Positions 1 through 64,000 of a stretch of DNA of 64,000 nucleotides are shown piece by piece (position 1 is the first letter of the stretch; every line of letters starts with the position of its first letter). Origin of the DNA: a virus; IMG/VR virus record IMGVR_UViG_3300041405_000299, positions 108,105 through 172,104 of that record, one strand, 5' to 3'. The notes below the pieces were generated by a model. The model saw nothing but the letters and a program-made list of their open reading frames with translations, did not search any database and had not been told where the DNA came from. A program made the position numbers and the translations under genes.

Positions 1-1
1 C

Positions 2-154
2 TGCACAGTCCCTGATACAATGGCAGCACTTCAGGCCATTCCGGATAACGGACTGGATTACCCATCCCAACGCGATCTCTTCGTGACGGCTCTGGAAGAA
101 GTGCTCTCCCGCTTCTGGTCAACCCAACCGGAATTCACTCCACTTAAACACTAA
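2..154 (+). CDS. C-terminal end of an unknown protein (partial)
   Basis: An open frame enters from the left edge and ends at TAA 152-154, giving the last 50 residues of a protein whose start lies outside the window. The tail ends in TPLKH and has an amphipathic stretch (RDLFVTALEEVLSRFW) but no recognisable motif. A hairpin with a T-rich tail follows the stop directly, which supports this being the end of a real gene. Function unknown. Confidence 0.55.
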   Translation, partial: CTVPDTMAALQAIPDNGLDYPSQRDLFVTALEEVLSRFWSTQPEFTPLKH

Positions 155-175
155 GGCCCCCCGAGGGCCTTTTCC
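154..175 (+). terminator. Rho-independent terminator
   Basis: Stem AGGCCC (154-159) / GGGCCT (165-170) followed by TTTTCC. It sits between the partial gene and the next small gene. Confidence 0.55.
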
Positions 176-177
176 TT

Positions 178-498
178 ATGAAAAAGACCACCAATAGCAA
201 GATTGGACAGAACATCATGTCCTTCCGTGGACTGCAGCTTGTGCAAGATCGCCGCCGTCCGTTTATCACCCTCAGCTCTATCCGCAATCTTTCCGAAATA
301 GGAGGCGACATCGTTAAGGAGGCTATGAAACTCGCAGGCATTCGTCCGCACCGGGTCTTCATAAGCTGGGGCATGAGGGAGTTTCACACTACGTGTATCC
401 GTCTACAGGACTTGCCCACCCTGAACGAAAAGCTCAACGGAACGCTCCCCTCTGAACTTGTTACAGAAATAACTGAAGACTACAGGAACCTCGTATGA
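178..498 (+). CDS. Small hypothetical protein
   Basis: Encodes 106 residues, basic in the first half (KTTNSK, QDRRRPF). I do not recognise a family. The start is uncertain: ATG 178 lies directly in the T tail of the preceding terminator with no clear Shine-Dalgarno, and an internal ATG at 217 would give a shorter protein beginning MSFRGLQ. The stop overlaps the next gene in an ATGA arrangement (495-498), so the two are probably co-translated. Confidence 0.5.
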   Translation: MKKTTNSKIGQNIMSFRGLQLVQDRRRPFITLSSIRNLSEIGGDIVKEAMKLAGIRPHRVFISWGMREFHTTCIRLQDLPTLNEKLNGTLPSELVTEITEDYRNLV

Positions 499-1103
499 AC
501 TTCTTTGGCCGTGATATTGAAGTGACTAAAGTAGAAGACCAATTCTACGTCAAAATGGAAGGCATCCTTAACTCGGAGCTTGTCCGCCAACGAGCCGTTT
601 CTCTCGGCATTCCCCTTGATGACATCCTGCCACTGATGGGTACCCTGCAAACCACAGGGTGGGATGGATTGTTTAAACGTGAGCTCATAAGCCACATTGT
701 CCTCGACCGAACGTTTCAAGTCGGTGACATGAATATCCCGATGATCGTCGATGTCGACTTCGGGCGTCGCTTCCGGTTATCTACTTACCGTGAAGGCGGC
801 AGGATCTGGGTCTGTGCTATTCAGCTCGAGCAAGCAGCCCATGGGATCTTCTATGATCTGCGGGTAGCGAAGAGCTTGGTGCCAAGCCTGAAGGATTACA
901 TCCCGGCACCCTTCCGTCCACGGGTAGTGTGGCAGAATGATGAAGAGATGATGGTATATTTCATTCCGTTGGAACATGCAGATGCTTACATGAAACTTAT
1001 GGAAAGTGACATCACTAAGATGTACACCGATAAGTACTGCGGAACGATTAAATCGACTGTAGAAGCCGTTTGGGAAGAACAAACCCGGCTCCGGTTGGTG
1101 TAA
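495..1103 (+). CDS. Hypothetical protein, possibly distant antirepressor-like
   Basis: Encodes 202 residues. ATG 495 overlaps the stop of the upstream gene (ATGA) and has an AGGA-type ribosome site 8 nt upstream. The N-terminus (FFGRDIEVTKVEDQFYVKM) and a later segment (VYFIPLEHADAYMKL) faintly recall the layout of P22 antirepressor N-terminal domains found at the other end of this window, but the match is too weak to name a function. Ends at a bidirectional terminator shared with the convergent RNA polymerase gene. Confidence 0.6.
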   Translation: MNFFGRDIEVTKVEDQFYVKMEGILNSELVRQRAVSLGIPLDDILPLMGTLQTTGWDGLFKRELISHIVLDRTFQVGDMNIPMIVDVDFGRRFRLSTYREGGRIWVCAIQLEQAAHGIFYDLRVAKSLVPSLKDYIPAPFRPRVVWQNDEEMMVYFIPLEHADAYMKLMESDITKMYTDKYCGTIKSTVEAVWEEQTRLRLV

Positions 1104-1108
1104 ACAGG

Positions 1109-1134
1109 AAGGGGCCCGAAGGCCCCTTTCTTTT
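1109..1134. terminator. Bidirectional terminator between convergent genes
   Basis: Stem AAGGGGCC / GGCCCCTT with a CGAA loop (core 1111-1126), flanked by TTTCTTTT on the plus side. It separates the plus-strand gene ending at 1103 from the minus-strand RNA polymerase gene ending at 1133. Confidence 0.8.
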
Positions 1135-4100
1135 AGCCAATTTTGATTGGCGTGTTCGACTTGATCTTACCTTCCTTCAAGGCTGCCAGCGCTTCCGCTT
1201 CGGTCTTGAAGTGATGGACTTCCTGGTCCATGTCCGGTTTGGTCAAGTGCACGGAACCGAGGATGGCTTCGTGACCCGGGGCGAACATTGGGTTACCGAA
1301 CCCACGGCGAGCATCGTGCAGGTGAGAAGAAGGTCTTAACTTCTCGCGAGCTTCCTTCACAGCTTCCGGTGTCATCGGCACGTACATCGACAAGGCATCA
1401 CCGTCGTAGTCCGCTGCGTAACCCGGCAGGTGCAGGATGTTTAGACCGATGGTCTTCCCGTCAGATGGAATCGGCTTCATGGCCATGATGTTGGTACGCA
1501 TCAGGGTTGGAGCACGGTTCAGCAGAACAGGCACGGTATCCACGATGTGGTTGAAAGAAGCTGTCGCCGCGTCGTTACGTGACTCGTAGGCGTTCTTCGC
1601 TTCCGCTAAGTCGTAGCCCTTCTGGCTCAGGTCGCGGATGATGTGCATCTTGTACATCTCCCACAGCTGATCCTTCGGAATCTTCGCTTCGTTGAAGCCC
1701 ACGTCCGGCGCCGCGTAAATGGTACCACGACCAGAGAAGTCCTGCTTTTTAGACAGTAATTTGCTCTGGAAGAAACCATTCTTCGGTCCTTCGTTACCTT
1801 CAATCTGCTCGAGCAGACCTTTCAAACCTTTCTGCTTCGCCTGGAAGTCGATTGGCTCACCGCCGGCCATGATGGCCTTCGCACCGTTATACAGATCACG
1901 ACGCAGATCGGTCATACCTTCCATGTCTGGAGAAATCAGGTCCATGTCCCCGACTTCATCTTCCAGACGCTTCAGACGGCCGTTGACCAGCATGTGGTGC
2001 TTGTACAGGTCGTTCACGTCAGCAAAGCCCAGACGGGTACCAGAGATTGAGTACGGACGCATCACCGGAGGAATGACCGGCATGTTGTGCAGCACGTACG
2101 CTTTCGACGGGTCGGTAAAGTCTTGCTTATCCAGACCGGCCAGGTACTTCATCTTCTTAACCATCTTGTCACGCTTGCTAGCAGATTTCTCGTCTACGAT
2201 TGACGCTTTCAGATGATTCAGCTCGTCCTGAACGTTGATGTCACCCAACATGGCTTTCAGAGCGTGGCCGCCAACCAGGGTATCACCCTCATCTGAAGCT
2301 TGCTTGTCCAGCATACCGGAAACGTTCACACGCTTAATCAGCTCGTCATCCTTGTGAGTGTCCACGAGGTCGAACTGGCCTTTTCCACGACGGATAACGC
2401 CGAACTTACCAGACACGATGTTGTTGAACTGATCCTGGTTCAGACCCAGCAGGGTTTTCACCGGTGCTTCCATGATCGGGTTTACGATCGGTTCCATCAG
2501 CTTGTAGTGAGACCAGTTGGTACCTTCCGGTCCGCCGGTCACGGTCATATCGAACAGACCGCCTTTCACTGGTGCCACGTTACGAGCCAGAATCATGTCA
2601 GGTTTCTGCACTTCACCTGAAGAGTTCGCCAGGACTTCCCGGTCGGTCATCGGCCCCGCGACGAGGTTACCATTACGCTCGGACACGCTGATCCCAGAAC
2701 CACGCAGATAATCGAAGAACTTCTTCGTTGCGAAGGTCGTTTTCGGCTGTGGCAGCGGAAGGCCACGCATGAATTTGTCCCAGTAGTCGTGCGTATCGGC
2801 ATGATCACCACCTTCTGATTTGACCGTACCGATCTCTTTCAGGTTGGCACGGGCGTTTGAGCCCAGCAGGCCCAGGAACTCCATGTAACCAACAGACTTC
2901 GCACCGTCGTCACCGCCTTTGGTAGGCTGAGCGTTGTTGTCGTAACCGCCGACAGAACGGGCTGAGTAGTTGGCATCGGTCGTCTTGTTCAGCTTCAGAA
3001 TGTACTGTGGACCCGTCAGCACGCGGTCACCGTAAACCTGACCGGTCTTCGGGTTGTACAGTGTGTCGGTGTCACTCAGGCCATGCTCTTTCAGCTTCTC
3101 CATCATGTTCTTCACGACGGTGCCTTCGTCATAGACTTTAGTCTTGTACGGAGTACCTGTCTTCTGGGCGATCTTGCCGGCAGCGGCTTCGAATACTTGG
3201 CCCAGGTTGATACGTGAAGTCACAGACGCTGGGTTCAGGATCATATCCAGAGGTTTACCGGTTGTCTTCGAGTGCGGCATATCTTCATCTTCTTCGATGA
3301 GAGAAACGACACCCTTGTTACCGTGCAGGCCGGTTACCTTGTCACCGACTTCCAGCTTACGCTCAGAACGGACCATGATGCGGATCTTCGACCCATCGGT
3401 AGAACAGTCGGTTACTACGCCTGGCTCTTCGTGATCCCAGATCTCAGCGGCTGAACGGTATGGGTTCACCAGGGTCTTGTGCAGACGGCCCAGAACCATA
3501 TCGGTTTCAGTCAGCGTACGCGTCTCGAGAACGGCGTAAACCGGGTCACCGTAATGCAGCGTCACACCCGGCTTAGCGAAGCCACGGTTATCCAGCTTGT
3601 TCAGCTGATCGGCTGTGAACTTACCGGCGAACGCAGACTTGTACTTGCCGAGATCCGCAACGGTTTCTTTACCCATTGAGTACTCGATTTTGTACGCGTG
3701 GTTCGACGTCAGCTTCTCACAAGCAGAACGTGACACAACGATACCATCTTCATGGTTAAAGCCTTTGTACGGCATGTACGCCGTTTCCAGGTTCTTACCG
3801 ATAGCGAACTCGCCGCCTTTGGTGTAGTTGTTGTCAGACAGCACTTGGCCGGCTTTGACTTCATCACCAACGTTCAGACCGTGAGCTTCGTCGTCGTGGA
3901 AACCTTTCATGTTAAACGGCAGGTTCTTCACGAAGTCGATCTTGTGGTCCGAACCATCTTCATGGGAACGGATGGTTACACTGTTCGGCTCGGCTTTGAT
4001 GACCTTACCAGCTACCGGCGACACCGTGGATACGATCTGACCGATTTGCTTGACGAACGTCTGACCGTTGTCCGCCACGGTTTGCACCAGTGGTGCTTCA

Positions 4101-5716
4101 CGATGAACCAGTGACAGTGCCTGAGGGATCGCCTTACCCGCCATGGTCAGACGACCTGGGTGGTTGGTGTTCAGGAACGGCACGAGGTTAGTCGTGATGG
4201 TGTACATGTCGGTACCTGATGGAATCCAGTATTCAACCTGAGCACGCGGAACGCTTTTGAACTCACCGTTAACCTGGGCCTGCACGTCTGGCTTACCGCT
4301 GTTACGACCATCTGGGAAGCCGATGACTTTGGTCATCAGTTCATTCGCCGACAGGTAAACCGTCTTACCGGTTTTCGCATCGATAGCACGAGAGTACATG
4401 CCACCTTCTTTGTCACGACGGGCAGAAATGGTGAAACGCTGGTCCAGACCGGCAGATGATGACTCTGGGGTACGGCTTGGGTCGATGATTCCCAGGTTTG
4501 ACGGGTGCACGTTACGTGACTCGGTCGTTGCCTGACGCTCAGAGGACATACCACCTTCGCCTTTCGCAATCAGCGTAACCTTACCGACGTTTTCGATAGA
4601 TTCGATCGGGTTGGTTTCATCCGGCGTTGAAGACAACTGTGAGCCGATAACAAAATCGGTGTAGATCTTGTTGAAAGGCTTAGCCGGCACAACTTCACGC
4701 AGACTTGGTGCTTCATCCTTCAGACGGCTCATGTTGTACTTGATGCGGTCAAAGGCCTTGCCTACGGTCTGGTGCTGCTTGTTTTCTTCGAAGCGACGAG
4801 CGATAAAGTCCGGCAAGTTCTGGACACGCTTGAATTGCAGTGAGTCACGGTTGTCTTCCGGGCGCTTCTTAGAGTACACGCTAACGATGTTCTTCATCGC
4901 ACGCAGTAGGGTTTCTGCCTCGATGCCACCGAAGGATTTACCGAGGGTGATTTCGGTTGTTTCCTTGTCCAGAGTCATCTCTGCCAAACGTTTCTTCAGG
5001 GCGGCACCCATCTCTTCACCAGAGACATTCTTCGATTGCTCGCGACGGTCCACCAGACGACGGTACAGTTGGTTCAGAGCAACATCTTCTTTGCCTTGAG
5101 TCAACTTCACGTTTGCCTGCCACACGTCCGTTGGAACGAACTTCAGGATCTCAGCCGTACCCAAACCGAAGCCTTTGGTCAGCAGCGGTGCGATCGGGAT
5201 GTGCAGCGTGTTGCCGTTAATCTTGGAGAAATAAATCTCCATGGTCTTCGAATCCAGGCCGAGTGAGAACGTTGCACCTTTACCGGTGTTGATGTTGGTC
5301 TCGAGCTCGCCATTATTGGTCCGACGGGTATACACGCCAGGACGCAGCTGCATCAGGTTAGCAACCGAGTAGTTGTTCCCTTTGTACAGCAGCGTGTGCT
5401 TGTTGGTCACGTGGAAGGTATCCGCCAAGGCGAAGTCTTTCACACGGTCCACCAGCTTGCCGGTTGCACGGTCGTGCAGCAGCAGCGTGCCACGGATTGG
5501 ATAGGTCAGCGAGCGAGACTTAAGGATGGCTTCCTTTTCATCGGCCGTGGTGTACGTCTTTTTATCGATGTACGGGTCCGTAATCGAAAGGGTGTACTTA
5601 CCGGTTTCGATAGGGAATTGCTTGACGATCCCGTCCATCATCGCCCCGTCAGTCGCATCATTGATGGACTTAGGTGATGAGAAAATCGGAATCAGTTCAC
5701 TGGCTGACTTAGGCAT
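1133..5716 (-). CDS. Multisubunit-type RNA polymerase, beta fused to N-terminal beta-prime
   Basis: Encodes 1527 residues. Seen in the sequence: a beta-type N-terminus with the segment QLRPGVYTRR (cf. bacterial RSPGV), the beta active-site region PYKGFNHEDGIVVS (about 650-660), the beta signature GLHGNKGVVS (about 797-806), then without a break beta-prime features: QDFSGRGTIYAAP, LLNRAPTLMRTN and the Mg-binding loop YAADYDGD (Asp 1436, 1438, 1440). The chain stops about 87 residues after that loop, so bridge helix, trigger loop and the rest of beta-prime are missing here. Known family: phage multisubunit RNA polymerases, usually split into several chains. Start ATG 5716 (MPKSASEL) has GGAG upstream; the frame is open further but lacks a ribosome site. 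The first codons overlap the end of the small upstream gene, and the portal lies just before, suggesting late co-expression. The missing C-terminal beta-prime is presumably encoded outside the window. Confidence 0.93.
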   Translation of the reverse strand: MPKSASELIPIFSSPKSINDATDGAMMDGIVKQFPIETGKYTLSITDPYIDKKTYTTADEKEAILKSRSLTYPIRGTLLLHDRATGKLVDRVKDFALADTFHVTNKHTLLYKGNNYSVANLMQLRPGVYTRRTNNGELETNINTGKGATFSLGLDSKTMEIYFSKINGNTLHIPIAPLLTKGFGLGTAEILKFVPTDVWQANVKLTQGKEDVALNQLYRRLVDRREQSKNVSGEEMGAALKKRLAEMTLDKETTEITLGKSFGGIEAETLLRAMKNIVSVYSKKRPEDNRDSLQFKRVQNLPDFIARRFEENKQHQTVGKAFDRIKYNMSRLKDEAPSLREVVPAKPFNKIYTDFVIGSQLSSTPDETNPIESIENVGKVTLIAKGEGGMSSERQATTESRNVHPSNLGIIDPSRTPESSSAGLDQRFTISARRDKEGGMYSRAIDAKTGKTVYLSANELMTKVIGFPDGRNSGKPDVQAQVNGEFKSVPRAQVEYWIPSGTDMYTITTNLVPFLNTNHPGRLTMAGKAIPQALSLVHREAPLVQTVADNGQTFVKQIGQIVSTVSPVAGKVIKAEPNSVTIRSHEDGSDHKIDFVKNLPFNMKGFHDDEAHGLNVGDEVKAGQVLSDNNYTKGGEFAIGKNLETAYMPYKGFNHEDGIVVSRSACEKLTSNHAYKIEYSMGKETVADLGKYKSAFAGKFTADQLNKLDNRGFAKPGVTLHYGDPVYAVLETRTLTETDMVLGRLHKTLVNPYRSAAEIWDHEEPGVVTDCSTDGSKIRIMVRSERKLEVGDKVTGLHGNKGVVSLIEEDEDMPHSKTTGKPLDMILNPASVTSRINLGQVFEAAAGKIAQKTGTPYKTKVYDEGTVVKNMMEKLKEHGLSDTDTLYNPKTGQVYGDRVLTGPQYILKLNKTTDANYSARSVGGYDNNAQPTKGGDDGAKSVGYMEFLGLLGSNARANLKEIGTVKSEGGDHADTHDYWDKFMRGLPLPQPKTTFATKKFFDYLRGSGISVSERNGNLVAGPMTDREVLANSSGEVQKPDMILARNVAPVKGGLFDMTVTGGPEGTNWSHYKLMEPIVNPIMEAPVKTLLGLNQDQFNNIVSGKFGVIRRGKGQFDLVDTHKDDELIKRVNVSGMLDKQASDEGDTLVGGHALKAMLGDINVQDELNHLKASIVDEKSASKRDKMVKKMKYLAGLDKQDFTDPSKAYVLHNMPVIPPVMRPYSISGTRLGFADVNDLYKHHMLVNGRLKRLEDEVGDMDLISPDMEGMTDLRRDLYNGAKAIMAGGEPIDFQAKQKGLKGLLEQIEGNEGPKNGFFQSKLLSKKQDFSGRGTIYAAPDVGFNEAKIPKDQLWEMYKMHIIRDLSQKGYDLAEAKNAYESRNDAATASFNHIVDTVPVLLNRAPTLMRTNIMAMKPIPSDGKTIGLNILHLPGYAADYDGDALSMYVPMTPEAVKEAREKLRPSSHLHDARRGFGNPMFAPGHEAILGSVHLTKPDMDQEVHHFKTEAEALAALKEGKIKSNTPIKIG

Positions 5717-5990
5717 GCAGTCGTTTCTCCATGTAAATAACAACACAGGTGTAAACCCCTGTGGTACCCGAGATCGAGTCTTTGCGTTCGAGGACAACAA
5801 CGTCACCACTTAAGCTGCGGGTCAGCAGCGTTTCAAGTGGGATGGTATCATCATCTTCGCCGCCGATCGTGAAGTGACCGACGCGATAGACGAACTGCGA
5901 CGGGTCAAACCCGACGTCTTCAAGAGCCGGGGTCATCCCCGGCATGCTCGATCCCTTATTGCTGGTTTCCAGCGGATTGATCTTGCTCAT
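5709..5990 (-). CDS. Small protein between portal and RNA polymerase
   Basis: Encodes 93 residues beginning MSKINPLE, with AGGAG about 8 nt upstream of ATG 5990. It overlaps the portal stop by 35 nt and the RNA polymerase start by 8 nt, so the three genes look translationally coupled. The C-terminal half (TIPLETLLTRSLSGD, then alternating hydrophobics) suggests a small beta-rich fold. I do not recognise it. Its position suggests a virion or head-completion role, or an RNA polymerase partner; both are inference. Confidence 0.75.
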   Translation of the reverse strand: MSKINPLETSNKGSSMPGMTPALEDVGFDPSQFVYRVGHFTIGGEDDDTIPLETLLTRSLSGDVVVLERKDSISGTTGVYTCVVIYMEKRLHA

Positions 5991-7692
5991 TTTGTGCTCC
6001 TGGTTGTTCTTCGGAACTGCCCGGCTGAGGCAGATCATTCAGGACGCCCATCACGGTTTGATACAGTGTTGGGTCGTTGTGTTGGATTTCCATAAGGATA
6101 TCACGTTGTGCCTCTGGAGTTCCAGCTGCCAGCACTTTCTTCGCGATCGCGTAAGCTTCCTTACGGTTATCTTCGTAGCCAGAAGAGTCCTTGTCACTGC
6201 TCAAGCCTTTCGACTTCATGTACATCGCTTTGTCGACCAGATCTTTGACCTCGATTTCCTTCTCGGAAACGGCCACTTGGTCACGACCCATTTTGTCGAG
6301 CTCTTCGTTGTAGTCCATACCGTACGCTTCAAGCAGGGTAGAGGCAGACACAACTTTCGCTTTCCACATGTCGAGCATGGCCGCTTTGAGCGCTTCGTTA
6401 TCCGTAAGTTTAAACGGCACGAGCTTAACGTCGGTGATCTCGATAGCCAGATACTGAGCGATCTTCTCCATGACCCAGTTGATCAATTCACTGACCTGAC
6501 CCACGTAGTTGTTCATCGTGTTCTCAAGCAAACGCAGACCGACCGTTGAGGATGTCCAGTTGGTCGTACCGGACAGCAGCTCACGGGAAACACCCATCGA
6601 CATCAGCTGTTGCTCTTCCGCGTACTGCAGCTCTTGGTTCACCAGCAGTGAACGACCTTGGCCACCCAGTTGCTGATAACCGATCTGCACCGGAGAAATC
6701 AGGATGTGGTTCGGGTCCGTCTTCATCTGACGCATCGTCTTCTTCATGTTCTTCGCAAAGCCACGCATGCTCATCTGAGCAATCGGGTCACCCTGAGCAG
6801 AAGTCTGCTGAGGGAACAGCACACGAAGTGGAACCATGTGTTCGGCGGCCACGGCTTCGTTCGCTTTACGCAGCATCTGTTGATAGAACACCAGGCCGTA
6901 ATGCGAGATCAGCGGTGGAATCCCCAGTCCATCGACCATCGAGCCCATCGAGATGGATTTCATGTGGTAGATGTTGCTTGGGTCAAACATGTAGTCTTTA
7001 CCAAAACGTACAGCTTCAACCATGGACCATGGAACGGTCGCCAGGAAGAGCGGATCGCCTTGCATGATCTTGCGTTTCACGTCGCCAGGAATCTGGTAGT
7101 AGAACTCAGACTCACCGGTCACCGGGTTATGGTTCAAGGAGACGTGTTCGGGTTTCCACTTCACCAGGTTGATACGGCTGATGTCACGTGACTTGGTGTC
7201 CACCACTTTGTAGTTCACTTTCTGCAGGCAGTTCGGGCATTCACCCTGGAAGACCCACTTCTTGAACGCCGCAAAGCCTGAACGCATCGCTGCTTTCACT
7301 TCGTAGCTCGACTTACAGCTCGGGCAGTGCAGGTGACGGTCGATTGGGAAATAGATCGACGTGTAAACGTTACCCAGCGTGTAGAAGTCAAAGCCGAAAT
7401 CACAAAGCTTCTCTTTGAACTTGATGCTCTTGAAGATTTTCTTGTACGTATCAACTGTCAGTTCCTGGTCGGAATCCATCAGGAAGTCCGTGATCGGATA
7501 CGAAGACAGCTTACGGATCACCTCAGTCGTCGTTGGCGCCTGGGTGGTAATGTAACGTGACCACTTGATGATGTCGTGGAAGCTACGAGGAATAAACTGG
7601 TTCGCCTGGTTGAAAAACGGGTTGGGCAGCGTACCGACTTCGTAGCTGTCCGCCATACCGCTAGGCGTAGGGTTCAATCCGAACATTGACAT
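5956..7692 (-). CDS. Portal protein with embedded zinc ribbon
   Basis: Encodes 578 residues, in the size range of myovirus portals. The central region has the layout of portal proteins: a membrane-binding-like segment near RRKL, the stretch PSNIYHMKSISMGSMVDGLG, then a long helical part (FYQQMLRKANEAVAAEHMVP) and a Gln/Ser-rich tail. Two CPxC pairs (CPSC near residue 123 and CPNC near residue 152) form an apparent zinc ribbon inserted in the N-terminal half. ATG 7692 (MSMFGLN) is preferred over ATG 7707 because AGGA lies 10 nt upstream. The assignment rests on fold-level pattern and on the neighbouring virion-type genes. Confidence 0.8.
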   Translation of the reverse strand: MSMFGLNPTPSGMADSYEVGTLPNPFFNQANQFIPRSFHDIIKWSRYITTQAPTTTEVIRKLSSYPITDFLMDSDQELTVDTYKKIFKSIKFKEKLCDFGFDFYTLGNVYTSIYFPIDRHLHCPSCKSSYEVKAAMRSGFAAFKKWVFQGECPNCLQKVNYKVVDTKSRDISRINLVKWKPEHVSLNHNPVTGESEFYYQIPGDVKRKIMQGDPLFLATVPWSMVEAVRFGKDYMFDPSNIYHMKSISMGSMVDGLGIPPLISHYGLVFYQQMLRKANEAVAAEHMVPLRVLFPQQTSAQGDPIAQMSMRGFAKNMKKTMRQMKTDPNHILISPVQIGYQQLGGQGRSLLVNQELQYAEEQQLMSMGVSRELLSGTTNWTSSTVGLRLLENTMNNYVGQVSELINWVMEKIAQYLAIEITDVKLVPFKLTDNEALKAAMLDMWKAKVVSASTLLEAYGMDYNEELDKMGRDQVAVSEKEIEVKDLVDKAMYMKSKGLSSDKDSSGYEDNRKEAYAIAKKVLAAGTPEAQRDILMEIQHNDPTLYQTVMGVLNDLPQPGSSEEQPGAQNEQDQSAGNQQ

Positions 7693-7723
7693 GATGGTTT
7701 TCCTCATTAATTAGACTAACAGG

Positions 7724-7730
7724 ATTTTAG
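7724..7730 (-). promoter_or_regulatory. Candidate late promoter core upstream of portal
   Basis: CTAAAAT on the minus strand, 32 nt upstream of the portal start codon. A related TTAAAAT sits 28 nt upstream of the fibre operon and TTAAACT 37 nt upstream of the 9429-10361 gene. AT-rich heptamers occur by chance, so this is tentative. Confidence 0.25.
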
Positions 7731-7756
7731 CGGATCCCACGATTGGAATCCACTCT

Positions 7757-7775
7757 GGTATAAGTAAGGTGTAAC
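7757..7775 (+). promoter_or_regulatory. Phage promoter motif GGTATAAG
   Basis: GGTATAAG followed by TAAGGTGTAAC, 22 nt before ATG 7797. It starts the plus-strand membrane-protein cluster and diverges from the portal operon. No -35 box at the expected distance. Confidence 0.75.
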
Positions 7776-7796
7776 GAAACTAGAGGAAACTTTCTA

Positions 7797-7961
7797 ATGT
7801 CCGTCTTGAAGAATTTCAAACAGTCTAAACAATCTACCGCGGTAACCCTGTCCCTTATCGCAGCAAGCGCCTTTGCTATCGGTGCCGTTCACTTTCACAA
7901 CAAACGTATCGAAGAGCTGGAACGCAAAGTCGATCATATCATCAATGACATGGAGAAGTAA
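7797..7961 (+). CDS. Small membrane protein of the FKQS family (member 1)
   Basis: Encodes 54 residues: a short basic N-terminus MSVLKNFKQSKQS, one membrane span (VTLSLIAASAFAIGAVHF) and a charged C-terminal helix (RIEELERKVDHIINDMEK) with coiled-coil character. AGAGGAAA ribosome site before ATG. The first ten residues are identical to those of the next gene, so the two are tandem paralogues. A single span with a cytoplasmic basic head is inferred. Function unknown. Confidence 0.75.
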   Translation: MSVLKNFKQSKQSTAVTLSLIAASAFAIGAVHFHNKRIEELERKVDHIINDMEK

Positions 7962-7964
7962 CTC

Positions 7965-8180
7965 ATGAGCGTATTAAAGAATTTCAAGCAGTCAGCCGGT
8001 AAAGGTGCCATGGTTGGTTTGGTCGTAGGATCTGCCGTCGGTGTCGTTGCGGGTGCGTACGTTATCCGTCAGCAGCAAAAGACGCTGAACATGCACAACC
8101 AGGCTATCATGATGAACACCTCTGCTATCCTGGCACTGACCACTCACGTGGCTAAGCAACAGAAATCCAATAACCAATAG
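7965..8180 (+). CDS. Small membrane protein of the FKQS family (member 2)
   Basis: Encodes 71 residues. Starts MSVLKNFKQS exactly like the gene 4 nt upstream, followed by a glycine-rich membrane span (MVGLVVGSAVGVVAGAYVI) and a polar helix. Gly-x3-Gly spacing in the span could favour helix packing. Shares promoter and probably mRNA with member 1. Function unknown. Confidence 0.8.
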   Translation: MSVLKNFKQSAGKGAMVGLVVGSAVGVVAGAYVIRQQQKTLNMHNQAIMMNTSAILALTTHVAKQQKSNNQ

Positions 8181-8187
8181 CTGAAAA

Positions 8188-8208
8188 GGTATAAGTTAGT
8201 TGTATACA
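8188..8208 (+). promoter_or_regulatory. Phage promoter motif GGTATAAG
   Basis: GGTATAAG-TTAGT-TGTATACA, directly after the stop of member 2. First of two tandem copies in the 129-nt gap before ATG 8310. Confidence 0.65.
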
Positions 8209-8253
8209 GAATAGGCGTAAACCGCCTAAGTATCAATATCTTACAAGCGAAAC

Positions 8254-8273
8254 GGTATAAGTAGTTTGTAGTA
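8254..8273 (+). promoter_or_regulatory. Phage promoter motif GGTATAAG
   Basis: GGTATAAG-TAGTT-TGTAGTA, second tandem copy in this gap, 49 nt before the gene at 8310. Two promoters in series suggest strong expression of the following gene. Confidence 0.65.
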
Positions 8274-8309
8274 AGAGTACCATTAAACTTTCATCCCTAG
8301 GAGAATACC

Positions 8310-8771
8310 ATGACTACCCCTAACAAAAACACTGCTGCTAAAAACATGACTTCTGACGAAATGGCCGAGATGATGCAAAACATCCTGAACGGTCAGCAGG
8401 AACTGTTAAACAAGCAGGAAACGATGAGCCGCACCGTCGGTGAATTCGATTCTCGTCTGAGCAAGATCGAGAACAAAACTGTACAGCAACCGGCTGCGGA
8501 AGCACTGGAAGCGGCAGTTGAAGCTCAGGCTGCCAAAGCTGGCGTGCTGGGCAAATTCAAACAAGCCTCTACCGGTAAGAAAGTGGTTATCGCAACCGCT
8601 ACTACTGCCGTTGTTGCAGGCGCTGCGTATGCCGGTTACAAAGGCTACGAAATGTACCAGGGTCGTAAAGAAGTTCTGGATAGCAACATCGTGAACGTCG
8701 ATGCACTGGGTACTGCAATTACCCCAGCTAAGCAGGATGCTATCCGTCAAGGCTTGAGCATCTCCAAGTAA
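8310..8771 (+). CDS. Membrane protein of the FKQS family with coiled-coil N-terminus (member 3)
   Basis: Encodes 153 residues. Residues 1-65 are polar and heptad-like (EMAEMMQNILNGQQELLNKQ), 66-85 are Ala/Glu-rich, then comes the family signature GVLGKFKQASTGKK followed by a membrane span (VVIATATTAVVAGAAYAGY) and a short tail. TAGGAGAA ribosome site. It is the same membrane module as the neighbours with an added helical domain in front. Function unknown; an inner-membrane scaffold is speculative. Confidence 0.8.
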   Translation: MTTPNKNTAAKNMTSDEMAEMMQNILNGQQELLNKQETMSRTVGEFDSRLSKIENKTVQQPAAEALEAAVEAQAAKAGVLGKFKQASTGKKVVIATATTAVVAGAAYAGYKGYEMYQGRKEVLDSNIVNVDALGTAITPAKQDAIRQGLSISK

Positions 8772-8817
8772 CCCACTATCGAGGGGTCAATAGCTAAGGC
8801 CCCTTAAGGATTTAATC

Positions 8818-9048
8818 ATGGCAGTAGAACCAAAACCGGGTCTCCTCGGGAAGTTTAAACAAAGTGATGAAAGCGTAAAATTGGCTGTAGCGGTAGGCGC
8901 TGGAGTCGCCGTCGGCGTGGCCGGTACCCTGGCGTTACAGGCGTACGGCAAAAAGCGAGAGAATGATGCGTTCCGCACTGCGATCGGCGGTGAGCTGGAC
9001 GCCACCCCTCGCGCTCTGGCTGTGGTCCGCATCACACCGCAACAGTAA
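8818..9048 (+). CDS. Small membrane protein of the FKQS family (member 4)
   Basis: Encodes 76 residues. GLLGKFKQSDESVK signature, then a Gly/Ala-rich span (LAVAVGAGVAVGVAGTLALQAY), a basic flank (GKKREN) and a short tail. AAGGA precedes ATG 8818. It is followed by a long hairpin and a terminator, so it closes the cluster. Function unknown. Confidence 0.8.
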   Translation: MAVEPKPGLLGKFKQSDESVKLAVAVGAGVAVGVAGTLALQAYGKKRENDAFRTAIGGELDATPRALAVVRITPQQ

Positions 9049-9060
9049 CTGGTAAGCCCT

Positions 9061-9106
9061 GTAGTGCTCAGTGTATCCTCCCCGGACACAATCGACTGAG
9101 CGCTAC
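9061..9106 (+). other. Long imperfect hairpin after the FKQS cluster
   Basis: GTAGTGCTCAGT (9061-9072) pairs with ACTGAGCGCTAC (9095-9106) with one mismatch; the loop can form a further short stem (GTGTATCC with GGACAC). No T run follows directly; the terminator hairpin comes 10 nt later. It could be an mRNA-stabilising 3' structure or a processing site. Confidence 0.5.
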
Positions 9107-9115
9107 AGGCATCCC

Positions 9116-9134
9116 AAAGGCTACGGCCTTTTTT
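9116..9134 (+). terminator. Rho-independent terminator
   Basis: Stem AAAGGC / GCCTTT closed by a TACG tetraloop (UNCG class) and followed by T residues. Ends the 7757-9048 transcription unit. Confidence 0.7.
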
Positions 9135-9154
9135 ACTTTACATTAGGGTTAACG

Positions 9155-9439
9155 ATGGATTACATGCAAATTGTGAAAGACGCACGAGATCCTAACTCGA
9201 AGGATAACTCTCTGCGTTTGTTTTGGGCGAAGTACCAGCAGGTTAGCCATCACGTGAAAGACCGCAACATCATTTGCTTTCCGATGAAGGTGTTGGAAAC
9301 GAACGTGAAGAGAATCGCTGAGTTAGCGAAAGAGATTCGGTTGCAAGCGGATAAAGATCTGAGGGATAAGGCCGCCAAGGAAGCCCTCGAGCTTGTCGAG
9401 AAATCCCTGACGACCATGGATGAACTGCTTAAATTGTGA
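9155..9439 (+). CDS. Small helical hypothetical protein
   Basis: Encodes 94 residues from ATG 9155 (MDYMQIVKD) with AGGG upstream. Predicted almost entirely alpha-helical, with the charged repeat-like segment IAELAKEIRLQADKDLRDKA. Its stop overlaps by 11 nt the end of the convergent structural gene. It follows a terminator with no promoter motif visible before it, so it may depend on read-through. Unrecognised. Confidence 0.6.
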   Translation: MDYMQIVKDARDPNSKDNSLRLFWAKYQQVSHHVKDRNIICFPMKVLETNVKRIAELAKEIRLQADKDLRDKAAKEALELVEKSLTTMDELLKL

Positions 9440-10361
9440 TGTTACCGTAGGTGTAAACCCGGGTTTGCACCACAGTTACTTCTGTGTCGTAGTCCAGTTC
9501 TCCGCCGAGGATGACTGTGTGGTTAACAGTATCGATCGAGAAGTTAGTCTGGTGAACACCAGATACGAACACGTCCAGTGAATCCTTACCGTAAGTCAGG
9601 TCGATATCCGGGAAGTTAGTCAGGTTCACGATCTTAGAACCTTTCACCACGGTTTGCGACGCACGGTACTTGATGAAACGGGCGTTTTCCAGCTTGGTCT
9701 TCGACTGACCGGTAACCAGATCGGAGATGTTTGACTGATCAACCCAGTGGATTGACGTGATGTCATTCTTCGTCAGGCTCGTCTGGCCGTATTTGATCAC
9801 GAAGCTCAGTACCGCGGTATTGCCGGTATCGGGATACATGATCGGTTCCGCCTGCGTTGAGTCATACTCGCCGCTCGACTTCAAGGCAAAACGGGCCACT
9901 TTGGTCAGAGAGTCAACACCCGGAACGATTGACGTTGCCGTTGCTTCTTCCATGTAACCCTGCAGCAGGTACTTAATGCTCTTGCCGGCAGTGGTCGGTG
10001 CCGCGACGTTCACCAGATTGGTTGGCTCGTCGTGGATCGCCATGGTCGGTACACGGAAATTCGGGTTGTCGATGTCATACGGAATCGTCTGAATCAAGTA
10101 GCCGAACAGTACGTTCAGGTTCAGACCACCTGGGAAATACAGGTTGCCAACGAACGCTTGGTCTGTAGCAAACTGGATGCCGATGGCAGCCGCTGCCAGA
10201 GAACCGCGGTTGAACGACCCCTTGGTGATATCCAGCTGATCTGCTAGAATTACCATGTTGTCCATAATGTCCTTCAGAGGACGGTTATCGACGTCTACAT
10301 AGTAGGGGTCCAACTGCGTGTAGTAGCGGACCTGCTTTAATTTCGATTGAGTTGTAGCCAT
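9429..10361 (-). CDS. Virion structural protein (baseplate/tail type)
   Basis: Encodes 310 residues. The N-terminal segment YYVDVDNRPLKDIMDNM matches a motif I associate with tail and baseplate-associated proteins of large myoviruses (NRPL followed by an acidic/helical stretch). The rest is beta-rich with many Thr/Val/Asn residues (TNLVNVAAPTTAGKSIKYL) and the C-terminus ends in repeated strands. The minus strand shared with portal and fibres supports late expression. Exact position in the particle is unknown. Confidence 0.6.
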   Translation of the reverse strand: MATTQSKLKQVRYYTQLDPYYVDVDNRPLKDIMDNMVILADQLDITKGSFNRGSLAAAAIGIQFATDQAFVGNLYFPGGLNLNVLFGYLIQTIPYDIDNPNFRVPTMAIHDEPTNLVNVAAPTTAGKSIKYLLQGYMEEATATSIVPGVDSLTKVARFALKSSGEYDSTQAEPIMYPDTGNTAVLSFVIKYGQTSLTKNDITSIHWVDQSNISDLVTGQSKTKLENARFIKYRASQTVVKGSKIVNLTNFPDIDLTYGKDSLDVFVSGVHQTNFSIDTVNHTVILGGELDYDTEVTVVQTRVYTYGNITI

Positions 10362-10417
10362 GTTGTGTTATCCTCGCGCTAGGAACAGGTTACCCATAGT
10401 TTAACCATAGGTGGAGC

Positions 10418-12334
10418 ATGCAATTAACTTTCACTCCGGACAGGAAGAACATTCGGTTCGTTCCTGAGACGACGGCCGAGGATACGATCCTTACGGCGTT
10501 CCCGGCTTTGTATAAGGTACGCGGCGAGCGTTGGGCGCCGGCATTCCCTAGTATTTTACAGAATATCGTCGGGCGTTTAAAGAAGAAGCTCAAGACGCCG
10601 ATCCAAACCAAAGAAAAAGACATCGTTGACTTGCTCCGCAAGGAATCGACCTTACTCCCAATCCCTGATCACTTCAAGTATCACACGCAACCGCTCGAGC
10701 ACCAAGAGCTCGCCCTTCGTTTCCTTTACACTCGGGGCGGCGGAGGTTTACTGCTGGATCCGGGTTTAGGGAAAACGAAGGTCGTCCTCGATTACATCGC
10801 GTTGATGGGCTTTAAGAAAAGCCTGATCGTCTGCCCAGTGGCCCTGCGTCACGTGTGGCTCGATGAGGTTCGGGACCATCGTCCGGACAAGACGATTCAC
10901 ATCATGGAATCCACTAACTGGAATCGCTCTTTGATTTCCGCCCGCCAGCGTGTGGAGAAATGGGAGAAGATCTTAGCGGAGCTCGAGGAGGGTACCGAGA
11001 AGTGGAAGCGTGCCCGGGCTAACGTGAAGTCGGCAGAACGTGAAGTGGCCAACATCCCGAATAAACGTGAAGCTGACTTGGCGGCCGCGGCGGCAGCTGA
11101 CATTATCGTGATCAACTACAACAAGGCGGTCATAGATACGGACCTGGTCTCTCATGGGATTGCAACCGGTGTGGACTTCTTGTCGAAGAACTTCAAGATC
11201 GACTTCGTGGCACTCGATGAAGCCCTCATCAAGACTCACAACTCGGCCCGTACCCGCGATCTCCTGAAGCTCGCCGCGGTGGTGCCGTACCGTGTGATCA
11301 TGTCTGGAACGCTCATCAACAACACGGCCCTGGATGCCTTTGCTCCGATTCGTTTCCTCCAGCCAGCCCTGACCGGTATGGCGTACGGGAAATTCGATCA
11401 GCATTACGGCATCAAGATTAAACCTCGGGGCAAATCCTTCGAGGTGACCATCGGGGTAAGCAAGGCCAACGTACAGGAAATCCGAGAGATCCTCGAGTCT
11501 TGCTCAATCGTCATGCGGAAAGAAGACTGGCTGCAGCTGCCTCAGAAGAATTACCATCCGGTACGCTTCGAAATGTCGGAAATCCAAAAGGCGATGTATT
11601 CTGGACTTGTTAGCAATTACGTCTACACTTTACCTAATGGCGAAGTCGTGGCGGTGGATAACGGTCTGGGCATGCTCTCGAAGGTACAGCAGATCGCCAA
11701 TGGCTTCCTGTACTACAAAGAGCAGGAAGATGACTACCTGGACATCCTGTTTGGCGGCGAAAAGAAAGAATCGCCCCGCAAGACGTACTTCTTCGATGAA
11801 CAACCGAAGTTGAACGTGTTGGGTGGGTTGATGGATGGCGATATCGCCGGCCGCAAGTTCATCCTGTGGTACAACTGTCAGGCAGAGCACGAGCTGATCA
11901 CTCGTTTCCTCGATCGCCGAGGTGTGAGTCATCTCTCGGTTCGCGGCGGCACGAAAGACACGGGCGCCATCGTCCGTCAGTTCAACACCGATCCTTCCGT
12001 GACGGTGATGATCTGCCAAGCCAAAGCTGTGAACTACGGGATTACCGTACTCGGAAAAGACCCGGAAGCCCTCGAAGGTATCGAGGAAGTACTACCGGAA
12101 TTCTCCACCCGTGTGTACACTCACGTGTTCTATTCATTGAATTACTCTCTGGAAGTGTTTTTGCAGCAGCAAGACCGCTCGCACCGTATCGGTCAAACCC
12201 ACGAGGTGGACTATTACATCCTCTTGGCCGAGTGTGAGGCCGAAACGCAGGTCTACGAAGCGCTTCAAAACAAGATGGTGATCCGTGAATCGGTACTCGT
12301 GGACTTTTCGAAAAGACTTAAACCACTGGTATAA
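10418..12334 (+). CDS. SNF2-family DEAD-like helicase/ATPase
   Basis: Encodes 638 residues. Walker A DPGLGKTK (GLGKT at 116-120), motif Ia (SLIVCPVALRHVW), motif II as LDEAL at about 266-270 instead of DEAH, motif III MSGTLINN, and a SNF2-type motif VI QQQDRSHRIGQ (583-593). A charged insertion of about 60 residues lies between motifs Ia and II. The family are double-strand DNA translocases used in recombination, replication-fork remodelling or transcription. GGTGGAG ribosome site before ATG. Stop codon TAA lies inside the promoter motif of the next gene. Probably acts in phage replication or recombination. Confidence 0.88.
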   Translation: MQLTFTPDRKNIRFVPETTAEDTILTAFPALYKVRGERWAPAFPSILQNIVGRLKKKLKTPIQTKEKDIVDLLRKESTLLPIPDHFKYHTQPLEHQELALRFLYTRGGGGLLLDPGLGKTKVVLDYIALMGFKKSLIVCPVALRHVWLDEVRDHRPDKTIHIMESTNWNRSLISARQRVEKWEKILAELEEGTEKWKRARANVKSAEREVANIPNKREADLAAAAAADIIVINYNKAVIDTDLVSHGIATGVDFLSKNFKIDFVALDEALIKTHNSARTRDLLKLAAVVPYRVIMSGTLINNTALDAFAPIRFLQPALTGMAYGKFDQHYGIKIKPRGKSFEVTIGVSKANVQEIREILESCSIVMRKEDWLQLPQKNYHPVRFEMSEIQKAMYSGLVSNYVYTLPNGEVVAVDNGLGMLSKVQQIANGFLYYKEQEDDYLDILFGGEKKESPRKTYFFDEQPKLNVLGGLMDGDIAGRKFILWYNCQAEHELITRFLDRRGVSHLSVRGGTKDTGAIVRQFNTDPSVTVMICQAKAVNYGITVLGKDPEALEGIEEVLPEFSTRVYTHVFYSLNYSLEVFLQQQDRSHRIGQTHEVDYYILLAECEAETQVYEALQNKMVIRESVLVDFSKRLKPLV

Positions 12335-12350
12335 GAAAAGAGTGTATACA
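12328..12350 (+). promoter_or_regulatory. Phage promoter motif GGTATAAG
   Basis: GGTATAAG followed by AAAAGAG and TGTATACA; spacing to TGTA is slightly longer than in the other copies. The TAA within the motif is the stop codon of the SNF2 helicase gene. Serves the XPD/DinG-like helicase. Confidence 0.65.
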
Positions 12351-12368
12351 CACAATTGAGGTTAAGTA

Positions 12369-13982
12369 ATGCTTACGGATTTCTTCCCGTTTTCTTCGAT
12401 TCGAGAAACGCAAGAACGAGTTTTGACTGCTCTGGATCCCATTCTGGAGCGTCATCGTTTCGTTCTGTTGGAAAGTCCTGTCGGTTCTGGGAAGTCAGGT
12501 ATGGGTATCGCCTTTGCTCTGCAAGGAGGTGAAAGCTTCATCCTGACTCCTCGAAAGAGCCTTCAAGATCAGTACTTTGATGATTTCAGCGAACACGTAG
12601 TAACACTTAAAGGCCGCTCGGCCTACCCCTGCGTCGACCCCAGACGTCCAGGGCTTGAATCTTTACCGGTTCATCAGATCGAAAGTGAAATTCTTGAGGG
12701 TAATCTCTCCCCGCGTTTCCTGCAGGGAATCATGTGTAACCAGGGCCGATGCTTAACCCCGACCACACCGGATGCCCGTATCGCCTATCAGGAGAGCTGT
12801 GAGCGTCTGTCCGGGATTCAGTGCCCATATCAGACAGCAGTGAACCTGGCCATGGAGTCAGATCACGTGGTGTGTAACCTGCACTCTTTCATCTTCCAGA
12901 CGAACTACGCTGGCCGCTTTGAGCGTCGCCCGCGGTTGGTCATCGATGAGTGTCACGACTTGTCAGGTATCGTCCGAGATACTGTTGCCAAGACGATATT
13001 CATCAAAGGTGTTCGATTGGAAGAGACTCCCGCTATGGACCGTTGGTCTATGCAGGATTGGCAGCGTTACTTCCGGGCTCCGGCTAACCAGCCGATGGGT
13101 GCCTTCACCCGTGAGTATCGGCAGTATCTGAGTGATTTAGGCGAACAGATCGACAACATGTACGTCGTCAATAGTGATGGTACAACCAGCAGCATGATGT
13201 TTGGGCCTTTCGCCGCCGACGTCGTGATTAAAGACAGTGGTACGCTCTTCACGTTTCGTCCTCTGGACGTGTCCCGTCAATCCCGCTCTTTGATCTTCGA
13301 CCACGCGGACAAGATTCTGCTCATGTCCGGTACGATCTTCAGCAAGAACATGTTCTGCTATGAGAACGGGTTGGACCCGGCGGAAACGGCATACCTGCGG
13401 GTGAACTCAACGTTCCCTGTGGCTAACCGTCCTGTCGTGCTCGATCCGGGTGCTGTGAAAACCAGTGCTGCAGAATGGGACAACAACTTCGGTCATCTCA
13501 TCGATCGAATCCGTCGGATCCTTAACCGTCACCCCGAGGATAAAGGTCTGATCCACGCGAGTAGCTATGTTAAAGCCGCCCAGTTACGGGAAGCACTCGG
13601 CTCTCGCACTGTAACGCACAACTCTGATGACTTTGCAGTTCAGCTGTCAGGGTTCTATCGTCGTCGTGACAACTCGGTCTTCATCTCACCGATCTGTCAG
13701 CAAGGCGTCGATTTCAAGGATGATCGTGCACGTTTCCAGATCGTCACCACTGTTCCCTACCTCAATGTCGGTGACAAGGTAGTGAGCAAGATGATGGCCC
13801 GGAACCCGGCATGGTACGATTTGAAAACACTAGTAGTATTCGGCCAGATGTTAGGACGGCCAGTAAGATCAGAGCAAGACTACGGGATCACTTATCTACT
13901 CGATAGCCGATTCCCATCCTTTCTACACCGCACACGCCAGTGGATACCACAGTGGCTGAAGGATTCCTTCGAGGGGTTTTAA
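12369..13982 (+). CDS. XPD/DinG-like superfamily 2 helicase with Fe-S domain
   Basis: Encodes 537 residues. Walker A SPVGSGKSG (GSGKS 39-43), Walker B DECH (193-196), and between them five cysteines (88, 123, 128, 144, 152) in the place of the 4Fe-4S domain of XPD/DinG enzymes. C-terminal motifs include MSGTIFSKNMF, SPICQQGVDFKDD and motif VI GQMLGRPVRSEQD. The family unwinds DNA 5'-3' from single-stranded or R-loop substrates. Probably part of replication or recombination together with the adjacent SNF2 protein. The stop overlaps the next start codon (TAATG). Confidence 0.88.
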   Translation: MLTDFFPFSSIRETQERVLTALDPILERHRFVLLESPVGSGKSGMGIAFALQGGESFILTPRKSLQDQYFDDFSEHVVTLKGRSAYPCVDPRRPGLESLPVHQIESEILEGNLSPRFLQGIMCNQGRCLTPTTPDARIAYQESCERLSGIQCPYQTAVNLAMESDHVVCNLHSFIFQTNYAGRFERRPRLVIDECHDLSGIVRDTVAKTIFIKGVRLEETPAMDRWSMQDWQRYFRAPANQPMGAFTREYRQYLSDLGEQIDNMYVVNSDGTTSSMMFGPFAADVVIKDSGTLFTFRPLDVSRQSRSLIFDHADKILLMSGTIFSKNMFCYENGLDPAETAYLRVNSTFPVANRPVVLDPGAVKTSAAEWDNNFGHLIDRIRRILNRHPEDKGLIHASSYVKAAQLREALGSRTVTHNSDDFAVQLSGFYRRRDNSVFISPICQQGVDFKDDRARFQIVTTVPYLNVGDKVVSKMMARNPAWYDLKTLVVFGQMLGRPVRSEQDYGITYLLDSRFPSFLHRTRQWIPQWLKDSFEGF

Positions 13983-14122
13983 TGAATATCTGGAACTGGG
14001 GTTATTTCCCGAACGGAGATGAAGATGAAGATCGAAACGAACGATTGTCAACTAACGATAACGCCCGAGGGCGTCTACGAGAGAAAAACCATCGAAAAGA
14101 AGACGAAGTTAGCTATGGCTAG
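13982..14122 (+). CDS. Possible small acidic/basic peptide (46 aa)
   Basis: ATG 13982 overlaps the helicase stop (TAATG) and has GAGGGG 7 nt upstream, a good coupled start. The product begins MNIWNWGYFPNG and then is very charged. It overlaps the next candidate gene in another frame for 98 nt, so at most one of the two may be important. Confidence 0.3.
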   Translation: MNIWNWGYFPNGDEDEDRNERLSTNDNARGRLREKNHRKEDEVSYG

Positions 14123-14297
14123 GTTCGGCGTATCTGCCCGTGTGGCTCGTATCTATGCGGCAGTTGCAATCTGTTCGGAGATCCTGCCGGACATTCGAGT
14201 TGAGCCACGTCAGGTAATTTACCAGGACAGGTCGTTCTCGATATACCCCAGGGCGCTTGACGGAACGTCATACCCAGAAGTTGTCGTTTGCCCGTAA
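14025..14297 (+). CDS. Small hypothetical protein
   Basis: Encodes 90 residues starting MKIETNDCQL. ATG 14025 is chosen over 14019 because GGAG (14015-14018) is then at normal spacing. The product has a basic central helix (KKTKLAMARFGVSARVARIY). Its last 79 nt overlap the 3' end of the convergent sigma-factor gene, unusual for this window, so confidence is moderate to low. Unrecognised. Confidence 0.4.
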   Translation: MKIETNDCQLTITPEGVYERKTIEKKTKLAMARFGVSARVARIYAAVAICSEILPDIRVEPRQVIYQDRSFSIYPRALDGTSYPEVVVCP

Positions 14298-15079
14298 CCG
14301 TCTTCCATAACTACACGCAGCAAATCCATGCTCTTACTCAAGGAGCGCTTAACGTAAGCCTGGTTATACTTCGGATTATTGAGTTCACGGACGACCTCAA
14401 CCGGTTTCATCTCGACGCCGTCGGTGATACCGTAAGACATCTTCAGGATCTCATTATCCGGGTAAGGCAATTGATTGATAGCGGACAGTAAGCTATCGTT
14501 TTCCAGCTCGTCCACCAGCTGGTCAATCGGGTGGACCATCGGCGTATCGGTTTCCTTCATGTTATCCAGATAGAAGGTGATGTACTGGGTTTTACTCAGC
14601 TCACGCAGATCCTTCACTGAAGCATTGGGAAACTCCTCTTTCAGCTCATCAATCGTCGGCATCTCGTCCTTAGTCTCAACGAATTTCTTGATCTTCGTGG
14701 CGAGTTGCTGTTTCTGAGCAGGCAGAGCTACCAGGCGCCAGCGGGACATTTCCTTTAGCTGACGCTGCATGACCCACCAACCGGCATAGCTTAACAGGCG
14801 AACGCCGGACGTCGGATCGAATTTGTCCAGACCCGCCAGAAGTCCCTCGTTGCCGGCGGCAATGAGATCTTCGAATTGTTCAACGTTACCGCGAGAATAT
14901 CTCTTGGCTTTCTTGAACACGAAACGCAGGTTTGAGCAGATGAGAGTATCCCGAGCACGTGCCTTTTGGGCGTCCGTGGACGTTGGCGAGAAGTACACCT
15001 CTAGCTGTTTGTTTTCTTCCTCACGGCTGAGGATAGGGTATCTTTCGCAGATATCCTCATAGTATTTCGTCAAGCCCAT
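14219..15079 (-). CDS. Sigma-70 family RNA polymerase sigma factor
   Basis: Encodes 286 residues. Region 2 is clear: about residues 44-113, with DLIAAGNEGLLAGLDKFDP and SYAGWWVMQRQLKE (core binding, -10 recognition and melting). A region 3-like helical segment follows (120-165). The C-terminal part (200-255, LPYPDNEILKMSYGITDG) looks like a weak sigma region 4. Start is ATG 15079 (MGLTKYYED) with TTGGAG upstream. It could direct host or phage core polymerase to phage promoters; a degenerate region 4 would fit promoters lacking a -35 box, such as the GGTATAAG class. It lies alone on the minus strand between plus-strand units. Confidence 0.88.
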   Translation of the reverse strand: MGLTKYYEDICERYPILSREEENKQLEVYFSPTSTDAQKARARDTLICSNLRFVFKKAKRYSRGNVEQFEDLIAAGNEGLLAGLDKFDPTSGVRLLSYAGWWVMQRQLKEMSRWRLVALPAQKQQLATKIKKFVETKDEMPTIDELKEEFPNASVKDLRELSKTQYITFYLDNMKETDTPMVHPIDQLVDELENDSLLSAINQLPYPDNEILKMSYGITDGVEMKPVEVVRELNNPKYNQAYVKRSLSKSMDLLRVVMEDGYGQTTTSGYDVPSSALGYIENDLSW

Positions 15080-15120
15080 TGTGTTCTCCAAGTTAGTCAC
15101 GGTATAGTACCCGCCACAGT

Positions 15121-15135
15121 GGTATAAGTCAATTG
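15121..15135 (+). promoter_or_regulatory. Phage promoter motif GGTATAAG
   Basis: GGTATAAG-TCAATTG; the TGTA part is not conserved. Lies 16 nt before ATG 15145 and diverges from the sigma-factor gene. Confidence 0.6.
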
Positions 15136-15144
15136 AGGACAGAT

Positions 15145-15342
15145 ATGATTAAGATCGATGCATTAAAGAAACCGAACGGTATCACCACCCTGGTGCTTAC
15201 TTCTAACGATCCGACTGGTGACAAGGACAAACTTGATCTCATCGGAGCGGCCATCATGGATAAAGGCGAAAAGCGTGGCGCCTATCCGCTCTCCGGCGAC
15301 GGTGCAGTGATGGAGATCCACGTTAAAGATTCCACAATCTAA
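15145..15342 (+). CDS. Small hypothetical protein
   Basis: Encodes 65 residues from ATG 15145 (MIKIDALKK), with TTGAGGAC upstream. Predicted beta-rich with acidic loops (SNDPTGDKDKLD). First gene of the unit leading to the ssDNA-binding protein. Unrecognised. Confidence 0.65.
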   Translation: MIKIDALKKPNGITTLVLTSNDPTGDKDKLDLIGAAIMDKGEKRGAYPLSGDGAVMEIHVKDSTI

Positions 15343-15350
15343 CGAGAGCG

Positions 15351-15362
15351 GGTATAACCAAT
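15351..15362 (+). promoter_or_regulatory. Promoter motif variant GGTATAAC abutting a start codon
   Basis: GGTATAAC ends only 4 nt before ATG 15363. If used as a -10 element the transcript would begin at or just after the start codon, which would give a leaderless mRNA. May instead be a fortuitous match. Confidence 0.35.
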
Positions 15363-15521
15363 ATGGAGAAATCAGGTCGCATCGTCCTGACCCCCGAGGA
15401 TCTTGCCGAATTTAAAAACGGCCGAGTATCTCAACGAATTCGTGAAACTTGGGGCTTGACTTTAGGTGAGCTTTCCGAGATAATTAAAGCTCACCAATAC
15501 ACTTCTACAGAGGAAAACTGA
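15363..15521 (+). CDS. Small hypothetical protein (52 aa)
   Basis: Encodes 52 residues starting MEKSGRIVLTPEDLAEFKNG. A helix-turn-helix-like segment is possible in SQRIRETWGLTLGELSEII, which resembles the start of small transcription-factor folds, but it is too short to be sure. No ribosome site is visible in the 12 nt upstream. Ends 2 nt before the start of the SSB gene, whose ribosome site lies in its last codons. Confidence 0.5.
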   Translation: MEKSGRIVLTPEDLAEFKNGRVSQRIRETWGLTLGELSEIIKAHQYTSTEEN

Positions 15522-15523
15522 AA

Positions 15524-16207
15524 ATGGCAGCAGCTGATCAATTGAAAGAACTCGAACAACGCATCATCATCGGCCCAGTAGCGGGCGAATGGTTCCACCT
15601 GCTGGAGCCAGACACCAAGTTCAACGCAATGGGTGAGTTCAAAGTCACTGTTTACCCTAAGCCTGAAGAAATGGCCCAGTACTTTGAAGCGATGAAGTCT
15701 ATCGCTGCACGTGCTCTGCCGATCTACCAGGAAGAAGAAAACGCAGAAGCGGCGAAGAAGAAGCGTAAGCCTAAAGAGCTGAAACTGTCTGACACCCAGC
15801 CGTGGAACGCTCCAGAAATGGAAAACGGTACGCTGATGCTTAAGCTGAAACGTGCTGCTCGCTTCACCGACAAAGACGGCGCTATCCAGGATATCAACCT
15901 GCCGATCGTTGATACCAAAGGTAAGTACCTGACCAAAGAACAGCTGGCGGCCGCGAAGGTTGGCAACGGTTCTGTCGTTCGTGTGATCGTTACTGCTCGT
16001 CCGTACAACATGGCAACTCAGGGTGTAGGTGTGAGCCTGCGTCTGGAGAAAATCCAGCTGATCAAAGTTGTGCCTTACGGCGGCAACGGCACCGATAACG
16101 AGTTCGGTGAGTTCGAAGGCGGCGAGTTCGCTGCTCCGGAAGTACCGGTTGAAGCACGCGACCAGGAATTCTCTGGCGAAGCTGACGAAACCAACTACAC
16201 CGTATAA
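15524..16207 (+). CDS. Single-stranded DNA-binding protein, T7 gp2.5-like
   Basis: Encodes 227 residues. The C-terminal OB-fold segment with VGNGSVVRVIVTARPY and GVGVSLRLEKIQLIKVV resembles the T7 gp2.5 / DUF2815 class of phage ssDNA-binding proteins; the Ala/Lys-rich insert (EAAKKKRKPKELK) could contact DNA. The last 45 residues are acidic (EFGEFEGGEF), the usual protein-interaction tail of SSBs. GAGGAAAA ribosome site. Followed by a strong terminator, consistent with a highly expressed gene. Would coat replicating DNA for the phage polymerase and primase-helicase. Confidence 0.82.
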   Translation: MAAADQLKELEQRIIIGPVAGEWFHLLEPDTKFNAMGEFKVTVYPKPEEMAQYFEAMKSIAARALPIYQEEENAEAAKKKRKPKELKLSDTQPWNAPEMENGTLMLKLKRAARFTDKDGAIQDINLPIVDTKGKYLTKEQLAAAKVGNGSVVRVIVTARPYNMATQGVGVSLRLEKIQLIKVVPYGGNGTDNEFGEFEGGEFAAPEVPVEARDQEFSGEADETNYTV

Positions 16208-16217
16208 GGTGTACGCT

Positions 16218-16242
16218 AGGGCCCTACGGGGCCCTTTCTTTT
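16218..16242 (+). terminator. Rho-independent terminator
   Basis: Stem AGGGCCC / GGGCCCT with TACG loop, then TTCTTTT, directly after the SSB gene. Confidence 0.85.
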
Positions 16243-16292
16243 AGTGCCTGGAGAGGTTAAACTCTTATCAGATTAACCTTTCAGGAGATTTC

Positions 16293-17189
16293 ATGAGTCA
16301 GCAACAAGAACTGGACGAAGCGCTATCCCGTGTAGAGCTCGTTACGGATATTTCCCCAACGGGTTTCGGTGCGTGGTCCGTCTCCAAGTTAAAAACGTTG
16401 GAGAAGTGTCCTCTACAATTTTTACTTCAGTATGGCGTTAAGCTGCGTGTTCTCGGCGAAGAGAACCCGGATGATGTCCTGCTGCGTAACACCGGCACCG
16501 CCTTGCACCGCATGCTTGAACTGATGTTCGAAGGTCATTCATTTGACGAAGCCGAAGCCGTCAGCAAGACCGAAAACTTAGCGGCAGTCACTGAAGAACG
16601 CTGGTGGTTCGTTGAAAAGCACTACCCGAACCTCAAAGCTTTCCGTAATCGCATGGGCGTGTTCGAAGAGAATCACCCGATCGAAGATATCGTTCCGGAG
16701 CTGAAGCTCGCGATTACCCGCGACTACAAGCCTACCGGTTTCTTTGATAAAGACGCGTACTTCCGGGGTGTGATCGATATGCCGATTCACCTGCAGAACA
16801 ATGACGCCGTGGTCATTGACCATAAGCGTGGTGGCTCTCCGGCCTACGGGTTGAAGTATCACCAGGCTCAGCTTTCGACGTATCACTTGCTGTACCACTT
16901 CGGGCACCGTCCGGTTCGTGGTATTCAGTCAGGGATTCACTTCATGGAAGCCGGTGCGGTGGTCATGGGGAACTACGTGAAGGCGAAGAACATCGAGGAT
17001 CTGCTCCCCTCTTGGTTAGACAACAAGATTGAGACGGCAGTTAAGACGGTAGTTGAAGCCGAAGAATTCTTCCCCATCAAGGGAACGGCGTGTACGTACT
17101 GTGATTTCAAACCGCTTTGCAAGAACGGGAAGCGGAACACGTGCGGTTCGCTCCAAGACATTAGGGTCGCTTCCAAGAAGCTATTCTAA
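16293..17189 (+). CDS. PD-(D/E)XK nuclease, RecB/AddB type with Fe-S cysteines
   Basis: Encodes 298 residues. Motifs: His 72 in GTALHRMLELMFEG, the active-site pair in VVIDHKRGG (Asp 176, Lys 178), and the RecB-family motif IV QAQLSTYHLLY. One N-terminal cysteine (39, LEKCPLQ) and three C-terminal ones (267, 270, 276 in CTYCDFKPLC) match the 4Fe-4S arrangement of AddB/Cas4-like nucleases. Likely a 5'-3' or end-processing exonuclease in recombination-dependent replication. CAGGAGA ribosome site. Converges with the fibre operon over a shared terminator. Confidence 0.85.
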   Translation: MSQQQELDEALSRVELVTDISPTGFGAWSVSKLKTLEKCPLQFLLQYGVKLRVLGEENPDDVLLRNTGTALHRMLELMFEGHSFDEAEAVSKTENLAAVTEERWWFVEKHYPNLKAFRNRMGVFEENHPIEDIVPELKLAITRDYKPTGFFDKDAYFRGVIDMPIHLQNNDAVVIDHKRGGSPAYGLKYHQAQLSTYHLLYHFGHRPVRGIQSGIHFMEAGAVVMGNYVKAKNIEDLLPSWLDNKIETAVKTVVEAEEFFPIKGTACTYCDFKPLCKNGKRNTCGSLQDIRVASKKLF

Positions 17190-17194
17190 AAGAA

Positions 17195-17222
17195 AAACCC
17201 CGGTTCTCCCGGGGTTTCTTTT
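17195..17222. terminator. Bidirectional terminator
   Basis: Stem AACCCCGG / CCGGGGTT (17196-17216), T run on the plus side and A run (T run for the minus strand) on the other. Lies between the convergent nuclease gene and the minus-strand fibre gene. Confidence 0.85.
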
Positions 17223-18793
17223 TAGCTAGGATCTACAAGAGTCCAGGTAGTGGTGGCCGTAACGTTGCTTGGCAATCCACTAGTCAGTGACCACGAAGGT
17301 GTTGCCCCTCCGATTAGTTCCCAGGTACCGAAGCGATCAGTAGGTGCATCTGAGAATTCACAGTATGCAGTTAAGCGTACTGATTTCCCAGTTACGAAAA
17401 CTTCAACCCGAGCTTGATACATCTTACTAATCCCGTTAGTAGGCCCGTTCTGCAAGATTGCACCTACTTCCAAGAAGTATACACCCTTATCTGCGGTCAA
17501 AGGGTTCAATACTGCCGTAGTAAGTACTTGTTTAACAACCGGAAGCAACTCCCCGGCATTCTTCTCAGTTACGAGCTTGTAACTAACCCCTGCTTGCGAC
17601 ACGGTAGGATCTTGGCTGGATTGTAAGTGCAGTGGGGAAGATACTACTCCTACATCTACCGATGTTGTTGATGCGGCCAGTACGTTTACTGGAACGGCAT
17701 CTTCTGAAAGTTCTGCCATCAGTGCAACACCGCTTTTTAGAAGCAGAGAAGATACGCGTCCTTTGCTATCGAGCTTCAAGTAAGAAGACAGATCCGCAGC
17801 TTGAGGGATTTTCTCCCAAGTTGAATCTTTACGGAAGTACACCCCATCTAAATCATCCGGAAATGCCAAAGCACACAGAACATTCGAATCACCGCCTGTT
17901 GCCATGACGATAATCTTCCCTGAAGTTGATCCGGCCGGACGATCTGTCATGTTGGTCGTGATTGGGTTACCGTCGGCATCCAGGTCATCCCCCTGAGCGT
18001 AAGCATAAAAGCCAGATCCTTGAGCCGATTCTAACAGTGTGCCGGCAGTGATAAGCTGCGGTGTCATACCCAGACCGAAGTCATTGAGGAGAGGCATGTA
18101 TAGGTTCAGCTTGTTATCGACTTCGGTACGGGAGTAGCTATCCCCACCGGCAATAGTAAGGCCGTCGCCGGTTAAAGGTTGGCCGTTGATTTTGAATGAG
18201 CGAGGTACCACATCTTCAGTTTTCGGCGATCCGATATCTGCAGGAGTTAGCGTGATGTCACTATCCAGTGCAACGTTGTTGACCTTACGGGTGGTTGGGA
18301 CGTAGCCGTTCAGCTTGTTGTCCGTTTCCGTTTTGGTGTAAGCATTAACGTCTGAGGCACCAAGGGTAATATCAGCATCCAAAGGCTTCCCGTTAACCAT
18401 ACGGGTTTCCGGTACCAAGTCACTGACCTTATCGTCAACTTCCTGAGAACTGTACGCACCGATATCGCCTGCAGACAGGATGATGTCTCGGTCCAGCAGT
18501 TTACCGTTGACGTGAACCGGATTGTAACCGGTACTGGCCACTGCATTGATCTTCTGGTCGATGGTTTCCTTATCGTAAGTGTTAAGGTCGTCCACCGTCA
18601 GCAGAATATCTTCGTTCAGTGGCAGGTTGTTGATAGTACGACCAACTGGAACCCGCGTCTCGAGTAACTCAGCGGTGCTCTTCGCCTGGCCGGCCGCGTC
18701 GTTAGCGACTTCGGTAACCTGGTTCAGGTCGTCTTTGAGGGCCACATCTGGACGGGTTACACCGCCAGAACCCACTTGAGTTAAGTTGCTCAA
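17222..18793 (-). CDS. Tail fibre/appendage protein with repeated units (fibre 5)
   Basis: Encodes 523 residues. Residues about 45-230 hold five to six degenerate units of about 38 residues with the pattern R-x-N-x-x-P-L-x-x-D-I-x-L-x-x-x-D-x-x-x-Y (for example RTINNLPLNEDILLTVDD and RMVNGKPLDADITLGASD), typical of trimeric phage fibre shafts. The C-terminal 300 residues lack the repeat and probably form the receptor-binding tip. Translation starts at TTG 18793 (MSNLTQVGSGG): GGAG lies at correct spacing and the resulting N-terminus aligns with the other fibre proteins of this cassette. Last gene of the minus-strand operon 17222-22542. Confidence 0.82.
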   Translation of the reverse strand: MSNLTQVGSGGVTRPDVALKDDLNQVTEVANDAAGQAKSTAELLETRVPVGRTINNLPLNEDILLTVDDLNTYDKETIDQKINAVASTGYNPVHVNGKLLDRDIILSAGDIGAYSSQEVDDKVSDLVPETRMVNGKPLDADITLGASDVNAYTKTETDNKLNGYVPTTRKVNNVALDSDITLTPADIGSPKTEDVVPRSFKINGQPLTGDGLTIAGGDSYSRTEVDNKLNLYMPLLNDFGLGMTPQLITAGTLLESAQGSGFYAYAQGDDLDADGNPITTNMTDRPAGSTSGKIIVMATGGDSNVLCALAFPDDLDGVYFRKDSTWEKIPQAADLSSYLKLDSKGRVSSLLLKSGVALMAELSEDAVPVNVLAASTTSVDVGVVSSPLHLQSSQDPTVSQAGVSYKLVTEKNAGELLPVVKQVLTTAVLNPLTADKGVYFLEVGAILQNGPTNGISKMYQARVEVFVTGKSVRLTAYCEFSDAPTDRFGTWELIGGATPSWSLTSGLPSNVTATTTWTLVDPS

Positions 18794-18846
18794 TGTTTTC
18801 TCCAAATATCTGTTGTCTCACCCTGAGGGGTGACAATCTGGCCGGA

Positions 18847-19413
18847 TTACTCCGGCCAAGTCTTATTGACGAATCCGTTCTGTATTGCTTGTGCCATCAA
18901 CCACTCCGAAACACTCGGCAGGGGGACCATGGGCCACCCTGGAGTCTTTGGCCAGGCCTTCATCGCCACACGGGTCTTGGCAGCTTCCCGGCGTTGATCC
19001 TCGGAGATTAGCTCGTCGTTGATGGAGTAATCGATAACCATCAGCGGATCTGTAGCCTTCAAGAACGCGTTGCGTAAAGCCCGAGCCTCAATGTCATACT
19101 GCGAGAGGAGGCGAGAGACAAGACCATCTTGATATACCCACTTCTTACTAGGATCGATAGAGATATGTGAAGGGACCATGTCCGCGTCCATCTCAACGAC
19201 GCTCAAACCCTCTGGGGTAAAAACTGAGGGGTTAAACGTTGCTACCGAAATCTGACCTTCTGCTTCTGGATCGTAAAACACTTTGATGGTGCCTTCTTGG
19301 AACTCATCTTGCATTTTATACCAGTCTCGCCCTTGATCATCTTGAAGATAGACCACGTTGCCTAACCAGGGGTCTTCAGGGGTATACGTTCGAATGTTCT
19401 TCATGTGTAGCAT
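18847..19413 (-). CDS. Putative tail fibre assembly protein
   Basis: Encodes 188 residues. It sits between two fibre genes. An N-terminal part beginning MLHMKNIRTYTPED and a C-terminal region containing DYSINDELISEDQRREAAKTR recall fibre-assembly proteins that end in helical segments; the terminal WLMAQAIQNGFVNKTWP is amphipathic. Family assignment rests on position and general pattern, not on a strong motif. AAGG precedes ATG 19413. Would chaperone trimerisation or attachment of the neighbouring fibre tip. Confidence 0.5.
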   Translation of the reverse strand: MLHMKNIRTYTPEDPWLGNVVYLQDDQGRDWYKMQDEFQEGTIKVFYDPEAEGQISVATFNPSVFTPEGLSVVEMDADMVPSHISIDPSKKWVYQDGLVSRLLSQYDIEARALRNAFLKATDPLMVIDYSINDELISEDQRREAAKTRVAMKAWPKTPGWPMVPLPSVSEWLMAQAIQNGFVNKTWPE

Positions 19414-19422
19414 GGCAGTACC

Positions 19423-20673
19423 TTAACCGTTAGTGTATGGAACCAGGGCCCACGTTCCGTTACGATAAATCTGTAAAGGACGCAGTACAACCCAATAGTT
19501 TGAACCACCGTAGTCCGCCCAAGACGTCATCACCCCACCACTCATACGTTCTGCCGCCCGACGTTCTTTGAACGTCTGTTGTGCACCCAAACGAACATTC
19601 GTTGAGTTAGCATTGATCAATGCGTTGATCTCAGCAGCGGTGTATGTCCCAATCAAACCGGGAGTAATGTTAATGTCACCGGTCAGAGGTAGTCCGTTGA
19701 TACGACGGCTTAGTGGAACACGGTTGTTCGCATTGTTGTTCGCATTGATCGCCGTGTCATAGGCCACTTTAACGGCGTTCGCCGAGCCTGCGTTGACCTG
19801 ATCTGTGCTAGAGATAGAGTCTAACACTTTCGTTAAGCCATCAACAGTGCCCGATGCATGAGGGATATCACGAAGCTCAATCTTCTTCTTCCAGCCAGAG
19901 AAAGAACCTGCGTTGATCGCCGCAGTAAACAGTGAGCCATCCTGCATGATTGCCGTCAGGGACTTGTAATTCAGAATCTCGTGAGCTGTACAGATGATTT
20001 CACCCCAAGCAGCGCTCGGCGGGCTGTTAATGTACTGGTCACTGCCATCGATGTGATACACGCCGAACTTCTTGTCCTTAAAGAAAGCAACCAGATCGGT
20101 ACCGTGAGCGATAGTGATCGACTTAGCACCGATACCGAAGGTATCCAAGAGGTTTTGCACGCGAAGAGAAGTCATCGCACGGGTGTTTTCCGTCCCGGTG
20201 ATAGCTTCTGCCGGCGAGGCAATCTCGATGAAACCTTTGTCGGTCTCCAGGGCATACGGATGGTCACGGGTCTTTTCGTGTTCCGAAATAGCACTTTCAA
20301 TTGCTGAATCAACATCTTCGGGACGCGAGAAGGTCACCCAACCGCGGAACACGTCACCGTAAATCTCTGCGATCCACAGGTTGTTGCCATGGCTTGAAGC
20401 AATAACGGCACGGTTACCCGGTACGCCGGCTGAAACGACGGTGTAATAAACCTTATCGGGGATAGGGCCACCGGTTGAACCAGAGATCGACGCATCATCA
20501 TAGTAGAAACCACCGGAACAACGTCCGAGGAATTTCTGCAGGTCTGTACCCGCCGGAATCGTAACAGCCTTACCGCCTGTACCGTATCGGTCGAGCAAGT
20601 TCTGGGCTTCGTCTTCAGTGAGGATGTCTGGGTGCTTGACACCACCTTTCCCCACTACGGTTAATTCATTCAT
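19423..20673 (-). CDS. Tail fibre/appendage protein (fibre 4)
   Basis: Encodes 416 residues. N-terminus MNELTVVGKGGVKHPDI aligns with the other cassette members. Two related segments (LLDRYGTGGKAVTIPAGTDL and a second one with FGIGAKSITIAHGTDL) are about 160 residues apart, an internal duplication. One shaft unit is present (RRINGLPLTGDINITPGLIG), followed by a short C-terminal tip beginning TAAEINALINANSTN. AGGAGA ribosome site. Virion surface protein; host-range role inferred. Confidence 0.78.
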   Translation of the reverse strand: MNELTVVGKGGVKHPDILTEDEAQNLLDRYGTGGKAVTIPAGTDLQKFLGRCSGGFYYDDASISGSTGGPIPDKVYYTVVSAGVPGNRAVIASSHGNNLWIAEIYGDVFRGWVTFSRPEDVDSAIESAISEHEKTRDHPYALETDKGFIEIASPAEAITGTENTRAMTSLRVQNLLDTFGIGAKSITIAHGTDLVAFFKDKKFGVYHIDGSDQYINSPPSAAWGEIICTAHEILNYKSLTAIMQDGSLFTAAINAGSFSGWKKKIELRDIPHASGTVDGLTKVLDSISSTDQVNAGSANAVKVAYDTAINANNNANNRVPLSRRINGLPLTGDINITPGLIGTYTAAEINALINANSTNVRLGAQQTFKERRAAERMSGGVMTSWADYGGSNYWVVLRPLQIYRNGTWALVPYTNG

Positions 20674-20699
20674 GGTATTCTCCTGTAATAGCCGTTATT

Positions 20700-21302
20700 T
20701 TACGAGAACGGGACGACTTGGGTAGTGCCATCTTGGAGGATAGCATGCACGGGACGGTACACTCCGGACCACGTTTTGGCGACCGGATCGTACTTCACAT
20801 TAACGAGGACGCGACCGCTACCGATCTCATTGCCACCCGTCGGATGTTCTTCCACCGGGCCCATCACCATAGCTTTCGCCGGAGTTGGCAGAGTGGAGAA
20901 TTTCGCTCGAACGGTCGCAGCGTCATACATGTTAAAGTCAGCTACGGTGAACGTCACGTCCGACGTCAGAGGTTTGCCGTTGATCTTCAGGTTCGGGGAA
21001 GCTTTGGTCTGAGCCAGCAGCTTCTTGATGATCCAGATACTCGGGGCGCCCTGTTGGGAAATACTGTCCGCTACCGATTCCACGTTGGAAATACCACTGA
21101 CACCGATGGCGGCGTCGACTTGTACTGGCTCGTCGATGTTTTCCCATGGAACCTTCTCGTCAATACCCATTTTGTTGGCCAGCTCGGCCATCAGTTCGTC
21201 GATCTTGTCAGACTTAACCGGGATGTCCGCCCGCATGTCCGAGACGTCTTGAGACGTCAAAAAGGAAGGATCGACTGCACCTTCCGTAATGTTGGTAATC
21301 AT
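20700..21302 (-). CDS. Short fibre-like protein (fibre 3)
   Basis: Encodes 200 residues from ATG 21302 (MITNITEGAVDPSFL) with GGAGAAC upstream, overlapping the stop of the previous gene by 4 nt (ATGA). Contains one shaft-type unit LKINGKPLTSDVTFTVADF in the second half and a C-terminal beta segment ending in LQDGTTQVVPFS. Like the next two genes it appears to be a connector-length fibre with the same anchor and a single repeat. Confidence 0.7.
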   Translation of the reverse strand: MITNITEGAVDPSFLTSQDVSDMRADIPVKSDKIDELMAELANKMGIDEKVPWENIDEPVQVDAAIGVSGISNVESVADSISQQGAPSIWIIKKLLAQTKASPNLKINGKPLTSDVTFTVADFNMYDAATVRAKFSTLPTPAKAMVMGPVEEHPTGGNEIGSGRVLVNVKYDPVAKTWSGVYRPVHAILQDGTTQVVPFS

Positions 21303-21901
21303 GCTGTTCTCCGAATGTTGATCCACTTCAGTGTACCATCCTTCTGACGGACCTGGAACTGAAGCGGACGTGACCAGACCGGTTGTCCCGGGCCGTCGAA
21401 GGACGTGATGTAATTCACCAATGGGACTTTGTCCAGCGAGGATTGCACAGCCGGACCGAGGCGGACGGCTTTCACTTTGGCTCCCAGTGCTGCGAGTGCA
21501 TCCGTTGCAGCTTTATCAAAGGATAGAATATCTCGAGCATCCAGCGTGATGTCTTGGTGCATTCCTAAACCATTGACCATCCGATCGACCGGTACGAAAC
21601 CCCACCCGTTAGCGTTTTCCGCCCAAAGTGACGCCAAGGTTGCCCCTTTCGTCTTATCCGTTGAGACGTCATTGGTGAGGGTGACTACGCCAGGCTGCGT
21701 TAAGCTTGCAACCGGTTTGTTCACAATGTTCCCCCACTTGATGTGACCCCCTTTATCCGACAGGGTCTCCACACTGACGTCAACGTGTTCAATCGCCACT
21801 TGGATCGAGTCCAAACGGGTGTAGTACTGCCCGATATCACTCTTTAAAGCGAGAGGGCGGGGGCTTTCCATCCCTCCGAGGTTCACTAACGTTGCTGTCA
21901 T
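21299..21901 (-). CDS. Short fibre-like protein (fibre 2)
   Basis: Encodes 200 residues from ATG 21901 (MTATLVNLGGMESPRPL). Anchor region resembles the other members; repeat unit MVNGLGMHQDITLDARDILS lies near the middle; the C-terminus (RPLQFQVRQKDGTLKW) resembles that of fibre 3. Both ends overlap neighbouring genes by ATGA, so expression is coupled. Confidence 0.7.
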   Translation of the reverse strand: MTATLVNLGGMESPRPLALKSDIGQYYTRLDSIQVAIEHVDVSVETLSDKGGHIKWGNIVNKPVASLTQPGVVTLTNDVSTDKTKGATLASLWAENANGWGFVPVDRMVNGLGMHQDITLDARDILSFDKAATDALAALGAKVKAVRLGPAVQSSLDKVPLVNYITSFDGPGQPVWSRPLQFQVRQKDGTLKWINIRRTA

Positions 21902-22542
21902 TGTACTTTCCACTCCCCGTCGACGAGGACTTTGAAGGTTTTATACTCGGCGGTAACGCTCGAGTTACTGATCGCGGTGATCCGCGTTAACGGCTTAGTG
22001 TCGTCGTTTGTAGCCGTTGGGTCAAACGTTGCTTTCGTTAAGACGTAGGCATAGTCAGTTCCCGGCAGTTCCTTCGGCAGGCGATGGGCTTCCTGAAGTT
22101 CCAGAATAGTCTCAGCAGAGAGTCCGCCGACGTCCGGTCCATAAATCCAAATGTCCTTGCGAAGATCTTTTCCTTGCACTAAACGACGAGCCGTTAACGC
22201 GTCAGCGAAGTACTCCCTAACCTGCCGAACCGCGTCGGGCGTGGCCGCGAGTAAATGGTCGGCGTCGGTAATCGGCCCGGTGGGCTCACCGTATTGGAGC
22301 AATCCCGGTACCGGATCGACACCCCAAGGGATACCTTTGGCGTCGTTAATCGCGTACGGCACTTCCACGCCGGCCCATGGCCACGAGGTTTGCTGGTACA
22401 GCTTGTTGTTGAAAGTTTCGAGCAAAAGGCTTACCTTATGCTCCAGTTCGACGATGTCTGCATCCATCACTGGGAGTTCGTCAGTTCGGACGAGACCCGG
22501 CGAAGTAAACATTCCGTCGGAGATAACAGTCAAATCACTCAT
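21898..22542 (-). CDS. Short fibre-like protein (fibre 1)
   Basis: Encodes 214 residues from ATG 22542 (MSDLTVISDGMFTSPGL) with AGGAGA upstream. Shares the anchor, a central helical segment and the repeat-like RLVQGKDLRKDIWIYGPDVG, and ends in SSVTAEYKTFKVLVDGEWK. First gene of the appendage operon. The 1-2-3 series of about 200 residues each suggests a multi-part fibre or baseplate appendage built from related chains. Confidence 0.7.
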   Translation of the reverse strand: MSDLTVISDGMFTSPGLVRTDELPVMDADIVELEHKVSLLLETFNNKLYQQTSWPWAGVEVPYAINDAKGIPWGVDPVPGLLQYGEPTGPITDADHLLAATPDAVRQVREYFADALTARRLVQGKDLRKDIWIYGPDVGGLSAETILELQEAHRLPKELPGTDYAYVLTKATFDPTATNDDTKPLTRITAISNSSVTAEYKTFKVLVDGEWKVQ

Positions 22543-22569
22543 TATGGTCTCCTGAATCCACATATCGGT

Positions 22570-22576
22570 ATTTTAA
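22570..22576 (-). promoter_or_regulatory. Candidate late promoter core upstream of the fibre operon
   Basis: TTAAAAT on the minus strand, 28 nt upstream of ATG 22542. See the similar element before the portal. Tentative. Confidence 0.25.
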
Positions 22577-22592
22577 GGTATAAGAATTTCAG
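22577..22592 (+). promoter_or_regulatory. Phage promoter motif GGTATAAG
   Basis: GGTATAAG-AATTTCAG, 35 nt before the RNase H start; the TGTA half is not recognisable. Divergent from the fibre operon. Confidence 0.55.
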
Positions 22593-22618
22593 AGACCATA
22601 CAAACCATTCGAGGCACT

Positions 22619-23104
22619 ATGGACGATATTATTGAGCAGCTCGGGTATTTGAAACATGACGTGCCTTCCCATCTGACTATCTATACAGATGGTGCCTGTA
22701 AGGGCAATCCCGGCCCGGGCGGCTGGGGAGTACATCTGCAGGAACTCAATTGGGGTATCTGCGGAGGCGAAATCCTCACGACGAATAACATCATGGAAAT
22801 GAAGGCGATGCTTCGAGCATTGCAACTCATCGACATGACCGGCGTGACCGCCGACATCTATTTGGATTCAAATTTGGTACTGAAGGGCTTGAAGGAATGG
22901 TTGCCGGGTTGGCGGGCACGAAACTTCAAGAATGTAAAAAATCTTGATCTGTGGCAGCAAATCATCCCTCTTTATGATAAACTGGGTTCCAAAATCAGTC
23001 TCCATAAGGTAAAGGGTCATAGTAATGATCCTGGTAATGATGCCGCAGACGCATTAGCAAACAAGGGCGTGAAAGAATGTTTAATGAAATCAAAAACCGT
23101 GTAA
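22619..23104 (+). CDS. rnhA: Ribonuclease HI
   Basis: Encodes 161 residues. Complete catalytic set: Asp 24 in IYTDGACKGNPGPGGWG, Glu 60 in NNIMEMKAMLRAL, Asp 83 in IYLDSNLVLKGL and Asp 141 in GNDAADALAN, plus His 134 of KGH. It removes RNA from RNA-DNA hybrids, here most likely primers or R-loops of phage replication. GAGG ribosome site. Its end overlaps the primase-helicase start by 28 nt, so the two are translationally coupled. Confidence 0.95.
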   Translation: MDDIIEQLGYLKHDVPSHLTIYTDGACKGNPGPGGWGVHLQELNWGICGGEILTTNNIMEMKAMLRALQLIDMTGVTADIYLDSNLVLKGLKEWLPGWRARNFKNVKNLDLWQQIIPLYDKLGSKISLHKVKGHSNDPGNDAADALANKGVKECLMKSKTV

Positions 23105-25977
23105 CTATCGTTGATGCTTATGACAAGTACTGCCCCGGGACACCACTGCGGGCACGCGGCACCAACGACTACGTGCCGGAGGACGATGTGTGTCCTTGGC
23201 ATGGTGGGCATGGCTCCTTCCACATTATGTTCGACGATGCGGAACCGGAAAAGGGTTTCGCCAAGTGCTTCTCCTCTGCGTGTATCGATGAGGCACCGGC
23301 TGATGTGATCGAATTTGTTCGTCGCACACAAAGTCTTGAAACGCCTAAAGAAGCTGCTCAGCTGATCATTAAAGACTTCAACCTGAACCTCGTCTTTGAG
23401 GTCAGCACCTCTCAGAAGATCTTCAATGAAGCGGCGGAGTACTATCACAACCTGTTAATGACTACGAAAATCTATGAGTCCCTCGGTAAGAAAAGCCCGC
23501 TGGACTACCAAGAGCAGGTGCGTGGTCACAAACAGTCTACTCTTTTATCTGCCCGCGTGGGTTGGACCGACAACGCCGAATTGTGCAAACACTTGGCGAT
23601 GAAAGGCTTTAGCAACGAGGAAATCATTGCGAGTGGCCTCGGGGCTGGCGGTAACAGCGGTATCCGTGACAAATTGCCTAAAGAATCCTTCGTCTACGTA
23701 GCATTCGTCAACGGCCGTGCCTCTCGTTTCACCTTCAAGACCCTTCGCCTGGGTGCTGATGGTAAACCGCTGGCGTTCCAGTTGAAGAAAGAGTTTTGGC
23801 TGAACGACGTTGTGGTGATGGGTCAGGATTCCGTGAAGAATGCGGAAGACGTGGCCGTTGTTGAAGGCGAGAACGATATGCTCTCCCTTATCGACATGGG
23901 CTGGGAAGGCGGCATCATCTGCCTGAATGGTCAACCATCCCGCATCCAATACGAGTACATCGCTGAGGCACTTCGCCACAAGCGTGTGCATACTTTCTAT
24001 GACAACGATGACGCTGGTGAGAAATACCGCCTGAACACCTGGAAATGGGCAAAAGGTGAAATCCACCAGTATAAGGTTCCTGAGCAAGATGGAGATGTTG
24101 ACCTCTATATTCAACGACGTCGTAGCGACGAGCTTAATCCTGTTGAGCGCCTTCTTAATGACGGTGAAGTTTCTCGTCCTAATCTTGGTGAAGCTGCTAA
24201 TGCGGACCTTAAGGTTACCGGTGCTGGCACAATCATTGAGAAAGACGGGTGCTACTTCGGACTTAAGGAGTTCACCTCGGCAAACGGTGATGCCCGTGAG
24301 ACGCTCACGCAGCTGACCAACTTCACGTTGAAGATCAAAACGGTGTATCTGCACCGCGGCGAACGTATTCGTGAGATGGAGTTCACCCGTCAGGATGGTG
24401 CCCGTTCCGGTGCAGTCTTCCTGAACTCAGCAGCTCGTTCATCCCTGCGTTTGTTCAAAGAGTTCTGCTCGAAGTCCTGTGACGGTATCTTCCTGGGCTC
24501 CGACTCTGACTTGAACAACCTGTGGCTGCACATTGCGTCAACTCAACGTGAACGTGTAGTAACCATCCCGGAATACTGCGGCTACGTCGCTGAGATCAAC
24601 ATGTGGGTTTTCCGTAACGTGATGATCAATAACGCAACCGGTGCCGTGTACTATCCGGACGAGCGTGGGATTTTCTGGACGCAACCAGGCCACGGTATCA
24701 TGCCGCAGTCGATCTCTTCGGACATTCTGAATGACGGTATCTCTGGCGATGATGCTATCCACATCCCTCGCTTGCTGGACGACATTAAGGATCACGACGA
24801 GTTCATGGAGTATCAGGGTGCCGTGCTGGATAAGCTGTCGAAGATCATCGGGATTCCAGAAGCGTGTACGCTGATGGCGTGGGCCCAGGCTAACGCGTTC
24901 TCGAATGTTATCTTCCAGTCCCAGAACTTCTTCCCGATGCTGCAACTGTGGGGTCGTCACGGTAAAGGTAAAACGACGCTGCTGCAATGGGTGCTCTCAA
25001 CGTTTGACATGCTGGAAGCGAATAAAGGCTACATGGTGGTATCGGCAATGGATAAGTCCACCGTCGGTTTCCAACGTAAGGTCGAATACTATTCGTCTCT
25101 GCCGGTCATCGTCGACGAACTGCGTGCTGACTTCAAGACCAAAGAACACTACTCCATGTGGCGGGGGATGTTCAACCGTGCACCACGTACCCTCGGTACT
25201 CCGCGTCAGGGTGTGGTTAAGATGCAGAAAGTTCGGGCGAACATCGGGTTCGGCGGCCAGGATTCCTTCACCGATGCGGCGCTGCAGTCTCGCTGCGTAG
25301 GGTTGAAGACGTCCAGTATGCGGTCAACACCGGATTCTCAGCGTGCCTATAACTGGCTGAACGAAGAAGTCGAGTACTTCTCCCGCTTTGGCTACCATTG
25401 GGTCATGGAATCTACCCGTACTAATAAGGTGGACCTGGAAGCGTCGTGGGAAGAGATGAAAGATCTCATTAACGCAAACCTTCCGAAGAACTCGGACGTG
25501 GGTTCCCGTACCAAAGAAATCTGGAAAGTCATCGGTTGGTTCGCCATGCGCTTCATGGAAACCTACTTCCCCGGCGAGGAATACCTGCCGTGGATGATGG
25601 AACAGATTAAGCAGGACGTGGTCATGCAGGAAGAGGTGGATATCGTCACCGAATTCTGGAACAAGATTGCTTCCTGTCAGGTATCCTCCCGTCCAAGCCT
25701 GACGAGCGAACACGTTACCACCGACGGTAAGAAACTGTATGTCTGGTTCCCCGGCACGATTGACGCTATGGAACGTGAGATTGCTCATCTGGGTCATGCT
25801 CGCTCGACCATCCGTACAGCAATTACCGAAGAACCATACTTCACAGGTGAGACCACTCACCGTATGGGTGCTGGCAACCACCAACGTCGCGTTCTGGCGT
25901 TTGATCTCGAAGCTGCACCGACGGTCGTGAAAGAAATTGCATCGGTATCCGAAGATTTCGTCGCTAACCTGAAATAA
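23077..25977 (+). CDS. Primase-helicase fusion (zinc finger, TOPRIM, DUF927-like ATPase)
   Basis: Encodes 966 residues. The N-terminal zinc-binding site (CPWH 39-42, C64, C69) resembles DnaG-type primases. The TOPRIM domain has VVEGEND (Glu 263) and FYDNDDAG (Asp 309-312). The C-terminal ATPase has Walker A GRHGKGKTT (626-634) and a following PVIVDELRAD Walker B-like segment. The overall order matches phage primase-helicase proteins with a DUF927/D5-like helicase. It would prime and open the replication fork ahead of the split DNA polymerase. Starts inside the RNase H gene with AAGGG upstream; ends at a strong terminator. Confidence 0.9.
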   Translation: MFNEIKNRVTIVDAYDKYCPGTPLRARGTNDYVPEDDVCPWHGGHGSFHIMFDDAEPEKGFAKCFSSACIDEAPADVIEFVRRTQSLETPKEAAQLIIKDFNLNLVFEVSTSQKIFNEAAEYYHNLLMTTKIYESLGKKSPLDYQEQVRGHKQSTLLSARVGWTDNAELCKHLAMKGFSNEEIIASGLGAGGNSGIRDKLPKESFVYVAFVNGRASRFTFKTLRLGADGKPLAFQLKKEFWLNDVVVMGQDSVKNAEDVAVVEGENDMLSLIDMGWEGGIICLNGQPSRIQYEYIAEALRHKRVHTFYDNDDAGEKYRLNTWKWAKGEIHQYKVPEQDGDVDLYIQRRRSDELNPVERLLNDGEVSRPNLGEAANADLKVTGAGTIIEKDGCYFGLKEFTSANGDARETLTQLTNFTLKIKTVYLHRGERIREMEFTRQDGARSGAVFLNSAARSSLRLFKEFCSKSCDGIFLGSDSDLNNLWLHIASTQRERVVTIPEYCGYVAEINMWVFRNVMINNATGAVYYPDERGIFWTQPGHGIMPQSISSDILNDGISGDDAIHIPRLLDDIKDHDEFMEYQGAVLDKLSKIIGIPEACTLMAWAQANAFSNVIFQSQNFFPMLQLWGRHGKGKTTLLQWVLSTFDMLEANKGYMVVSAMDKSTVGFQRKVEYYSSLPVIVDELRADFKTKEHYSMWRGMFNRAPRTLGTPRQGVVKMQKVRANIGFGGQDSFTDAALQSRCVGLKTSSMRSTPDSQRAYNWLNEEVEYFSRFGYHWVMESTRTNKVDLEASWEEMKDLINANLPKNSDVGSRTKEIWKVIGWFAMRFMETYFPGEEYLPWMMEQIKQDVVMQEEVDIVTEFWNKIASCQVSSRPSLTSEHVTTDGKKLYVWFPGTIDAMEREIAHLGHARSTIRTAITEEPYFTGETTHRMGAGNHQRRVLAFDLEAAPTVVKEIASVSEDFVANLK

Positions 25978-25983
25978 CCTTTT

Positions 25984-26003
25984 GGGCCCTACGGGGCCCT
26001 TTT
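25984..26003 (+). terminator. Rho-independent terminator
   Basis: Stem GGGCCC / GGGCCC with TACG loop, followed by TTTT, after the primase-helicase gene. Confidence 0.8.
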
Positions 26004-26016
26004 ACTGGAGTCCTCC

Positions 26017-26631
26017 ATGAACTACACACCCAATATCCCAAAGAAAGCCGTAATGATTGACTGTGAGACGCTCGATAAGCGTCCGGGTTCCGTGATCCTG
26101 TCGTTTGCCGGCCTGACCTTCAACCCGCTGGGTGAGAAGTCAGAACTCGTGGATGGCGACAAGGTGATTGCTCCGAACATCAATCTCGTTCTGGAATACA
26201 AAACCGGTCAGGCCAATCGCTCTACTTCTCCGAGCACCATCAAATGGTGGGAGCAACAATCGGTAGAAGCGAAAAGCTCCGTCTTTAGTGACAAAATCCT
26301 CCGTGTTGACTACACTGAAGGCATCCGTCGCTTCGTCGACTGGATGGCTGCCCAGGCCCGCAATGGTGCAGAAGCAATCTTTGCCTGCTCTCCTCGCTTC
26401 GACGTCGGTATCCTTGAGAATGCGATGGAAGACGTGTACGGCAAGGATGAGAAAGGCGAGTATCGTGCCCTACCGATTCCTTTCTACAAGGAAATCGACG
26501 TGCGTACGCTACGTGGCTTTGTCTTCGGCAACCGTAAGCTGGACTGGGGTACTAAACATGAAGCTCTCGGCGACTGCGTTCGCCAGGCACTCGAAATGCA
26601 AGAGGTATATAAATGGCGTCTGACTCGTTAA
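26017..26631 (+). CDS. 3'-5' exonuclease, DEDD family (RNase T/DexA-like)
   Basis: Encodes 204 residues. Exo I motif MIDCETLDKRPGSVILSF (Asp and Glu of D-x-E near residues 14-16), a central CSPRFDVGIL (exo II-like Asp) and a C-terminal HEALGDCVRQALE (His and Asp of an exo III H-x4-D motif) match the DEDDh set of T4 DexA-like nucleases. Likely degrades single-stranded or host DNA, or trims primers. TGGAG ribosome site. Overlaps the next gene by 19 nt. Confidence 0.85.
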   Translation: MNYTPNIPKKAVMIDCETLDKRPGSVILSFAGLTFNPLGEKSELVDGDKVIAPNINLVLEYKTGQANRSTSPSTIKWWEQQSVEAKSSVFSDKILRVDYTEGIRRFVDWMAAQARNGAEAIFACSPRFDVGILENAMEDVYGKDEKGEYRALPIPFYKEIDVRTLRGFVFGNRKLDWGTKHEALGDCVRQALEMQEVYKWRLTR

Positions 26632-27044
26632 TTACTGACTTTCCGGCAGGCTACCGGGATGACATCGATGCAGCAAACTGGATCAACCACTTAACGCTCA
26701 TGATCGATAACCTGCGGACGGGCGTACCTCAAACGTACTCCCTCGTCGGTTCCGATCTCGATGCATTCCAAGTGAACAAGGAAGCGTTCCGTTATCTGGC
26801 TTCATACAATGGTGTAACGTTCACGCTCGAGCGTACCCGTCAGGTAATTTCTCTACGTGGATTAGCAGCGATCGACAATGTTGACATGCTAAATCCGGCG
26901 GATACCCCTGACTTCTTCTTCGACCTGAAGCAAGGCTCAGTGGCTATCCCTATGGATGCCTCGGAAGACTCAATTAGCGACGATTACGACGCCGGCTACC
27001 CAATCTGGGTCGCCCCTCTTACTATCACTAGCTTTAAACCGTAA
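26613..27044 (+). CDS. Hypothetical protein
   Basis: Encodes 143 residues. AGAGG before ATG 26613, which lies inside the exonuclease end. Contains an alternating hydrophobic middle ([20 protein letters not shown]) and an acidic C-terminal part ([16 protein letters not shown]). Between an exonuclease and thymidylate synthase, so a nucleotide or DNA metabolism context, but no motif supports a specific role. Confidence 0.7.
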
Positions 27045-27048
27045 TACA

Positions 27049-27067
27049 GGGGCCTTCGGGCCCCTTT
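27049..27067 (+). terminator. Rho-independent terminator
   Basis: Stem GGGGCC / GGCCCC with TTCG loop followed by TTTC, just before the thymidylate synthase ribosome site. Confidence 0.7.
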
Positions 27068-27078
27068 CTGGAGAACCC

Positions 27079-27969
27079 ATGAAACAATTTTTAAGCCTGA
27101 TCAATACGATCTTGGAAGATGGCGTGCCTCGAAATGACCGTACCGGTGTGGGCACGCTCGGCGTCATCGGTGAGCTTCGCCGCTACCCGTTGTACAATGG
27201 CACACTGCCGTTGGTTACAGCCAAGAAGACCAACACAGCTTCAATCATCAAAGAGCTCTTCTGGTTCCTGCGGGGCGAAACCAACATCAAGACTCTGGGT
27301 TGTGGCATTTGGGATGAATGGGCCGACGAGAACGGTGAGCTCGGACCGATTTATGGCAAACAGTGGCGCCGCTGGGCTGACACTAAGTTAATCGACATCA
27401 CTGACCAGGACCGCTGTACCCACATGGTGGACAATGGTTACGATTACCGCGGCACGCTGCCAGGTGGCGAAGCTGTCTTCTACCGTGAGATCGATCAGAT
27501 CACCAACGCGATCGAGCTGCTACGGACCAACCCCGACTCCCGTCGCATCATTGTCTCGGCGTGGAACCCTGCGGATATCGACGATATGGCGCTGCCGCCG
27601 TGTCACTCATTCTTCCAGTTCTTTTCTGAAGTGCGTAACGGTGAGCGTTATCTCTCGTGCCTGCTCTACCAACGTTCGGCCGACGTGTTCCTGGGCGTGC
27701 CATTTAACATTGCGTCCTACGCTCTGCTCGCCCACATGGTGGCCGCTGTGACGTCTCACAAGCCCGCTGAGTTCGTCCACGTCACAGGTGACACTCACCT
27801 ATACCAGAACCATTTGGAGCTCGCTGAGGGCCTCCTGGAAGCTCCTATCTACCCTCTGGCTCGCGTCCACCTGCCCGAGCGAATGGATATCGACGAGTTC
27901 ACTCCGGATGACATCCAGATCGTTGGGTATCAATCAGGTCCCTTTATTAAAGCACCGGTGGCCGTATGA
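27079..27969 (+). CDS. thyA: Thymidylate synthase
   Basis: Encodes 296 residues from ATG 27079 (MKQFLSLI) with TGGAGAA upstream. Motifs: [11 protein letters not shown] near the N-terminus, the catalytic Cys in [10 protein letters not shown], the Arg pair of [12 protein letters not shown], and [14 protein letters not shown], in which Asn at the base-recognition position favours dUMP over dCMP. Makes dTMP from dUMP with methylene-tetrahydrofolate. Supports normal thymine-containing DNA rather than a modified pyrimidine. The end overlaps a small membrane protein gene (ATGA). Confidence 0.95.
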
Positions 27970-28175
27970 TCCAGAAATTCAAAGCACTAAACAACACCAT
28001 GAAGTTTTATGTGATGTCTATCATCGGTTTGATTTTCCAGTCGATCGAATCTATCGTCGATTTAGCAAACGTGCATCCTGCAGTATCGTTGGTTCTGTCT
28101 GCCGGTGCCTTAGTATCCTTTGGTATGGCACTATTCTTCGCCCTTCGTAAAGACGGGAAGCAATGGTCGTCATAA
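27966..28175 (+). CDS. Small two-span membrane protein
   Basis: Encodes 69 residues with two hydrophobic segments ([14 protein letters not shown], about 14-33; [22 protein letters not shown], about 40-60) and a basic end. Holin-like in size and topology, but so are many phage membrane proteins. It starts inside the thymidylate synthase stop (ATGA). Function unknown. Confidence 0.7.
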
Positions 28176-28219
28176 TCCTCCTTCTGGTGGCCTGGCTTTG
28201 GGTCACCCGTTGGCGTTGA
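28163..28219 (+). CDS. Possible 18-residue membrane micropeptide
   Basis: ATG 28163 has GGGAAG 2 nt upstream, somewhat close, and overlaps the end of the previous gene. The product, [18 protein letters not shown], is one hydrophobic span with a basic end. Short frames of this type are easily fortuitous. Confidence 0.25.
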   Translation: MVVIILLLVAWLWVTRWR

Positions 28220-28224
28220 TTTCG

Positions 28225-28244
28225 GGTATAAGTAAGGTGTACAC
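28225..28244 (+). promoter_or_regulatory. Phage promoter motif GGTATAAG
   Basis: GGTATAAG-TAAGG-TGTACAC, one of the best copies of the motif, 17 nt before the DNA ligase start. Confidence 0.75.
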
Positions 28245-28260
28245 AACACAGGAGTTAATC

Positions 28261-29337
28261 ATGCGTAATTTTCTACCCACTTTGCTAAAGACCGACAGCA
28301 AGGGTAACACCCAGGAGTGGCGAGTCTACACGCACGCGAAGCTCGATGGGACTTGTGAACTCGGCACCATCTTCGGTCGCCAAGGTGGCAAGATGCAGGA
28401 ACATTCCATCACGATCAAAGAAGGGAAGAACATCGGTCGGAGTAACGAAACGACACCGGTCACTCAGGCAGAAGCGGAAGCGCAATCGGCTTGGAACGAC
28501 AAGGTGAAGAAGGGATACTCTGAGACCGGCGTTCAGGATGAACAACGGGGTGTGATGCTCGCAACCGACTACTACGATCTGGCCAAGCGTAAGATCGGTG
28601 TGAATCTGCCGGATACGGTAATCGTAACGCCAAAGCTTGATGGCGTTCGCTGTAAGATGCTGCATGATCAATACCTTTCCCGTAACAACATCCTGTTCCG
28701 GGCCATTCCACAACGCATCCAGAACTACCTACGGGGTCGGGGACCGGTCGATGGCGAAATGTACATTCACCAAGTCAGCTTGCGTAAGTTGAACGGTTTG
28801 GTGAACCGACCAGACCCGGAGCTGACTCCACAGCTGGGCTACCACCTGTTTGACCTGCCGATCCCACGGGTACCGGTTGAAGAGCGTAAAGCGATGATCG
28901 TGGATATGTATGACAATGAAGAAGCCCGTGCAAACGGTATCTTCGTCGTCCCACACTTCACCATCGATTCCGCTCGGGTCGAAGAGTACAAAAACCGCTT
29001 CACGCAAGCTCTGTATGAAGGCGTGATGATCAACTTGATGGGTATGCCGTATGAGTGGAAGCGCTCGCGGTCACTGATCAAGTGGAAGGATTTCTTCGAA
29101 GAAGAGTTCCTGGTTGTTGACGTGGGGCTTGATCGCGAAGGTCATGCGATTGCCGTGTGTGAGAAAGATGGTGTTCAGTTCGAAGTGACGCTGAAGGCGG
29201 AAGACTGGATGAAGGAAGACATCGCGAACAACCCAGACAAGATCCTCGGTAAGCCTCTGACCACCCGCTTCCAGGGATATCTGGATTCCGGTAAGCCTCA
29301 GTTCGCCCGTGGCATGGTGGAACGTATCTATGAGTAA
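28261..29337 (+). CDS. ATP-dependent DNA ligase with N-terminal WGR-like domain
   Basis: Encodes 358 residues from ATG 28261 (CAGGAG upstream). Residues 20-90 look like a WGR domain (GTIFGRQGGKM, AWNDKVKKGY). Ligase motifs follow: I KLDGVR (Lys 125 is the adenylated residue), III GPVDGEMY, IV EGVMINL, V RSLIKWKDF. A C-terminal OB-like domain ends the protein. Seals nicks during replication and recombination, matching the primase, RNase H and polymerase of this window. Overlaps the next gene by 8 nt. Confidence 0.93.
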   Translation: MRNFLPTLLKTDSKGNTQEWRVYTHAKLDGTCELGTIFGRQGGKMQEHSITIKEGKNIGRSNETTPVTQAEAEAQSAWNDKVKKGYSETGVQDEQRGVMLATDYYDLAKRKIGVNLPDTVIVTPKLDGVRCKMLHDQYLSRNNILFRAIPQRIQNYLRGRGPVDGEMYIHQVSLRKLNGLVNRPDPELTPQLGYHLFDLPIPRVPVEERKAMIVDMYDNEEARANGIFVVPHFTIDSARVEEYKNRFTQALYEGVMINLMGMPYEWKRSRSLIKWKDFFEEEFLVVDVGLDREGHAIAVCEKDGVQFEVTLKAEDWMKEDIANNPDKILGKPLTTRFQGYLDSGKPQFARGMVERIYE

Positions 29338-29512
29338 GGATTTAGTGAAAGAAGCGAATGATTTCTGCGAAGAATTCAACCGTCTGTACCAAGCTGAAAC
29401 GGATCCGGTGGAGAAGATCATTCTCCTCCAGATTCTCACTGAACGGATGAACGCCTGGTCCGTCGAACAACAACTCCGAATCATTCAACGTAAAAGCAAG
29501 GAAACAGCATGA
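29330..29512 (+). CDS. Small helical hypothetical protein
   Basis: Encodes 60 residues starting MSKDLVKEAND. ATG 29330 lies within the last codons of the ligase (ATGAGTAA). Mostly helical and charged. Its end overlaps the following gene (ATGA). Unrecognised. Confidence 0.65.
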   Translation: MSKDLVKEANDFCEEFNRLYQAETDPVEKIILLQILTERMNAWSVEQQLRIIQRKSKETA

Positions 29513-29760
29513 GCCAACAAACTGCTGCAGAAATGCGTAACATCGCCAATACCTTTAACGAAAACGACGTGTCCAACCAGTTATCTGAAGCCTTGAAGAT
29601 CATCAAAGAGCGAGCAGAAACAGGTTATTACTTTGTAGAAATCAAGCTGCCGTATGAGGCTAATGACCGCCATGCGTTGATCGCTCAGCTGCAACGTCGT
29701 GGCTTCAGCATTTCTGATCAAAACACTTACGTCTACACTGCCCAGGTAAGCTGGTCGTAA
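29509..29760 (+). CDS. Small alpha/beta protein of the GY family (member 1)
   Basis: Encodes 83 residues. The C-terminal layout (helix, strand YFVEIKL, helix with LIAQLQRRGFSI, strand ending AQVSWS) is shared with the three tandem proteins at 38665-39567. Starts in the stop of the previous gene. Function unknown. Confidence 0.65.
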   Translation: MSQQTAAEMRNIANTFNENDVSNQLSEALKIIKERAETGYYFVEIKLPYEANDRHALIAQLQRRGFSISDQNTYVYTAQVSWS

Positions 29761-29785
29761 AATCTCAATAAGCGTGAAGCGGAGC

Positions 29786-29805
29786 GGTATAAGAAGAGTG
29801 TAAAC
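29786..29805 (+). promoter_or_regulatory. Phage promoter motif GGTATAAG
   Basis: GGTATAAG-AAGAG-TGTAAAC, 20 nt before ATG 29825. Confidence 0.7.
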
Positions 29806-29824
29806 CTGGATAGGAGAAATTCTT

Positions 29825-29932
29825 ATGACCCGCGGTAAAGCTATTCTGCTCGCTCTGATGTTCACTGCTTCCTTTGTTGCTGCAAGCACAATGGACTACA
29901 ACTCAAAAGTTTCAATGGTACGAAGCCGATAG
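29825..29932 (+). CDS. Small membrane or secreted peptide (35 aa)
   Basis: Encodes 35 residues: basic start MTRGK, hydrophobic stretch AILLALMFTASFVAAS, then a polar tail. Looks like a signal sequence or single span (a cleavage site after VAAS is possible). It has its own promoter motif, TAGGAGA ribosome site and terminator, so it is very likely expressed as a separate gene. Function unknown. Confidence 0.65.
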   Translation: MTRGKAILLALMFTASFVAASTMDYNSKVSMVRSR

Positions 29933-29940
29933 GTTCGGCG

Positions 29941-29980
29941 GGTGGGATCCCCTTACGCGAGGGGTCCCACCTTCTTTTTT
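29941..29980 (+). terminator. Rho-independent terminator
   Basis: Long stem GGTGGGATCCCCT / AGGGGTCCCACC with one bulge, then CTTCTTTTTT. One of the strongest terminators in the window. Confidence 0.9.
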
Positions 29981-29991
29981 AGTGAGGAATC

Positions 29992-30621
29992 ATGAACTGG
30001 TCTGACATTGACAATCTCGACCTCGACCAAGCAGCAGAAGCCGTCTGGAAGAATAACCACACCCGTACTCGCTTAGAGACGGTGCGGAAGATGCTCGCTG
30101 GCCAGGGTGTGATCCCGGATGATCGAGGATATCGTGAAGACGGAAACCTGCGTCACCAAATGACAAATCTCGGTCCCTACGCGGAAAGAGTGGTTGCAAG
30201 GTTACTGACGAAGGGTGATAATGTGGCTGTGCGTGCACCGGATAATAACAACGCACGGGACATTTACTTAATTAGAAACGGCCAGGTTCGCCCCGAGGGT
30301 GCCCAGGTCAAACTCGGAGATCCAAATGAACACATCTTTTACTCGTTACGTAAAAGGCTTGCTCGTGGCCATACTGATACGGTTATTCTCGACGATCAAC
30401 TTGTTGAAGACGGAAAGCTCAGCTCAGCTTTCACGCCGTACAAGCGAAGCGTACTTCAATCAGACTTGGAGCGAGCCGGTGTCCGGGTCGTTGGCATCCC
30501 AGGCCTCCTTGCCAGAGCCCGCACCGAAAGGGCAATCGAAAAGGGTGGCGTGGGCGGATTGATGAACCGGGTGAAACGAATCGGGCAGAATGTGATCTAT
30601 CAGAAAGATATTTCACTGTAA
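29992..30621 (+). CDS. Putative PD-(D/E)XK-fold protein
   Basis: Encodes 209 residues. Helix with Glu (LGPYAERVVARLL) is followed by strand RDIYLIRNG (Asp) and then GAQVKLGD, giving an E...D...QxK arrangement seen in restriction-endonuclease-like folds (Mrr-type Gln in place of Glu). Further C-terminal parts are basic (RARTERAIEKGG, RVKRIGQ). A nuclease is plausible, not proven. AGGA ribosome site. It follows the terminator without a visible promoter motif, perhaps read-through. Confidence 0.65.
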   Translation: MNWSDIDNLDLDQAAEAVWKNNHTRTRLETVRKMLAGQGVIPDDRGYREDGNLRHQMTNLGPYAERVVARLLTKGDNVAVRAPDNNNARDIYLIRNGQVRPEGAQVKLGDPNEHIFYSLRKRLARGHTDTVILDDQLVEDGKLSSAFTPYKRSVLQSDLERAGVRVVGIPGLLARARTERAIEKGGVGGLMNRVKRIGQNVIYQKDISL

Positions 30622-30624
30622 TGC

Positions 30625-30653
30625 TTGACAGGGTAGGAAGATCCCGTTATAGT
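30625..30653 (+). promoter_or_regulatory. Consensus host sigma70 promoter
   Basis: TTGACA (30625-30630), 17-nt spacer, TATAGT (30648-30653), just after the stop of the previous gene and 34 nt before ATG 30688. It is the only near-perfect -35/-10 pair on the plus strand in this window. Confidence 0.85.
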
Positions 30654-30687
30654 CGTCTCATCTTCCACCCAACACCAGGATTTAATC

Positions 30688-30903
30688 ATGAAGAAGTCAG
30701 GCATGCAGTATGAAGTTCGTCCGGTTATGCCGTCTAACAAAGACGGAAGCCAGAAGAAGGGCCGCTACGGCAAAAAGCCGGCCAGCGAAATCGTTCACGC
30801 TCACTCTGCTGAAGCGGCGATCAAACTGGCGGTGGTCCGCGGGTTCATCCCAGCGAACACTGTAATGCAGTACTACGAGGCAGTCCCTCTGACTCGTCGT
30901 TAA
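30688..30903 (+). CDS. Small basic protein under a host-type promoter
   Basis: Encodes 71 residues, rich in Lys/Arg (NKDGSQKKGRYGKKPASE), with a C-terminal helix AEAAIKLAVVRG. It lies between a strong sigma70 promoter and a terminator, so it is probably a single-gene unit made immediately on infection by host polymerase. Candidate early host-takeover protein by context only; no recognisable family. Confidence 0.75.
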   Translation: MKKSGMQYEVRPVMPSNKDGSQKKGRYGKKPASEIVHAHSAEAAIKLAVVRGFIPANTVMQYYEAVPLTRR

Positions 30904-30913
30904 GAATACCCAG

Positions 30914-30935
30914 GCCCTCTTCGGAGGGCTTTTTC
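30914..30935 (+). terminator. Rho-independent terminator (copy 1)
   Basis: GCCCTC / GAGGGC with TTCG loop and T tail. The same hairpin core recurs at 30994 and 32863. Confidence 0.85.
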
Positions 30936-30993
30936 CATTTTCCCCTAACCTAAATTTCCGGCGTTAAAATGACAGGTGTCCAGCCTGAGAAAG

Positions 30994-31021
30994 GCCCTCT
31001 TCGGAGGGCTTTTTTGTTTTT
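30994..31021 (+). terminator. Rho-independent terminator (copy 2)
   Basis: Identical hairpin core to copy 1 with TTTTTTGTTTTT, 32 nt before the tailspike start. Confidence 0.85.
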
Positions 31022-31052
31022 AGCACCAGTAATTATCAGAGGAAAATAGCTA

Positions 31053-32855
31053 ATGATTGAAGTGAATAGTTTTGCAGAATTAAGAATTACCCCTCCTAGT
31101 AAATCCGGTCAGATCGCTATGCTAACCCGTTATTACGACAAAGACAGCAACTTCCGCGGCGGCGGCATGTTTGTTGGTTTCGTGCAGACTTCCGGCCTGC
31201 CTGCAGATAACGGTGGTACGGTTGCTCTGGATCCGAACAAAAAGTTCTTTTGGAAGCGTATCATCAACGATCCTGAAGCTATCACGCTTTTTGACTTCGG
31301 GGGCCGTTGTGACGGTAAGACCGATGACAGCGACGCGTTCTACCGCAACTTCATGTGGGCGAAAGAACTGGAGAGTTACAGCGACGCACTCGGGGTTCGC
31401 ATCCCAACCGGCACCGCGTTCATTAAACCTATTGATTTCACTAAGTTAGGTGAACTTCCGGTGTTTGCCCTGTACGGTGACGTCCGAGCGAAGGGTGGCT
31501 GGCGTCCTCGTGTTCGGATTATTTCGGATAAATCTGATCAGACCGTCTTCAAGGTCAACGCTCGCCGCGTGATCATGCAAGGTTTCACCTGGAATGGTCA
31601 GTGTACTGCGGATGTGAACAAGATTGTTGGTGCCGTTCAGCCTGAACAGCGTTCGAACAACCAGCCGTTCTTCGAGAACATCTGTCAGACCGGTGAGTTC
31701 TGTAACATCTTTGCTGTCCGTATCGACAACAACGGTGGTTCAGGCCTGAAGTTCATCGACACTCTGGATACCAAGCTAGATCAGATCTACAGCTCGAAAT
31801 CCTTCGGTGCCGTCATCGAGGTGAAGTACTCGAACAACCCTGCCGGCGGTTGGAATCACTCTACGGCGATCAGCCTGCAGAACTCCAACTTCCAGTACGG
31901 TTACGGCCCGGCGGTCCTGGACATGCCGCGTTTGACCCAGGGTCTGATCCGCAACGTGTGGATCGAGCACTCTCGTTTCCCGGGTACTCTGGATAACGGT
32001 CAGTGGGTCATCGAAGCATTGTCGATTGAGTCATCGGACAACCCGCTGTGCCTGGATAACTCCCGTTGTGTAATCGATGGTGCGTACTTCCAAGGTAAAG
32101 GTACAATGACGTGCAACCGCGTGCCGGGTTCATGGTTGAGTGGCTATGAGAAAGGTTGGATCCGTCGTGAAACGTACGGTGTGGAAATGAACGACGCGTC
32201 ATTCCGTGCCGGCTACTTCACTGGATACAAGCTGACGAACATTACGCATGAAGACAAGTGGTTCTACGTTGGGCACTTCTCGTTCCCGAAAATGAACCAA
32301 GTGTGGGAGATCGAGTTCATCTCCAAGCGTGATGGAACATCAGCGACCGCCAAGCTGGAAGCACCGTGTGCCATGGGTGGTATGGGTAAACGTCGCATTA
32401 ACCTGCAGCGTTGCTCAAGTCCGGGCAAGGTATACGCCGACATGCAGCAGGAAGGAACGGATGCCATCGTTGATGTTCGCTACCAGCGTGTTTGGGGCGA
32501 TGGGGCCAAAGTCTGGGTCAAGTTGGCCAAAGATTGTGGCGACGTGATCTTCAACCTGACCACTACCGGTCCGACTCGTTTCGAAGCCGGTGTGTGTACG
32601 GCTTACAGTTCTGATGCTGGCCCAGTTGCCGATGCGGATCTGGAAGCACTGCTGGCATCCTTCGCCAAAGGTGGAGACTACGCAGTTCCTCAGAACCGTT
32701 TCAGCCTGCACAACGGCCTGGCCGGTATCGGTGCCAACGAACAAGGTGTGCTGACCATGCAGACCAAGGACGCTACGGCTGCCGATCTGACCAAACCTGC
32801 AGGTTTCGTTACGATCAACATCAATGGCGTTGACCGCAAGGTCGCGTTCTTCTAA
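31053..32855 (+). CDS. Tailspike, beta-helix, possibly colanic-acid degrading
   Basis: Encodes 600 residues. An N-terminal anchor (MIEVNSFAELRITPPSK), then ITLFDFGGRCDGKTDDSDAF, the usual entry to a pectate-lyase-like right-handed beta-helix, then a long region of short strands with Asn/Ser turns. The opening resembles, from memory, tailspikes annotated as colanidases in enterobacterial phages; the substrate is therefore only suggested. The last 100 residues form a distinct tip. CAGAGGAAAA ribosome site. Unlike other virion genes here it is on the plus strand and lies between identical terminators, which suggests a separately acquired cassette. Confidence 0.8.
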   Translation: MIEVNSFAELRITPPSKSGQIAMLTRYYDKDSNFRGGGMFVGFVQTSGLPADNGGTVALDPNKKFFWKRIINDPEAITLFDFGGRCDGKTDDSDAFYRNFMWAKELESYSDALGVRIPTGTAFIKPIDFTKLGELPVFALYGDVRAKGGWRPRVRIISDKSDQTVFKVNARRVIMQGFTWNGQCTADVNKIVGAVQPEQRSNNQPFFENICQTGEFCNIFAVRIDNNGGSGLKFIDTLDTKLDQIYSSKSFGAVIEVKYSNNPAGGWNHSTAISLQNSNFQYGYGPAVLDMPRLTQGLIRNVWIEHSRFPGTLDNGQWVIEALSIESSDNPLCLDNSRCVIDGAYFQGKGTMTCNRVPGSWLSGYEKGWIRRETYGVEMNDASFRAGYFTGYKLTNITHEDKWFYVGHFSFPKMNQVWEIEFISKRDGTSATAKLEAPCAMGGMGKRRINLQRCSSPGKVYADMQQEGTDAIVDVRYQRVWGDGAKVWVKLAKDCGDVIFNLTTTGPTRFEAGVCTAYSSDAGPVADADLEALLASFAKGGDYAVPQNRFSLHNGLAGIGANEQGVLTMQTKDATAADLTKPAGFVTININGVDRKVAFF

Positions 32856-32862
32856 AACCAAG

Positions 32863-32886
32863 GCCCTCTTCGGAGGGCTTTTTTCT
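32863..32886 (+). terminator. Rho-independent terminator (copy 3)
   Basis: Same hairpin core as at 30914 and 30994, after the tailspike stop. Confidence 0.85.
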
Positions 32887-33061
32887 TTCTGATACGCCCA
32901 ACGTTCCAACGACGTTCCACACTAAACCCTTGTGCCGTAAGGCTTTTCTACCATCTGATACGCCGATACGTCTGCAACGTCACTTTTGACATACTTTAGA
33001 GTGTAACTGTTCCCCTATACTATAAACTACTTACTAAGACTTTTTATAAGGTATATATAGT
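32887..33061 (+). other. Non-coding region with TCTGATACGCC repeats and ACGT clusters
   Basis: No gene seen. TCTGATACGCC occurs at 32888 and 32954, each followed by several AACGTT/ACGTC tetramer clusters; similar ACGT-rich sequence recurs at the right end (63945-63980). The second half is AT-rich (TATACTATAAACTAC, TATATATAG) and could hold a promoter; a TTGACA at 32986 has no -10 at a proper distance. Possible regulatory region or DNA-binding-protein site. Confidence 0.5.
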
Positions 33062-33241
33062 ATGTCTACCTACCCTATAGATTCAGAGGGGTGTGTCCTT
33101 CTGTGCGTACTTCCCGTTCCGCCGTTTCAACCCCCGATTAGCCCACCGTGGCACCAACCCTACTGGAACGTCCTCAAAACGCCTATTTCCAGGTATAACC
33201 AATTTGACGAAAGGTCTCCGTCCGGAGCCCTACTTATTTAG
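33062..33241 (+). CDS. Doubtful small proline-rich protein
   Basis: Open frame of 59 residues (MSTYPIDSEGCVLLCVLPVP...), with AAGG 11 nt upstream. Composition (Pro-rich) and codon choice differ from other genes of the window, and a promoter motif and a hairpin lie in its 3' part. May be non-coding leader DNA. Confidence 0.25.
   Translation: MSTYPIDSEGCVLLCVLPVPPFQPPISPPWHQPYWNVLKTPISRYNQFDERSPSGALLI
33192..33205 (+). promoter_or_regulatory. Promoter motif variant GGTATAAC
   Basis: GGTATAACCAATTTGAC, the same GGTATAACCAAT start as at 15351. Lies 51 nt before ATG 33250; a small hairpin (CTCCG/CGGAG, 33216-33227) follows. Confidence 0.45.
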
Positions 33242-33249
33242 GTGATATT

Positions 33250-34209
33250 ATGGTTACTTCTGAGAAACTCCGAGAACTCGCAGCGATCGGCCGAGCCCTC
33301 ATGCCTCACGAAATGGTCGAGTTGGCAAAACAACTGGACGATCAAGCTACTCGTTTGAACAATCAGTCCAATCGGCTGATGTACTTAACCGGACTGTTGG
33401 AGCGTTCACTGGATGCTGCTGGGCAAGACCGTTCGATCGCTCAGATTATTGAGGAATGCGGGAAAGAGCACGGTAACGACAATACTCCTTTCTTTAATAT
33501 CACTGAAGTAGAACGCCTGGTTAATAACCTGATGGATGGCCATAAAGAGCTCGAGCAGTATAAGACCGCCAATAAAGAACTAGCCGCCGAGCGTTCCGAG
33601 CTGTCCCCGGAAGCCGTCCTAGCGTGTATTGAGACCAATAATGTCGTCCGATTTACTTTCCGTGAAGTTCGTCAGCTGGTAGAACACTTTCGTAAGAAAT
33701 ACCCGTGGAAGGCCCGCCCTGAACGCAAGAACATCAAAGAGCTCATGGATCTGGTCCGCCAAGATGATCCTCGTATGTTTACCTCCAATGAAATGAACAT
33801 GATGCACCGCTGGGGTCGTGAGCAACAAACGGCCTTTAGAGAACTAAAGGTTCGTTTGGGTCGTGCGTTTGCTGATCCGAAAGCCTGGGTGGACCAAGCA
33901 ACAGGTTTCTTCCTAAGCGATTCCGCCAAGAGGGCAATGCTTAACGCCGGCTCTATTAACGCTGCGAGCTTCCAAGAAGGCCTGTACTCCCGCCCTACGT
34001 ACCTGAATCTGCCAGATGCTGGCCTTAATGATCCTAACCGACAATTCCACGCCGGAGAGCATTTCCACACGGACATGACTACCGGTCTGTGGTGGAGTGG
34101 CCGCCAGTTCTCCGGTATGACCAGTGCCGAACTCCAGAAAATGCTCGAAGAAACCCTGGGTGATCTTCGTGCCATCTATATTGAACATCCGCAAGGAGCT
34201 AAGAAATGA
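33250..34209 (+). CDS. Hypothetical protein with coiled-coil
   Basis: Encodes 319 residues. N-terminal half is helical with coiled-coil character (LDDQATRLNNQSNRLMYLTG, KELEQYKTANKELAAERSEL). The C-terminal half contains several aromatic-rich segments (RQFHAGEHFHTDMTTGLWW). AGGTGAT ribosome site. Overlaps the following gene by 4 nt. No recognised family. Confidence 0.75.
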   Translation: MVTSEKLRELAAIGRALMPHEMVELAKQLDDQATRLNNQSNRLMYLTGLLERSLDAAGQDRSIAQIIEECGKEHGNDNTPFFNITEVERLVNNLMDGHKELEQYKTANKELAAERSELSPEAVLACIETNNVVRFTFREVRQLVEHFRKKYPWKARPERKNIKELMDLVRQDDPRMFTSNEMNMMHRWGREQQTAFRELKVRLGRAFADPKAWVDQATGFFLSDSAKRAMLNAGSINAASFQEGLYSRPTYLNLPDAGLNDPNRQFHAGEHFHTDMTTGLWWSGRQFSGMTSAELQKMLEETLGDLRAIYIEHPQGAKK

Positions 34210-34691
34210 GTAAGTATCAAGATTATCGTGAAGTGTCCCGTAACGAAGCCCTGGTCCGCAGCAAGCTGGAAAAAGGCTGGAATGCGTTCTCTAAAGAAGA
34301 AGTTGAAGGGATCTTGCTCTCCCTGGAAACTGCCCGCCTTGGCCGCCGCCGGGCCCAGCAGCGTCTGAACTTTGCCCACTTTACCCCGATCGCCTGGCAT
34401 TTTGAAGACAGCGTTGGGTTGCATGAACGCCGTCCGGCGCCAGAGGGTGCGATCAATTTGTTTGAAAAACCGAAAGCAATCGACTTTCCTCGCGGCTGGC
34501 GTATCAAAGTACCTTATCGCGTGCCTGGCTACACGATTAACGAAGACGGTATGTTGGTAATCAACCGTTCTCGTGGAAGCAAACGTCCGCTGTCCCCGAA
34601 CGACGTCATGGCTCAGTGCATGCACACCATGGACGCCATCCGCGGTGCCTTCATCAACCAGAATAAACAAGAGGCAGACGAAACGGTATAA
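34206..34691 (+). CDS. Hypothetical protein
   Basis: Encodes 161 residues. Basic N-terminal half with helices (SKLEKGWNAFSKEEVEGILL) and RRRAQQRLNFAHF. GCAAGGAG ribosome site. The stop TAA lies inside the next GGTATAAG promoter. Unrecognised. Confidence 0.75.
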   Translation: MSKYQDYREVSRNEALVRSKLEKGWNAFSKEEVEGILLSLETARLGRRRAQQRLNFAHFTPIAWHFEDSVGLHERRPAPEGAINLFEKPKAIDFPRGWRIKVPYRVPGYTINEDGMLVINRSRGSKRPLSPNDVMAQCMHTMDAIRGAFINQNKQEADETV

Positions 34692-34704
34692 GAGTAGTGT
34701 GAAC
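34685..34704 (+). promoter_or_regulatory. Phage promoter motif GGTATAAG
   Basis: GGTATAAG-AGTAG-TGTGAAC, overlapping the stop codon of the upstream gene. 20 nt before ATG 34725. Confidence 0.7.
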
Positions 34705-34724
34705 CTTATCATTGGAGTAGAATC

Positions 34725-35249
34725 ATGCAAGATGTGAAAGACACTATGTTCGGCCAGATTCTGGACGACTTCCTCGCTTCCGGTGACCGTGAAGCAGCTT
34801 TGGAGCGTATGCAGCTCCTTTCGACTATGCACAACCAGAAAGTTATCGGAGTAGTGCTTGAAGCCACTGAATCTCATTGCTTACCTGGGGGCGTTATTAT
34901 CTCTACCCTTGAGAATGAAGCTGCAATTGCTAAAGACTTAAAGGGTGCTCCCCGTGAGTTGTGGAAACAGGTTGGTCTGGCGTACTCCGGTCCCGATCAG
35001 ACTCTGCCGAAAGACATGATCTATATGGACGGCGGTCTGTACGTTAACTGCAGCGATGACTTGTCGCTCGGTGTGTACCCGGGTCCGGACGGTAAAACTC
35101 CGAGTGTGACTATCGGGTCCGAAGAAAACCCTGATTTACTCACCTTGGCCTTCCCAAGCAAAGAAAACCTGGAGCAGATCATTGATGTGTTACAAGGTAT
35201 TGCAGAAACCATGGAGCCCATCCCATGCTCATCATCGACGGGTTCGTAA
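34725..35249 (+). CDS. Hypothetical protein
   Basis: Encodes 174 residues, acidic overall. Helical N-terminus (QILDDFLASGDREAALERMQ) and a beta-rich middle (GGLYVNCSDDLSLGVYPG). TTGGAGT ribosome site. Its end overlaps the KilA-N-like gene by 25 nt. Unrecognised. Confidence 0.75.
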   Translation: MQDVKDTMFGQILDDFLASGDREAALERMQLLSTMHNQKVIGVVLEATESHCLPGGVIISTLENEAAIAKDLKGAPRELWKQVGLAYSGPDQTLPKDMIYMDGGLYVNCSDDLSLGVYPGPDGKTPSVTIGSEENPDLLTLAFPSKENLEQIIDVLQGIAETMEPIPCSSSTGS

Positions 35250-35695
35250 TCGAACAAGACGGTGAGTGGTTTAGGCTTCACGACGTGTTCCGGGCGTCCC
35301 AACGTCCGGATTACAAGAATCCCTCCCGTTGGCTGCTATCTAGCAGTTTTACTAACCTGGGCAAACCAAAGAAAGTGCGAGTGGACACGGATTATGATAG
35401 AATCTGGGTTCGACTTGAGCTCCTCTCGCCCTACGCGAAGTGGATCTCGATTCACTTTAAACGCAAAGTAGATGAGGCAATTCATGGCTATAAACTCGCC
35501 AAAGCTGCGGGGCTCGAAGACAGTCTCGGTAGCAGAAGTCAAACCAAAACGTACCAAGATCCAAGACCTATCCTTGGACGAACTGTACGAGCAGGAGAAG
35601 ATCACTCCGACAGTCCTGAAAGCTATTCTGGCGAAAGAGGACTTCTCCGAAATCCGGCCGCGTTACTGCGAGAAGGTCTGCAAGCTACCTTGTAG
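35225..35695 (+). CDS. KilA-N-like protein overlapping the polymerase start
   Basis: Encodes 156 residues. Residues 1-98 resemble a KilA-N/APSES-type DNA-binding domain: EWFRLHDVFRASQRPDYKNP, a Trp-containing strand and KRKVDEAIHGYKLAKAAG. The last 58 residues come from DNA also read in another frame by the DNA polymerase N-terminal gene (212-nt overlap). GGAG 8 nt before ATG. KilA-N proteins are common in large phages and viruses; role here unknown. The long overlap is odd and the true C-terminus deserves checking. Confidence 0.6.
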   Translation: MLIIDGFVIEQDGEWFRLHDVFRASQRPDYKNPSRWLLSSSFTNLGKPKKVRVDTDYDRIWVRLELLSPYAKWISIHFKRKVDEAIHGYKLAKAAGLEDSLGSRSQTKTYQDPRPILGRTVRAGEDHSDSPESYSGERGLLRNPAALLREGLQATL

Positions 35696-36857
35696 CATGA
35701 AGCGTCCGTTGATTGCCGATCAGAATACCGATCCGGCTGACGTCATCATTATCCAGGATCACCGTGCCGGTCCGGACGGGTGGAAAACGGCAGGTCAGGT
35801 CAATCAGCTGCAGCAGCAGCAAATTGCGGCGATGTCACGTCTAGCTTTTGGCCGGGATGTGCACTTTAAAGTGCTGAACTTGGTGAAGTGTCCGAACCTC
35901 GATGGTGACGATCGGGCAAAACTAACTGCCACCCAAATGCTAACCTGTGCTCCGTATCTGTGGGAAGAGATTCGCCAGACCAATCCGAAGGCGATCGTCT
36001 CTATGTCGACTGAAGTGACCAAGGCCTTGGGCCTGGCCAAGAAGTCGAACTACAAGAATCGCGGTGAGTTTTATCACGCAGTGATTCCAGGTATGGAGGA
36101 ACCCATCCCGGCGGTCTTAACGTTGCACGCCAAGGTTCTGAACATGCTGCGACAGAATGCTTCCGGTCAGATGTACGGAGCAGACTACACCAGTGTGATC
36201 ATTAACGACTTGGCCAAAGTCCGTTTGATCATGGACGGTAAGGTGCAAGTCGGCGGCTTAGAGCAGAACCTGGATCGCATCATCGCCGACCAAGTCTTCG
36301 TGACTACCAGCCTGGATCAGGTAAAAGACGCTATGGAGGATATCCTTCGTCTGCCACCTAACCAGATTATCTCGTGGGACTTGGAGACGACCGGGCTCGA
36401 TCCGTGGGCGGAAGATGCTCGCATTCTGACTTCTCAGTTCGGTTATCGTCGAGCGGACGGTAAGGTGCAAGCGATAGTTGTCCCACTGTGGCACAAAGAT
36501 CAGAAGTATTATGATCCCGCCGAAGCTTGGGAATTTATTAAACCTGTGCTACTCTCACAGCGTGCGAAGGTTGGACATAACGTGAAGTTTGATATCCTGT
36601 ACTGTACGATCACCACCGGTGTTCGCCCTCAGGGTCGCATCTTCGATACGATGTTCATGCTCCACTCGCTGAATTCCGGCATTCAAGGTAATTACGGCTT
36701 GAAAGCTGCGATGTGGGACCACGTGCCACACCTGGGTATCGGCGGTTATGAAGAGCTTCTGGACCAGACGCTCGATGCCGATGACATTAAACGCCTTCTT
36801 AAAGAAGAGAAAGGCGGAATAACTGAGGAAGATTCAGATGACGAAACTGAAGATTAA
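35484..36857 (+). CDS. DNA polymerase I N-terminal half: UDG-like plus 3'-5' exonuclease motifs I and II
   Basis: Encodes 457 residues. Residues about 50-250 (cysteines in YCEKVCKLPC, then DVIIIQDHRAGPDG) look like a uracil-DNA-glycosylase-type domain as found at the front of SPO1-like phage polymerases. Then DEDDy exonuclease motif I SWDLETTGLDPW (Asp 299, Glu 301) and motif II GHNVKFDILYC (Asn 366, Asp 370). Motif III and the polymerase domain are absent: they are in the gene at 44930. The C-terminus is very acidic (EEKGGITEEDSDDETED). ATG 35484 (MAINSP) has GAGG at normal spacing; upstream ATG 35472 is less likely. The stop overlaps the next gene by 20 nt, so this is a real end. Confidence 0.88.
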   Translation: MAINSPKLRGSKTVSVAEVKPKRTKIQDLSLDELYEQEKITPTVLKAILAKEDFSEIRPRYCEKVCKLPCSMKRPLIADQNTDPADVIIIQDHRAGPDGWKTAGQVNQLQQQQIAAMSRLAFGRDVHFKVLNLVKCPNLDGDDRAKLTATQMLTCAPYLWEEIRQTNPKAIVSMSTEVTKALGLAKKSNYKNRGEFYHAVIPGMEEPIPAVLTLHAKVLNMLRQNASGQMYGADYTSVIINDLAKVRLIMDGKVQVGGLEQNLDRIIADQVFVTTSLDQVKDAMEDILRLPPNQIISWDLETTGLDPWAEDARILTSQFGYRRADGKVQAIVVPLWHKDQKYYDPAEAWEFIKPVLLSQRAKVGHNVKFDILYCTITTGVRPQGRIFDTMFMLHSLNSGIQGNYGLKAAMWDHVPHLGIGGYEELLDQTLDADDIKRLLKEEKGGITEEDSDDETED

Positions 36858-37575
36858 TGAACACTGCTCCGTCCGCATCAAGGCGGGGCTTTACTGTCTT
36901 ACCGACCTATACAAGTTTATGGACATGCGTAGTGATCGTTCCTCGCCGCAGTACTGGGCGACGAACCGTGCCGGTCTAGTTCTGGTTCAGAAAGGCTTTT
37001 TCCGTAAGACTTACTGGGCGCCGGCATCGGTTCTGGCGGACTACGCAGAATCTCTGACACCGGGCATCGCTAAGGAAGTCCGTGCCGCTCTGGGCGTGCC
37101 GAATATCCCGAGTGTCAGCAGCATCGAAAAGGGTCTGCAGAAATCTCGTAAAGAGCCTACTAACCTGGATACCTTGCTTCAGTCCATGCAAACGCTAGAG
37201 GTGGTAGATAAACCTCTGACCCGCATTCAGCACAGAACGGACGATGAAGTACTGGCACGAGCGGTGGCCCAGCTGCGTACCCGCAGTGTTCCTCCGGCAC
37301 GTCCTGCGACGCGGGGTGGCTCTAGCAGCCGGTCTCGCAGTATGGCAACGTCCCGTCATGATGACATGATGACGCAGGCAGTGATGATGAATCAGATTAT
37401 GAGTGAACCCTCCCGCTCACACTCTAGCCATCATTCACATAGTGCGTCGGACACGTGCCGTAGCCCGAGTTACTCTTCAAGCCATTCGTCGAGTCACTCT
37501 CACAGCCACGACTCGAGTTCAAGCTACGATTCCGGCAGTTCAAGCTCGGATTCAGGTGGCGGCGGATGCGACTGA
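36838..37575 (+). CDS. KilA-N-like protein with Ser/His-rich tail
   Basis: Encodes 245 residues. Residues 1-85 resemble a KilA-N domain (AGLYCLTDLYKFMDMRSDRS, TYWAPASVLADYAESL). The C-terminal 90 residues are low complexity, dominated by Ser, His and Asp (HSSHHSHSASDTC, SSSSDSGGGGCD) and could bind metal or stay disordered. ATG 36838 lies within the end of the polymerase N-half gene. Second KilA-N-like gene flanking that gene. Confidence 0.65.
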   Translation: MTKLKINEHCSVRIKAGLYCLTDLYKFMDMRSDRSSPQYWATNRAGLVLVQKGFFRKTYWAPASVLADYAESLTPGIAKEVRAALGVPNIPSVSSIEKGLQKSRKEPTNLDTLLQSMQTLEVVDKPLTRIQHRTDDEVLARAVAQLRTRSVPPARPATRGGSSSRSRSMATSRHDDMMTQAVMMNQIMSEPSRSHSSHHSHSASDTCRSPSYSSSHSSSHSHSHDSSSSYDSGSSSSDSGGGGCD

Positions 37576-37892
37576 TTCGTAGGGCGATCGAAAAGTTTCT
37601 GTGCTGGTACCATCGCACAGATCGCCCGGATGAAGTCTGGGACATGGTGACTCATCACGGTATGCTCCGTGACCCGGTTCGCTGTGTTCCCGTCCTGATT
37701 AATGGCGTACGGTTGTACGTCATTGTCGGATTGACCCTTCGAGGGCGCCCAGTGGCGGTATGCCGCTATCGTGGGGCCGCCGGCCCAGAATTGGACGTGA
37801 AGATTATCCAAGGGTTTTACCACGCAGGCCGGTTGTACCCCGGACGTTTCTTCCACTTGTACATCAAAACAGGATTGAAACCTCTGTGCTAG
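37566..37892 (+). CDS. Hypothetical protein
   Basis: Encodes 108 residues, basic, beta-rich (CVPVLINGVRLYVIVGLTLR). Starts within the previous gene and ends in a TAG overlapping the next GTG. Unrecognised. Confidence 0.6.
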   Translation: MRLIRRAIEKFLCWYHRTDRPDEVWDMVTHHGMLRDPVRCVPVLINGVRLYVIVGLTLRGRPVAVCRYRGAAGPELDVKIIQGFYHAGRLYPGRFFHLYIKTGLKPLC

Positions 37893-38131
37893 TGAAAAAG
37901 CTGTATTGGAAATTAAAGCTGCTCCTGTGGATTTACTCAGGGGAAGACGAAGAGTATTGTAAAGTGACCCTGTCGACCGGGGAGGTTTTCTACAAAAGAC
38001 CCATTCAGTATCACCGGTTGACGTGGGACACACAGTATTTTTTCGAAGGTAAGTCAGGTAGTCTTATTGAAATCCAACCACACGTGACCGACTCGGTTTA
38101 TCGTGAAATGTTTAATCAGAGAGAGTTCTAA
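37892..38131 (+). CDS. Hypothetical protein with GTG start
   Basis: Encodes 79 residues from GTG 37892, which shares its G with the upstream TAG; an alternative GTG lies at 37886. Ribosome site weak, so translation is probably coupled. Basic hydrophobic N-terminus (KKLYWKLKLLLWIY) could be membrane-associated. Unrecognised. Confidence 0.5.
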   Translation: MKKLYWKLKLLLWIYSGEDEEYCKVTLSTGEVFYKRPIQYHRLTWDTQYFFEGKSGSLIEIQPHVTDSVYREMFNQREF

Positions 38132-38518
38132 ATGCAACAGATCCTAGAGTTAGTTCACACCGAGGGTACCTCGGAAGTATGGCGCCCGGTTGACCGTGCT
38201 GCCAATTGTATGCAGTTTACCGGAGCCCCTCGGTTGGGCGACTTTATGATTGAGCAGGAAGGGCACTTGCACTTTGTACGTCCGGAAGCCACCCGTGTTC
38301 GCGTGAAGGCGGTAACCGGCGATCAGTTGCAAATCGATTTGGAAGCTCAGGATCTACCTAATTGGTTCGCCCACTTGATGCACACCCATCAGATCAACTT
38401 TGACAACAAAGTGATGAACCTGAATGGACAGGAGCTCAAAGCTGGCGTGTATGTCGTGTTCGATGGGCAGACGGCCCGAGTTGAGGATCCAAACGTTGAA
38501 ACTATTACGCATCACTAA
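38132..38518 (+). CDS. Hypothetical protein
   Basis: Encodes 128 residues, beta-rich, directly following the previous stop. Contains His/Asp-rich segments (WFAHLMHTHQINFDN) and ends VETITHH. GAGAGAG upstream of ATG. Unrecognised. Confidence 0.65.
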   Translation: MQQILELVHTEGTSEVWRPVDRAANCMQFTGAPRLGDFMIEQEGHLHFVRPEATRVRVKAVTGDQLQIDLEAQDLPNWFAHLMHTHQINFDNKVMNLNGQELKAGVYVVFDGQTARVEDPNVETITHH

Positions 38519-38552
38519 GGTCGACTATCAAAACTCTTACGAGGAAGTCACG

Positions 38553-38717
38553 ATGATTCCTCCGTCGGCTGTGCCCGTCCGTGGACCCTACAAGGTCGGG
38601 GATTACGTGGTGATGTCACCCCATGGCTACATCAAAGAACGTTACCGTAAGGAAGTCAAACAGAATGATTTCAGCAAAATCAGCCATCCTGTCCTCTTCT
38701 CAGGCTTTGGCGACTGA
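38553..38717 (+). CDS. Small hypothetical protein (54 aa)
   Basis: Encodes 54 residues from ATG 38553 (MIPPSAVPVRGPY) with GAGGAAG upstream. Overlaps the next gene by 53 nt in another frame. Unrecognised. Confidence 0.45.
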   Translation: MIPPSAVPVRGPYKVGDYVVMSPHGYIKERYRKEVKQNDFSKISHPVLFSGFGD

Positions 38718-38967
38718 GGTCGAATCGACACTCAGCTCTATCGAACAGCAGGTCCTCCAGGCCTGCTCCAAAAATGTTAATCGCATCGTGACGCACACGA
38801 TCGTCAATCACCCGTCCTACCTCGTCCGCCAAGCCGTTTATGAGCACATCCGCTCGCTCGGCTACATGATCATCCGTGAGATCGGCGAAGAAGGCTACCA
38901 ATGGCACACCATCTCCTGGGGTGAAGTCGAGAAGCCCGAAGAAAAACAATGGTGGCGGATATGGTAA
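38665..38967 (+). CDS. Small alpha/beta protein of the GY family (member 2)
   Basis: Encodes 100 residues from ATG 38665, AAGGAAG upstream; ATG 38623 is an alternative. Helix (IEQQVLQACSKN), strand, helix (LVRQAVYEHIRSLGYMI), strand pair ending WHTISWGE. Same layout as 29509, 38961 and 39280. First of three tandem paralogues. Confidence 0.65.
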   Translation: MISAKSAILSSSQALATEVESTLSSIEQQVLQACSKNVNRIVTHTIVNHPSYLVRQAVYEHIRSLGYMIIREIGEEGYQWHTISWGEVEKPEEKQWWRIW

Positions 38968-39293
38968 GCGTGGAAGAAGCTCGCCAGGCAACCGAAGATG
39001 GTTACACTAAGCGAACCGAAGAGACCTTGGGAAGTGTGTTTTCTTCTATTGAAAGGAAGGCAGCGCAGGGGAAAACTAAACTGTTCACCACGAACATTGC
39101 CCGAGAAGTTAAAACCGTTCGTGAACGTGTAGTGCATTCCTTAAAGCAAGCCGGCTATACCGTTCGGTATTGTCCCGCCGACCCTGAAGTTTTCCGTGAC
39201 CCCGATGGGCATGTAATTGACTGGACTCCGGTAAAACCCCGTGGGCCCTCCTTATGGCAACGTCTTAAAAGGAAATTTAATGGATCAGCGTGA
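38961..39293 (+). CDS. Small alpha/beta protein of the GY family (member 3)
   Basis: Encodes 110 residues from ATG 38961 (ATGGTAA overlap with the previous stop); 38949 is an alternative start without a ribosome site. Core SIERKAAQGKTK, RERVVHSLKQAGYTV and GHVIDW match the family pattern. Basic C-terminal extension (LWQRLKRKFNGSA). Confidence 0.65.
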   Translation: MVSVEEARQATEDGYTKRTEETLGSVFSSIERKAAQGKTKLFTTNIAREVKTVRERVVHSLKQAGYTVRYCPADPEVFRDPDGHVIDWTPVKPRGPSLWQRLKRKFNGSA

Positions 39294-39567
39294 AGTCATC
39301 CTGCCGAGTGCTGCTCAAGCTCGGGAGAAATCCCAATCGTCTGTTAACCAAGCGATTCTGACCTTACAAGCCAAAGCGGCGGCGAGTATCCAAGCGGCGG
39401 CGGAAAAAGGCGAGTTCTCTATCTGGTTTACCATCCCGGGTTTCGGCAAGATCCGCTCCGGCTTGGTCTCCCAGTTTGAGGCAGCCGGCTACACCGTTGA
39501 GGAATCTGCGACGTCCTCCGGTTCCTTCAAAATCTCCTGGGATCAGGATTCCACCAACCTGCACTGA
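39280..39567 (+). CDS. Small alpha/beta protein of the GY family (member 4)
   Basis: Encodes 95 residues from ATG 39280 with AAAAGGAAA upstream. Core AAAEKGEFSIWFTIPG, GLVSQFEAAGYTVEES and SFKISW. Third in the tandem array. Function unknown; the conserved GY followed by a strand and a terminal I-S-W suggest one fold. Confidence 0.65.
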   Translation: MDQREVILPSAAQAREKSQSSVNQAILTLQAKAAASIQAAAEKGEFSIWFTIPGFGKIRSGLVSQFEAAGYTVEESATSSGSFKISWDQDSTNLH

Positions 39568-39574
39568 GGTCACT

Positions 39575-39841
39575 ATGGCCATTGTTGTCAATCGCCATCA
39601 TGATTCCTTCGACGTGTACATCGGTCGAGGCACACCGTGGGGCAATCCCTTCACGGTCAAAGAGTATGGTCTGCAACGTTGTATTGAGTTGTACCGAATA
39701 TACATGGAGCGCCAGTTATCCCAAGACCCTGAACTCGTCCGGGAGCTACTGAAGCTCAAAGATAAGCGTCTGGGATGCTCCTGTAAGCCCAAGCCTTGCC
39801 ACGGTGACGTGCTGCTTGACTTGATTAAACAATACTCATAA
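39575..39841 (+). CDS. DUF4326-like protein
   Basis: Encodes 88 residues from ATG 39575. The pattern DVYIGRGTPWGNPF near the start and RLGCSCKPKPCHGDVLLDLI near the end matches the DUF4326 family of small phage and bacterial proteins, with the conserved Cys and His that could bind metal. Biochemical function of the family is not known to me. Confidence 0.8.
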   Translation: MAIVVNRHHDSFDVYIGRGTPWGNPFTVKEYGLQRCIELYRIYMERQLSQDPELVRELLKLKDKRLGCSCKPKPCHGDVLLDLIKQYS

Positions 39842-39848
39842 ACTGTCT

Positions 39849-39871
39849 GGGCGTTCGGAGGACCGACGCCC
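39849..39871 (+). other. Hairpin before the NAD gene block
   Basis: GGGCGTTCGG pairs with CCGACGCCC (one bulge), without a T run. Could stabilise mRNA ends. Confidence 0.45.
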
Positions 39872-39898
39872 TAATCACTCGTCTTGGAGAACCATACG

Positions 39899-41140
39899 AT
39901 GAAACAATATAAGTTAGCAGTAGTAATCGGCCGCATGCAGTTCCTGCACAATGGCCACACCCATCTGTTTCGTGAAGCTGCCAAAAAGGCAGATCAACTT
40001 TTAGTCCTCGTGGGCTCGGCCGATAAGGCGCCGTCTCCCAGCAACCCTTTTAATTACCGCGACCGTGAAGCCGTTATTCTTGGCGCCCTGGGTGACATGT
40101 TCAAAGACTCCGAACATCTCTACGGTGTGAAGCCGCTCGCTGACGATTACCGCGAAGAGCAGTGGCAGTTGAACGTGATGAATGCCGTAATGGCGTACTG
40201 CGAAGACCAGCTGCCGGAAACCGGTCTGAACATCACCGACGCGGACATCGTGCTGGTCGGCCATGAGAAAGACGATTCGTCTTATTACCTCAAATCATTC
40301 CCGCAGTGGGCCTTCTATAACGCCCCGAATGACCGCGGCTTGAACGCGACGGATTTCCGTAAGGAGTTGTTCGATCAGGATGCCGTCAAGGATTACACCT
40401 TTCTGCCTCGCCTTTACACAATCCTGCAAGGCTTGGATCCGAAGGATGGCGCCGTTCTCTCCGAAATGATTCAGAACTTCGTGGAGAATTCTTACGGGCT
40501 TATCCAGCACTTTCAGGTCGACGGTAAATACACGCGGATTCTCCGCTTGATGCCAGACATGACTCACTTGAAGCTGAACTCACCAGCGAGCATGCATGCG
40601 TTCCTTGAAGATTACGTCAAGTCTGAACGCTACTTCGAAATGCGGGCCGAGTCCCAGCGCTACCGTGACGACAAATTCGCCTGGTCAATGGCACCGTACC
40701 CGGTGACTTTCGTGACCACCGACGCCGTCGTGACGCACAAGTCTTCCATCCTGATGATTCGCCGCAAGTTCAACCCAGGCAAAGGCCTGTGGGCACTGCC
40801 AGGTGGGTTCCTCGGTGAGAAGCAGTGGATCCGTGACTCAATCATCCGGGAACTGCGTGAAGAGACTCGTATCGCCGTCGCCAACGACGACCTGCTGCGT
40901 ATCATGCAGCCGATCCAAGTGTTCGACAACCCTGGCCGCTCCCTGCGTGGCCGCACCATTACGCACGCCGCTCGTTTTAACCTGGATCACCTGGGCCTCG
41001 AGAAGCGTCCGAAGGTGCGTGCCGATGACGACGCTGAAGCCGTCCGCTGGTTCACGTTCGGTGAGATCTTGAAGGCTGACTCTGAGCTCTTCGAAGACCA
41101 CGCTGAAATCATCAAACGTCTCGTTTTCTCTCGAGGTTAA
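39899..41140 (+). CDS. nadM: Bifunctional NMN adenylyltransferase / Nudix hydrolase
   Basis: Encodes 413 residues from ATG 39899 (TTGGAGAA upstream). Nucleotidyltransferase motif GRMQFLHNGHTHL (HxGH class) at the front and a C-terminal Nudix domain (GGFLGEKQWIRDSIIRELRE, then ETR) around residues 300-330. Known family: NadM-Nudix fusions convert NMN and ATP to NAD+ and hydrolyse ADP-ribose-type compounds. With the nicotinamide phosphoribosyltransferase at 42006 it forms a complete two-step route from nicotinamide to NAD+. Such pairs are known in phages as NAD+ reconstitution pathways that counter NAD-depleting defence. Confidence 0.9.
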   Translation: MKQYKLAVVIGRMQFLHNGHTHLFREAAKKADQLLVLVGSADKAPSPSNPFNYRDREAVILGALGDMFKDSEHLYGVKPLADDYREEQWQLNVMNAVMAYCEDQLPETGLNITDADIVLVGHEKDDSSYYLKSFPQWAFYNAPNDRGLNATDFRKELFDQDAVKDYTFLPRLYTILQGLDPKDGAVLSEMIQNFVENSYGLIQHFQVDGKYTRILRLMPDMTHLKLNSPASMHAFLEDYVKSERYFEMRAESQRYRDDKFAWSMAPYPVTFVTTDAVVTHKSSILMIRRKFNPGKGLWALPGGFLGEKQWIRDSIIRELREETRIAVANDDLLRIMQPIQVFDNPGRSLRGRTITHAARFNLDHLGLEKRPKVRADDDAEAVRWFTFGEILKADSELFEDHAEIIKRLVFSRG

Positions 41141-41141
41141 C

Positions 41142-41507
41142 ATGCACCAAATTGGCACTCCGGTTCGTTTGTTGAGAACCTTTTGCATCGAAGATCGTCC
41201 CATTATGCATACGGGACAAGTTGTCCACATTATGGGATCTAATCACGAATCTCATGATTGTCTTTATGTAGTTACCGATGGGAGCTACTGCTTCCTGGCT
41301 AGTCAGGAAGATTTTTCACTGCTACCTGGCAGAGCAGAAGGCATCGAGAAAAGTGTTGAGAAGCGTATCGAAGATGCGTTCAAAGCCGGTTGCCAGAAAG
41401 GTTATGAATGTGGTTTTCTCAGTATGAGTCCTGACCTTTTCAAAGCCAAGGTTCAGATAGAGACCTGGAACTACATGAGGGAATTGAAAAATGAACCCGG
41501 TCTATAA
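41142..41507 (+). CDS. Hypothetical protein
   Basis: Encodes 121 residues starting MHQIGTPVRLLRTF, 1 nt after the NadM stop. Beta-rich N-terminal half and helical C-terminal half (VEKRIEDAFKAGCQKGYECG). Its end overlaps the spanin gene. Unrecognised. Confidence 0.65.
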   Translation: MHQIGTPVRLLRTFCIEDRPIMHTGQVVHIMGSNHESHDCLYVVTDGSYCFLASQEDFSLLPGRAEGIEKSVEKRIEDAFKAGCQKGYECGFLSMSPDLFKAKVQIETWNYMRELKNEPGL

Positions 41508-42003
41508 GTATCTCCTGGCTATCGGCGTCTTTGCAGCTTGGTCCTTTGGAATGTACCACTGGGGGTCAACCCAGCAGGACACTAAGGATCAATTGGTGAA
41601 CGCCAAGGCAACTGTAACCCAAACCAACAGCGCCCGAGGTCAGGAGCAAGCCATTACGACGGCCGGCTTCCAGATCGACGCGGCATACCAACGAGGCCTC
41701 CTGGAGGGCCGTAAGAATGCGCAAACTCTCACTGATTCTTTGCTTAACGGTTCTGTCGGGATGTACGTCCCAGATCCAACCGCCGCCGCCGTGCCCCGTG
41801 ATAACGGACCGAGCGCCAGCCAGCCTTCTGCAAAAGCGAGATGTGAACTTCCTCGACAGACTGCAGCGGATCTTGCCCGTCTCGCCAACGACGCCAATGA
41901 AAACACCCGACAGCTCAACAGCCTCATCGACTACGTCCACGCGTTAGAGCAGATTCTGGACAAGCGTGCGGCACCCCAATCGACTCATTTATTAGGTAAA
42001 TAA
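41491..42003 (+). CDS. Rz: Rz-like inner-membrane spanin
   Basis: Encodes 170 residues. N-terminal membrane anchor (YLLAIGVFAAWSFGMYHWG, about 6-24) without cleavage, then a long polar helical periplasmic part (NANTQT-type polar stretches, NDANENTRQLNSLIDYVHAL). A second gene coding an outer-membrane lipoprotein is nested in another frame, the classic Rz/Rz1 arrangement. Links inner and outer membrane for the last lysis step, hence a Gram-negative host. Confidence 0.82.
   Translation: MNPVYKYLLAIGVFAAWSFGMYHWGSTQQDTKDQLVNAKATVTQTNSARGQEQAITTAGFQIDAAYQRGLLEGRKNAQTLTDSLLNGSVGMYVPDPTAAAVPRDNGPSASQPSAKARCELPRQTAADLARLANDANENTRQLNSLIDYVHALEQILDKRAAPQSTHLLGK
41717..41947 (+). CDS. Rz1: Rz1-like outer-membrane lipoprotein spanin, nested in Rz
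   Basis: Encodes 76 residues wholly inside the Rz gene in the +1 frame. Signal MRKLSLILCLTVLSGC with lipobox LSGC, then proline-rich QIQPPPPCP, as expected for Rz1. GGAGGG ribosome site 12 nt before ATG. After lipidation about 60 residues would remain in the outer membrane to pair with Rz. Confidence 0.85.
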   Translation: MRKLSLILCLTVLSGCTSQIQPPPPCPVITDRAPASLLQKRDVNFLDRLQRILPVSPTTPMKTPDSSTASSTTSTR

Positions 42004-42005
42004 CC

Positions 42006-43502
42006 ATGGATATGAACTTTATTACCAAGACGCGTCACTCAGCAAACATGATGGTTGCCCTGCACGGACAGCCGAACGAACGCCATCGCATCTTCAGTGA
42101 ATACAACTTCAACCCGCTGACATGGATGGACGGCTACAAGTTCTCTCAGTGGCTGCAGTACCCGCTTGGCACTAACCACTTGCTATCCTACATTGAAGCC
42201 CGTTTTGGTGCCAAGCACGGCAAAATCCCGTTCTTCATTCAGCCCTTCCTGAAGGAGTTCATGACACGTCGCTTGACGCACGCCCACATTGATCGCCAGA
42301 AAGCTTTCAACAAACCGTACGGCGCCCCGTTTAACGAAACCGGCTATCGTCGTGTGGTTGATGAATTTGGCGGTCAATGGCCGGTGGAGATCAAAGCCCT
42401 GCCGGAAGGCTGTGTCGTAGCGCCGGGCGTTCCGATGCTCTACATCCAGGAAACCCATCCGGACTTTGCGTGGCTGGTATCACCGTTCGAAACTGCCCTG
42501 CTGCGTGGCGTGTGGTATATGACGACTGTCGGTGCCGTGAGCCTGGCCGTTCAAAGCACTATCCGTCAGTACCTGGGAGAGACTTCGGATTCCGGTATCG
42601 ATGAGCTGATGAAGTTCATGCTGAACGACTTTGGTGCCCGCGGTGCGACCGGTCATGAAGGTGCAATGCTCGGCGGTATGGCCCACTTACTGACCGGTGC
42701 TCTTGGTACCGACACAGTGGAAGCCGTTGATGGCCTGACCGTTTACTACCATCACCCGATCGGTACCGGCGGGGGCACGATTCCCGCCAGCGAGCACTCC
42801 ACGGCCACGGCGTTCGGTCTTTCCCCTGAGCAGGAGATTGCGTTCAACGACCACATGATCACTCAGTTCGGTGATGGTCCGATCTTCGCTTCGGTGATTG
42901 ACTCAGTCGATTCCCGTCGCAACGTGGCAGAACACTGGGGTACGGCCAACCTTGAGCGGATCAAAGCGATGAACGCCCGTGTGGTGTTGCGTCCGGATTC
43001 CGGCATTCCGGAAGAAGAGTCGGTGGCCGTCCTGAACATCCTCTGGGATAAGTTCGGCGGGGACGTCAACTCGAAGGGATACAAAGTGCTGAATCCGAAA
43101 GTCCGTATGATTTATGGTGATGGCATCAACGAAGAGAGCATCGAGGTGCTTTGTAAAGCCGTGAAGACCGCTGGTTTCTCGCTGGAGAATATGGCGTTCG
43201 GTATGGGCGGCGCTCTGTTGCAGTCGGTCGTACGTGACACCGAGCGTTACGCCATGAAGGCGTGCGAAATTGGTGATGCGAACGGTCGTCGTCCGATTGG
43301 TAAGAAGCCGGCAACGGATATGACCAAAGCGTCGAAGTTTGGACCGCGTTACCTGTATCTGAACAATTTCGGTGAGATTCTCCAGTATGATACTCCGGTT
43401 GTTGGTTGTGACGAGCTGATGTCTGTACGCTACCACAACGGTCGTCTGCTGGAAGACTATACTGCCGATATGGTCCGCGGGATGATTGCTCACACTTGCT
43501 AA
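42006..43502 (+). CDS. nadV: Nicotinamide phosphoribosyltransferase
   Basis: Encodes 498 residues, the usual NAMPT/NadV length. Motifs MDGYKFSQWLQYPLGT near the start, GTGGGTIPASEHS (catalytic His region) and SVIDSVDSRRN, then DGINEESIEVL and a C-terminal MGGALLQSVVRDT. Converts nicotinamide and PRPP to NMN. Partners with NadM at 39899. The ribosome site is weak (AGGT 10 nt upstream) and the gene follows the spanin pair with 2 nt spacing. Confidence 0.95.
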   Translation: MDMNFITKTRHSANMMVALHGQPNERHRIFSEYNFNPLTWMDGYKFSQWLQYPLGTNHLLSYIEARFGAKHGKIPFFIQPFLKEFMTRRLTHAHIDRQKAFNKPYGAPFNETGYRRVVDEFGGQWPVEIKALPEGCVVAPGVPMLYIQETHPDFAWLVSPFETALLRGVWYMTTVGAVSLAVQSTIRQYLGETSDSGIDELMKFMLNDFGARGATGHEGAMLGGMAHLLTGALGTDTVEAVDGLTVYYHHPIGTGGGTIPASEHSTATAFGLSPEQEIAFNDHMITQFGDGPIFASVIDSVDSRRNVAEHWGTANLERIKAMNARVVLRPDSGIPEEESVAVLNILWDKFGGDVNSKGYKVLNPKVRMIYGDGINEESIEVLCKAVKTAGFSLENMAFGMGGALLQSVVRDTERYAMKACEIGDANGRRPIGKKPATDMTKASKFGPRYLYLNNFGEILQYDTPVVGCDELMSVRYHNGRLLEDYTADMVRGMIAHTC

Positions 43503-43537
43503 TGTATTGCCTGGCCAAGGATGGCCTTTTGTGAAAC

Positions 43538-43594
43538 ATACTGCTCAAAAACCTGATGCGACGGGTCTTTTGAGCAGTATTCTTCTCATTTCCT
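43538..43594 (+). terminator. Long hairpin terminator after nadV
   Basis: Perfect 13-bp stem ATACTGCTCAAAA / TTTTGAGCAGTAT (43538-43580), followed by a T-rich tail. A weaker GGCC hairpin with TTTT (43513-43530) lies before it. Confidence 0.75.
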
Positions 43595-43632
43595 TTTTAG
43601 ATACTTTAACGTCATTAAATGATATTCCTCAA

Positions 43633-43653
43633 GGTATAAGTAAGTTGTAAACC
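43633..43653 (+). promoter_or_regulatory. Phage promoter motif GGTATAAG
   Basis: GGTATAAG-TAAGT-TGTAAACC, 22 nt before ATG 43675; close to the consensus. Confidence 0.75.
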
Positions 43654-43674
43654 AAACCACAGGAACTTTATTGT

Positions 43675-44556
43675 ATGATCCTCCCGTATCTTCAGAACAT
43701 TGATCGCGAGTACTATAATCGCTACACCGGTTTCAACCTGCCTTACCTGAATGAGTTAAAGATCTTCCTCGTGAACCCAATGCCAATGCCAGAGGATACC
43801 TTCGTCAAAAACATATTGGCGAAGGACGAGGTCGATGAGTTCAAGGTAGCACCGGGTAAGATCCCGAAAAAGCTTCACTCCGCACTGACCGATTTAATCG
43901 ATCAGCTCTACTTCTATAACGAAGAAGAGAATGCGATGGTGAATTCCGTTATCACCTACCTCAGCATGTCCATGAATCCGGACTTGGCGTACATCCACTC
44001 AAAGTTAGCACCGCTGCAGGAAATTCACTCTAAGTTAATCGATCTGGAAGTGGGTTCAGACGGCTTGACGGTATTCGCCAAGTTCCTCTACAACCGCTCT
44101 CGCATGATGGGCCTGCAATCTTTCCACGGCTTGCGTCCTGCGGAATTGGAATTGACCACAGGTTTTGATAAACTGGTCGACGCCAAGCAGCTCGCTAAGA
44201 TGCTGGCCAGGATGAACAACATCCACTCGGCACTGAATGCGCTTCGTCTGGAACTGCCACCGCCACGCTTTGGTGGTAAAGATCAACCGATCTATGAGAT
44301 GATCAACGAGATCACCGTAGCTATGCTGGCGTACCGTAAGTCACTAATTGCTCCAGAGAAAGCCGGTCTGGGTGATGTTGACCTGGCCGCGTCCGAAGCC
44401 GTGCTCTGGAAGCAAGACCCCACGCCAGCTGCGGACGACAACTTAATGACTACAATTAAGAAATACGATGAGATGGAACTGCCGTTCACTCCCGCGGATT
44501 TCCTGTTGTCATTGAACGAAGGCGTCCGTTTGTCGGGCATTAACCTAATGGTGTAA
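43675..44556 (+). CDS. Hypothetical protein
   Basis: Encodes 293 residues with its own promoter and AGGAA ribosome site. Mostly helical by composition (ENAMVNSVITYLSMSM, KLAPLQEIHSKLIDLE). No motif recognised. Begins a transcription unit that leads to the polymerase C-half. Confidence 0.8.
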   Translation: MILPYLQNIDREYYNRYTGFNLPYLNELKIFLVNPMPMPEDTFVKNILAKDEVDEFKVAPGKIPKKLHSALTDLIDQLYFYNEEENAMVNSVITYLSMSMNPDLAYIHSKLAPLQEIHSKLIDLEVGSDGLTVFAKFLYNRSRMMGLQSFHGLRPAELELTTGFDKLVDAKQLAKMLARMNNIHSALNALRLELPPPRFGGKDQPIYEMINEITVAMLAYRKSLIAPEKAGLGDVDLAASEAVLWKQDPTPAADDNLMTTIKKYDEMELPFTPADFLLSLNEGVRLSGINLMV

Positions 44557-44570
44557 GTCCAGGAGATTTA

Positions 44571-44666
44571 GTGCTGTTCGGTATTGAAACCCTCCGGGGC
44601 TTACCCTCCGGAGGACTTAATGAAGATCTTCATATATCACATACCCAAGTTCCCACGCGGGTCTGA
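44571..44666 (+). CDS. Possible leader peptide overlapping the 44620 gene
   Basis: GTG 44571 has AGGAG at good spacing and opens a 31-residue frame (MLFGIETLRGLPSGG...) that runs through a hairpin sequestering the ribosome site of the next gene and stops inside that gene. Translation of it could open the hairpin. Small and unproven. Confidence 0.3.
   Translation: MLFGIETLRGLPSGGLNEDLHISHTQVPTRV
44591..44614 (+). promoter_or_regulatory. Hairpin masking a ribosome site
   Basis: CCTCCGG (44591-44597) pairs with CCGGAGG (44608-44614), which contains the Shine-Dalgarno of ATG 44620. Confidence 0.45.
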
Positions 44667-44877
44667 CCTCCCACTTTGGATAAAAGATCCAACGTTGGAA
44701 GATGATCCAAACTGGAAGAGCTGGTATGATCCCGATACTGACCTTCAAGAAGGAGTATTCTACACTCTGTGGATGAATCGAAGAGCGAACCAAGCTGAAT
44801 TCTTGGTCAATGATCTTTCAGTCTATGTCAGTGAGTTGATCGATTTGAAAATCGGCTTTCAGATCATTTATGAATAA
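44620..44877 (+). CDS. Small hypothetical protein
   Basis: Encodes 85 residues from ATG 44620 (MKIFIYHIPKF), GGAGG at 44610-44614. Tryptophan-rich middle (WIKDPTLEDDPNWKSWYD). Translation may be controlled by the upstream hairpin and leader frame. Followed by two hairpins. Unrecognised. Confidence 0.65.
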   Translation: MKIFIYHIPKFPRGSDLPLWIKDPTLEDDPNWKSWYDPDTDLQEGVFYTLWMNRRANQAEFLVNDLSVYVSELIDLKIGFQIIYE

Positions 44878-44920
44878 ACCCTTCGGGGTTTAACCGGAAG
44901 CCCCTGCGGGGGCTTTTTTA
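44877..44920 (+). terminator. Two successive hairpins, second a Rho-independent terminator
   Basis: AACCC/GGGTT with TTCG loop (44877-44890), then AGCCCC/GGGGCT with TGCG loop and T6 (44899-44920), just before the polymerase C-half ribosome site. Confidence 0.75.
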
Positions 44921-44929
44921 GGAGACGAA

Positions 44930-47164
44930 ATGAAGAAACCCAAGGCGTTTACGTACGAATGGTACGATTATGACGTCCTTAATGCATACGCTGGACTCGA
45001 CTGCGTGGGCACCCTGGAGCTGATGGCGTCCTTAATGCCCAAGCTGTTGGAAAAACCCCGCTACGTTTGGCATAACCAAGGCGTGCGGACAGTCGGGACT
45101 GCCCCTTCCGTATTCTCTGAGCAGATCGACATCAAGGCCAAGGCCCTGGAGTTCATTTGCGACATGGAAATCGTCGGGATGGAGTATGACATTCAAGGCA
45201 ACCGCTTGATGGATAACCGGATGATCGAGGACTTGGCCGCGACCGAGGACCAAATCTTCACGGCAATCGGCAAGCGTATCGACCTGTCGTCAGCAGCGGC
45301 TCTGAAAGAGTTCCTGTATGTCGAGAAAGGCTTTAAGGCCCCGATCCAGACGAAGCACGGCGATGACTCCACGTCCGGTGACGCCCTGAAAGCGTTGGCC
45401 AAAGAACACGGTCTGCCGTGGCTGGAAGCGATCAAGAAGCGTAACGACGTGGCGTCGATGCACAACTCGTTCATCCGCACGTACGTGGCTGACTGGGTGA
45501 AATCTGACGGCCGCGTGCATCCAAGTTACAACCTGCACGGAACGAGTTCACACCGTATCTCGTCGTCGAACCCGAACCTGTTGAACCTGCCGCGGGGCTA
45601 CTACGGCTACAACATTCGTCAGCTGTACACCGCGAAAGCCGGCTACATCTTCCTGGCGTTTGACTTCTCGTCCTGTGAGGTGAAAATCCTCGCTGCCCTG
45701 TCCGGTGACGAGACGATGATCGATGCGTGTGTGTCCGGTAAGGACTTCCACTCGTACACGGCGTCCATGATTTACCACATGGATTACGACGAGTTCGTGG
45801 CGATTATCGACGATCATCACCATCCAGAGCACAAGAAGTACAAGAACTACCGTCAGGGTGCAAAAGCAATTACCTTTGTAACGGAGGCCTAGTGTAGCGA
45901 TACACTATGGAAAAACCGGGTGAATTCAGGGAAACCCCTCGTGGGCAATCCTGAGCCAAGCCTAAGCCTTGTGACCAAACTAGGAGGATACTATGCCGAA
46001 ATTTGGTACGAGAATGTGTGAGATAGAAGATTGTTCAACGTGGTTTGTTCCGACCGGTCCGGCTGCTAAATATTGCTCTATTTGTGCAATACAGATTAAG
46101 TTACGGAAAGGTCGAAACAATATGCAGCAGTACCGGATTCGACATGGCTTACTGAAGAAGCCAGGGGTTGGAAAAGGTGGGAATAACGCTAAAGGCGTGG
46201 ATGATTCCCAGCATAAGAACGGTATAGGTTACTTCATGTCCGTTAGGCATAAGATCAAACTAGACCGTAGATATTGCGAAGACTGCAAAAAGGATTTGAT
46301 TAATGCAGGTCGATATGAATGGGTGATTCATCATAGAGACCACGATCGATCAAATAACGAAGATGATAACTTTGAGTTGTTATGTAAAAGATGTCATCAA
46401 ATTGAACATGAATGTCACAAGGCTTTTGAAGGTGCAGAGACTATCCGAAAGGAGTAGGATTCCGGGGTGAAATTCCCCGGATATTCGAAGCGCCCGGCAC
46501 CCCTCGTGGGTGATGATATAGTCCGACACTCTCAGCAATGAGAGAAACAGTGAGCGGATTGCTTTATGGTGCAACAGTAAATAGTATTGCCCGCGACCTA
46601 GGGATCGCTCTGGAAGAAGCCCAGGCTATCGTCGACGCGTACTTCGGTATCTACCCTCGAGTGAAAGCGTTTATCGCCGACTGCCATGCCATGGCAACGG
46701 ACAACCAATTCGTTGTGACTCCGTTCGCTCAGCGCAAAATGGAATTCGGCACGCTGCCAATGTTCCGTGGCTCAGCGTCCTTCAACGCGGCGAAGCGTAA
46801 TGCTCAGAACGTGATGATCCAGTCTCCGGCGTCAACCCTCGGCTTGATCGTCTTCACCGAACTGAACCGCCGTATGAAAGAACTCGGCGGACGCTGTGTC
46901 TGTACGGTGTATGACTCCATCGAGATTGAAGTACCCCTGGCTCGGGCGGCGGAAGCAGTCAACCTCGGTTATTACGTTATGAACGATTGGCCACAGGAAG
47001 TGTTCGAATGGCTGAACTTCCCGATCGGGGCGGACGGTGAAATCGGTTGGAACTGGGGTGATGTTGAACCTATTAAGGCCGGTGCCACTCAGGCTCAGAT
47101 CGTTTCCATGTTGGCTGAAGCTGACGGCGAGAAACTGCAGGAAGCAATCCGTATTGCTGCATAA
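44930..47164 (+). CDS. DNA polymerase I C-terminal half (spliced): exonuclease motif III plus polymerase domain
   Basis: Proposed coding sequence is 44930-45876 joined to 46555-47164, giving 518 residues. The N-terminus holds exo motif III NAYAGLDCVGTLEL (Tyr 20, Asp 24), whose partners are in the gene at 35484. Polymerase motif A is LAFDFSSCEVKIL (Asp 245). Motif B RQGAKAITFGLLYG is rebuilt exactly by splicing (Arg 308, Lys 312, Phe 316). Motif C is VYDSIEIEV, Asp 436 kept but the usual His and Glu of HDE replaced by Tyr and Ser. Own AGGAG ribosome site. Without splicing the first frame stops at 45890-45892 within the intron. With the 35484 product it would form a full-length family A replicase. 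Confidence 0.88.
45877..46554 (+). ncRNA. Group I intron in DNA polymerase motif B
   Basis: 678 nt. P1 pairs exon CCUUUG with CGGAGG, putting a U-G wobble (U45876-G45884) at the 5' splice site; the 3' site follows G46554. P2 is AGTGTA-GCGA-TACACT (45891-45906). Core element AATCCTGAGCCAAG matches the conserved Q/R segment, with TTCAGG pairing to CCTGA (P4). P7 is GACTAT with ATAGTC (46440s and 46518-46523). P9 is CTCTCA-GCAA-TGAGAG (46529-46544). An HNH endonuclease gene sits in a peripheral loop. The exact junction joins TT to C GGA, restoring TTC GGA (Phe-Gly) of motif B. Confidence 0.9.
45993..46457 (+). CDS. Intron-encoded HNH homing endonuclease
   Basis: Encodes 154 residues. Zinc-binding Cys pairs near the front (MCEIEDC, YCSIC) and a further CEDC before an HNH core WVIHHRDHDRSNN...LLCKRCHQIEHE. 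AGGAGG 6 nt before ATG. AT-rich relative to the surrounding polymerase exons, as usual for mobile intron genes. Its 3' end runs into the P7 region of the intron. It would cut intronless polymerase genes and so spread the intron. Confidence 0.9.
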   Translation: MPKFGTRMCEIEDCSTWFVPTGPAAKYCSICAIQIKLRKGRNNMQQYRIRHGLLKKPGVGKGGNNAKGVDDSQHKNGIGYFMSVRHKIKLDRRYCEDCKKDLINAGRYEWVIHHRDHDRSNNEDDNFELLCKRCHQIEHECHKAFEGAETIRKE

Positions 47165-47178
47165 TCCCTCCAGTCGGC

Positions 47179-47199
47179 GGTATAAGTAAAGTGTAAACC
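47179..47199 (+). promoter_or_regulatory. Phage promoter motif GGTATAAG
   Basis: GGTATAAG-TAAAG-TGTAAACC, near consensus, after the polymerase stop. A small hairpin AGGGGC-AAAA-GCCCCT (47201-47216) follows within the leader. Confidence 0.75.
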
Positions 47200-47200
47200 A

Positions 47201-47219
47201 AGGGGCAAAAGCCCCTTAT
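47201..47219 (+). promoter_or_regulatory. Leader hairpin between promoter and ribosome site
   Basis: AGGGGC / GCCCCT with AAAA loop followed by TATC. No true T run, so more likely a 5' stabiliser than an attenuator. Confidence 0.4.
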
Positions 47220-47235
47220 CACTTTCGGAGTTACT

Positions 47236-47613
47236 ATGCCTAAATACCTAATCGGGACCTTAATCAAGGCCCATTATGAAAACCATAATAGAACCAACAA
47301 CGAACGCTTCCTTCATGACATCGTCTTCTCGATCGTCGATGGGTTTCAAGCCACACCTATGGTCAAAGCTGTATACCGTAGCTTGTTGATTGATGCCATC
47401 AATGATGAGATTTCCCGTCAGGATCACGACATTGAAACCAATTCCGATTGTTTTGCAATACTAACGGAGATCTTCGGTTGGACTGCGGGTGATTGGTCAG
47501 ACTATTGGGATCTCTGGATTGACGATGAGCACATTGATATGAGCTTTATCGTAACCATTGATGATGGTAATTGGCACGAAACCCCTCGCGTACACGGTAT
47601 CTTCAACAAATAA
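47236..47613 (+). CDS. Hypothetical protein
   Basis: Encodes 125 residues. CGGAG ribosome site. Contains several Asp/Trp segments (FGWTAGDWSDYWDLWIDD). Unrecognised. First gene of a run of small unknown genes (47236-49035). Confidence 0.65.
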   Translation: MPKYLIGTLIKAHYENHNRTNNERFLHDIVFSIVDGFQATPMVKAVYRSLLIDAINDEISRQDHDIETNSDCFAILTEIFGWTAGDWSDYWDLWIDDEHIDMSFIVTIDDGNWHETPRVHGIFNK

Positions 47614-47623
47614 GGATTATCCT

Positions 47624-48043
47624 ATGTCAGACTTTCGCCAGGCTTCAAAAATTCTTCGCTATGCACTTATGCTCGGTATTACTGAAGAGATGACACAAGA
47701 TCCGGCTGTTCGCTTTGCCTACATGGAATCGCTTAACTCCCGGATGTTAGACCTATTGGGTGATATCAATAATCGTCGCCCCGGGGTTAAAGATGATTTC
47801 GACCAGATTCGCGTAACCGGTGGCTTATTCGGTGATGGTAATCCTTCTGTTAGAAAACACTTGGTCGATGCCACTGAGTTCATCCAGCAGCTTAAAGTGA
47901 CCGATCCAGAACACGTGAAAGTAGGTGTCACCATTGAACGCCGTGATTGGTGGTTACCGCCAGTTCTTCATGCGTTCACCTTAAGCGTTGGGGAAGCATC
48001 GGCTACCTTTACGGATGACGGTGAGAGCCATGAACCAAAGTGA
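47624..48043 (+). CDS. Hypothetical protein
   Basis: Encodes 139 residues from ATG 47624 (MSDFRQASKILRY), AAGGA upstream. Helical N-terminal half; acidic end (EASATFTDDGESHEPK) overlapping the next gene. Unrecognised. Confidence 0.65.
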   Translation: MSDFRQASKILRYALMLGITEEMTQDPAVRFAYMESLNSRMLDLLGDINNRRPGVKDDFDQIRVTGGLFGDGNPSVRKHLVDATEFIQQLKVTDPEHVKVGVTIERRDWWLPPVLHAFTLSVGEASATFTDDGESHEPK

Positions 48044-48353
48044 ATTCGTCAACGCAGTAACTCGCCAGATAGCGGCGGTGCTGGCTTGCGAGTTCAAAGC
48101 GTCTTATCTTACCCATAATTTCACGAACAATCTGTTAAAGCAGGTGGACGTGATACAAAACGCAAATCCCCACTTGGATATTTTCCAGGTTTTGGCAGTA
48201 ATGTTTTCCCAGGACGTAGAGGATCCTATCTTCGCTCTGGCATTTAAAGAACTCCAGGGGCCCGGTAAGGAATTACTGGGCATTAACTTTCAATACGTAC
48301 CCGAGGCGAAAGCGCCGAAGGTCACTTCTCTCATGATAGGCCCTACTATGTAA
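48030..48353 (+). CDS. Hypothetical protein
   Basis: Encodes 107 residues from ATG 48030 (MNQSEFVNAVTRQ), within the previous gene end; GTGAGAG upstream. Helical (NNLLKQVDVIQNANPHLD). Unrecognised. Confidence 0.6.
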   Translation: MNQSEFVNAVTRQIAAVLACEFKASYLTHNFTNNLLKQVDVIQNANPHLDIFQVLAVMFSQDVEDPIFALAFKELQGPGKELLGINFQYVPEAKAPKVTSLMIGPTM

Positions 48354-48370
48354 ATCAAAGGAGTTACCCG

Positions 48371-48712
48371 ATGCAAAAGATCCGAATCCTGTCCGGTGAT
48401 GAAGTCCAGGTCACCACGTTCTCAAAGAGTGTGCTGCAAGCTATCTCAATGGCGACCGGTGGTGTTGCTGGAGTTATTTCCGATGTCGTTAAAAACCGAC
48501 TGCGGGAAAAGGCGGGTAACTACCCGGAAGGTGAATTGCTCTCTCGTTCCGAGAAACGCTTGTACGATATGTACCATGCCTTTGGTGGAGAAGCCAAAGA
48601 CTGGAACCGGTGGTATGCGGAGTTCCGCCAAGCCGGTTATGACCATCCTAAAGTTAAAGCTTTCTTGAAGGATGGAACCCTCGAACTTACCCATTTGGAT
48701 ATCAAACCATGA
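48371..48712 (+). CDS. Hypothetical protein
   Basis: Encodes 113 residues. AAAGGAG ribosome site. Helical, basic middle (VVKNRLREKAGNYPEGELL). Stop overlaps the next start (ATGA). Unrecognised. Confidence 0.65.
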   Translation: MQKIRILSGDEVQVTTFSKSVLQAISMATGGVAGVISDVVKNRLREKAGNYPEGELLSRSEKRLYDMYHAFGGEAKDWNRWYAEFRQAGYDHPKVKAFLKDGTLELTHLDIKP

Positions 48713-49035
48713 TCTCACCAACTACGTTTCACCATCAGCTAATCAATTCTGTCGTTAACCATCTGACGATCAACAGTGATCACGACGATGCTATGGCATT
48801 CCTGATCCGCTCTGAACTGCTGCGTCGTACCCGCGAGTGCATGGATGATCAACCCCAAATGGGTACGAGCAAAGGTGAGAAAGCACTGGCCGTCACCGCC
48901 CTTATCTTCTTCAACGGCGATGTGAAAGCCTGTGCCGAGCAAATTGAAAAGGCGACCAATGAAGACCCCGATTTCTTCTATGACATCGAACTGGGTAATC
49001 ATGGCCGTACCACCATTCTGGCGATCGATCTGTAA
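48709..49035 (+). CDS. Hypothetical protein
   Basis: Encodes 108 residues. Helical with SDHDDAMAFLIRSELLRRTR; C-terminus ends in a strand RTTILAIDL. Followed by a terminator. Unrecognised. Confidence 0.65.
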   Translation: MISPTTFHHQLINSVVNHLTINSDHDDAMAFLIRSELLRRTRECMDDQPQMGTSKGEKALAVTALIFFNGDVKACAEQIEKATNEDPDFFYDIELGNHGRTTILAIDL

Positions 49036-49042
49036 TAACTTC

Positions 49043-49061
49043 GGGCGGTACGCCGCCCTTT
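49043..49061 (+). terminator. Hairpin with short T tail
   Basis: GGGCGG / CCGCCC with TACG loop, then TTT. Weak terminator. Confidence 0.6.
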
Positions 49062-49108
49062 AATAACGGCCGGGTAATCCGGTGTGGATAAAACAAAAAG
49101 GAAACTGT

Positions 49109-51100
49109 ATGTCTAACTTCAAACCTTTCGCAGATGCTATTGCCAAACGTTGGTTAACTCTGTCTGCAAACGAGCTCTACCGTACTAACGTTTCAGGTGA
49201 CGATCTATGGGAGATGTACTTACTGTCCTTCCCCGAAGGCACTAACCCAATCTTTCGTGAGCGTACTGAGCATGATGGTTCTTATGACAAGTCCGTCATC
49301 CGCCGTATTGGCAATGTTGTCTCCATGGACAAAGACGGCAACTTGCAAACCATGTGGGATGTTGAAGGTTTAGAATTCCCGTATAATGTTGTTGCTGCAG
49401 TCCTGGCAGGACGCGTTAAAGCGGCGGCGGTGACTGGCGTCTTCCGTATCAATGAACGTCGTCTGGGCCATGTAGTAACTTACGAAACCCTATCCGATGG
49501 TACTCGCCTGACCTGGAACCACTTCAACGCAGAGATCGCTCAGCGCCACTTTGCAGCATCCGTTGGTGAAGCTATCGGTCCGATCAATACCTCGGCGGAA
49601 ATGTTCAAGCGTGCTCTGGAAGAAATCTCTCCGGCGTCGTTTGCAACTGTGCTGGACCTGATCGACAGTAACTCTGTGTATCGTGGTGCGGAATTCCGCA
49701 AGTCGGTCGCTGAGTTCGCCCGCGTGCAAGAAGGCTACCTGGCGCTGCCGGAAAGCAAACGTGTGGCGTACATCTGGGGTAACGTGAGCAACCCTATTGC
49801 TCGCTTCCGCGGTTCGGTCATTGCGACGCTGGTGATGGACATTTCCGAAGGTCGTGACATTGAAGAAGCGGTTGTGGCGTTCGGTAAGAAAGTCGATCCG
49901 ACCAACTACAAGCGTCCGACTTCGATCATCACTAAAGGTATGGTTGACCAAGCGATGAAAACCATTCAGGAGCTGGACCTCGAGCCTGCACTGGAACGTC
50001 GCCATGCTCGCCTGTCCGACGTGTCGGTCAACGACGTGCTGTGGGTAAGCAACGCGGCTCAATCCAAAATGAAAGACGGTGTGGCCGGTCTGCTGGCGGG
50101 TGAGGTGACCCGTAAGGCGGACAACGGTAAGGCAGAGGACATCCTGATCGATGACTTCATGAAGGATGTGCTGCCGAAAGTCCGTTCGCTGGAACTGCTG
50201 CTGAAGAATGGCCTGCGTAAAAACCTGGTCAGCATCACAGCACCTCAGCATGCGAACTCCACTCCGCTGTTCAAATGGGAGAACGATTTCGCGTGGTCTT
50301 ACAACGGCAACATCACTGATGCTATCCGTGAGAAAGTGAAGGCAGCTGGCGGTAACGTTGAAGCTGACGTGCGTGTGTCACTGGCGTGGTCTAACTACGA
50401 TGACCTGGATCTGCACGCGTACCTGCCAAGCGGTGAGCACATCTACTTCGGCAACAAACGTGGCATCCTCGACGTTGACATGAACGCCGGTCGTGGTCAC
50501 TCTCGTGAACCCGTAGAAAACCTGGCGTTTATGCGTCCGAAAGACGGCGTGTATCACGTTGAGGTGAACCAGTTTGCCCAGCGTGAGACCACCAATGTCG
50601 GCTACACCCTGGAGCTCGAGTTCGCAGGTCAGCTGTACCAGTTCACTCACGAGCGTGTGGCTAAGGGTACCGTCCGCGTGCTGAGCTTCACTGTTCAGAA
50701 CGGTCAGGTTATCGATTGGGTAGTACCTGCATCGGCCGGTCTGAAGCATCAAGGTCAGTCCGAAGTGATCTGGGGTGTGCAGACCGAAAGCTTCCTGCCG
50801 GTGTCAACCGTCATGCTGTCTCCGAACTTCTGGAACGGTAAAGCGATCGGCAACAAGCACCACTTCTTCCTGCTGGAAGGCTGCCAAACCGACGAACCAA
50901 CCCGTGGTATTTACAATGAGTTCTTGCGTTCGGATCTCGACAAGCACCGCAAAGTGTTTGAAATCCTAGGTAGCAAAACTATGATCCCTGCTGGCGGTGA
51001 ACAACTGTCTGGCGTGGGTTTCAGCTCCACTACTCCTGCACAAGTTACTATCCGCGTAACTGGTGAGAAAATCAACAAACTCTATAACGTACTGTTCTAA
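49109..51100 (+). CDS. Large protein with YfaP/DUF2135-like domain
   Basis: Encodes 663 residues from ATG 49109 (MSNFKPFADAIAK), AAGGAAA upstream. The N-terminal 400 residues are helical. At about 420-540 a beta-sandwich-like domain contains VRVSLAWSNYDDLDLHAYLP, an Asn/Gly turn and PKDGVYHVEVNQF, resembling the YfaP/DUF2135 family of uncharacterised secreted-type domains. Codon use is biased to frequent enterobacterial codons, suggesting high expression. Pairs with the 135-residue protein just downstream. Function unknown. Confidence 0.75.
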   Translation: MSNFKPFADAIAKRWLTLSANELYRTNVSGDDLWEMYLLSFPEGTNPIFRERTEHDGSYDKSVIRRIGNVVSMDKDGNLQTMWDVEGLEFPYNVVAAVLAGRVKAAAVTGVFRINERRLGHVVTYETLSDGTRLTWNHFNAEIAQRHFAASVGEAIGPINTSAEMFKRALEEISPASFATVLDLIDSNSVYRGAEFRKSVAEFARVQEGYLALPESKRVAYIWGNVSNPIARFRGSVIATLVMDISEGRDIEEAVVAFGKKVDPTNYKRPTSIITKGMVDQAMKTIQELDLEPALERRHARLSDVSVNDVLWVSNAAQSKMKDGVAGLLAGEVTRKADNGKAEDILIDDFMKDVLPKVRSLELLLKNGLRKNLVSITAPQHANSTPLFKWENDFAWSYNGNITDAIREKVKAAGGNVEADVRVSLAWSNYDDLDLHAYLPSGEHIYFGNKRGILDVDMNAGRGHSREPVENLAFMRPKDGVYHVEVNQFAQRETTNVGYTLELEFAGQLYQFTHERVAKGTVRVLSFTVQNGQVIDWVVPASAGLKHQGQSEVIWGVQTESFLPVSTVMLSPNFWNGKAIGNKHHFFLLEGCQTDEPTRGIYNEFLRSDLDKHRKVFEILGSKTMIPAGGEQLSGVGFSSTTPAQVTIRVTGEKINKLYNVLF

Positions 51101-51110
51101 GGAAACCACA

Positions 51111-51518
51111 ATGAACTTATTTGAAAAAGCAACCCGTGAGAAATTCCGCTTCCCTTCTTCTAAAGGTGAGCTGGTCGTTGAGCAACTGTGGCAACTGCCT
51201 CTGCTGTCCAAAACCGGTTCCGTTGATCTCAACGCTGTGGCCGTGGCCCTGAACGCCGAGCTGAAGGCGCTGGGTGAAGAGAGCTTCGTTGAAACCGGCA
51301 GCAACCCTAAGCGTGCTCTGGTGGCCGATAAGCTGGATCTGGTGAAGTATATCATCAGCGTGAAACAGGATGAGAACAAAGCCGTTGAGAAGCGTCTGCA
51401 GAACCAACAGCAGGTCGCCGAGCTGGAAGAGCTGCTGCGTAACAAACAGAAAGAATCTCTCGCCGGCCTGTCCGAAGAGCAGATCCGTGAAAAACTGGCT
51501 GCACTTCGCGCCAAGTAA
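51111..51518 (+). CDS. Hypothetical coiled-coil protein
   Basis: Encodes 135 residues from ATG 51111 (MNLFEKATREKFRF), AAGGAAA upstream, 10 nt after the large gene. C-terminal 50 residues form a likely coiled coil (AVEKRLQNQQQVAELEELL). Same high-expression codon use as the large partner. Ends at a strong terminator. Confidence 0.75.
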   Translation: MNLFEKATREKFRFPSSKGELVVEQLWQLPLLSKTGSVDLNAVAVALNAELKALGEESFVETGSNPKRALVADKLDLVKYIISVKQDENKAVEKRLQNQQQVAELEELLRNKQKESLAGLSEEQIREKLAALRAK

Positions 51519-51525
51519 TAACACC

Positions 51526-51549
51526 GCCCGGATTCGTCCGGGCTTTTTT
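51526..51549 (+). terminator. Rho-independent terminator
   Basis: GCCCGGA / TCCGGGC with TTCG loop and TTTTTT. Confidence 0.9.
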
Positions 51550-51560
51550 AGGAGTTTGCG

Positions 51561-51791
51561 ATGGAAGACACTCGCATAGCGATAGTGGGTAGAGGGACAA
51601 TTCTCGGTGCATCCCTCGATCGAATTCTTACCGGTGAGTTCAGTCACTTTGATTTTGAAGGGGATAGCGTCGGTGTACCGGTTCGTAAGACCACGAAGGA
51701 AGTGCCTCATACTGTTCGGCATACTGGCGTGGCCAAAGATCGCCGCCTGGCCCGTAAGAAACGTGCAAAGAAACTCGCCCGGAGGCGCTGA
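51561..51791 (+). CDS. Small basic hypothetical protein
   Basis: Encodes 76 residues; very basic C-terminus (DRRLARKKRAKKLARRR) suggesting nucleic-acid binding. Stop overlaps the next start (TGATG). Unrecognised. Confidence 0.65.
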   Translation: MEDTRIAIVGRGTILGASLDRILTGEFSHFDFEGDSVGVPVRKTTKEVPHTVRHTGVAKDRRLARKKRAKKLARRR

Positions 51792-52126
51792 TGAAAGTTG
51801 TCTTTACGCATACCGGTGGGTGGAGCGGTGGTGGATGGCGTTACAACGGTTTATCCCGCAGTGATTTCATGCGGCTTCACGGGTTTGATCCTACCGTCGT
51901 GAAGGGTATGACCGGTACCATTAAGTGGGATGATGAAGAAGGTGATCAGCAGTTTGTGGTCTCTGAGGATACCTTGACGGTCAACGGGGTCGACCATGAT
52001 CACGGTCACGAATACCCCTGGTCCTACGAAGAGCCCAGTTTCATCCTTGCAAAAATGAGAGGTCTACCTATCCCGGCAAGCCTCATCTGGAGAAACCGCG
52101 GAATTATTACCCTGGAGATGTCATGA
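51791..52126 (+). CDS. Hypothetical protein
   Basis: Encodes 111 residues. Starts MKVVFTHTGGWSGGGWRY; contains an acidic/His segment (NGVDHDHGHEYPWSYEEP). Coupled by overlaps on both sides. Unrecognised, directly upstream of the Acb1-like gene. Confidence 0.65.
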   Translation: MKVVFTHTGGWSGGGWRYNGLSRSDFMRLHGFDPTVVKGMTGTIKWDDEEGDQQFVVSEDTLTVNGVDHDHGHEYPWSYEEPSFILAKMRGLPIPASLIWRNRGIITLEMS

Positions 52127-52575
52127 ACGGTTACGCACAAGTAAAACCTGATTCTCTTGACGCAAAGAAAATCGTAAAAGCCCTTACGGCCGCCGGCGTA
52201 AAAGGTATGGACGTGAACAAACTCCACGTGACCCTAATGTACGACAAACGCAACCCGGATATCGACCCGAAAGCGTCACCGGAAGCCCGCTATCAAGCAC
52301 GCATTTCAGGAATTGAGCACCTGGGCGAACCCGGCAGTAAATGGGAAGCCGCAGTCTTAAAGCTCGATTGCCCGAACCTCGTCGGCCGCCACATGGTGCT
52401 GCGGACCAAAGGGTATGAGCACTCCTATCCAAAGTACAATTGCCACATGAGTATTGGCTATGGTACTGATATCGTTAAGCAAATCCCGAAGCTTCGCAAA
52501 ATGCTGGAGCAGGGAGATTTCCCAACCACTATTATGCTGTCAGGTGAGACCTGGGAGCCGATTAAGGAAGACTGA
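52123..52575 (+). CDS. acb1: 2H phosphoesterase, Acb1-like anti-CBASS protein
   Basis: Encodes 150 residues. Two catalytic H-x-T/S motifs: LHVTLMY (His 35, Thr 37) and NCHMSIGYG (His 108, Ser 110), spaced as in 2H phosphoesterases. Length, the Trp at 74, the RH segment near 90 and the C-terminal GETWEP (Glu 142, Trp 144) agree with the Acb1 family (T4 gp57B), which cleaves cyclic oligonucleotide signals of CBASS. Inferred to protect the phage from cyclic-nucleotide-based abortive infection. ATGA overlap with the upstream gene and 1-nt overlap with a Nudix gene downstream. Other 2H enzymes act on RNA, so the substrate needs a test. Confidence 0.7.
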   Translation: MNGYAQVKPDSLDAKKIVKALTAAGVKGMDVNKLHVTLMYDKRNPDIDPKASPEARYQARISGIEHLGEPGSKWEAAVLKLDCPNLVGRHMVLRTKGYEHSYPKYNCHMSIGYGTDIVKQIPKLRKMLEQGDFPTTIMLSGETWEPIKED

Positions 52576-53045
52576 TGTTACTGCGTAAAACTGAAGATAA
52601 GAACGTGCTGGCGTCAGCCGCCGAGCTCGCCACTAAAGCGGGTCCTGAAAAAACGCACGCCAGCTTGTGTATCATTCAAGCGTTAAGCTCCGGTCGTGTG
52701 CTGGTGACCCACCGGGCTAAAGATGGCCAGCTTGGCTTACCGTGTGGTAAAGCTGATCCAGGTGAAGAGCCGCGGGAAACGGCGTATCGTGAACTTGAGG
52801 AAGAGACCGGCGTACGGTTTGTGGATTTAACGGATGGTTTGATCTACATCCAAACGATCAACTTCAAAGGTTCCATTACTTCCGTCTACTCCTCAACGGT
52901 TGCTGACGAGATCCCTGTTGCTCCGTCCAAAGGCTTCGAGGTCGAAGGGCCGGCGGCGTGGATGTCGGTCGAAGAGATCCTTAACACGAAGTCGCTCTTC
53001 CAGGACTTCAACACTGTCGTTCTGTTCAACGCGGGGTTAGTATGA
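52575..53045 (+). CDS. Nudix hydrolase
   Basis: Encodes 156 residues. Full Nudix box GKADPGEEPRETAYRELEEE followed by TG. Substrate unknown; house-cleaning of nucleotides, ADP-ribose or RNA caps are all known in the family. Coupled to the Acb1-like gene, so a role in nucleotide-signal clean-up is a possible inference. Confidence 0.9.
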   Translation: MLLRKTEDKNVLASAAELATKAGPEKTHASLCIIQALSSGRVLVTHRAKDGQLGLPCGKADPGEEPRETAYRELEEETGVRFVDLTDGLIYIQTINFKGSITSVYSSTVADEIPVAPSKGFEVEGPAAWMSVEEILNTKSLFQDFNTVVLFNAGLV

Positions 53046-53410
53046 TCAATGGCTTAACGGTTAACCCGGAAGTGATGCAGTCTGCCCACCGGGAGGTTTT
53101 CGTCGTCGAGTGTCGCTTCATGCTAGGCGACGCGGATAGCTATCCGACCGGTACAATCGTGCTGGAAACACAAGAGCAGGTCATCGCTCTGAAGAATATG
53201 TTCGACCACGCCAAGTGGACCCGGGATTATGGTTACCAGCGTGACCCGCTGTACCGTACTTTTGTGGACATGCTCGAATGTGAGGAAGATGAAGAGTTCT
53301 TCCAGAACGATCATGATGCCTGGGGTTACGGCAAGTTTAGCGAATTACTGGTCCTGTGGTATGACGATCAGGGCCTCCCTCACTCTGTAGACTTTTGGTG
53401 GAAAGATTAA
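53042..53410 (+). CDS. Tandem acidic family, member 1
   Basis: Encodes 122 residues. Shares with the next two genes a strand with MLGDADSYPT in the first third and a C-terminal LWYDDQGLPHSVDFWWKD. Acidic. Overlaps neighbours by 1-4 nt. Function unknown. Confidence 0.7.
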   Translation: MINGLTVNPEVMQSAHREVFVVECRFMLGDADSYPTGTIVLETQEQVIALKNMFDHAKWTRDYGYQRDPLYRTFVDMLECEEDEEFFQNDHDAWGYGKFSELLVLWYDDQGLPHSVDFWWKD

Positions 53411-53754
53411 TGTTTACACAATTTGAAATTCAACCGGTTCTACCGCCGAAGTACGTCGACAAGTTTATTGCCGAAGTTGAATTCATGTCAGGCGACGCGG
53501 ACGCGTACTCAACTGAACACTGGCCATTAACGAACGAAGAGGTACTCCCCTTCGCAAATTTCGTGAAGGCTTGTGAAGGCGTCGAGTCAGAAGGTTCAGG
53601 GGGTCCCGGTTACGGCGGGGTTCCTGGGTATGACCGCTGGGGCGTGGATTTCCCAACGGACGTGTTCTGTGATTCAGTATATGCATCCCTGGAAAGTTGG
53701 TCAATCTTCTACTACGACGATACTGGGGCTAAGCATAAGGTAGAATTCAAGTGA
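53410..53754 (+). CDS. Tandem acidic family, member 2
   Basis: Encodes 114 residues from ATG 53410 (TAATG overlap). FMSGDADAYST and FYYDDTGAKHKVEFK are clear counterparts of member 1; the middle differs (GSGGPGYGGVPGYDRW). Function unknown. Confidence 0.7.
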   Translation: MFTQFEIQPVLPPKYVDKFIAEVEFMSGDADAYSTEHWPLTNEEVLPFANFVKACEGVESEGSGGPGYGGVPGYDRWGVDFPTDVFCDSVYASLESWSIFYYDDTGAKHKVEFK

Positions 53755-54062
53755 GATACACCGAAGTTGTAATCGGTCCGATAGTTGCCACGGAGCAGCA
53801 CTACGAGATGTACGAAGTGTGGCTGCAATTCGATAACGGCGACGCAGAACCGGTAATGGTAGAGCCCTCTGAGATTCTGCAGAAGGTAAACGAATGGTTT
53901 GCAGTGATGCATCTTGATGGGAGCGAGGCGGAGTCTGTGATTGGCCAAGCAGATTTCTCCTGGCCCCGTCATGATGGAACCAAGACGTTCGCTGCTTTGT
54001 CCGGGATCGATGTGTACTATTATGATGAAACGAGCCGTAAACATTCGGTGAATTTCAAGTAG
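53751..54062 (+). CDS. Tandem acidic family, member 3 (GTG start)
   Basis: Encodes 103 residues from GTG 53751, overlapping the previous TGA. LQFDNGDAEPVMV and YYYDETSRKHSVNFK match the other two. Function unknown. Followed by a 12-bp hairpin. Confidence 0.68.
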   Translation: MRYTEVVIGPIVATEQHYEMYEVWLQFDNGDAEPVMVEPSEILQKVNEWFAVMHLDGSEAESVIGQADFSWPRHDGTKTFAALSGIDVYYYDETSRKHSVNFK

Positions 54063-54078
54063 TTGATGTATAAAGGAT

Positions 54079-54104
54079 AGCCTTTGGGATTAATCTCAAA
54101 GGCT
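54079..54104 (+). other. Hairpin after the acidic triplet
   Basis: AGCCTTTGGGAT / ATCTCAAAGGCT, 12 bp with one G-T pair and a 2-nt loop. No clear T run; probably a terminator-like or mRNA 3' structure. Confidence 0.5.
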
Positions 54105-54158
54105 TCCTTAAGTAAAATTAGAAGGTCATACTAGCACATTCACCTACAGGAGAATCAC

Positions 54159-54755
54159 ATGTCAGCTAGAAACATCGAGTTCGCAGCCAACCAGTTGCAA
54201 GCTTTCAGTATCCGATCGAAGTTGTATGCCTACTTCTTTTTAGCCACCTCAGCGTTAATGCTCGTGGTGTCCGCGTTTGTCGATTCAGGACAGAGCTTAA
54301 GTTCCCTCCTCGCCGGCGCGTGCATGCTGCTCATCCCGTCTGTTATTTACTTTACGAGTGTCATGCTGGGAAAAGTGACCCAGAAGATTCTGAAAAGCCG
54401 GGTCAGTTCCTCTCCGGAATTCAACACGTCCTTTACCGGGCCCTTTACCGGGATCTCGTGGTGGATCTTCCTGCTCACATTCGGGTTAGCGTCAGCGGAA
54501 GTCATGTTCGACTATTTCATGGACCGATCGTTCGGGGTGTACTCCATCTTCCTCGTGACGTTTACCGTGTTGTGGTTAGCACGCTTCTACTCACTGTTCA
54601 CTGACTTGAAGGAATCGGTTCAGGGGTTCCAGCAGCAACTCTGCACGGTAGATGCCACTTGTCTGCCAGAAGGTGAGCGAGTTTTGGTGGAAGAAGCCCA
54701 GCGTGGCAACACTGAAACGGTGGTAGACAAACGAGATGTCCTAAACACCTTATAA
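54159..54755 (+). CDS. Membrane protein, four predicted spans
   Basis: Encodes 198 residues with hydrophobic segments at about 25-45, 50-70, 105-125 and 130-150 (YFFLATSALMLVVSAF, LLAGACMLLIPSVIYF, WWIFLLTFGLASAEV, IFLVTFTVLWLARFY). CAGGAGA ribosome site. Ends in a polar cytoplasmic-type tail. Function unknown. Confidence 0.75.
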   Translation: MSARNIEFAANQLQAFSIRSKLYAYFFLATSALMLVVSAFVDSGQSLSSLLAGACMLLIPSVIYFTSVMLGKVTQKILKSRVSSSPEFNTSFTGPFTGISWWIFLLTFGLASAEVMFDYFMDRSFGVYSIFLVTFTVLWLARFYSLFTDLKESVQGFQQQLCTVDATCLPEGERVLVEEAQRGNTETVVDKRDVLNTL

Positions 54756-54768
54756 ACTCGGATTTCTT

Positions 54769-54784
54769 GGTATAAGTAACACGT
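54769..54784 (+). promoter_or_regulatory. Phage promoter motif GGTATAAG
   Basis: GGTATAAG-TAACACGT, 14 nt before ATG 54798. Starts the first antirepressor-like gene. Confidence 0.65.
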
Positions 54785-54797
54785 ATGGAGGATACCT

Positions 54798-55499
54798 ATG
54801 AAAATCACGTGTTGCTTTGGCGAGTTTGATGTATTCGGGTGGCTTCACCCAGAAACCAGAAAGATTGAGCAAGCTGTCAGTGTTCAATCTCTGGTAGATA
54901 ACCTCCGGCTCTCCTTGCGGAAACTTCCCAAGGAGCCGGGACTTCTCTATGTACGCACAACGGAAGACTTCGGGATTCCGTTCTCTTCGTTAAACACATT
55001 CCTGTTTAGCGTTAAGACGACCGCGGATATTCGCAACCGTCTCCTGTTAGAATTGGCCCAACGGAGCAGTCACGACGTTGGATTCCTGACGCACGCACAC
55101 CTACAACTTCAAGACTCTCTGTCGGCACTGTCGGCGTACTATCAGGAAACCGGTATGGACGCGGAGTATCCGGTGGATGAAGTCGAAGACGTCCTCGGGC
55201 AGATCTACTGTGAGTTCCTGCAAGCTGGGGCCTATGATCCGCTTAACATGACTACCGATCGCCAGCCAATGAGCGACGCAGAAGCGTGGATGCTCTCTAT
55301 GTTGGAGACGACAACGGCGAGTTTGATCCGTGAGTTCATTCACGAAAAGAACGAACCGGATATCATCCTGGTATTTCTGCAGGTTGGCTTGAAAGAACGC
55401 CTGATCAGTATCTCCCAAGAGGTACGCGAATTGGCGACGGGTTTTCTGACCCCTGAAGATCTGCAATCTCTTAACGACGTTCGGACTGGCTCTTTCTAA
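54798..55499 (+). CDS. Antirepressor-like family member A
   Basis: Encodes 233 residues. N-terminal part resembles a P22 antirepressor N-terminal domain (AVSVQSLVDNLRLSL, GIPFSSLNTFLFSVKT). C-terminal part has the family helix pair (EAWMLSMLETTTASLIREFI, PDIILVFLQVGL). GGAGG ribosome site. Overlaps the next gene (TAATG). Part of an expanded paralogue set in 54798-63540. Confidence 0.65.
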   Translation: MKITCCFGEFDVFGWLHPETRKIEQAVSVQSLVDNLRLSLRKLPKEPGLLYVRTTEDFGIPFSSLNTFLFSVKTTADIRNRLLLELAQRSSHDVGFLTHAHLQLQDSLSALSAYYQETGMDAEYPVDEVEDVLGQIYCEFLQAGAYDPLNMTTDRQPMSDAEAWMLSMLETTTASLIREFIHEKNEPDIILVFLQVGLKERLISISQEVRELATGFLTPEDLQSLNDVRTGSF

Positions 55500-56140
55500 T
55501 GACACCGATTGCTCACATGGAGCACTCGTTTCTCGATGCAAGTGGCGAGAAGTGGGTGCTCGCCAATGTATTACCACCCATCGACGATCCGGCCATTCGG
55601 CATTACCAGCGGATCCCTATCATCAACCTGGAGGACTTACCGTCTCTCCTCAACAGACATGGCCTTGAGAGCTCGCATGCGACGCTCTACGAAGAGATCT
55701 ACACCGACTGGTACGGTTGGTTCGATTCACGGTCAAAACTCCCAGAGGGGCCTTCAAGAGCCTCTAATCGGGAAGCAATGCAAGTCGTTGATAAAGCACT
55801 TGTCATATTTGAACGGTTCTACTTTCTTCATACGGGCGAGGAATATGCCCTGACCGAAGATTATATCTATACACACTTCATGCAAATCATTGGATTAGAA
55901 CGAAATGTTGAGTGGGAAGATCTGTCCCAATGGGAGCTCAACATCCTGACTACAGTGCAGATGTCCTTTGCCGGCATACTGCTCTCTTACCTGAACAGTC
56001 AAGTGGAAATTGACCTGAATCAGGTAATCCCTGCGGTGATGTTCAAGCTGCAGGAACTGTATTCGGGCGTTTCTATGGCCATGACGTATGCCGTGGATAA
56101 CCTGGCTGATAACATTAATGAATTTTCTGAGAGGTATTAA
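55499..56140 (+). CDS. Antirepressor-like family member B (C-terminal domain only)
   Basis: Encodes 213 residues. The N-terminal half does not match the antirepressor domain clearly, but the C-terminal half (WELNILTTVQMSFAGILLSY, QVIPAVMFKLQELY) follows the same helix pattern as its neighbours. Coupled to member A. Confidence 0.5.
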   Translation: MTPIAHMEHSFLDASGEKWVLANVLPPIDDPAIRHYQRIPIINLEDLPSLLNRHGLESSHATLYEEIYTDWYGWFDSRSKLPEGPSRASNREAMQVVDKALVIFERFYFLHTGEEYALTEDYIYTHFMQIIGLERNVEWEDLSQWELNILTTVQMSFAGILLSYLNSQVEIDLNQVIPAVMFKLQELYSGVSMAMTYAVDNLADNINEFSERY

Positions 56141-56142
56141 CT

Positions 56143-56733
56143 ATGTACGACATCTATTCGAAAGCACTGGCAGTTCTGGAGGTCCTTGAATGGGCCCAAC
56201 GTCGCATCGAAGGTAACAAGCCTTTCCGCTTGGTATCGAAGCTGCGTCGGGAGGGTCTCTATCTGGACAAGTCCGTGGCGTATCTGATCGATTCGCTGCG
56301 TCATACGGAAGCACTGCGTTTCCGTAATGCAATGGCGACTGTAGAGTCCCACTTCGCACGGCTTTGCCGCGAAGACAGGGAATTCATCAGAGTCGAAGGT
56401 CCGGCCACAACCGGCTTCTATCTGGCGTACCTGGATGACCACGAACGTATCGTCGGTCTGGCCCGCAAAATGTTAGTGGGTGAACGCCGCTTCCCAGGTG
56501 AATCCCGTGAGTTGGTGGATGTGGCATCGGTTTTGGTGACGAGCCCGAACTGGGTAGTGAAAGTCCTGATGGCGGAAATCGATCCGCGTCATCGGGCGAT
56601 GCTCGAACCTCGTGTCTGCATGATGCTGGATTCGGCACTGAGCGTAACCGAGGGCAAACCAGTCCCGGAGGCCTACGTGGCACAAATGTACAATCTACGG
56701 CGATCTGTCAGCTCAGACTTGATGACCGCGTAG
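56143..56733 (+). CDS. Hypothetical helical protein
   Basis: Encodes 196 residues, GAGAGG upstream. Basic, helical (YSKALAVLEVLEWAQRRIEG, SVAYLIDSLRHTEALRF). Unrecognised; closes the 54798 transcription unit at a terminator. Confidence 0.7.
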   Translation: MYDIYSKALAVLEVLEWAQRRIEGNKPFRLVSKLRREGLYLDKSVAYLIDSLRHTEALRFRNAMATVESHFARLCREDREFIRVEGPATTGFYLAYLDDHERIVGLARKMLVGERRFPGESRELVDVASVLVTSPNWVVKVLMAEIDPRHRAMLEPRVCMMLDSALSVTEGKPVPEAYVAQMYNLRRSVSSDLMTA

Positions 56734-56741
56734 TTCGATGG

Positions 56742-56770
56742 CGAGGGGTTATCCCCTCGTCTTCTTTTTT
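56742..56770 (+). terminator. Rho-independent terminator
   Basis: CGAGGGG / CCCCTCG with TTAT loop and TCTTCTTTTTT. Confidence 0.9.
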
Positions 56771-56781
56771 GGGAGAAAACA

Positions 56782-57612
56782 ATGAAATTATGGTATGGCT
56801 CCGATCTGCATTCGGACTTCTGGGATGGCAAGGTCAAGCCTTTCACCGACCGCGTTGACATTAAGGCGTTCGATGGTTTTCTCTTCGCTGGAGACACCGG
56901 TGAGTGGCGTTGCCCGACGACACAGACGATCCTGGAAATGTGTTCCCAGCAAGGGCCGGTGATTAACCTCGCCGGCAACCACGAGTTCTACGGCAATGAA
57001 GTAAACCGGGTGCACGCCAGCATGGCCGAGTTCCCGTTCAGTCACTATCTGTTCCGTGACGTGTATGACTTTCCGGAACACCGCGTGCGGATCTGGGGTG
57101 ATACGCTGTGGACGAACTTCAACAACAACGAAGAGAATCGCCGTACCGCCGGTCGTCGGATGAATGACTACCAGATGATCATGTACAATCGCGGTTGGGC
57201 GGACATCTTTCTCAGCCCGGAAGACACCGCTCAGTGGAATGAACAATCCCGGGTGGCGTTGGCCAAAGCAGCCCGAGACGTGCCGGAAGGCTGGCGCTTT
57301 ATCGTCATGACCCATCACGCCCCGACGTTCATGTCTATCGGGAAAGCCTACCGGGCACCGAGCTACATGGAAACGGCAAAGATCAACGCAGCGTACGCCA
57401 ACGACATGTTTGGCTGGTTGGAGCATCACAACGTGGCGCCGGATGTTTGGATCCACGGGCACATTCACGAACGGGCAAACTACGAAATGGAGATCAACGG
57501 CAAAGTCTGTCGAGTGGTGTCCAATCCGTATGGGTATCCCGGCGAAAAGTTTGTAAATGACTTCGGTGACCATTACATTGAGATTCTTGAGGATCGCATT
57601 GTCGTGGTATAA
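56782..57612 (+). CDS. Calcineurin-like metallophosphoesterase
   Basis: Encodes 276 residues. All metal-binding motifs visible: YGSDLHSDFW, FAGDTGEW, GNHEFYG, TTHHAPT-type MTHHAPT and IHGHIHE. Substrate unknown (phosphodiester or phosphomonoester). GGGAGAA ribosome site. Its stop TAA is inside the next GGTATAAG promoter. Confidence 0.88.
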   Translation: MKLWYGSDLHSDFWDGKVKPFTDRVDIKAFDGFLFAGDTGEWRCPTTQTILEMCSQQGPVINLAGNHEFYGNEVNRVHASMAEFPFSHYLFRDVYDFPEHRVRIWGDTLWTNFNNNEENRRTAGRRMNDYQMIMYNRGWADIFLSPEDTAQWNEQSRVALAKAARDVPEGWRFIVMTHHAPTFMSIGKAYRAPSYMETAKINAAYANDMFGWLEHHNVAPDVWIHGHIHERANYEMEINGKVCRVVSNPYGYPGEKFVNDFGDHYIEILEDRIVVV

Positions 57613-57625
57613 GTAAGGTAGATAA
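57606..57625 (+). promoter_or_regulatory. Phage promoter motif GGTATAAG
   Basis: GGTATAAG-TAAGGTAGATAAC, overlapping the phosphoesterase stop codon, 16 nt before ATG 57641. Confidence 0.7.
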
Positions 57626-57640
57626 CACAGGAGAAACATC

Positions 57641-58012
57641 ATGATTACCGCACTCGTACTCACAGTTGCGTTAGGTTCAAATCCCCCCGTTGAAATTGAT
57701 TATGCTTATGCAAATGAAATGGCGTGCGAGTCTGCAAAGGCCCGGGCGTTCTACAGTACTACTGGAGAGTACTCCGTGGCGTTGGATTGTCGCCGCGGTG
57801 ATTTGGTGAGCCAACCGGCTCCCACCGATGGTAAGTGGAAAGTATTAGCGCTCGGCCTGCGTCAGAACACGACGGTACCTACGATGGCTCCTGAGTTAAT
57901 CACCGAAACTGCAGACGAAGCGTCCTGCGACGCGATGCTCGATCGTCTTCACCCACGTCTTAAGGCCATGGCCGGCCGCCAGTTTGTGTCCGTTTGTCTT
58001 CCTAAGGCTTAA
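57641..58012 (+). CDS. Probably exported protein with two Cys repeats
   Basis: Encodes 123 residues. A short hydrophobic N-terminus (MITALVLTVALG) could be a signal sequence. Two similar halves each carry a Cys pair about 20 residues apart (ACESAKARAFYS...DC and SCDAMLDRLHPR...VC), consistent with disulfides outside the cytoplasm. Function unknown. Confidence 0.65.
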   Translation: MITALVLTVALGSNPPVEIDYAYANEMACESAKARAFYSTTGEYSVALDCRRGDLVSQPAPTDGKWKVLALGLRQNTTVPTMAPELITETADEASCDAMLDRLHPRLKAMAGRQFVSVCLPKA

Positions 58013-58014
58013 CC

Positions 58015-58710
58015 ATGAAATCCCTAACCTTCCGCCGGGCCGAGTATGTCAGTATTGACGGCGGACCTGGTGTATCTACCTTCCTGGACGAAACAGGCGG
58101 GGTTGTGTTCATTGATATGCGTAGCTTGATGGAGCAAATCGGGTTGCCGCTGTTGGAAGAAAGTGACCGACTGGCCGGCGACGAGATGCTCGTGAAAGCG
58201 CTGCAGATCTCAAAGGATTATTCCTACAACGAAGGCATTAAACAGAACTCCCTGTTTCTGCCTTTGGATAACGTTAACGACTACCTGTACTCGATTCCAA
58301 TCAACACCCTGCGTCCTGACGTAGCGGGGAACCTTCAGTTGTACCGTCAGCGGTTCATGATTGAAGCGGACCGTCACTGGTCTCGGTTGGAAAACAGTCA
58401 GGCGTCACAGCATGCACTCGACTGGCGGCGGTTGCTGATCAATCACAATCGTTACCAATTGATGCAGGTAGTAAAGGCACTTGACGGAGACGCTACGGCG
58501 ATCATCCAGATGTGCATGAAAGAGGTTGGGTACGGGGCGTTGACCCCGATCGACAACCTCGACTCACGACAGTTAGATATGCTCAACCTGGCACTCACTC
58601 TGTGCACAGATGTTGTCATCTACTGCGTTGAGAATGGGCAAGACTTTCACACAGCAATGCAGTACATCCACGAAGGCATCGAGAAGCACATTGTCCCGTG
58701 GAATTTCTAA
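58015..58710 (+). CDS. Antirepressor-like family member C
   Basis: Encodes 231 residues. N-terminal domain of P22 antirepressor type (VVFIDMRSLMEQIGLPLL, FLPLDNVNDYLYSIPINT, RFMIEADRHW). C-terminal helices LDMLNLALTLCTDVVIYCVE and AMQYIHEGIEKHI match other members. 2 nt after the previous stop, with CTAAGG upstream. Followed by a terminator. Confidence 0.75.
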   Translation: MKSLTFRRAEYVSIDGGPGVSTFLDETGGVVFIDMRSLMEQIGLPLLEESDRLAGDEMLVKALQISKDYSYNEGIKQNSLFLPLDNVNDYLYSIPINTLRPDVAGNLQLYRQRFMIEADRHWSRLENSQASQHALDWRRLLINHNRYQLMQVVKALDGDATAIIQMCMKEVGYGALTPIDNLDSRQLDMLNLALTLCTDVVIYCVENGQDFHTAMQYIHEGIEKHIVPWNF

Positions 58711-58713
58711 CCC

Positions 58714-58733
58714 AAGGGCTTCGGCCCTTTTTA
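58714..58733 (+). terminator. Rho-independent terminator
   Basis: AAGGGC / GCCCTT with TTCG loop and T tail. Confidence 0.8.
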
Positions 58734-58743
58734 GGAGTCAAAC

Positions 58744-58986
58744 ATGACGAACATCACCACTGAATATGAACCCATCGATAGACCCCAGACCCTCAGTGCC
58801 CTAAAGGTGCATGAATACTTCCGGATCCCAGAAGAACAGACGGTATACAAAGTCCTGCAGTCTTCTTTTAAGGGTGACGTTACTGTACTCAACCTTGATG
58901 ACTTAACGTTAGAGACCTACGGGGATCTCCAGGAGATCGAGCTCGTCGAAATCAATCATATCCACATCAAAGTAGAGCTACTATGA
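58744..58986 (+). CDS. Small hypothetical protein
   Basis: Encodes 80 residues, beta-rich and acidic (VLNLDDLTLETYGDLQEIEL). TTAGGAG ribosome site. ATGA overlap with the next gene. Unrecognised. Confidence 0.65.
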   Translation: MTNITTEYEPIDRPQTLSALKVHEYFRIPEEQTVYKVLQSSFKGDVTVLNLDDLTLETYGDLQEIELVEINHIHIKVELL

Positions 58987-59588
58987 TCCCTTATGAAATC
59001 CACTTGACCGTTCCGCTGGACCCAAACCGAACAGACGAACTCGAATGGTTTAAGCAAGTCTGTGCATCCTTCAATGCAAAGGCAATCGTCATCGATGCCG
59101 ATCCCCTGGTTGATGTGATGTCGTCCTACCGGATGATGAGTGAGAATCAAAACGAAGCCGTCAAGGAAATGACCAAGCAGATCACTATTCTGCAGGGCAT
59201 TGGCTTTTGCGTTATCCGTTCCAAACTTGAAACGTCGTTGCAGCACCCTGCGGCACTGACACCTTTGCCAGATCAGTACTTTGAGTCTCACATTCAAGTG
59301 CTGTGCACGGATGAGCAAGTGGGTATCCTTCGCGATCTGTCCAAAGAGCTGCAGTTTCACGTTTCCCGTAATGCTTTCAAAACGATGCAAAACGGCAAGC
59401 ACGTGCGAATGGCGACACTTCGGGAACATAACTCGACACCAACGGTCTTCAGGAATTTGACAAAATCTGTCAGAAACGTCCTCGAGATAAATGGCTTTGA
59501 TTTCCACAAAGAAATGGAGGTAGAATTCGCTCTCTATGATTCCAATCAAAGCCATGACTTAGCGTGGCTTCAGAAAAACCAATATTAG
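58983..59588 (+). CDS. Hypothetical protein
   Basis: Encodes 201 residues. Opening strand YEIHLTVPLD and a central KLETSLQHPAAL with YFESHIQVLC suggest a duplicated ferredoxin-like layout; conserved-looking Arg/His segments (GKHVRMATLREHN). Located directly before rtcB, possibly co-functional with it. I cannot assign it. Confidence 0.65.
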   Translation: MIPYEIHLTVPLDPNRTDELEWFKQVCASFNAKAIVIDADPLVDVMSSYRMMSENQNEAVKEMTKQITILQGIGFCVIRSKLETSLQHPAALTPLPDQYFESHIQVLCTDEQVGILRDLSKELQFHVSRNAFKTMQNGKHVRMATLREHNSTPTVFRNLTKSVRNVLEINGFDFHKEMEVEFALYDSNQSHDLAWLQKNQY

Positions 59589-59596
59589 GAAGCACT

Positions 59597-60736
59597 ATGC
59601 AACTCAAGAAGCTTGATCAACTCGAAAAGCCTTACAAAATCTACGCGGAAGTCCTGGAGTCCGGTGCTATCGACCAGTTCGTCAACTGTATGGCCCTGCC
59701 GGACGTGGTCCAGGGTGCATTGATGCCGGACGCCCATACTGGTTACGTCCTACCGATCGGTGCCGTCGTGGCAACCGTGGGTACCATCTACCCGTCGTTC
59801 GTAGGCTATGATATCGGCTGCGGCATGTCGGCAACCAAACTGAACATCTCTGCCGGTGATATTTCAGGGATGGAGCAGGCAATCTACGAAGCGATCCGTC
59901 AGCACGTGCCGGTCGGGTTCACCAAGAACTCTGCCCGCCAGGCGGAAGAAGCCCGTCCGTTCGTTCACGGCCTGGGCACTCGCTTCACTAAAGACGTGAT
60001 TGACCACGTGGCGTATGGCCCGCAGTGTCTCGGTACCCTGGGCGGCGGTAACCACTTTGTCGAAATCGGTTATGACGAGCAGTCCAACCTGTGGATCATC
60101 ATCCACTCCGGTTCGCGTTCGGTCGGTCACGGCATCGCAACGGATTACATGAAGATCGCAGCCAAAGGCGGCAAACCGGAAGAAGCCCACGCGTTAGTGA
60201 TGGGTACACCGGAAGCCAATGACTACATCATGAACCTGGAGTACGGCTTGCAGTTTGCTTTGGCAAACCGTCAGTTGATTGCTCAGCGGACCATGCGGGC
60301 AATCGCTGAAGTGACCGGTGTGAACAACCTGCAACCACTGGACTTCATCAACCGGAACCACAACCACGCCGAATTCGTTGATGGCCGCTGGATTCACCGT
60401 AAGGGTGCAACCCATGCGGATCCGGGTATGATGGGCGTGATTCCAGGGAACATGCGTGACGGGTGCTTTATCGTCCGCGGTCTCGGTAACCCAGAGTCGA
60501 TGAACTCGAGCTCCCACGGGGCCGGCCGTGTCCTGTCTCGTCGTAAAGCGAAAGAGCAGATCACGCTGGAGCAGTTCCAGGAAGCGATGGTTGGTATCCC
60601 TGCGGCAACCGTTGGCCAGAACACGGTCGACGAATCACCGTTCGCCTACAAGGACATCTTCAAAGTGATGGAGCTGCAGGAAGATCTGGTCGATATTGTC
60701 CACTACGTTAAGCCGCTGATCAACGTGAAGGGTTAA
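59597..60736 (+). CDS. rtcB: RtcB-type RNA ligase
   Basis: Encodes 379 residues from ATG 59597 (MQLKKLDQ), TTAGGA upstream. Metal and GMP-binding motifs: MPDAHTGYVLPIGAV, GYDIGCGMSA, LGGGNHFVEIGYD, HSGSRSVGH, RNHNHAEF and SSHGAGRVLSRRKAK, with the guanylylated His in SHGAGR. Joins RNA 2',3'-cyclic phosphate (or 3'-phosphate) to 5'-OH ends. In a phage it may repair tRNAs cut by host anticodon nucleases. High-expression codon use. Confidence 0.95.
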   Translation: MQLKKLDQLEKPYKIYAEVLESGAIDQFVNCMALPDVVQGALMPDAHTGYVLPIGAVVATVGTIYPSFVGYDIGCGMSATKLNISAGDISGMEQAIYEAIRQHVPVGFTKNSARQAEEARPFVHGLGTRFTKDVIDHVAYGPQCLGTLGGGNHFVEIGYDEQSNLWIIIHSGSRSVGHGIATDYMKIAAKGGKPEEAHALVMGTPEANDYIMNLEYGLQFALANRQLIAQRTMRAIAEVTGVNNLQPLDFINRNHNHAEFVDGRWIHRKGATHADPGMMGVIPGNMRDGCFIVRGLGNPESMNSSSHGAGRVLSRRKAKEQITLEQFQEAMVGIPAATVGQNTVDESPFAYKDIFKVMELQEDLVDIVHYVKPLINVKG

Positions 60737-60738
60737 GC

Positions 60739-60921
60739 ATGGAGACGCATCAGGAGATCTACCTGCGTCTGCGTCAACTCGAACTCGCCCTGGCTAAACC
60801 CGGGGCACTCGAGAACTTTCGTGATACGGCGTTCAATGCTCTTGGCTTCTTCCGTGAGGTCGCTCAGGCCATCGATCGCTACGAAGAGGTCTATCCCGAG
60901 CTAAAAACACGGTCAACGTGA
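60739..60921 (+). CDS. Small helical hypothetical protein
   Basis: Encodes 60 residues, 2 nt after rtcB. Entirely helical by composition (IYLRLRQLELALAKPGALEN). Unrecognised; co-transcribed with rtcB. Confidence 0.6.
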   Translation: METHQEIYLRLRQLELALAKPGALENFRDTAFNALGFFREVAQAIDRYEEVYPELKTRST

Positions 60922-60933
60922 AAGGCTCCCGCC

Positions 60934-60949
60934 GGTATAAGTATTATGG
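60934..60949 (+). promoter_or_regulatory. Phage promoter motif GGTATAAG
   Basis: GGTATAAG-TATTATGG, 19 nt before ATG 60961; the TGTA half is absent. Confidence 0.6.
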
Positions 60950-60960
60950 AGGAACACACC

Positions 60961-61785
60961 ATGAAACATTATTACCCGGAAGATCTACAGATGGTCAATT
61001 TCTATGGCCGTCTTATTCCCTTAGTGCAATACCCCGACTTGGGTGAACAAGGCGTTGTTATCAACGACTTGATTGACCAGCTCGGACTCAATCCATTCAA
61101 GGAAGAACTTCTCGAACGTGCCCTGTACGACTTGAAGTTCTTGGCAACAATTATTGTCGTAAACGATGGCGCCATCGAGCAAGAGTTCGTGGTGCTGCCC
61201 CTCAGTAAACTGAATGCCTGGCTGTTCTCAATTCGCATCGACAAACGGGATGAGTTCTGGTTCAACCAGGAAGTTATCACCGAAGACGGTGAGCTCATGG
61301 AAGAACGGGTTAACCTGCGTGAAAACCTGGCTCGCTATCAAGGCGAGTGTACGGCAGCGTTGCACTCTTACTGGATGCAAGGCATCGCGATTAACCCTAA
61401 TGCTCCGTCACAGTTCGCCCCGCTGGGATCCATGTGGCGTGTTGCCCGTGCTAACCTGGATAAAGTGTTAAACCAGTTCGTCGATTACTGTGAGCGGGTC
61501 GGGGAGCCTTATAACAAGTCTCGCCTGGCCGACGGGCTGCAGCGATTACTCATGGAGTTCTTCCCGGAGAGTCTGGTGCTCAAACCGGAAGAATCCCAGA
61601 ACGGGTATGACCTGTACCGCCTGGCCGTTGCGGAAGACTTCATCGCTCGTTACTTGAGTGATGTTATCGTCCGTGAAGACGCACCGTCTCAAGCAATCAC
61701 GATGCTCGACGCTGAACTGATTGCCGCCTTCCACAAAATCGCCAGCGGATTACTCGAAGGAGTTGACCTCTGGAACCGTTCGTAG
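60961..61785 (+). CDS. Antirepressor-like family member D
   Basis: Encodes 274 residues from ATG 60961; ATG 60946 is inside the ribosome site (GGAGG). N-terminal antirepressor domain (VNFYGRLIPLVQYPD, VLPLSKLNAWLFSIRI, ARYQGECTAALHSYW). C-terminal helices (LYRLAVAEDFIARYLSDVIV, AITMLDAELIAAF) match the family. Own promoter. Confidence 0.78.
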   Translation: MKHYYPEDLQMVNFYGRLIPLVQYPDLGEQGVVINDLIDQLGLNPFKEELLERALYDLKFLATIIVVNDGAIEQEFVVLPLSKLNAWLFSIRIDKRDEFWFNQEVITEDGELMEERVNLRENLARYQGECTAALHSYWMQGIAINPNAPSQFAPLGSMWRVARANLDKVLNQFVDYCERVGEPYNKSRLADGLQRLLMEFFPESLVLKPEESQNGYDLYRLAVAEDFIARYLSDVIVREDAPSQAITMLDAELIAAFHKIASGLLEGVDLWNRS

Positions 61786-61806
61786 GTTCGATAATTTCGA
61801 ATCTAC
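61782..61806 (+). other. Inverted repeat after member D
   Basis: GTAGGTTCGA / TCGAATCTAC around TAATT, overlapping the stop and just before the next promoter. Operator or weak terminator. Confidence 0.35.
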
Positions 61807-61807
61807 C

Positions 61808-61825
61808 GGTATAAGCAATTTGCAT
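61808..61825 (+). promoter_or_regulatory. Phage promoter motif GGTATAAG
   Basis: GGTATAAG-CAATT-TGCATGG, 54 nt before ATG 61870. Confidence 0.65.
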
Positions 61826-61855
61826 GGGGACACGCTGTCCCCTTCTTCATTTTCC
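61826..61855 (+). promoter_or_regulatory. Leader hairpin, possible attenuator
   Basis: GGGGACA / TGTCCCC with a CGC loop (61826-61842), followed by TTCTTCATTTT, between promoter and ribosome site. It looks like a weak intrinsic terminator in the leader. Confidence 0.5.
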
Positions 61856-61869
61856 CCAAAGGAGTTACC

Positions 61870-62646
61870 ATGTCTGTTCATTTCCTGTTGAAAGAAATCC
61901 ATAAAGTTAACGTTCTGGGTTTCTCCATCGACGTTATCGCTAACGAAAACAATCAGCCGGTGATCCCAATTCACGGTCTGGTTGAAGTGATTGGTCTGAA
62001 CTACGGCGACGAGTACCAGCGCCTGAAGAACGATCGTCGCTTCGGTGCGGCTAACCTGCGTATGCGTGCCAACAACGGTGACACCTACGAAGAAGTCGTG
62101 GTTCCGCTGACCAAGCTGCACGCCTTCCTGTTCGCCATCGATGGCAGCAAACTGAACGCTGAAGCGGCCGCCCGTCTGGAGCTGTTCCAGAACGAGTGTG
62201 TTGACGTGCTGAACGATTACTGGAACAAAGGGCTGGCGATCAACGACCGTCTGGAGCGTGGCAATACTGAAAGCACCAAGTATCGCGATGCTCGTAAGCT
62301 GTCTCGCCCGGCACTGGTCGAAGCGGTTAAGCGTCTGTGTGACTATGGTCGTGCGAACGAAGTGGCTATGGATGAAGACGACACGTATCACCACCTGATC
62401 TGCTTCTGCTGGGATCGTCTGGGTCGTGGCCCGATGAAGGCAGAAAACGAATCTGTGGACACCAAAGTGTATGGCGTCGACTCCTACCTGCTGGCGGCCA
62501 TGGAGCGTGCGGCGGTGCGTCTGATCGATCACGTGATCGAAGAAGAGCGTCCGATTGAAGATGTCCTGCAGTACCTGGATGAAGGTATTGAGAACGAACT
62601 GTCTAAGATCGGCGAGCGTGCTTTCGAAGTGCTCGAGCGTCTGTAA
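61870..62646 (+). CDS. Antirepressor-like family member E
   Basis: Encodes 258 residues. Antirepressor N-terminal domain (VNVLGFSIDVIANENNQPVI, VVPLTKLHAFLFAIDGSKL, FQNECVDVLNDYW) and a C-terminal helix pair (LLAAMERAAVRLIDHVIEEE, VLQYLDEGIENEL). High-expression codon use and AAAGGAG ribosome site; possibly the most strongly expressed member. Confidence 0.8.
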   Translation: MSVHFLLKEIHKVNVLGFSIDVIANENNQPVIPIHGLVEVIGLNYGDEYQRLKNDRRFGAANLRMRANNGDTYEEVVVPLTKLHAFLFAIDGSKLNAEAAARLELFQNECVDVLNDYWNKGLAINDRLERGNTESTKYRDARKLSRPALVEAVKRLCDYGRANEVAMDEDDTYHHLICFCWDRLGRGPMKAENESVDTKVYGVDSYLLAAMERAAVRLIDHVIEEERPIEDVLQYLDEGIENELSKIGERAFEVLERL

Positions 62647-62652
62647 TACTTT

Positions 62653-62676
62653 GGGGCTGCCTTCGGGTGGCCCCTT
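62653..62676 (+). terminator. Hairpin terminator
   Basis: GGGGCTGCC / GGTGGCCCC with TTCG loop, then TTCC. Moderate. Confidence 0.6.
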
Positions 62677-62709
62677 CCTCTACCAACCTTTTTGATTGAC
62701 GTGTGGGCA

Positions 62710-62748
62710 TATGTACACAACTGATGTGTTCTCTTATGTGCACAACTG
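62710..62748 (+). repeat. Two direct repeats upstream of member F
   Basis: TATGTACACAACTG (62710-62723) and TATGTGCACAACTG (62735-62748), 25 nt apart. A third near-copy lies inside the gene (62913-62926), next to a 16-nt palindrome. Candidate operator sites; no GGTATAAG promoter is present here. Confidence 0.55.
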
Positions 62749-62757
62749 GAGCAAGTT

Positions 62758-63540
62758 ATGAAACAGATTGAATTCTACGGCGACATGATTGATGTGGTCG
62801 AACTGGAAAACGGACAGCCTGGCGTTGCGATGCGTCGTTTAGTAGATAACCTGGGATTAGAATGGTCGGGACAACAGAAAAAACTTCAAGATCCAATTTT
62901 CAATTGTGTACATATGTACACGACTGGTTCTGACAATAAGCAATATGAAATGCTGGTCATGCCAGTGAAGTCTATCCCGGCGTACCTCTTCTCGATCAAC
63001 CCGAACAAGGTCCGTGAAGATCTCCGGGAGAAGCTGGCTCGCTACCGCTTAGAGTGCGTCGACGTCCTGTATAACTACTGGGCCCGCGGCTATGCGGTTA
63101 ACCCGCGTTCTACCACCGAAGGCATTCTGGAAGATTACGTCCAGGGTCTGGGTGCGGTAAACACTAACTTTCTGAGCAATCTCCTGGACAGCCAAACGGA
63201 GACACCTGAGCATCTGAATGTGATGGAGCAGGTCGTGAAGCATATCCTGATTGAAGCGCTCGATGCGGAAGACGTGGATATTCAGGTGAATACCGTCCGC
63301 CGTAAGACAGGCTGGAGCTACATGACCCCGGTAGAGCTCACAGTGATTCAAACGGTTGAGTCAGAAATTGGCTTGTACTTCGCGAAGAACAGCATGCCAG
63401 CGGGTGCTGATGCCGTGATGGATATGGCCAAACAGGTCGGCCGTAAGGTAACGCGTCGTCTGCGTCAAGCGATGTTCACTGCAGAACACTTCTCGGAGAA
63501 ATTCGAAGAGCGTATCGCTGACTTGATCGGTATGAAATAA
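62758..63540 (+). CDS. Antirepressor-like family member F
   Basis: Encodes 260 residues. N-terminal domain closest to P22 antirepressor style (IEFYGDMIDVVELENGQPGV, YEMLVMPVKSIPAYLFSINP, ARYRLECVDVLYNYW). C-terminal part differs in sequence but keeps a helix pair (LTVIQTVESEIGLYF). GGAGCAAG ribosome site. Converges with the HU gene over a bidirectional terminator. Confidence 0.8.
   Translation: MKQIEFYGDMIDVVELENGQPGVAMRRLVDNLGLEWSGQQKKLQDPIFNCVHMYTTGSDNKQYEMLVMPVKSIPAYLFSINPNKVREDLREKLARYRLECVDVLYNYWARGYAVNPRSTTEGILEDYVQGLGAVNTNFLSNLLDSQTETPEHLNVMEQVVKHILIEALDAEDVDIQVNTVRRKTGWSYMTPVELTVIQTVESEIGLYFAKNSMPAGADAVMDMAKQVGRKVTRRLRQAMFTAEHFSEKFEERIADLIGMK
62906..62921 (+). repeat. Perfect 16-nt palindrome GTGTACATATGTACAC
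   Basis: Lies inside the member F gene (codons for CVHMYT) and partly overlaps the third copy of the upstream repeat. Could be a binding site or simple coding coincidence. Confidence 0.4.
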
Positions 63541-63544
63541 ACAA

Positions 63545-63568
63545 AAAGGGCTCCCGAAGGAGCCCTTT
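63545..63568. terminator. Bidirectional terminator
   Basis: AAAGGGCTCC / GGAGCCCTTT, 10 bp with CGAA loop, between convergent genes. Confidence 0.85.
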
Positions 63569-63586
63569 CACCAGCACAGTCAGCTT

Positions 63587-63862
63587 TTAGCCATTAACCG
63601 CTTCTTTAAAGCCACGACCTGAGCGGAAGTGAGGAGCTTTACGAGCTTCGATTACCAGTGCTTCACCGGTCTGCGGGTTGCGGCCGTTACGCTCAGCGCG
63701 ATCACGGACAGAGAAGGTACCGAAACCAGTGATGCCAACAGTTTCGCCTTCGGCAACTTTAGCAACAACGCTGTCAAACAGAGCGTTAGCAATCTGTGCA
63801 ACGCGAGCTTTTGGCAGTTCCAGGTCTTCAGCAACTTTAGCAATCAGTTCAGATTTGTTCAT
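63587..63862 (-). CDS. HU/IHF-family DNA-binding protein
   Basis: Encodes 91 residues from ATG 63862 (MNKSELIAKVAED), AGGAGAA upstream. Typical HU layout: N-terminal helices, GFGTFSVRDRAERNGRNP at the arm base, then KAPHFRSGRGFKEAVNG. Bends and compacts DNA; may assist genome condensation, replication or promoter control. Has a near-consensus sigma70 promoter, unlike other minus-strand genes. Confidence 0.95.
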   Translation of the reverse strand: MNKSELIAKVAEDLELPKARVAQIANALFDSVVAKVAEGETVGITGFGTFSVRDRAERNGRNPQTGEALVIEARKAPHFRSGRGFKEAVNG

Positions 63863-63896
63863 CGAAAGGTTCTCCTGTAGTAGATTCGATGAAAGG

Positions 63897-63925
63897 ATTC
63901 TAGCGTAAGCCAAAACACCTTGCAA
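63897..63925 (-). promoter_or_regulatory. Host-type sigma70 promoter of the HU gene
   Basis: On the minus strand: TTGCAA (63920-63925), 17-nt spacer, TAGAAT (63897-63902), 35 nt before ATG 63862. Confidence 0.7.
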
Positions 63926-63939
63926 GTCTTTTTTAGCTA

Positions 63940-64000
63940 TACATCAACGATACGTCAAACGTTACACAAACGTTCCAAGGAAAACCCTTATGGAACAAGG
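63940..64000 (+). other. ACGT-rich intergenic sequence at the right edge
   Basis: Contains GATACGTC and several AACGTT clusters, then AAAACCCTTATGG. It resembles the region at 32887-32940 (ACGTTCCACACTAAACCCTTGTG). An ATG at 63990 with AAGGAAA upstream might start a plus-strand gene that leaves the window. Confidence 0.4.

Follow-up and report, generated by a model that had tools for sequence, protein, structure and literature searches.

A complete beta subunit of a cellular-type RNA polymerase (RNAP), fused to the N-terminal part of beta-prime, is encoded in the window, the 64,000-nucleotide stretch of DNA that was analysed and that corresponds to genome positions 108105-172104 of the 172,104-base virus record IMGVR_UViG_3300041405_000299. 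Together with a separate gene for the remainder of beta-prime (beta-prime-C), this fused chain in all likelihood makes up a functional two-gene virion RNAP. The gene anatomy, the partner, the conserved catalytic residues, the conservation of a short motif and its co-occurrence with a protease are established here, and what is new is the [LMFI]xKxA motif found in a beta-prime loop of the fused chain, at the point where a sister clade has its genes split. The best explanation of the whole, which is considered reasonably probable, is an RNAP that would be packed in the head, injected, directed by a phage sigma factor and cut by the prohead protease.

Anatomy of the fused chain and its partner

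The reading frame at 1133-5809 (minus strand) is open for 1558 codons from a GTG; the ATG at 5716 is common to the relatives and gives the product of 1527 residues used here (Table 1). Pfam domains lie along it in the order beta then beta-prime: Rpb2_6 (8.9e-57), Rpb2_3, Rpb1_2 (6.9e-16) and a weak Rpb1_1. Both elements by which a cellular-type RNAP is recognised are present, namely the catalytic lysines of the beta DPBB (K1065 and K1073 equivalents) and the DxDGD of the beta-prime DPBB (D460/D462/D464 equivalents), and the beta-prime R425 equivalent is also kept. The chain ends 87 residues past YAADYDGD, and the Pfam and motif coordinates agree with the initial annotation, which had described a complete beta, beta-prime as far as this triad and a stop about 87 residues on.

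Table 1. Features of the window, in window coordinates.
Feature	Position	Strand	Remarks
Fused RNAP chain	1133..5716	-	beta residues 1 to ~1020; beta-prime N-terminal part ~1025 to 1527
Beta part	2645..5716	-	E. coli-numbered K1065, K1073, R1106, D814, R678 equivalents kept
Beta-prime segment a, ~beta-prime 20-150	2320..2644	-	Zn ribbon C70/C72/C85/C88 deleted; boundaries approximate
LDKQA motif	2297..2311	-	residues 1136-1140; surface loop; candidate prohead-protease site
Beta-prime segment b, ~beta-prime 165-540	1136..2290	-	clamp helices region and DPBB
YAADYDGD catalytic Asp triad	1397..1420	-	
Portal protein	5956..7707	-	match to phrog_16240 (E=2.5e-6); shares synteny with the portal annotated in Arash; upstream of RNAP gene, same strand
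GGTATAAG early-strand promoter-like motif	7757..7764	+	
GGTATAAG copy	8188..8195	+	
GGTATAAG copy	12328..12335	+	41 nt before helicase gene
Sigma-70 family factor	14219..15100	-	Arash gp196 counterpart by position
GGTATAAG copy	54769..54776	+	29 nt before ORF

A single-sequence phmmer search had placed the start of beta-prime at ~1140-1170, a position that was corrected by profile search. Because the family profile matches B. subtilis beta-prime at 19-53 (weak alone, but in order) and then without a break at 90-539 (whole-sequence E=2.7e-89), and because hhalign matches the region ahead of the single-sequence hit to beta-prime 27-65, the border between beta and beta-prime lies at about residue 1025, earlier than the motif-rich part implies. 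Among the motifs checked across both chains, the N-terminal Zn ribbon is, as judged by alignment, the sole part of beta/beta-prime to be deleted; its four Cys are also missing in the relatives compared. Two beta-prime residues that contact sigma, R275 and E295, are not conserved in the fused chain. An AlphaFold model of the beta-prime part, used for local structure only, gave low TM-scores yet strong E-values against PDB chains, probably as a result of domains misplaced in a model folded without its partners.

The bridge helix and trigger loop, which the initial annotation expected on another gene, were found by a search of the genome on beta-prime-C, a gene of 639 codons at genome 103412-105331 (minus strand), just beyond the window, whose product matches Thermus beta-prime (PDB) at E=1e-45. 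T790, Q929 and H936 are kept in these elements, M932 and R933 of the trigger loop are replaced by Leu and Gly, and the second Zn site still has its full set of four Cys, such that every catalytic motif checked is present across the two chains. The gene is abutted by that for a SNF2-type helicase, the counterpart of Gp217 of phage Arash. Within the 172-kb record, which may be incomplete, no match to alpha (PF01000) or omega (PF01192) was obtained with positive controls, and neither was a second beta or beta-prime set, each having one match.

Probable virion packaging and comparison with known systems

Arash (OQ632216) encodes the same pair, gp206 and gp216, which follow the portal in the order seen here, at 86% and 83% identity, and both products are abundant in its particles by mass spectrometry (MS; PMC10585845). 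No other protein was detected as strongly as Gp206, the fused chain (128 unique peptides, 3516 spectra), and 40, 38 and 24 unique peptides were reported for Gp216 (beta-prime-C), the SNF2-type helicase Gp217 and the sigma factor Gp10 respectively. The two proteins were reported simply as beta and beta-prime subunits and, in the accessible part of that report, the fusion, the partition of beta-prime, the cleavage motif and the lineage are not described; nor was a description of a beta/beta-prime fusion found in the literature searched, which is not proof of absence.

A place in the Arash particle list does not by itself demonstrate packaging, because the list also holds probable carry-over enzymes (ribonucleotide reductase, primase), and carry-over of abundant enzymes is offered as an alternative by the Arash authors themselves (PMC10585845). 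It is conceivable on these grounds that an intracellular late RNAP merely co-purifies with the particles. However, this is improbable given that the fused chain is the most-detected protein and exceeds even the capsid protein, whereas the likely carry-over enzymes are represented by few unique peptides, mostly 2-11, and given that its gene lies on the late strand with head genes around it and the beta-prime-C gene abuts its neighbour. Judging from the occurrence of the fused chain and its partners in the particles of so close a relative, the fused chain of this virus is very likely a virion RNA polymerase; the packaging that had been raised as a possibility on first reading is supported as probable by the published Arash MS.

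The same reading had taken the chain for a phiKZ-type RNAP that joins three of the split parts, a proposal contradicted by the separate lineage, the single RNAP set and the unsplit beta. The vRNAPs of phiKZ, SPN3US and 201phi2-1 resemble the present enzyme in being multisubunit-type polymerases of the head without alpha or omega and with beta-prime broken after the DPBB, but their beta is split, the vRNAP has five chains, a second nvRNAP is encoded and no sigma is recognisable (PMC7598289). Here, the break after the DPBB is shared; beta is intact in one gene, one RNAP set is present in the record, which may be incomplete, and two sigma-70 region-2 matches were obtained, one above the cut-off. 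Membership of the phiKZ type is rejected on the unsplit beta, the single set and the sigma genes. It could still be supposed, from the common break and the common lack of alpha and omega, that the split chains of a phiKZ-type enzyme were secondarily rejoined; this is very improbable, since in addition to these three differences the RNAP is far nearer to bacterial beta than to the phiKZ-type chains and groups with its own phage lineage, the phiKZ-type branches being long and poorly supported. An artefact or a dead enzyme, to which only the initial surprise at a truncated beta-prime lent any weight, has a negligible chance of being correct: the same architecture recurs in many independent contigs and isolates, with the catalytic residues kept. 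A sequencing error that hides a longer beta-prime frame, named at the outset as a refuting observation, is excluded because full-length fused relatives within its own clade (57-90% identity) end at the same point and the remaining beta-prime is a separate gene.

Cyanobacteria, like phiKZ-type phages, are known to have beta-prime interrupted after the DPBB (PMC7598289). In cyanobacterial RNAP (gamma = rpoC1, beta-prime = rpoC2) the break falls at the corresponding place, but beta and gamma are separate genes, and the Zn ribbon, alpha and omega are present. The virion RNAP of P23-45 (PMC10770324) is likewise of cellular type, found in the particle and part of a larger polypeptide, but is fused to the tape measure protein. 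Homologues of beta/beta-prime outside the phiKZ group are also encoded by YerA41, Kleczkowskaviridae (RHph_TM30) and the Vibrio phages Va2 and 1.031.O; these differ in having separate beta-prime genes amid replication genes and distant sequences, YerA41 having beta-prime in two parts plus beta.

Sigma factors and a strand-biased octamer

Two different sigma-70 family genes are present in this one RNAP-encoding phage, and only the Gp10 type is reported in Arash particles. The counterpart of Gp10 lies at genome 52091-52795 (minus strand) and matches sigma region 3 and, partially, region 2; the Arash equivalent of the other, gp196, is not in the particle list as given in PMC10585845. A k-mer scan of intergenic gaps discovered the octamer GGTATAAG, of which the window holds 15 copies against 0.82 expected (a post hoc count), always on the plus strand, and the genome 32 against 2.55 expected, with 31 copies on the early strand. 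It extends to about TGGTATAAGTAANNTGTA and is often positioned 30-45 nt ahead of a start codon. As an independent check, 30 of the 31 copies in Arash share a strand, and in relatives the octamer is strand-biased against a reversed-pattern control, with one genome having none. In sequence, GGTATAAG is similar to an extended -10 element. A phage sigma as partner of the virion RNAP is marginally favoured, and the two together may read GGTATAAG; the alternative reader is the host RNAP with a phage sigma.

Five conserved elements of ~130 bp were also observed, at window ~33020-33150 (genome 141124) and genome ~205, ~37887, ~72207 and ~106206, with a roughly even spacing of 31-38 kb and divergent TATA-like stretches, GGTATATATAGTATG / GTAGTTTATAGTATA. 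The exact core of the element was not found in Arash. Possible roles are as origin, packaging or promoter sites.

Gene organisations and a candidate cleavage site

Relatives were gathered by two scans of viral contigs and fall into three organisations. The Arash clade has the fused chain and a separate beta-prime-C; a clade 51-57% identical has separate genes for beta with the start of beta-prime, for the middle of beta-prime and for beta-prime-C; and distant relatives (~30%) have complete beta and beta-prime joined into a single polypeptide of ~2035-2052 aa (contigs L086, L087, L088, L089 and L091). Two more distant loci also have fused chains. The present genome shows the features of the Arash-type lineage, which are the fused beta/beta-prime-N, the separate beta-prime-C and the K-x-A of the junction loop. 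In a tree of the beta-prime core, the fused Arash clade (support 100) adjoins the split clade (99) and the other fused and single-chain phages fall outside; the branches leading deeper, to other phage RNAPs, are long with weak support, and the claim is limited to coherence of the lineage. Parsimony on the bacteria-rooted tree favours an ancestral fusion that was split afterwards. Introns were rejected as an explanation of the sister-clade split: in five such loci Rfam detected none, and ordinary genes lie between the halves. Group I introns do occur at the same site in beta of two fused relatives (L012 13533-13813 and L025 11539-11820), the former with an annotated homing endonuclease, and a further one lies near the portal region of L012 (9736-9943).

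In the variable beta-prime linker, one [LMFI]xKxA motif is found in each junction-spanning fused chain of the Arash clade (MHKEA in Arash gp206), and K1138 and A1140 are invariant in a 9-row alignment of fused relatives. The motif falls where the sister clade has a stop and a new start, and is absent from the sister-clade chain ends examined at the gene split. In the AlphaFold model, LDKQA lies within a 14-residue coil, an exposed loop in which its conservation would be consistent with recognition by a protease. Given that ~2.5 such motifs are expected by chance in a chain of 1527 aa, it is position and conservation that carry the case for cleavage. Head genes of this genome are enriched in the motif, and Arash provides confirmation in a second genome: 51 copies in the head/RNAP cluster (12.2 expected), 26 in other detected proteins (22.2) and 9 in the rest (10.7), the groups having been delimited after the motif was first seen in this genome. 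The capsid protein (MCP) has LVKEA/LTKEA near its N-terminus.

The head cluster encodes a probable protease (genome 96423-97901; phrog head maturation protease, E=1.3e-5) whose K30 and A32 show no variation across 38 diverse homologues; the same holds for the presumed catalytic H96 and S147. In its model, the disordered N-terminus stops at residue 32, and other disordered stretches start beside K-x-A motifs. The fold matches prohead proteases in a viral structure library; a PDB fold search with the full model gave nothing significant (HCMV protease, E=0.12). Two protease homologues, L165 5929-8793 and L171 5902-8637, have an insertion of ~360 aa in the conserved domain, possibly an intein, and L024 13339-15243 encodes a 634-aa K-x-A-bearing protein between the RNAP halves of a split relative.

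From these observations we infer that [LMFI]xKxA is the recognition site of the prohead protease, with the RNAP chain as one putative substrate, and the balance tips towards cleavage of the fused chain at its K-x-A site. A two-chain virion RNAP that stays uncut, with K-x-A serving for head targeting or scaffold binding, or serving other proteins only, is the less likely reading. In its favour, some motif-rich head proteins have up to 9-10 copies, which is unusual for simple maturation sites and makes a binding or packaging motif possible; the ~30% identical single-chain relatives lack the motif at the junction, such that cutting is not needed for activity throughout the lineage; and the SPN3US vRNAP beta works uncut, though 201phi2-1 trims its own by prohead protease (PMC5694885), which is itself a precedent for trimming. 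No precedent for cutting one vRNAP chain into two core pieces was found in the literature consulted. However, the invariance of K and A at the protease's own propeptide boundary, alongside its catalytic residues, and the gene split of the sister clade exactly at the motif position both argue for cleavage. The fuller scenario, in which the protease would cut the fused chain in the capsid and the product would be ejected with packed sigma as a ready-made holoenzyme, is given an even chance.

In the proposed mechanism, the fused chain would be the large subunit of a DNA-dependent RNAP of bacterial descent, packed in the head and presumably injected with the DNA. Beta-prime-C would supply the bridge helix, trigger loop, second Zn site and C-terminus of beta-prime, the two chains forming a whole and presumably active beta/beta-prime core that lacks alpha, omega and the N-terminal Zn ribbon. 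A packed sigma-70-type factor of the Arash gp10 type would probably direct it to putative TGGTATAAG early promoters, and the SNF2-type ATPase encoded beside beta-prime-C would probably assist. During head maturation, the prohead protease would probably cut within the clamp region of beta-prime, at the LDKQA loop, into pieces of ~1140 and 387 aa that match those encoded by two genes in the sister clade; proteolysis in the Arash clade would then give the subunit boundary that its sister obtains by gene split.

The sigma genes found here break the stated rule that large phages encoding an RNAP have no sigma and, if the proposal is true, a candidate virion sigma and a candidate promoter would make promoter recognition directly testable. 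The enzyme would be a minimal cellular-type RNAP of two genes, lacking alpha and omega as well as the N-terminal Zn ribbon, that could be expressed and tested, and its relatives would form a natural one-, two- and three-chain series of one enzyme, in which proteolytic maturation would substitute for gene splitting in the evolution of RNA polymerase.
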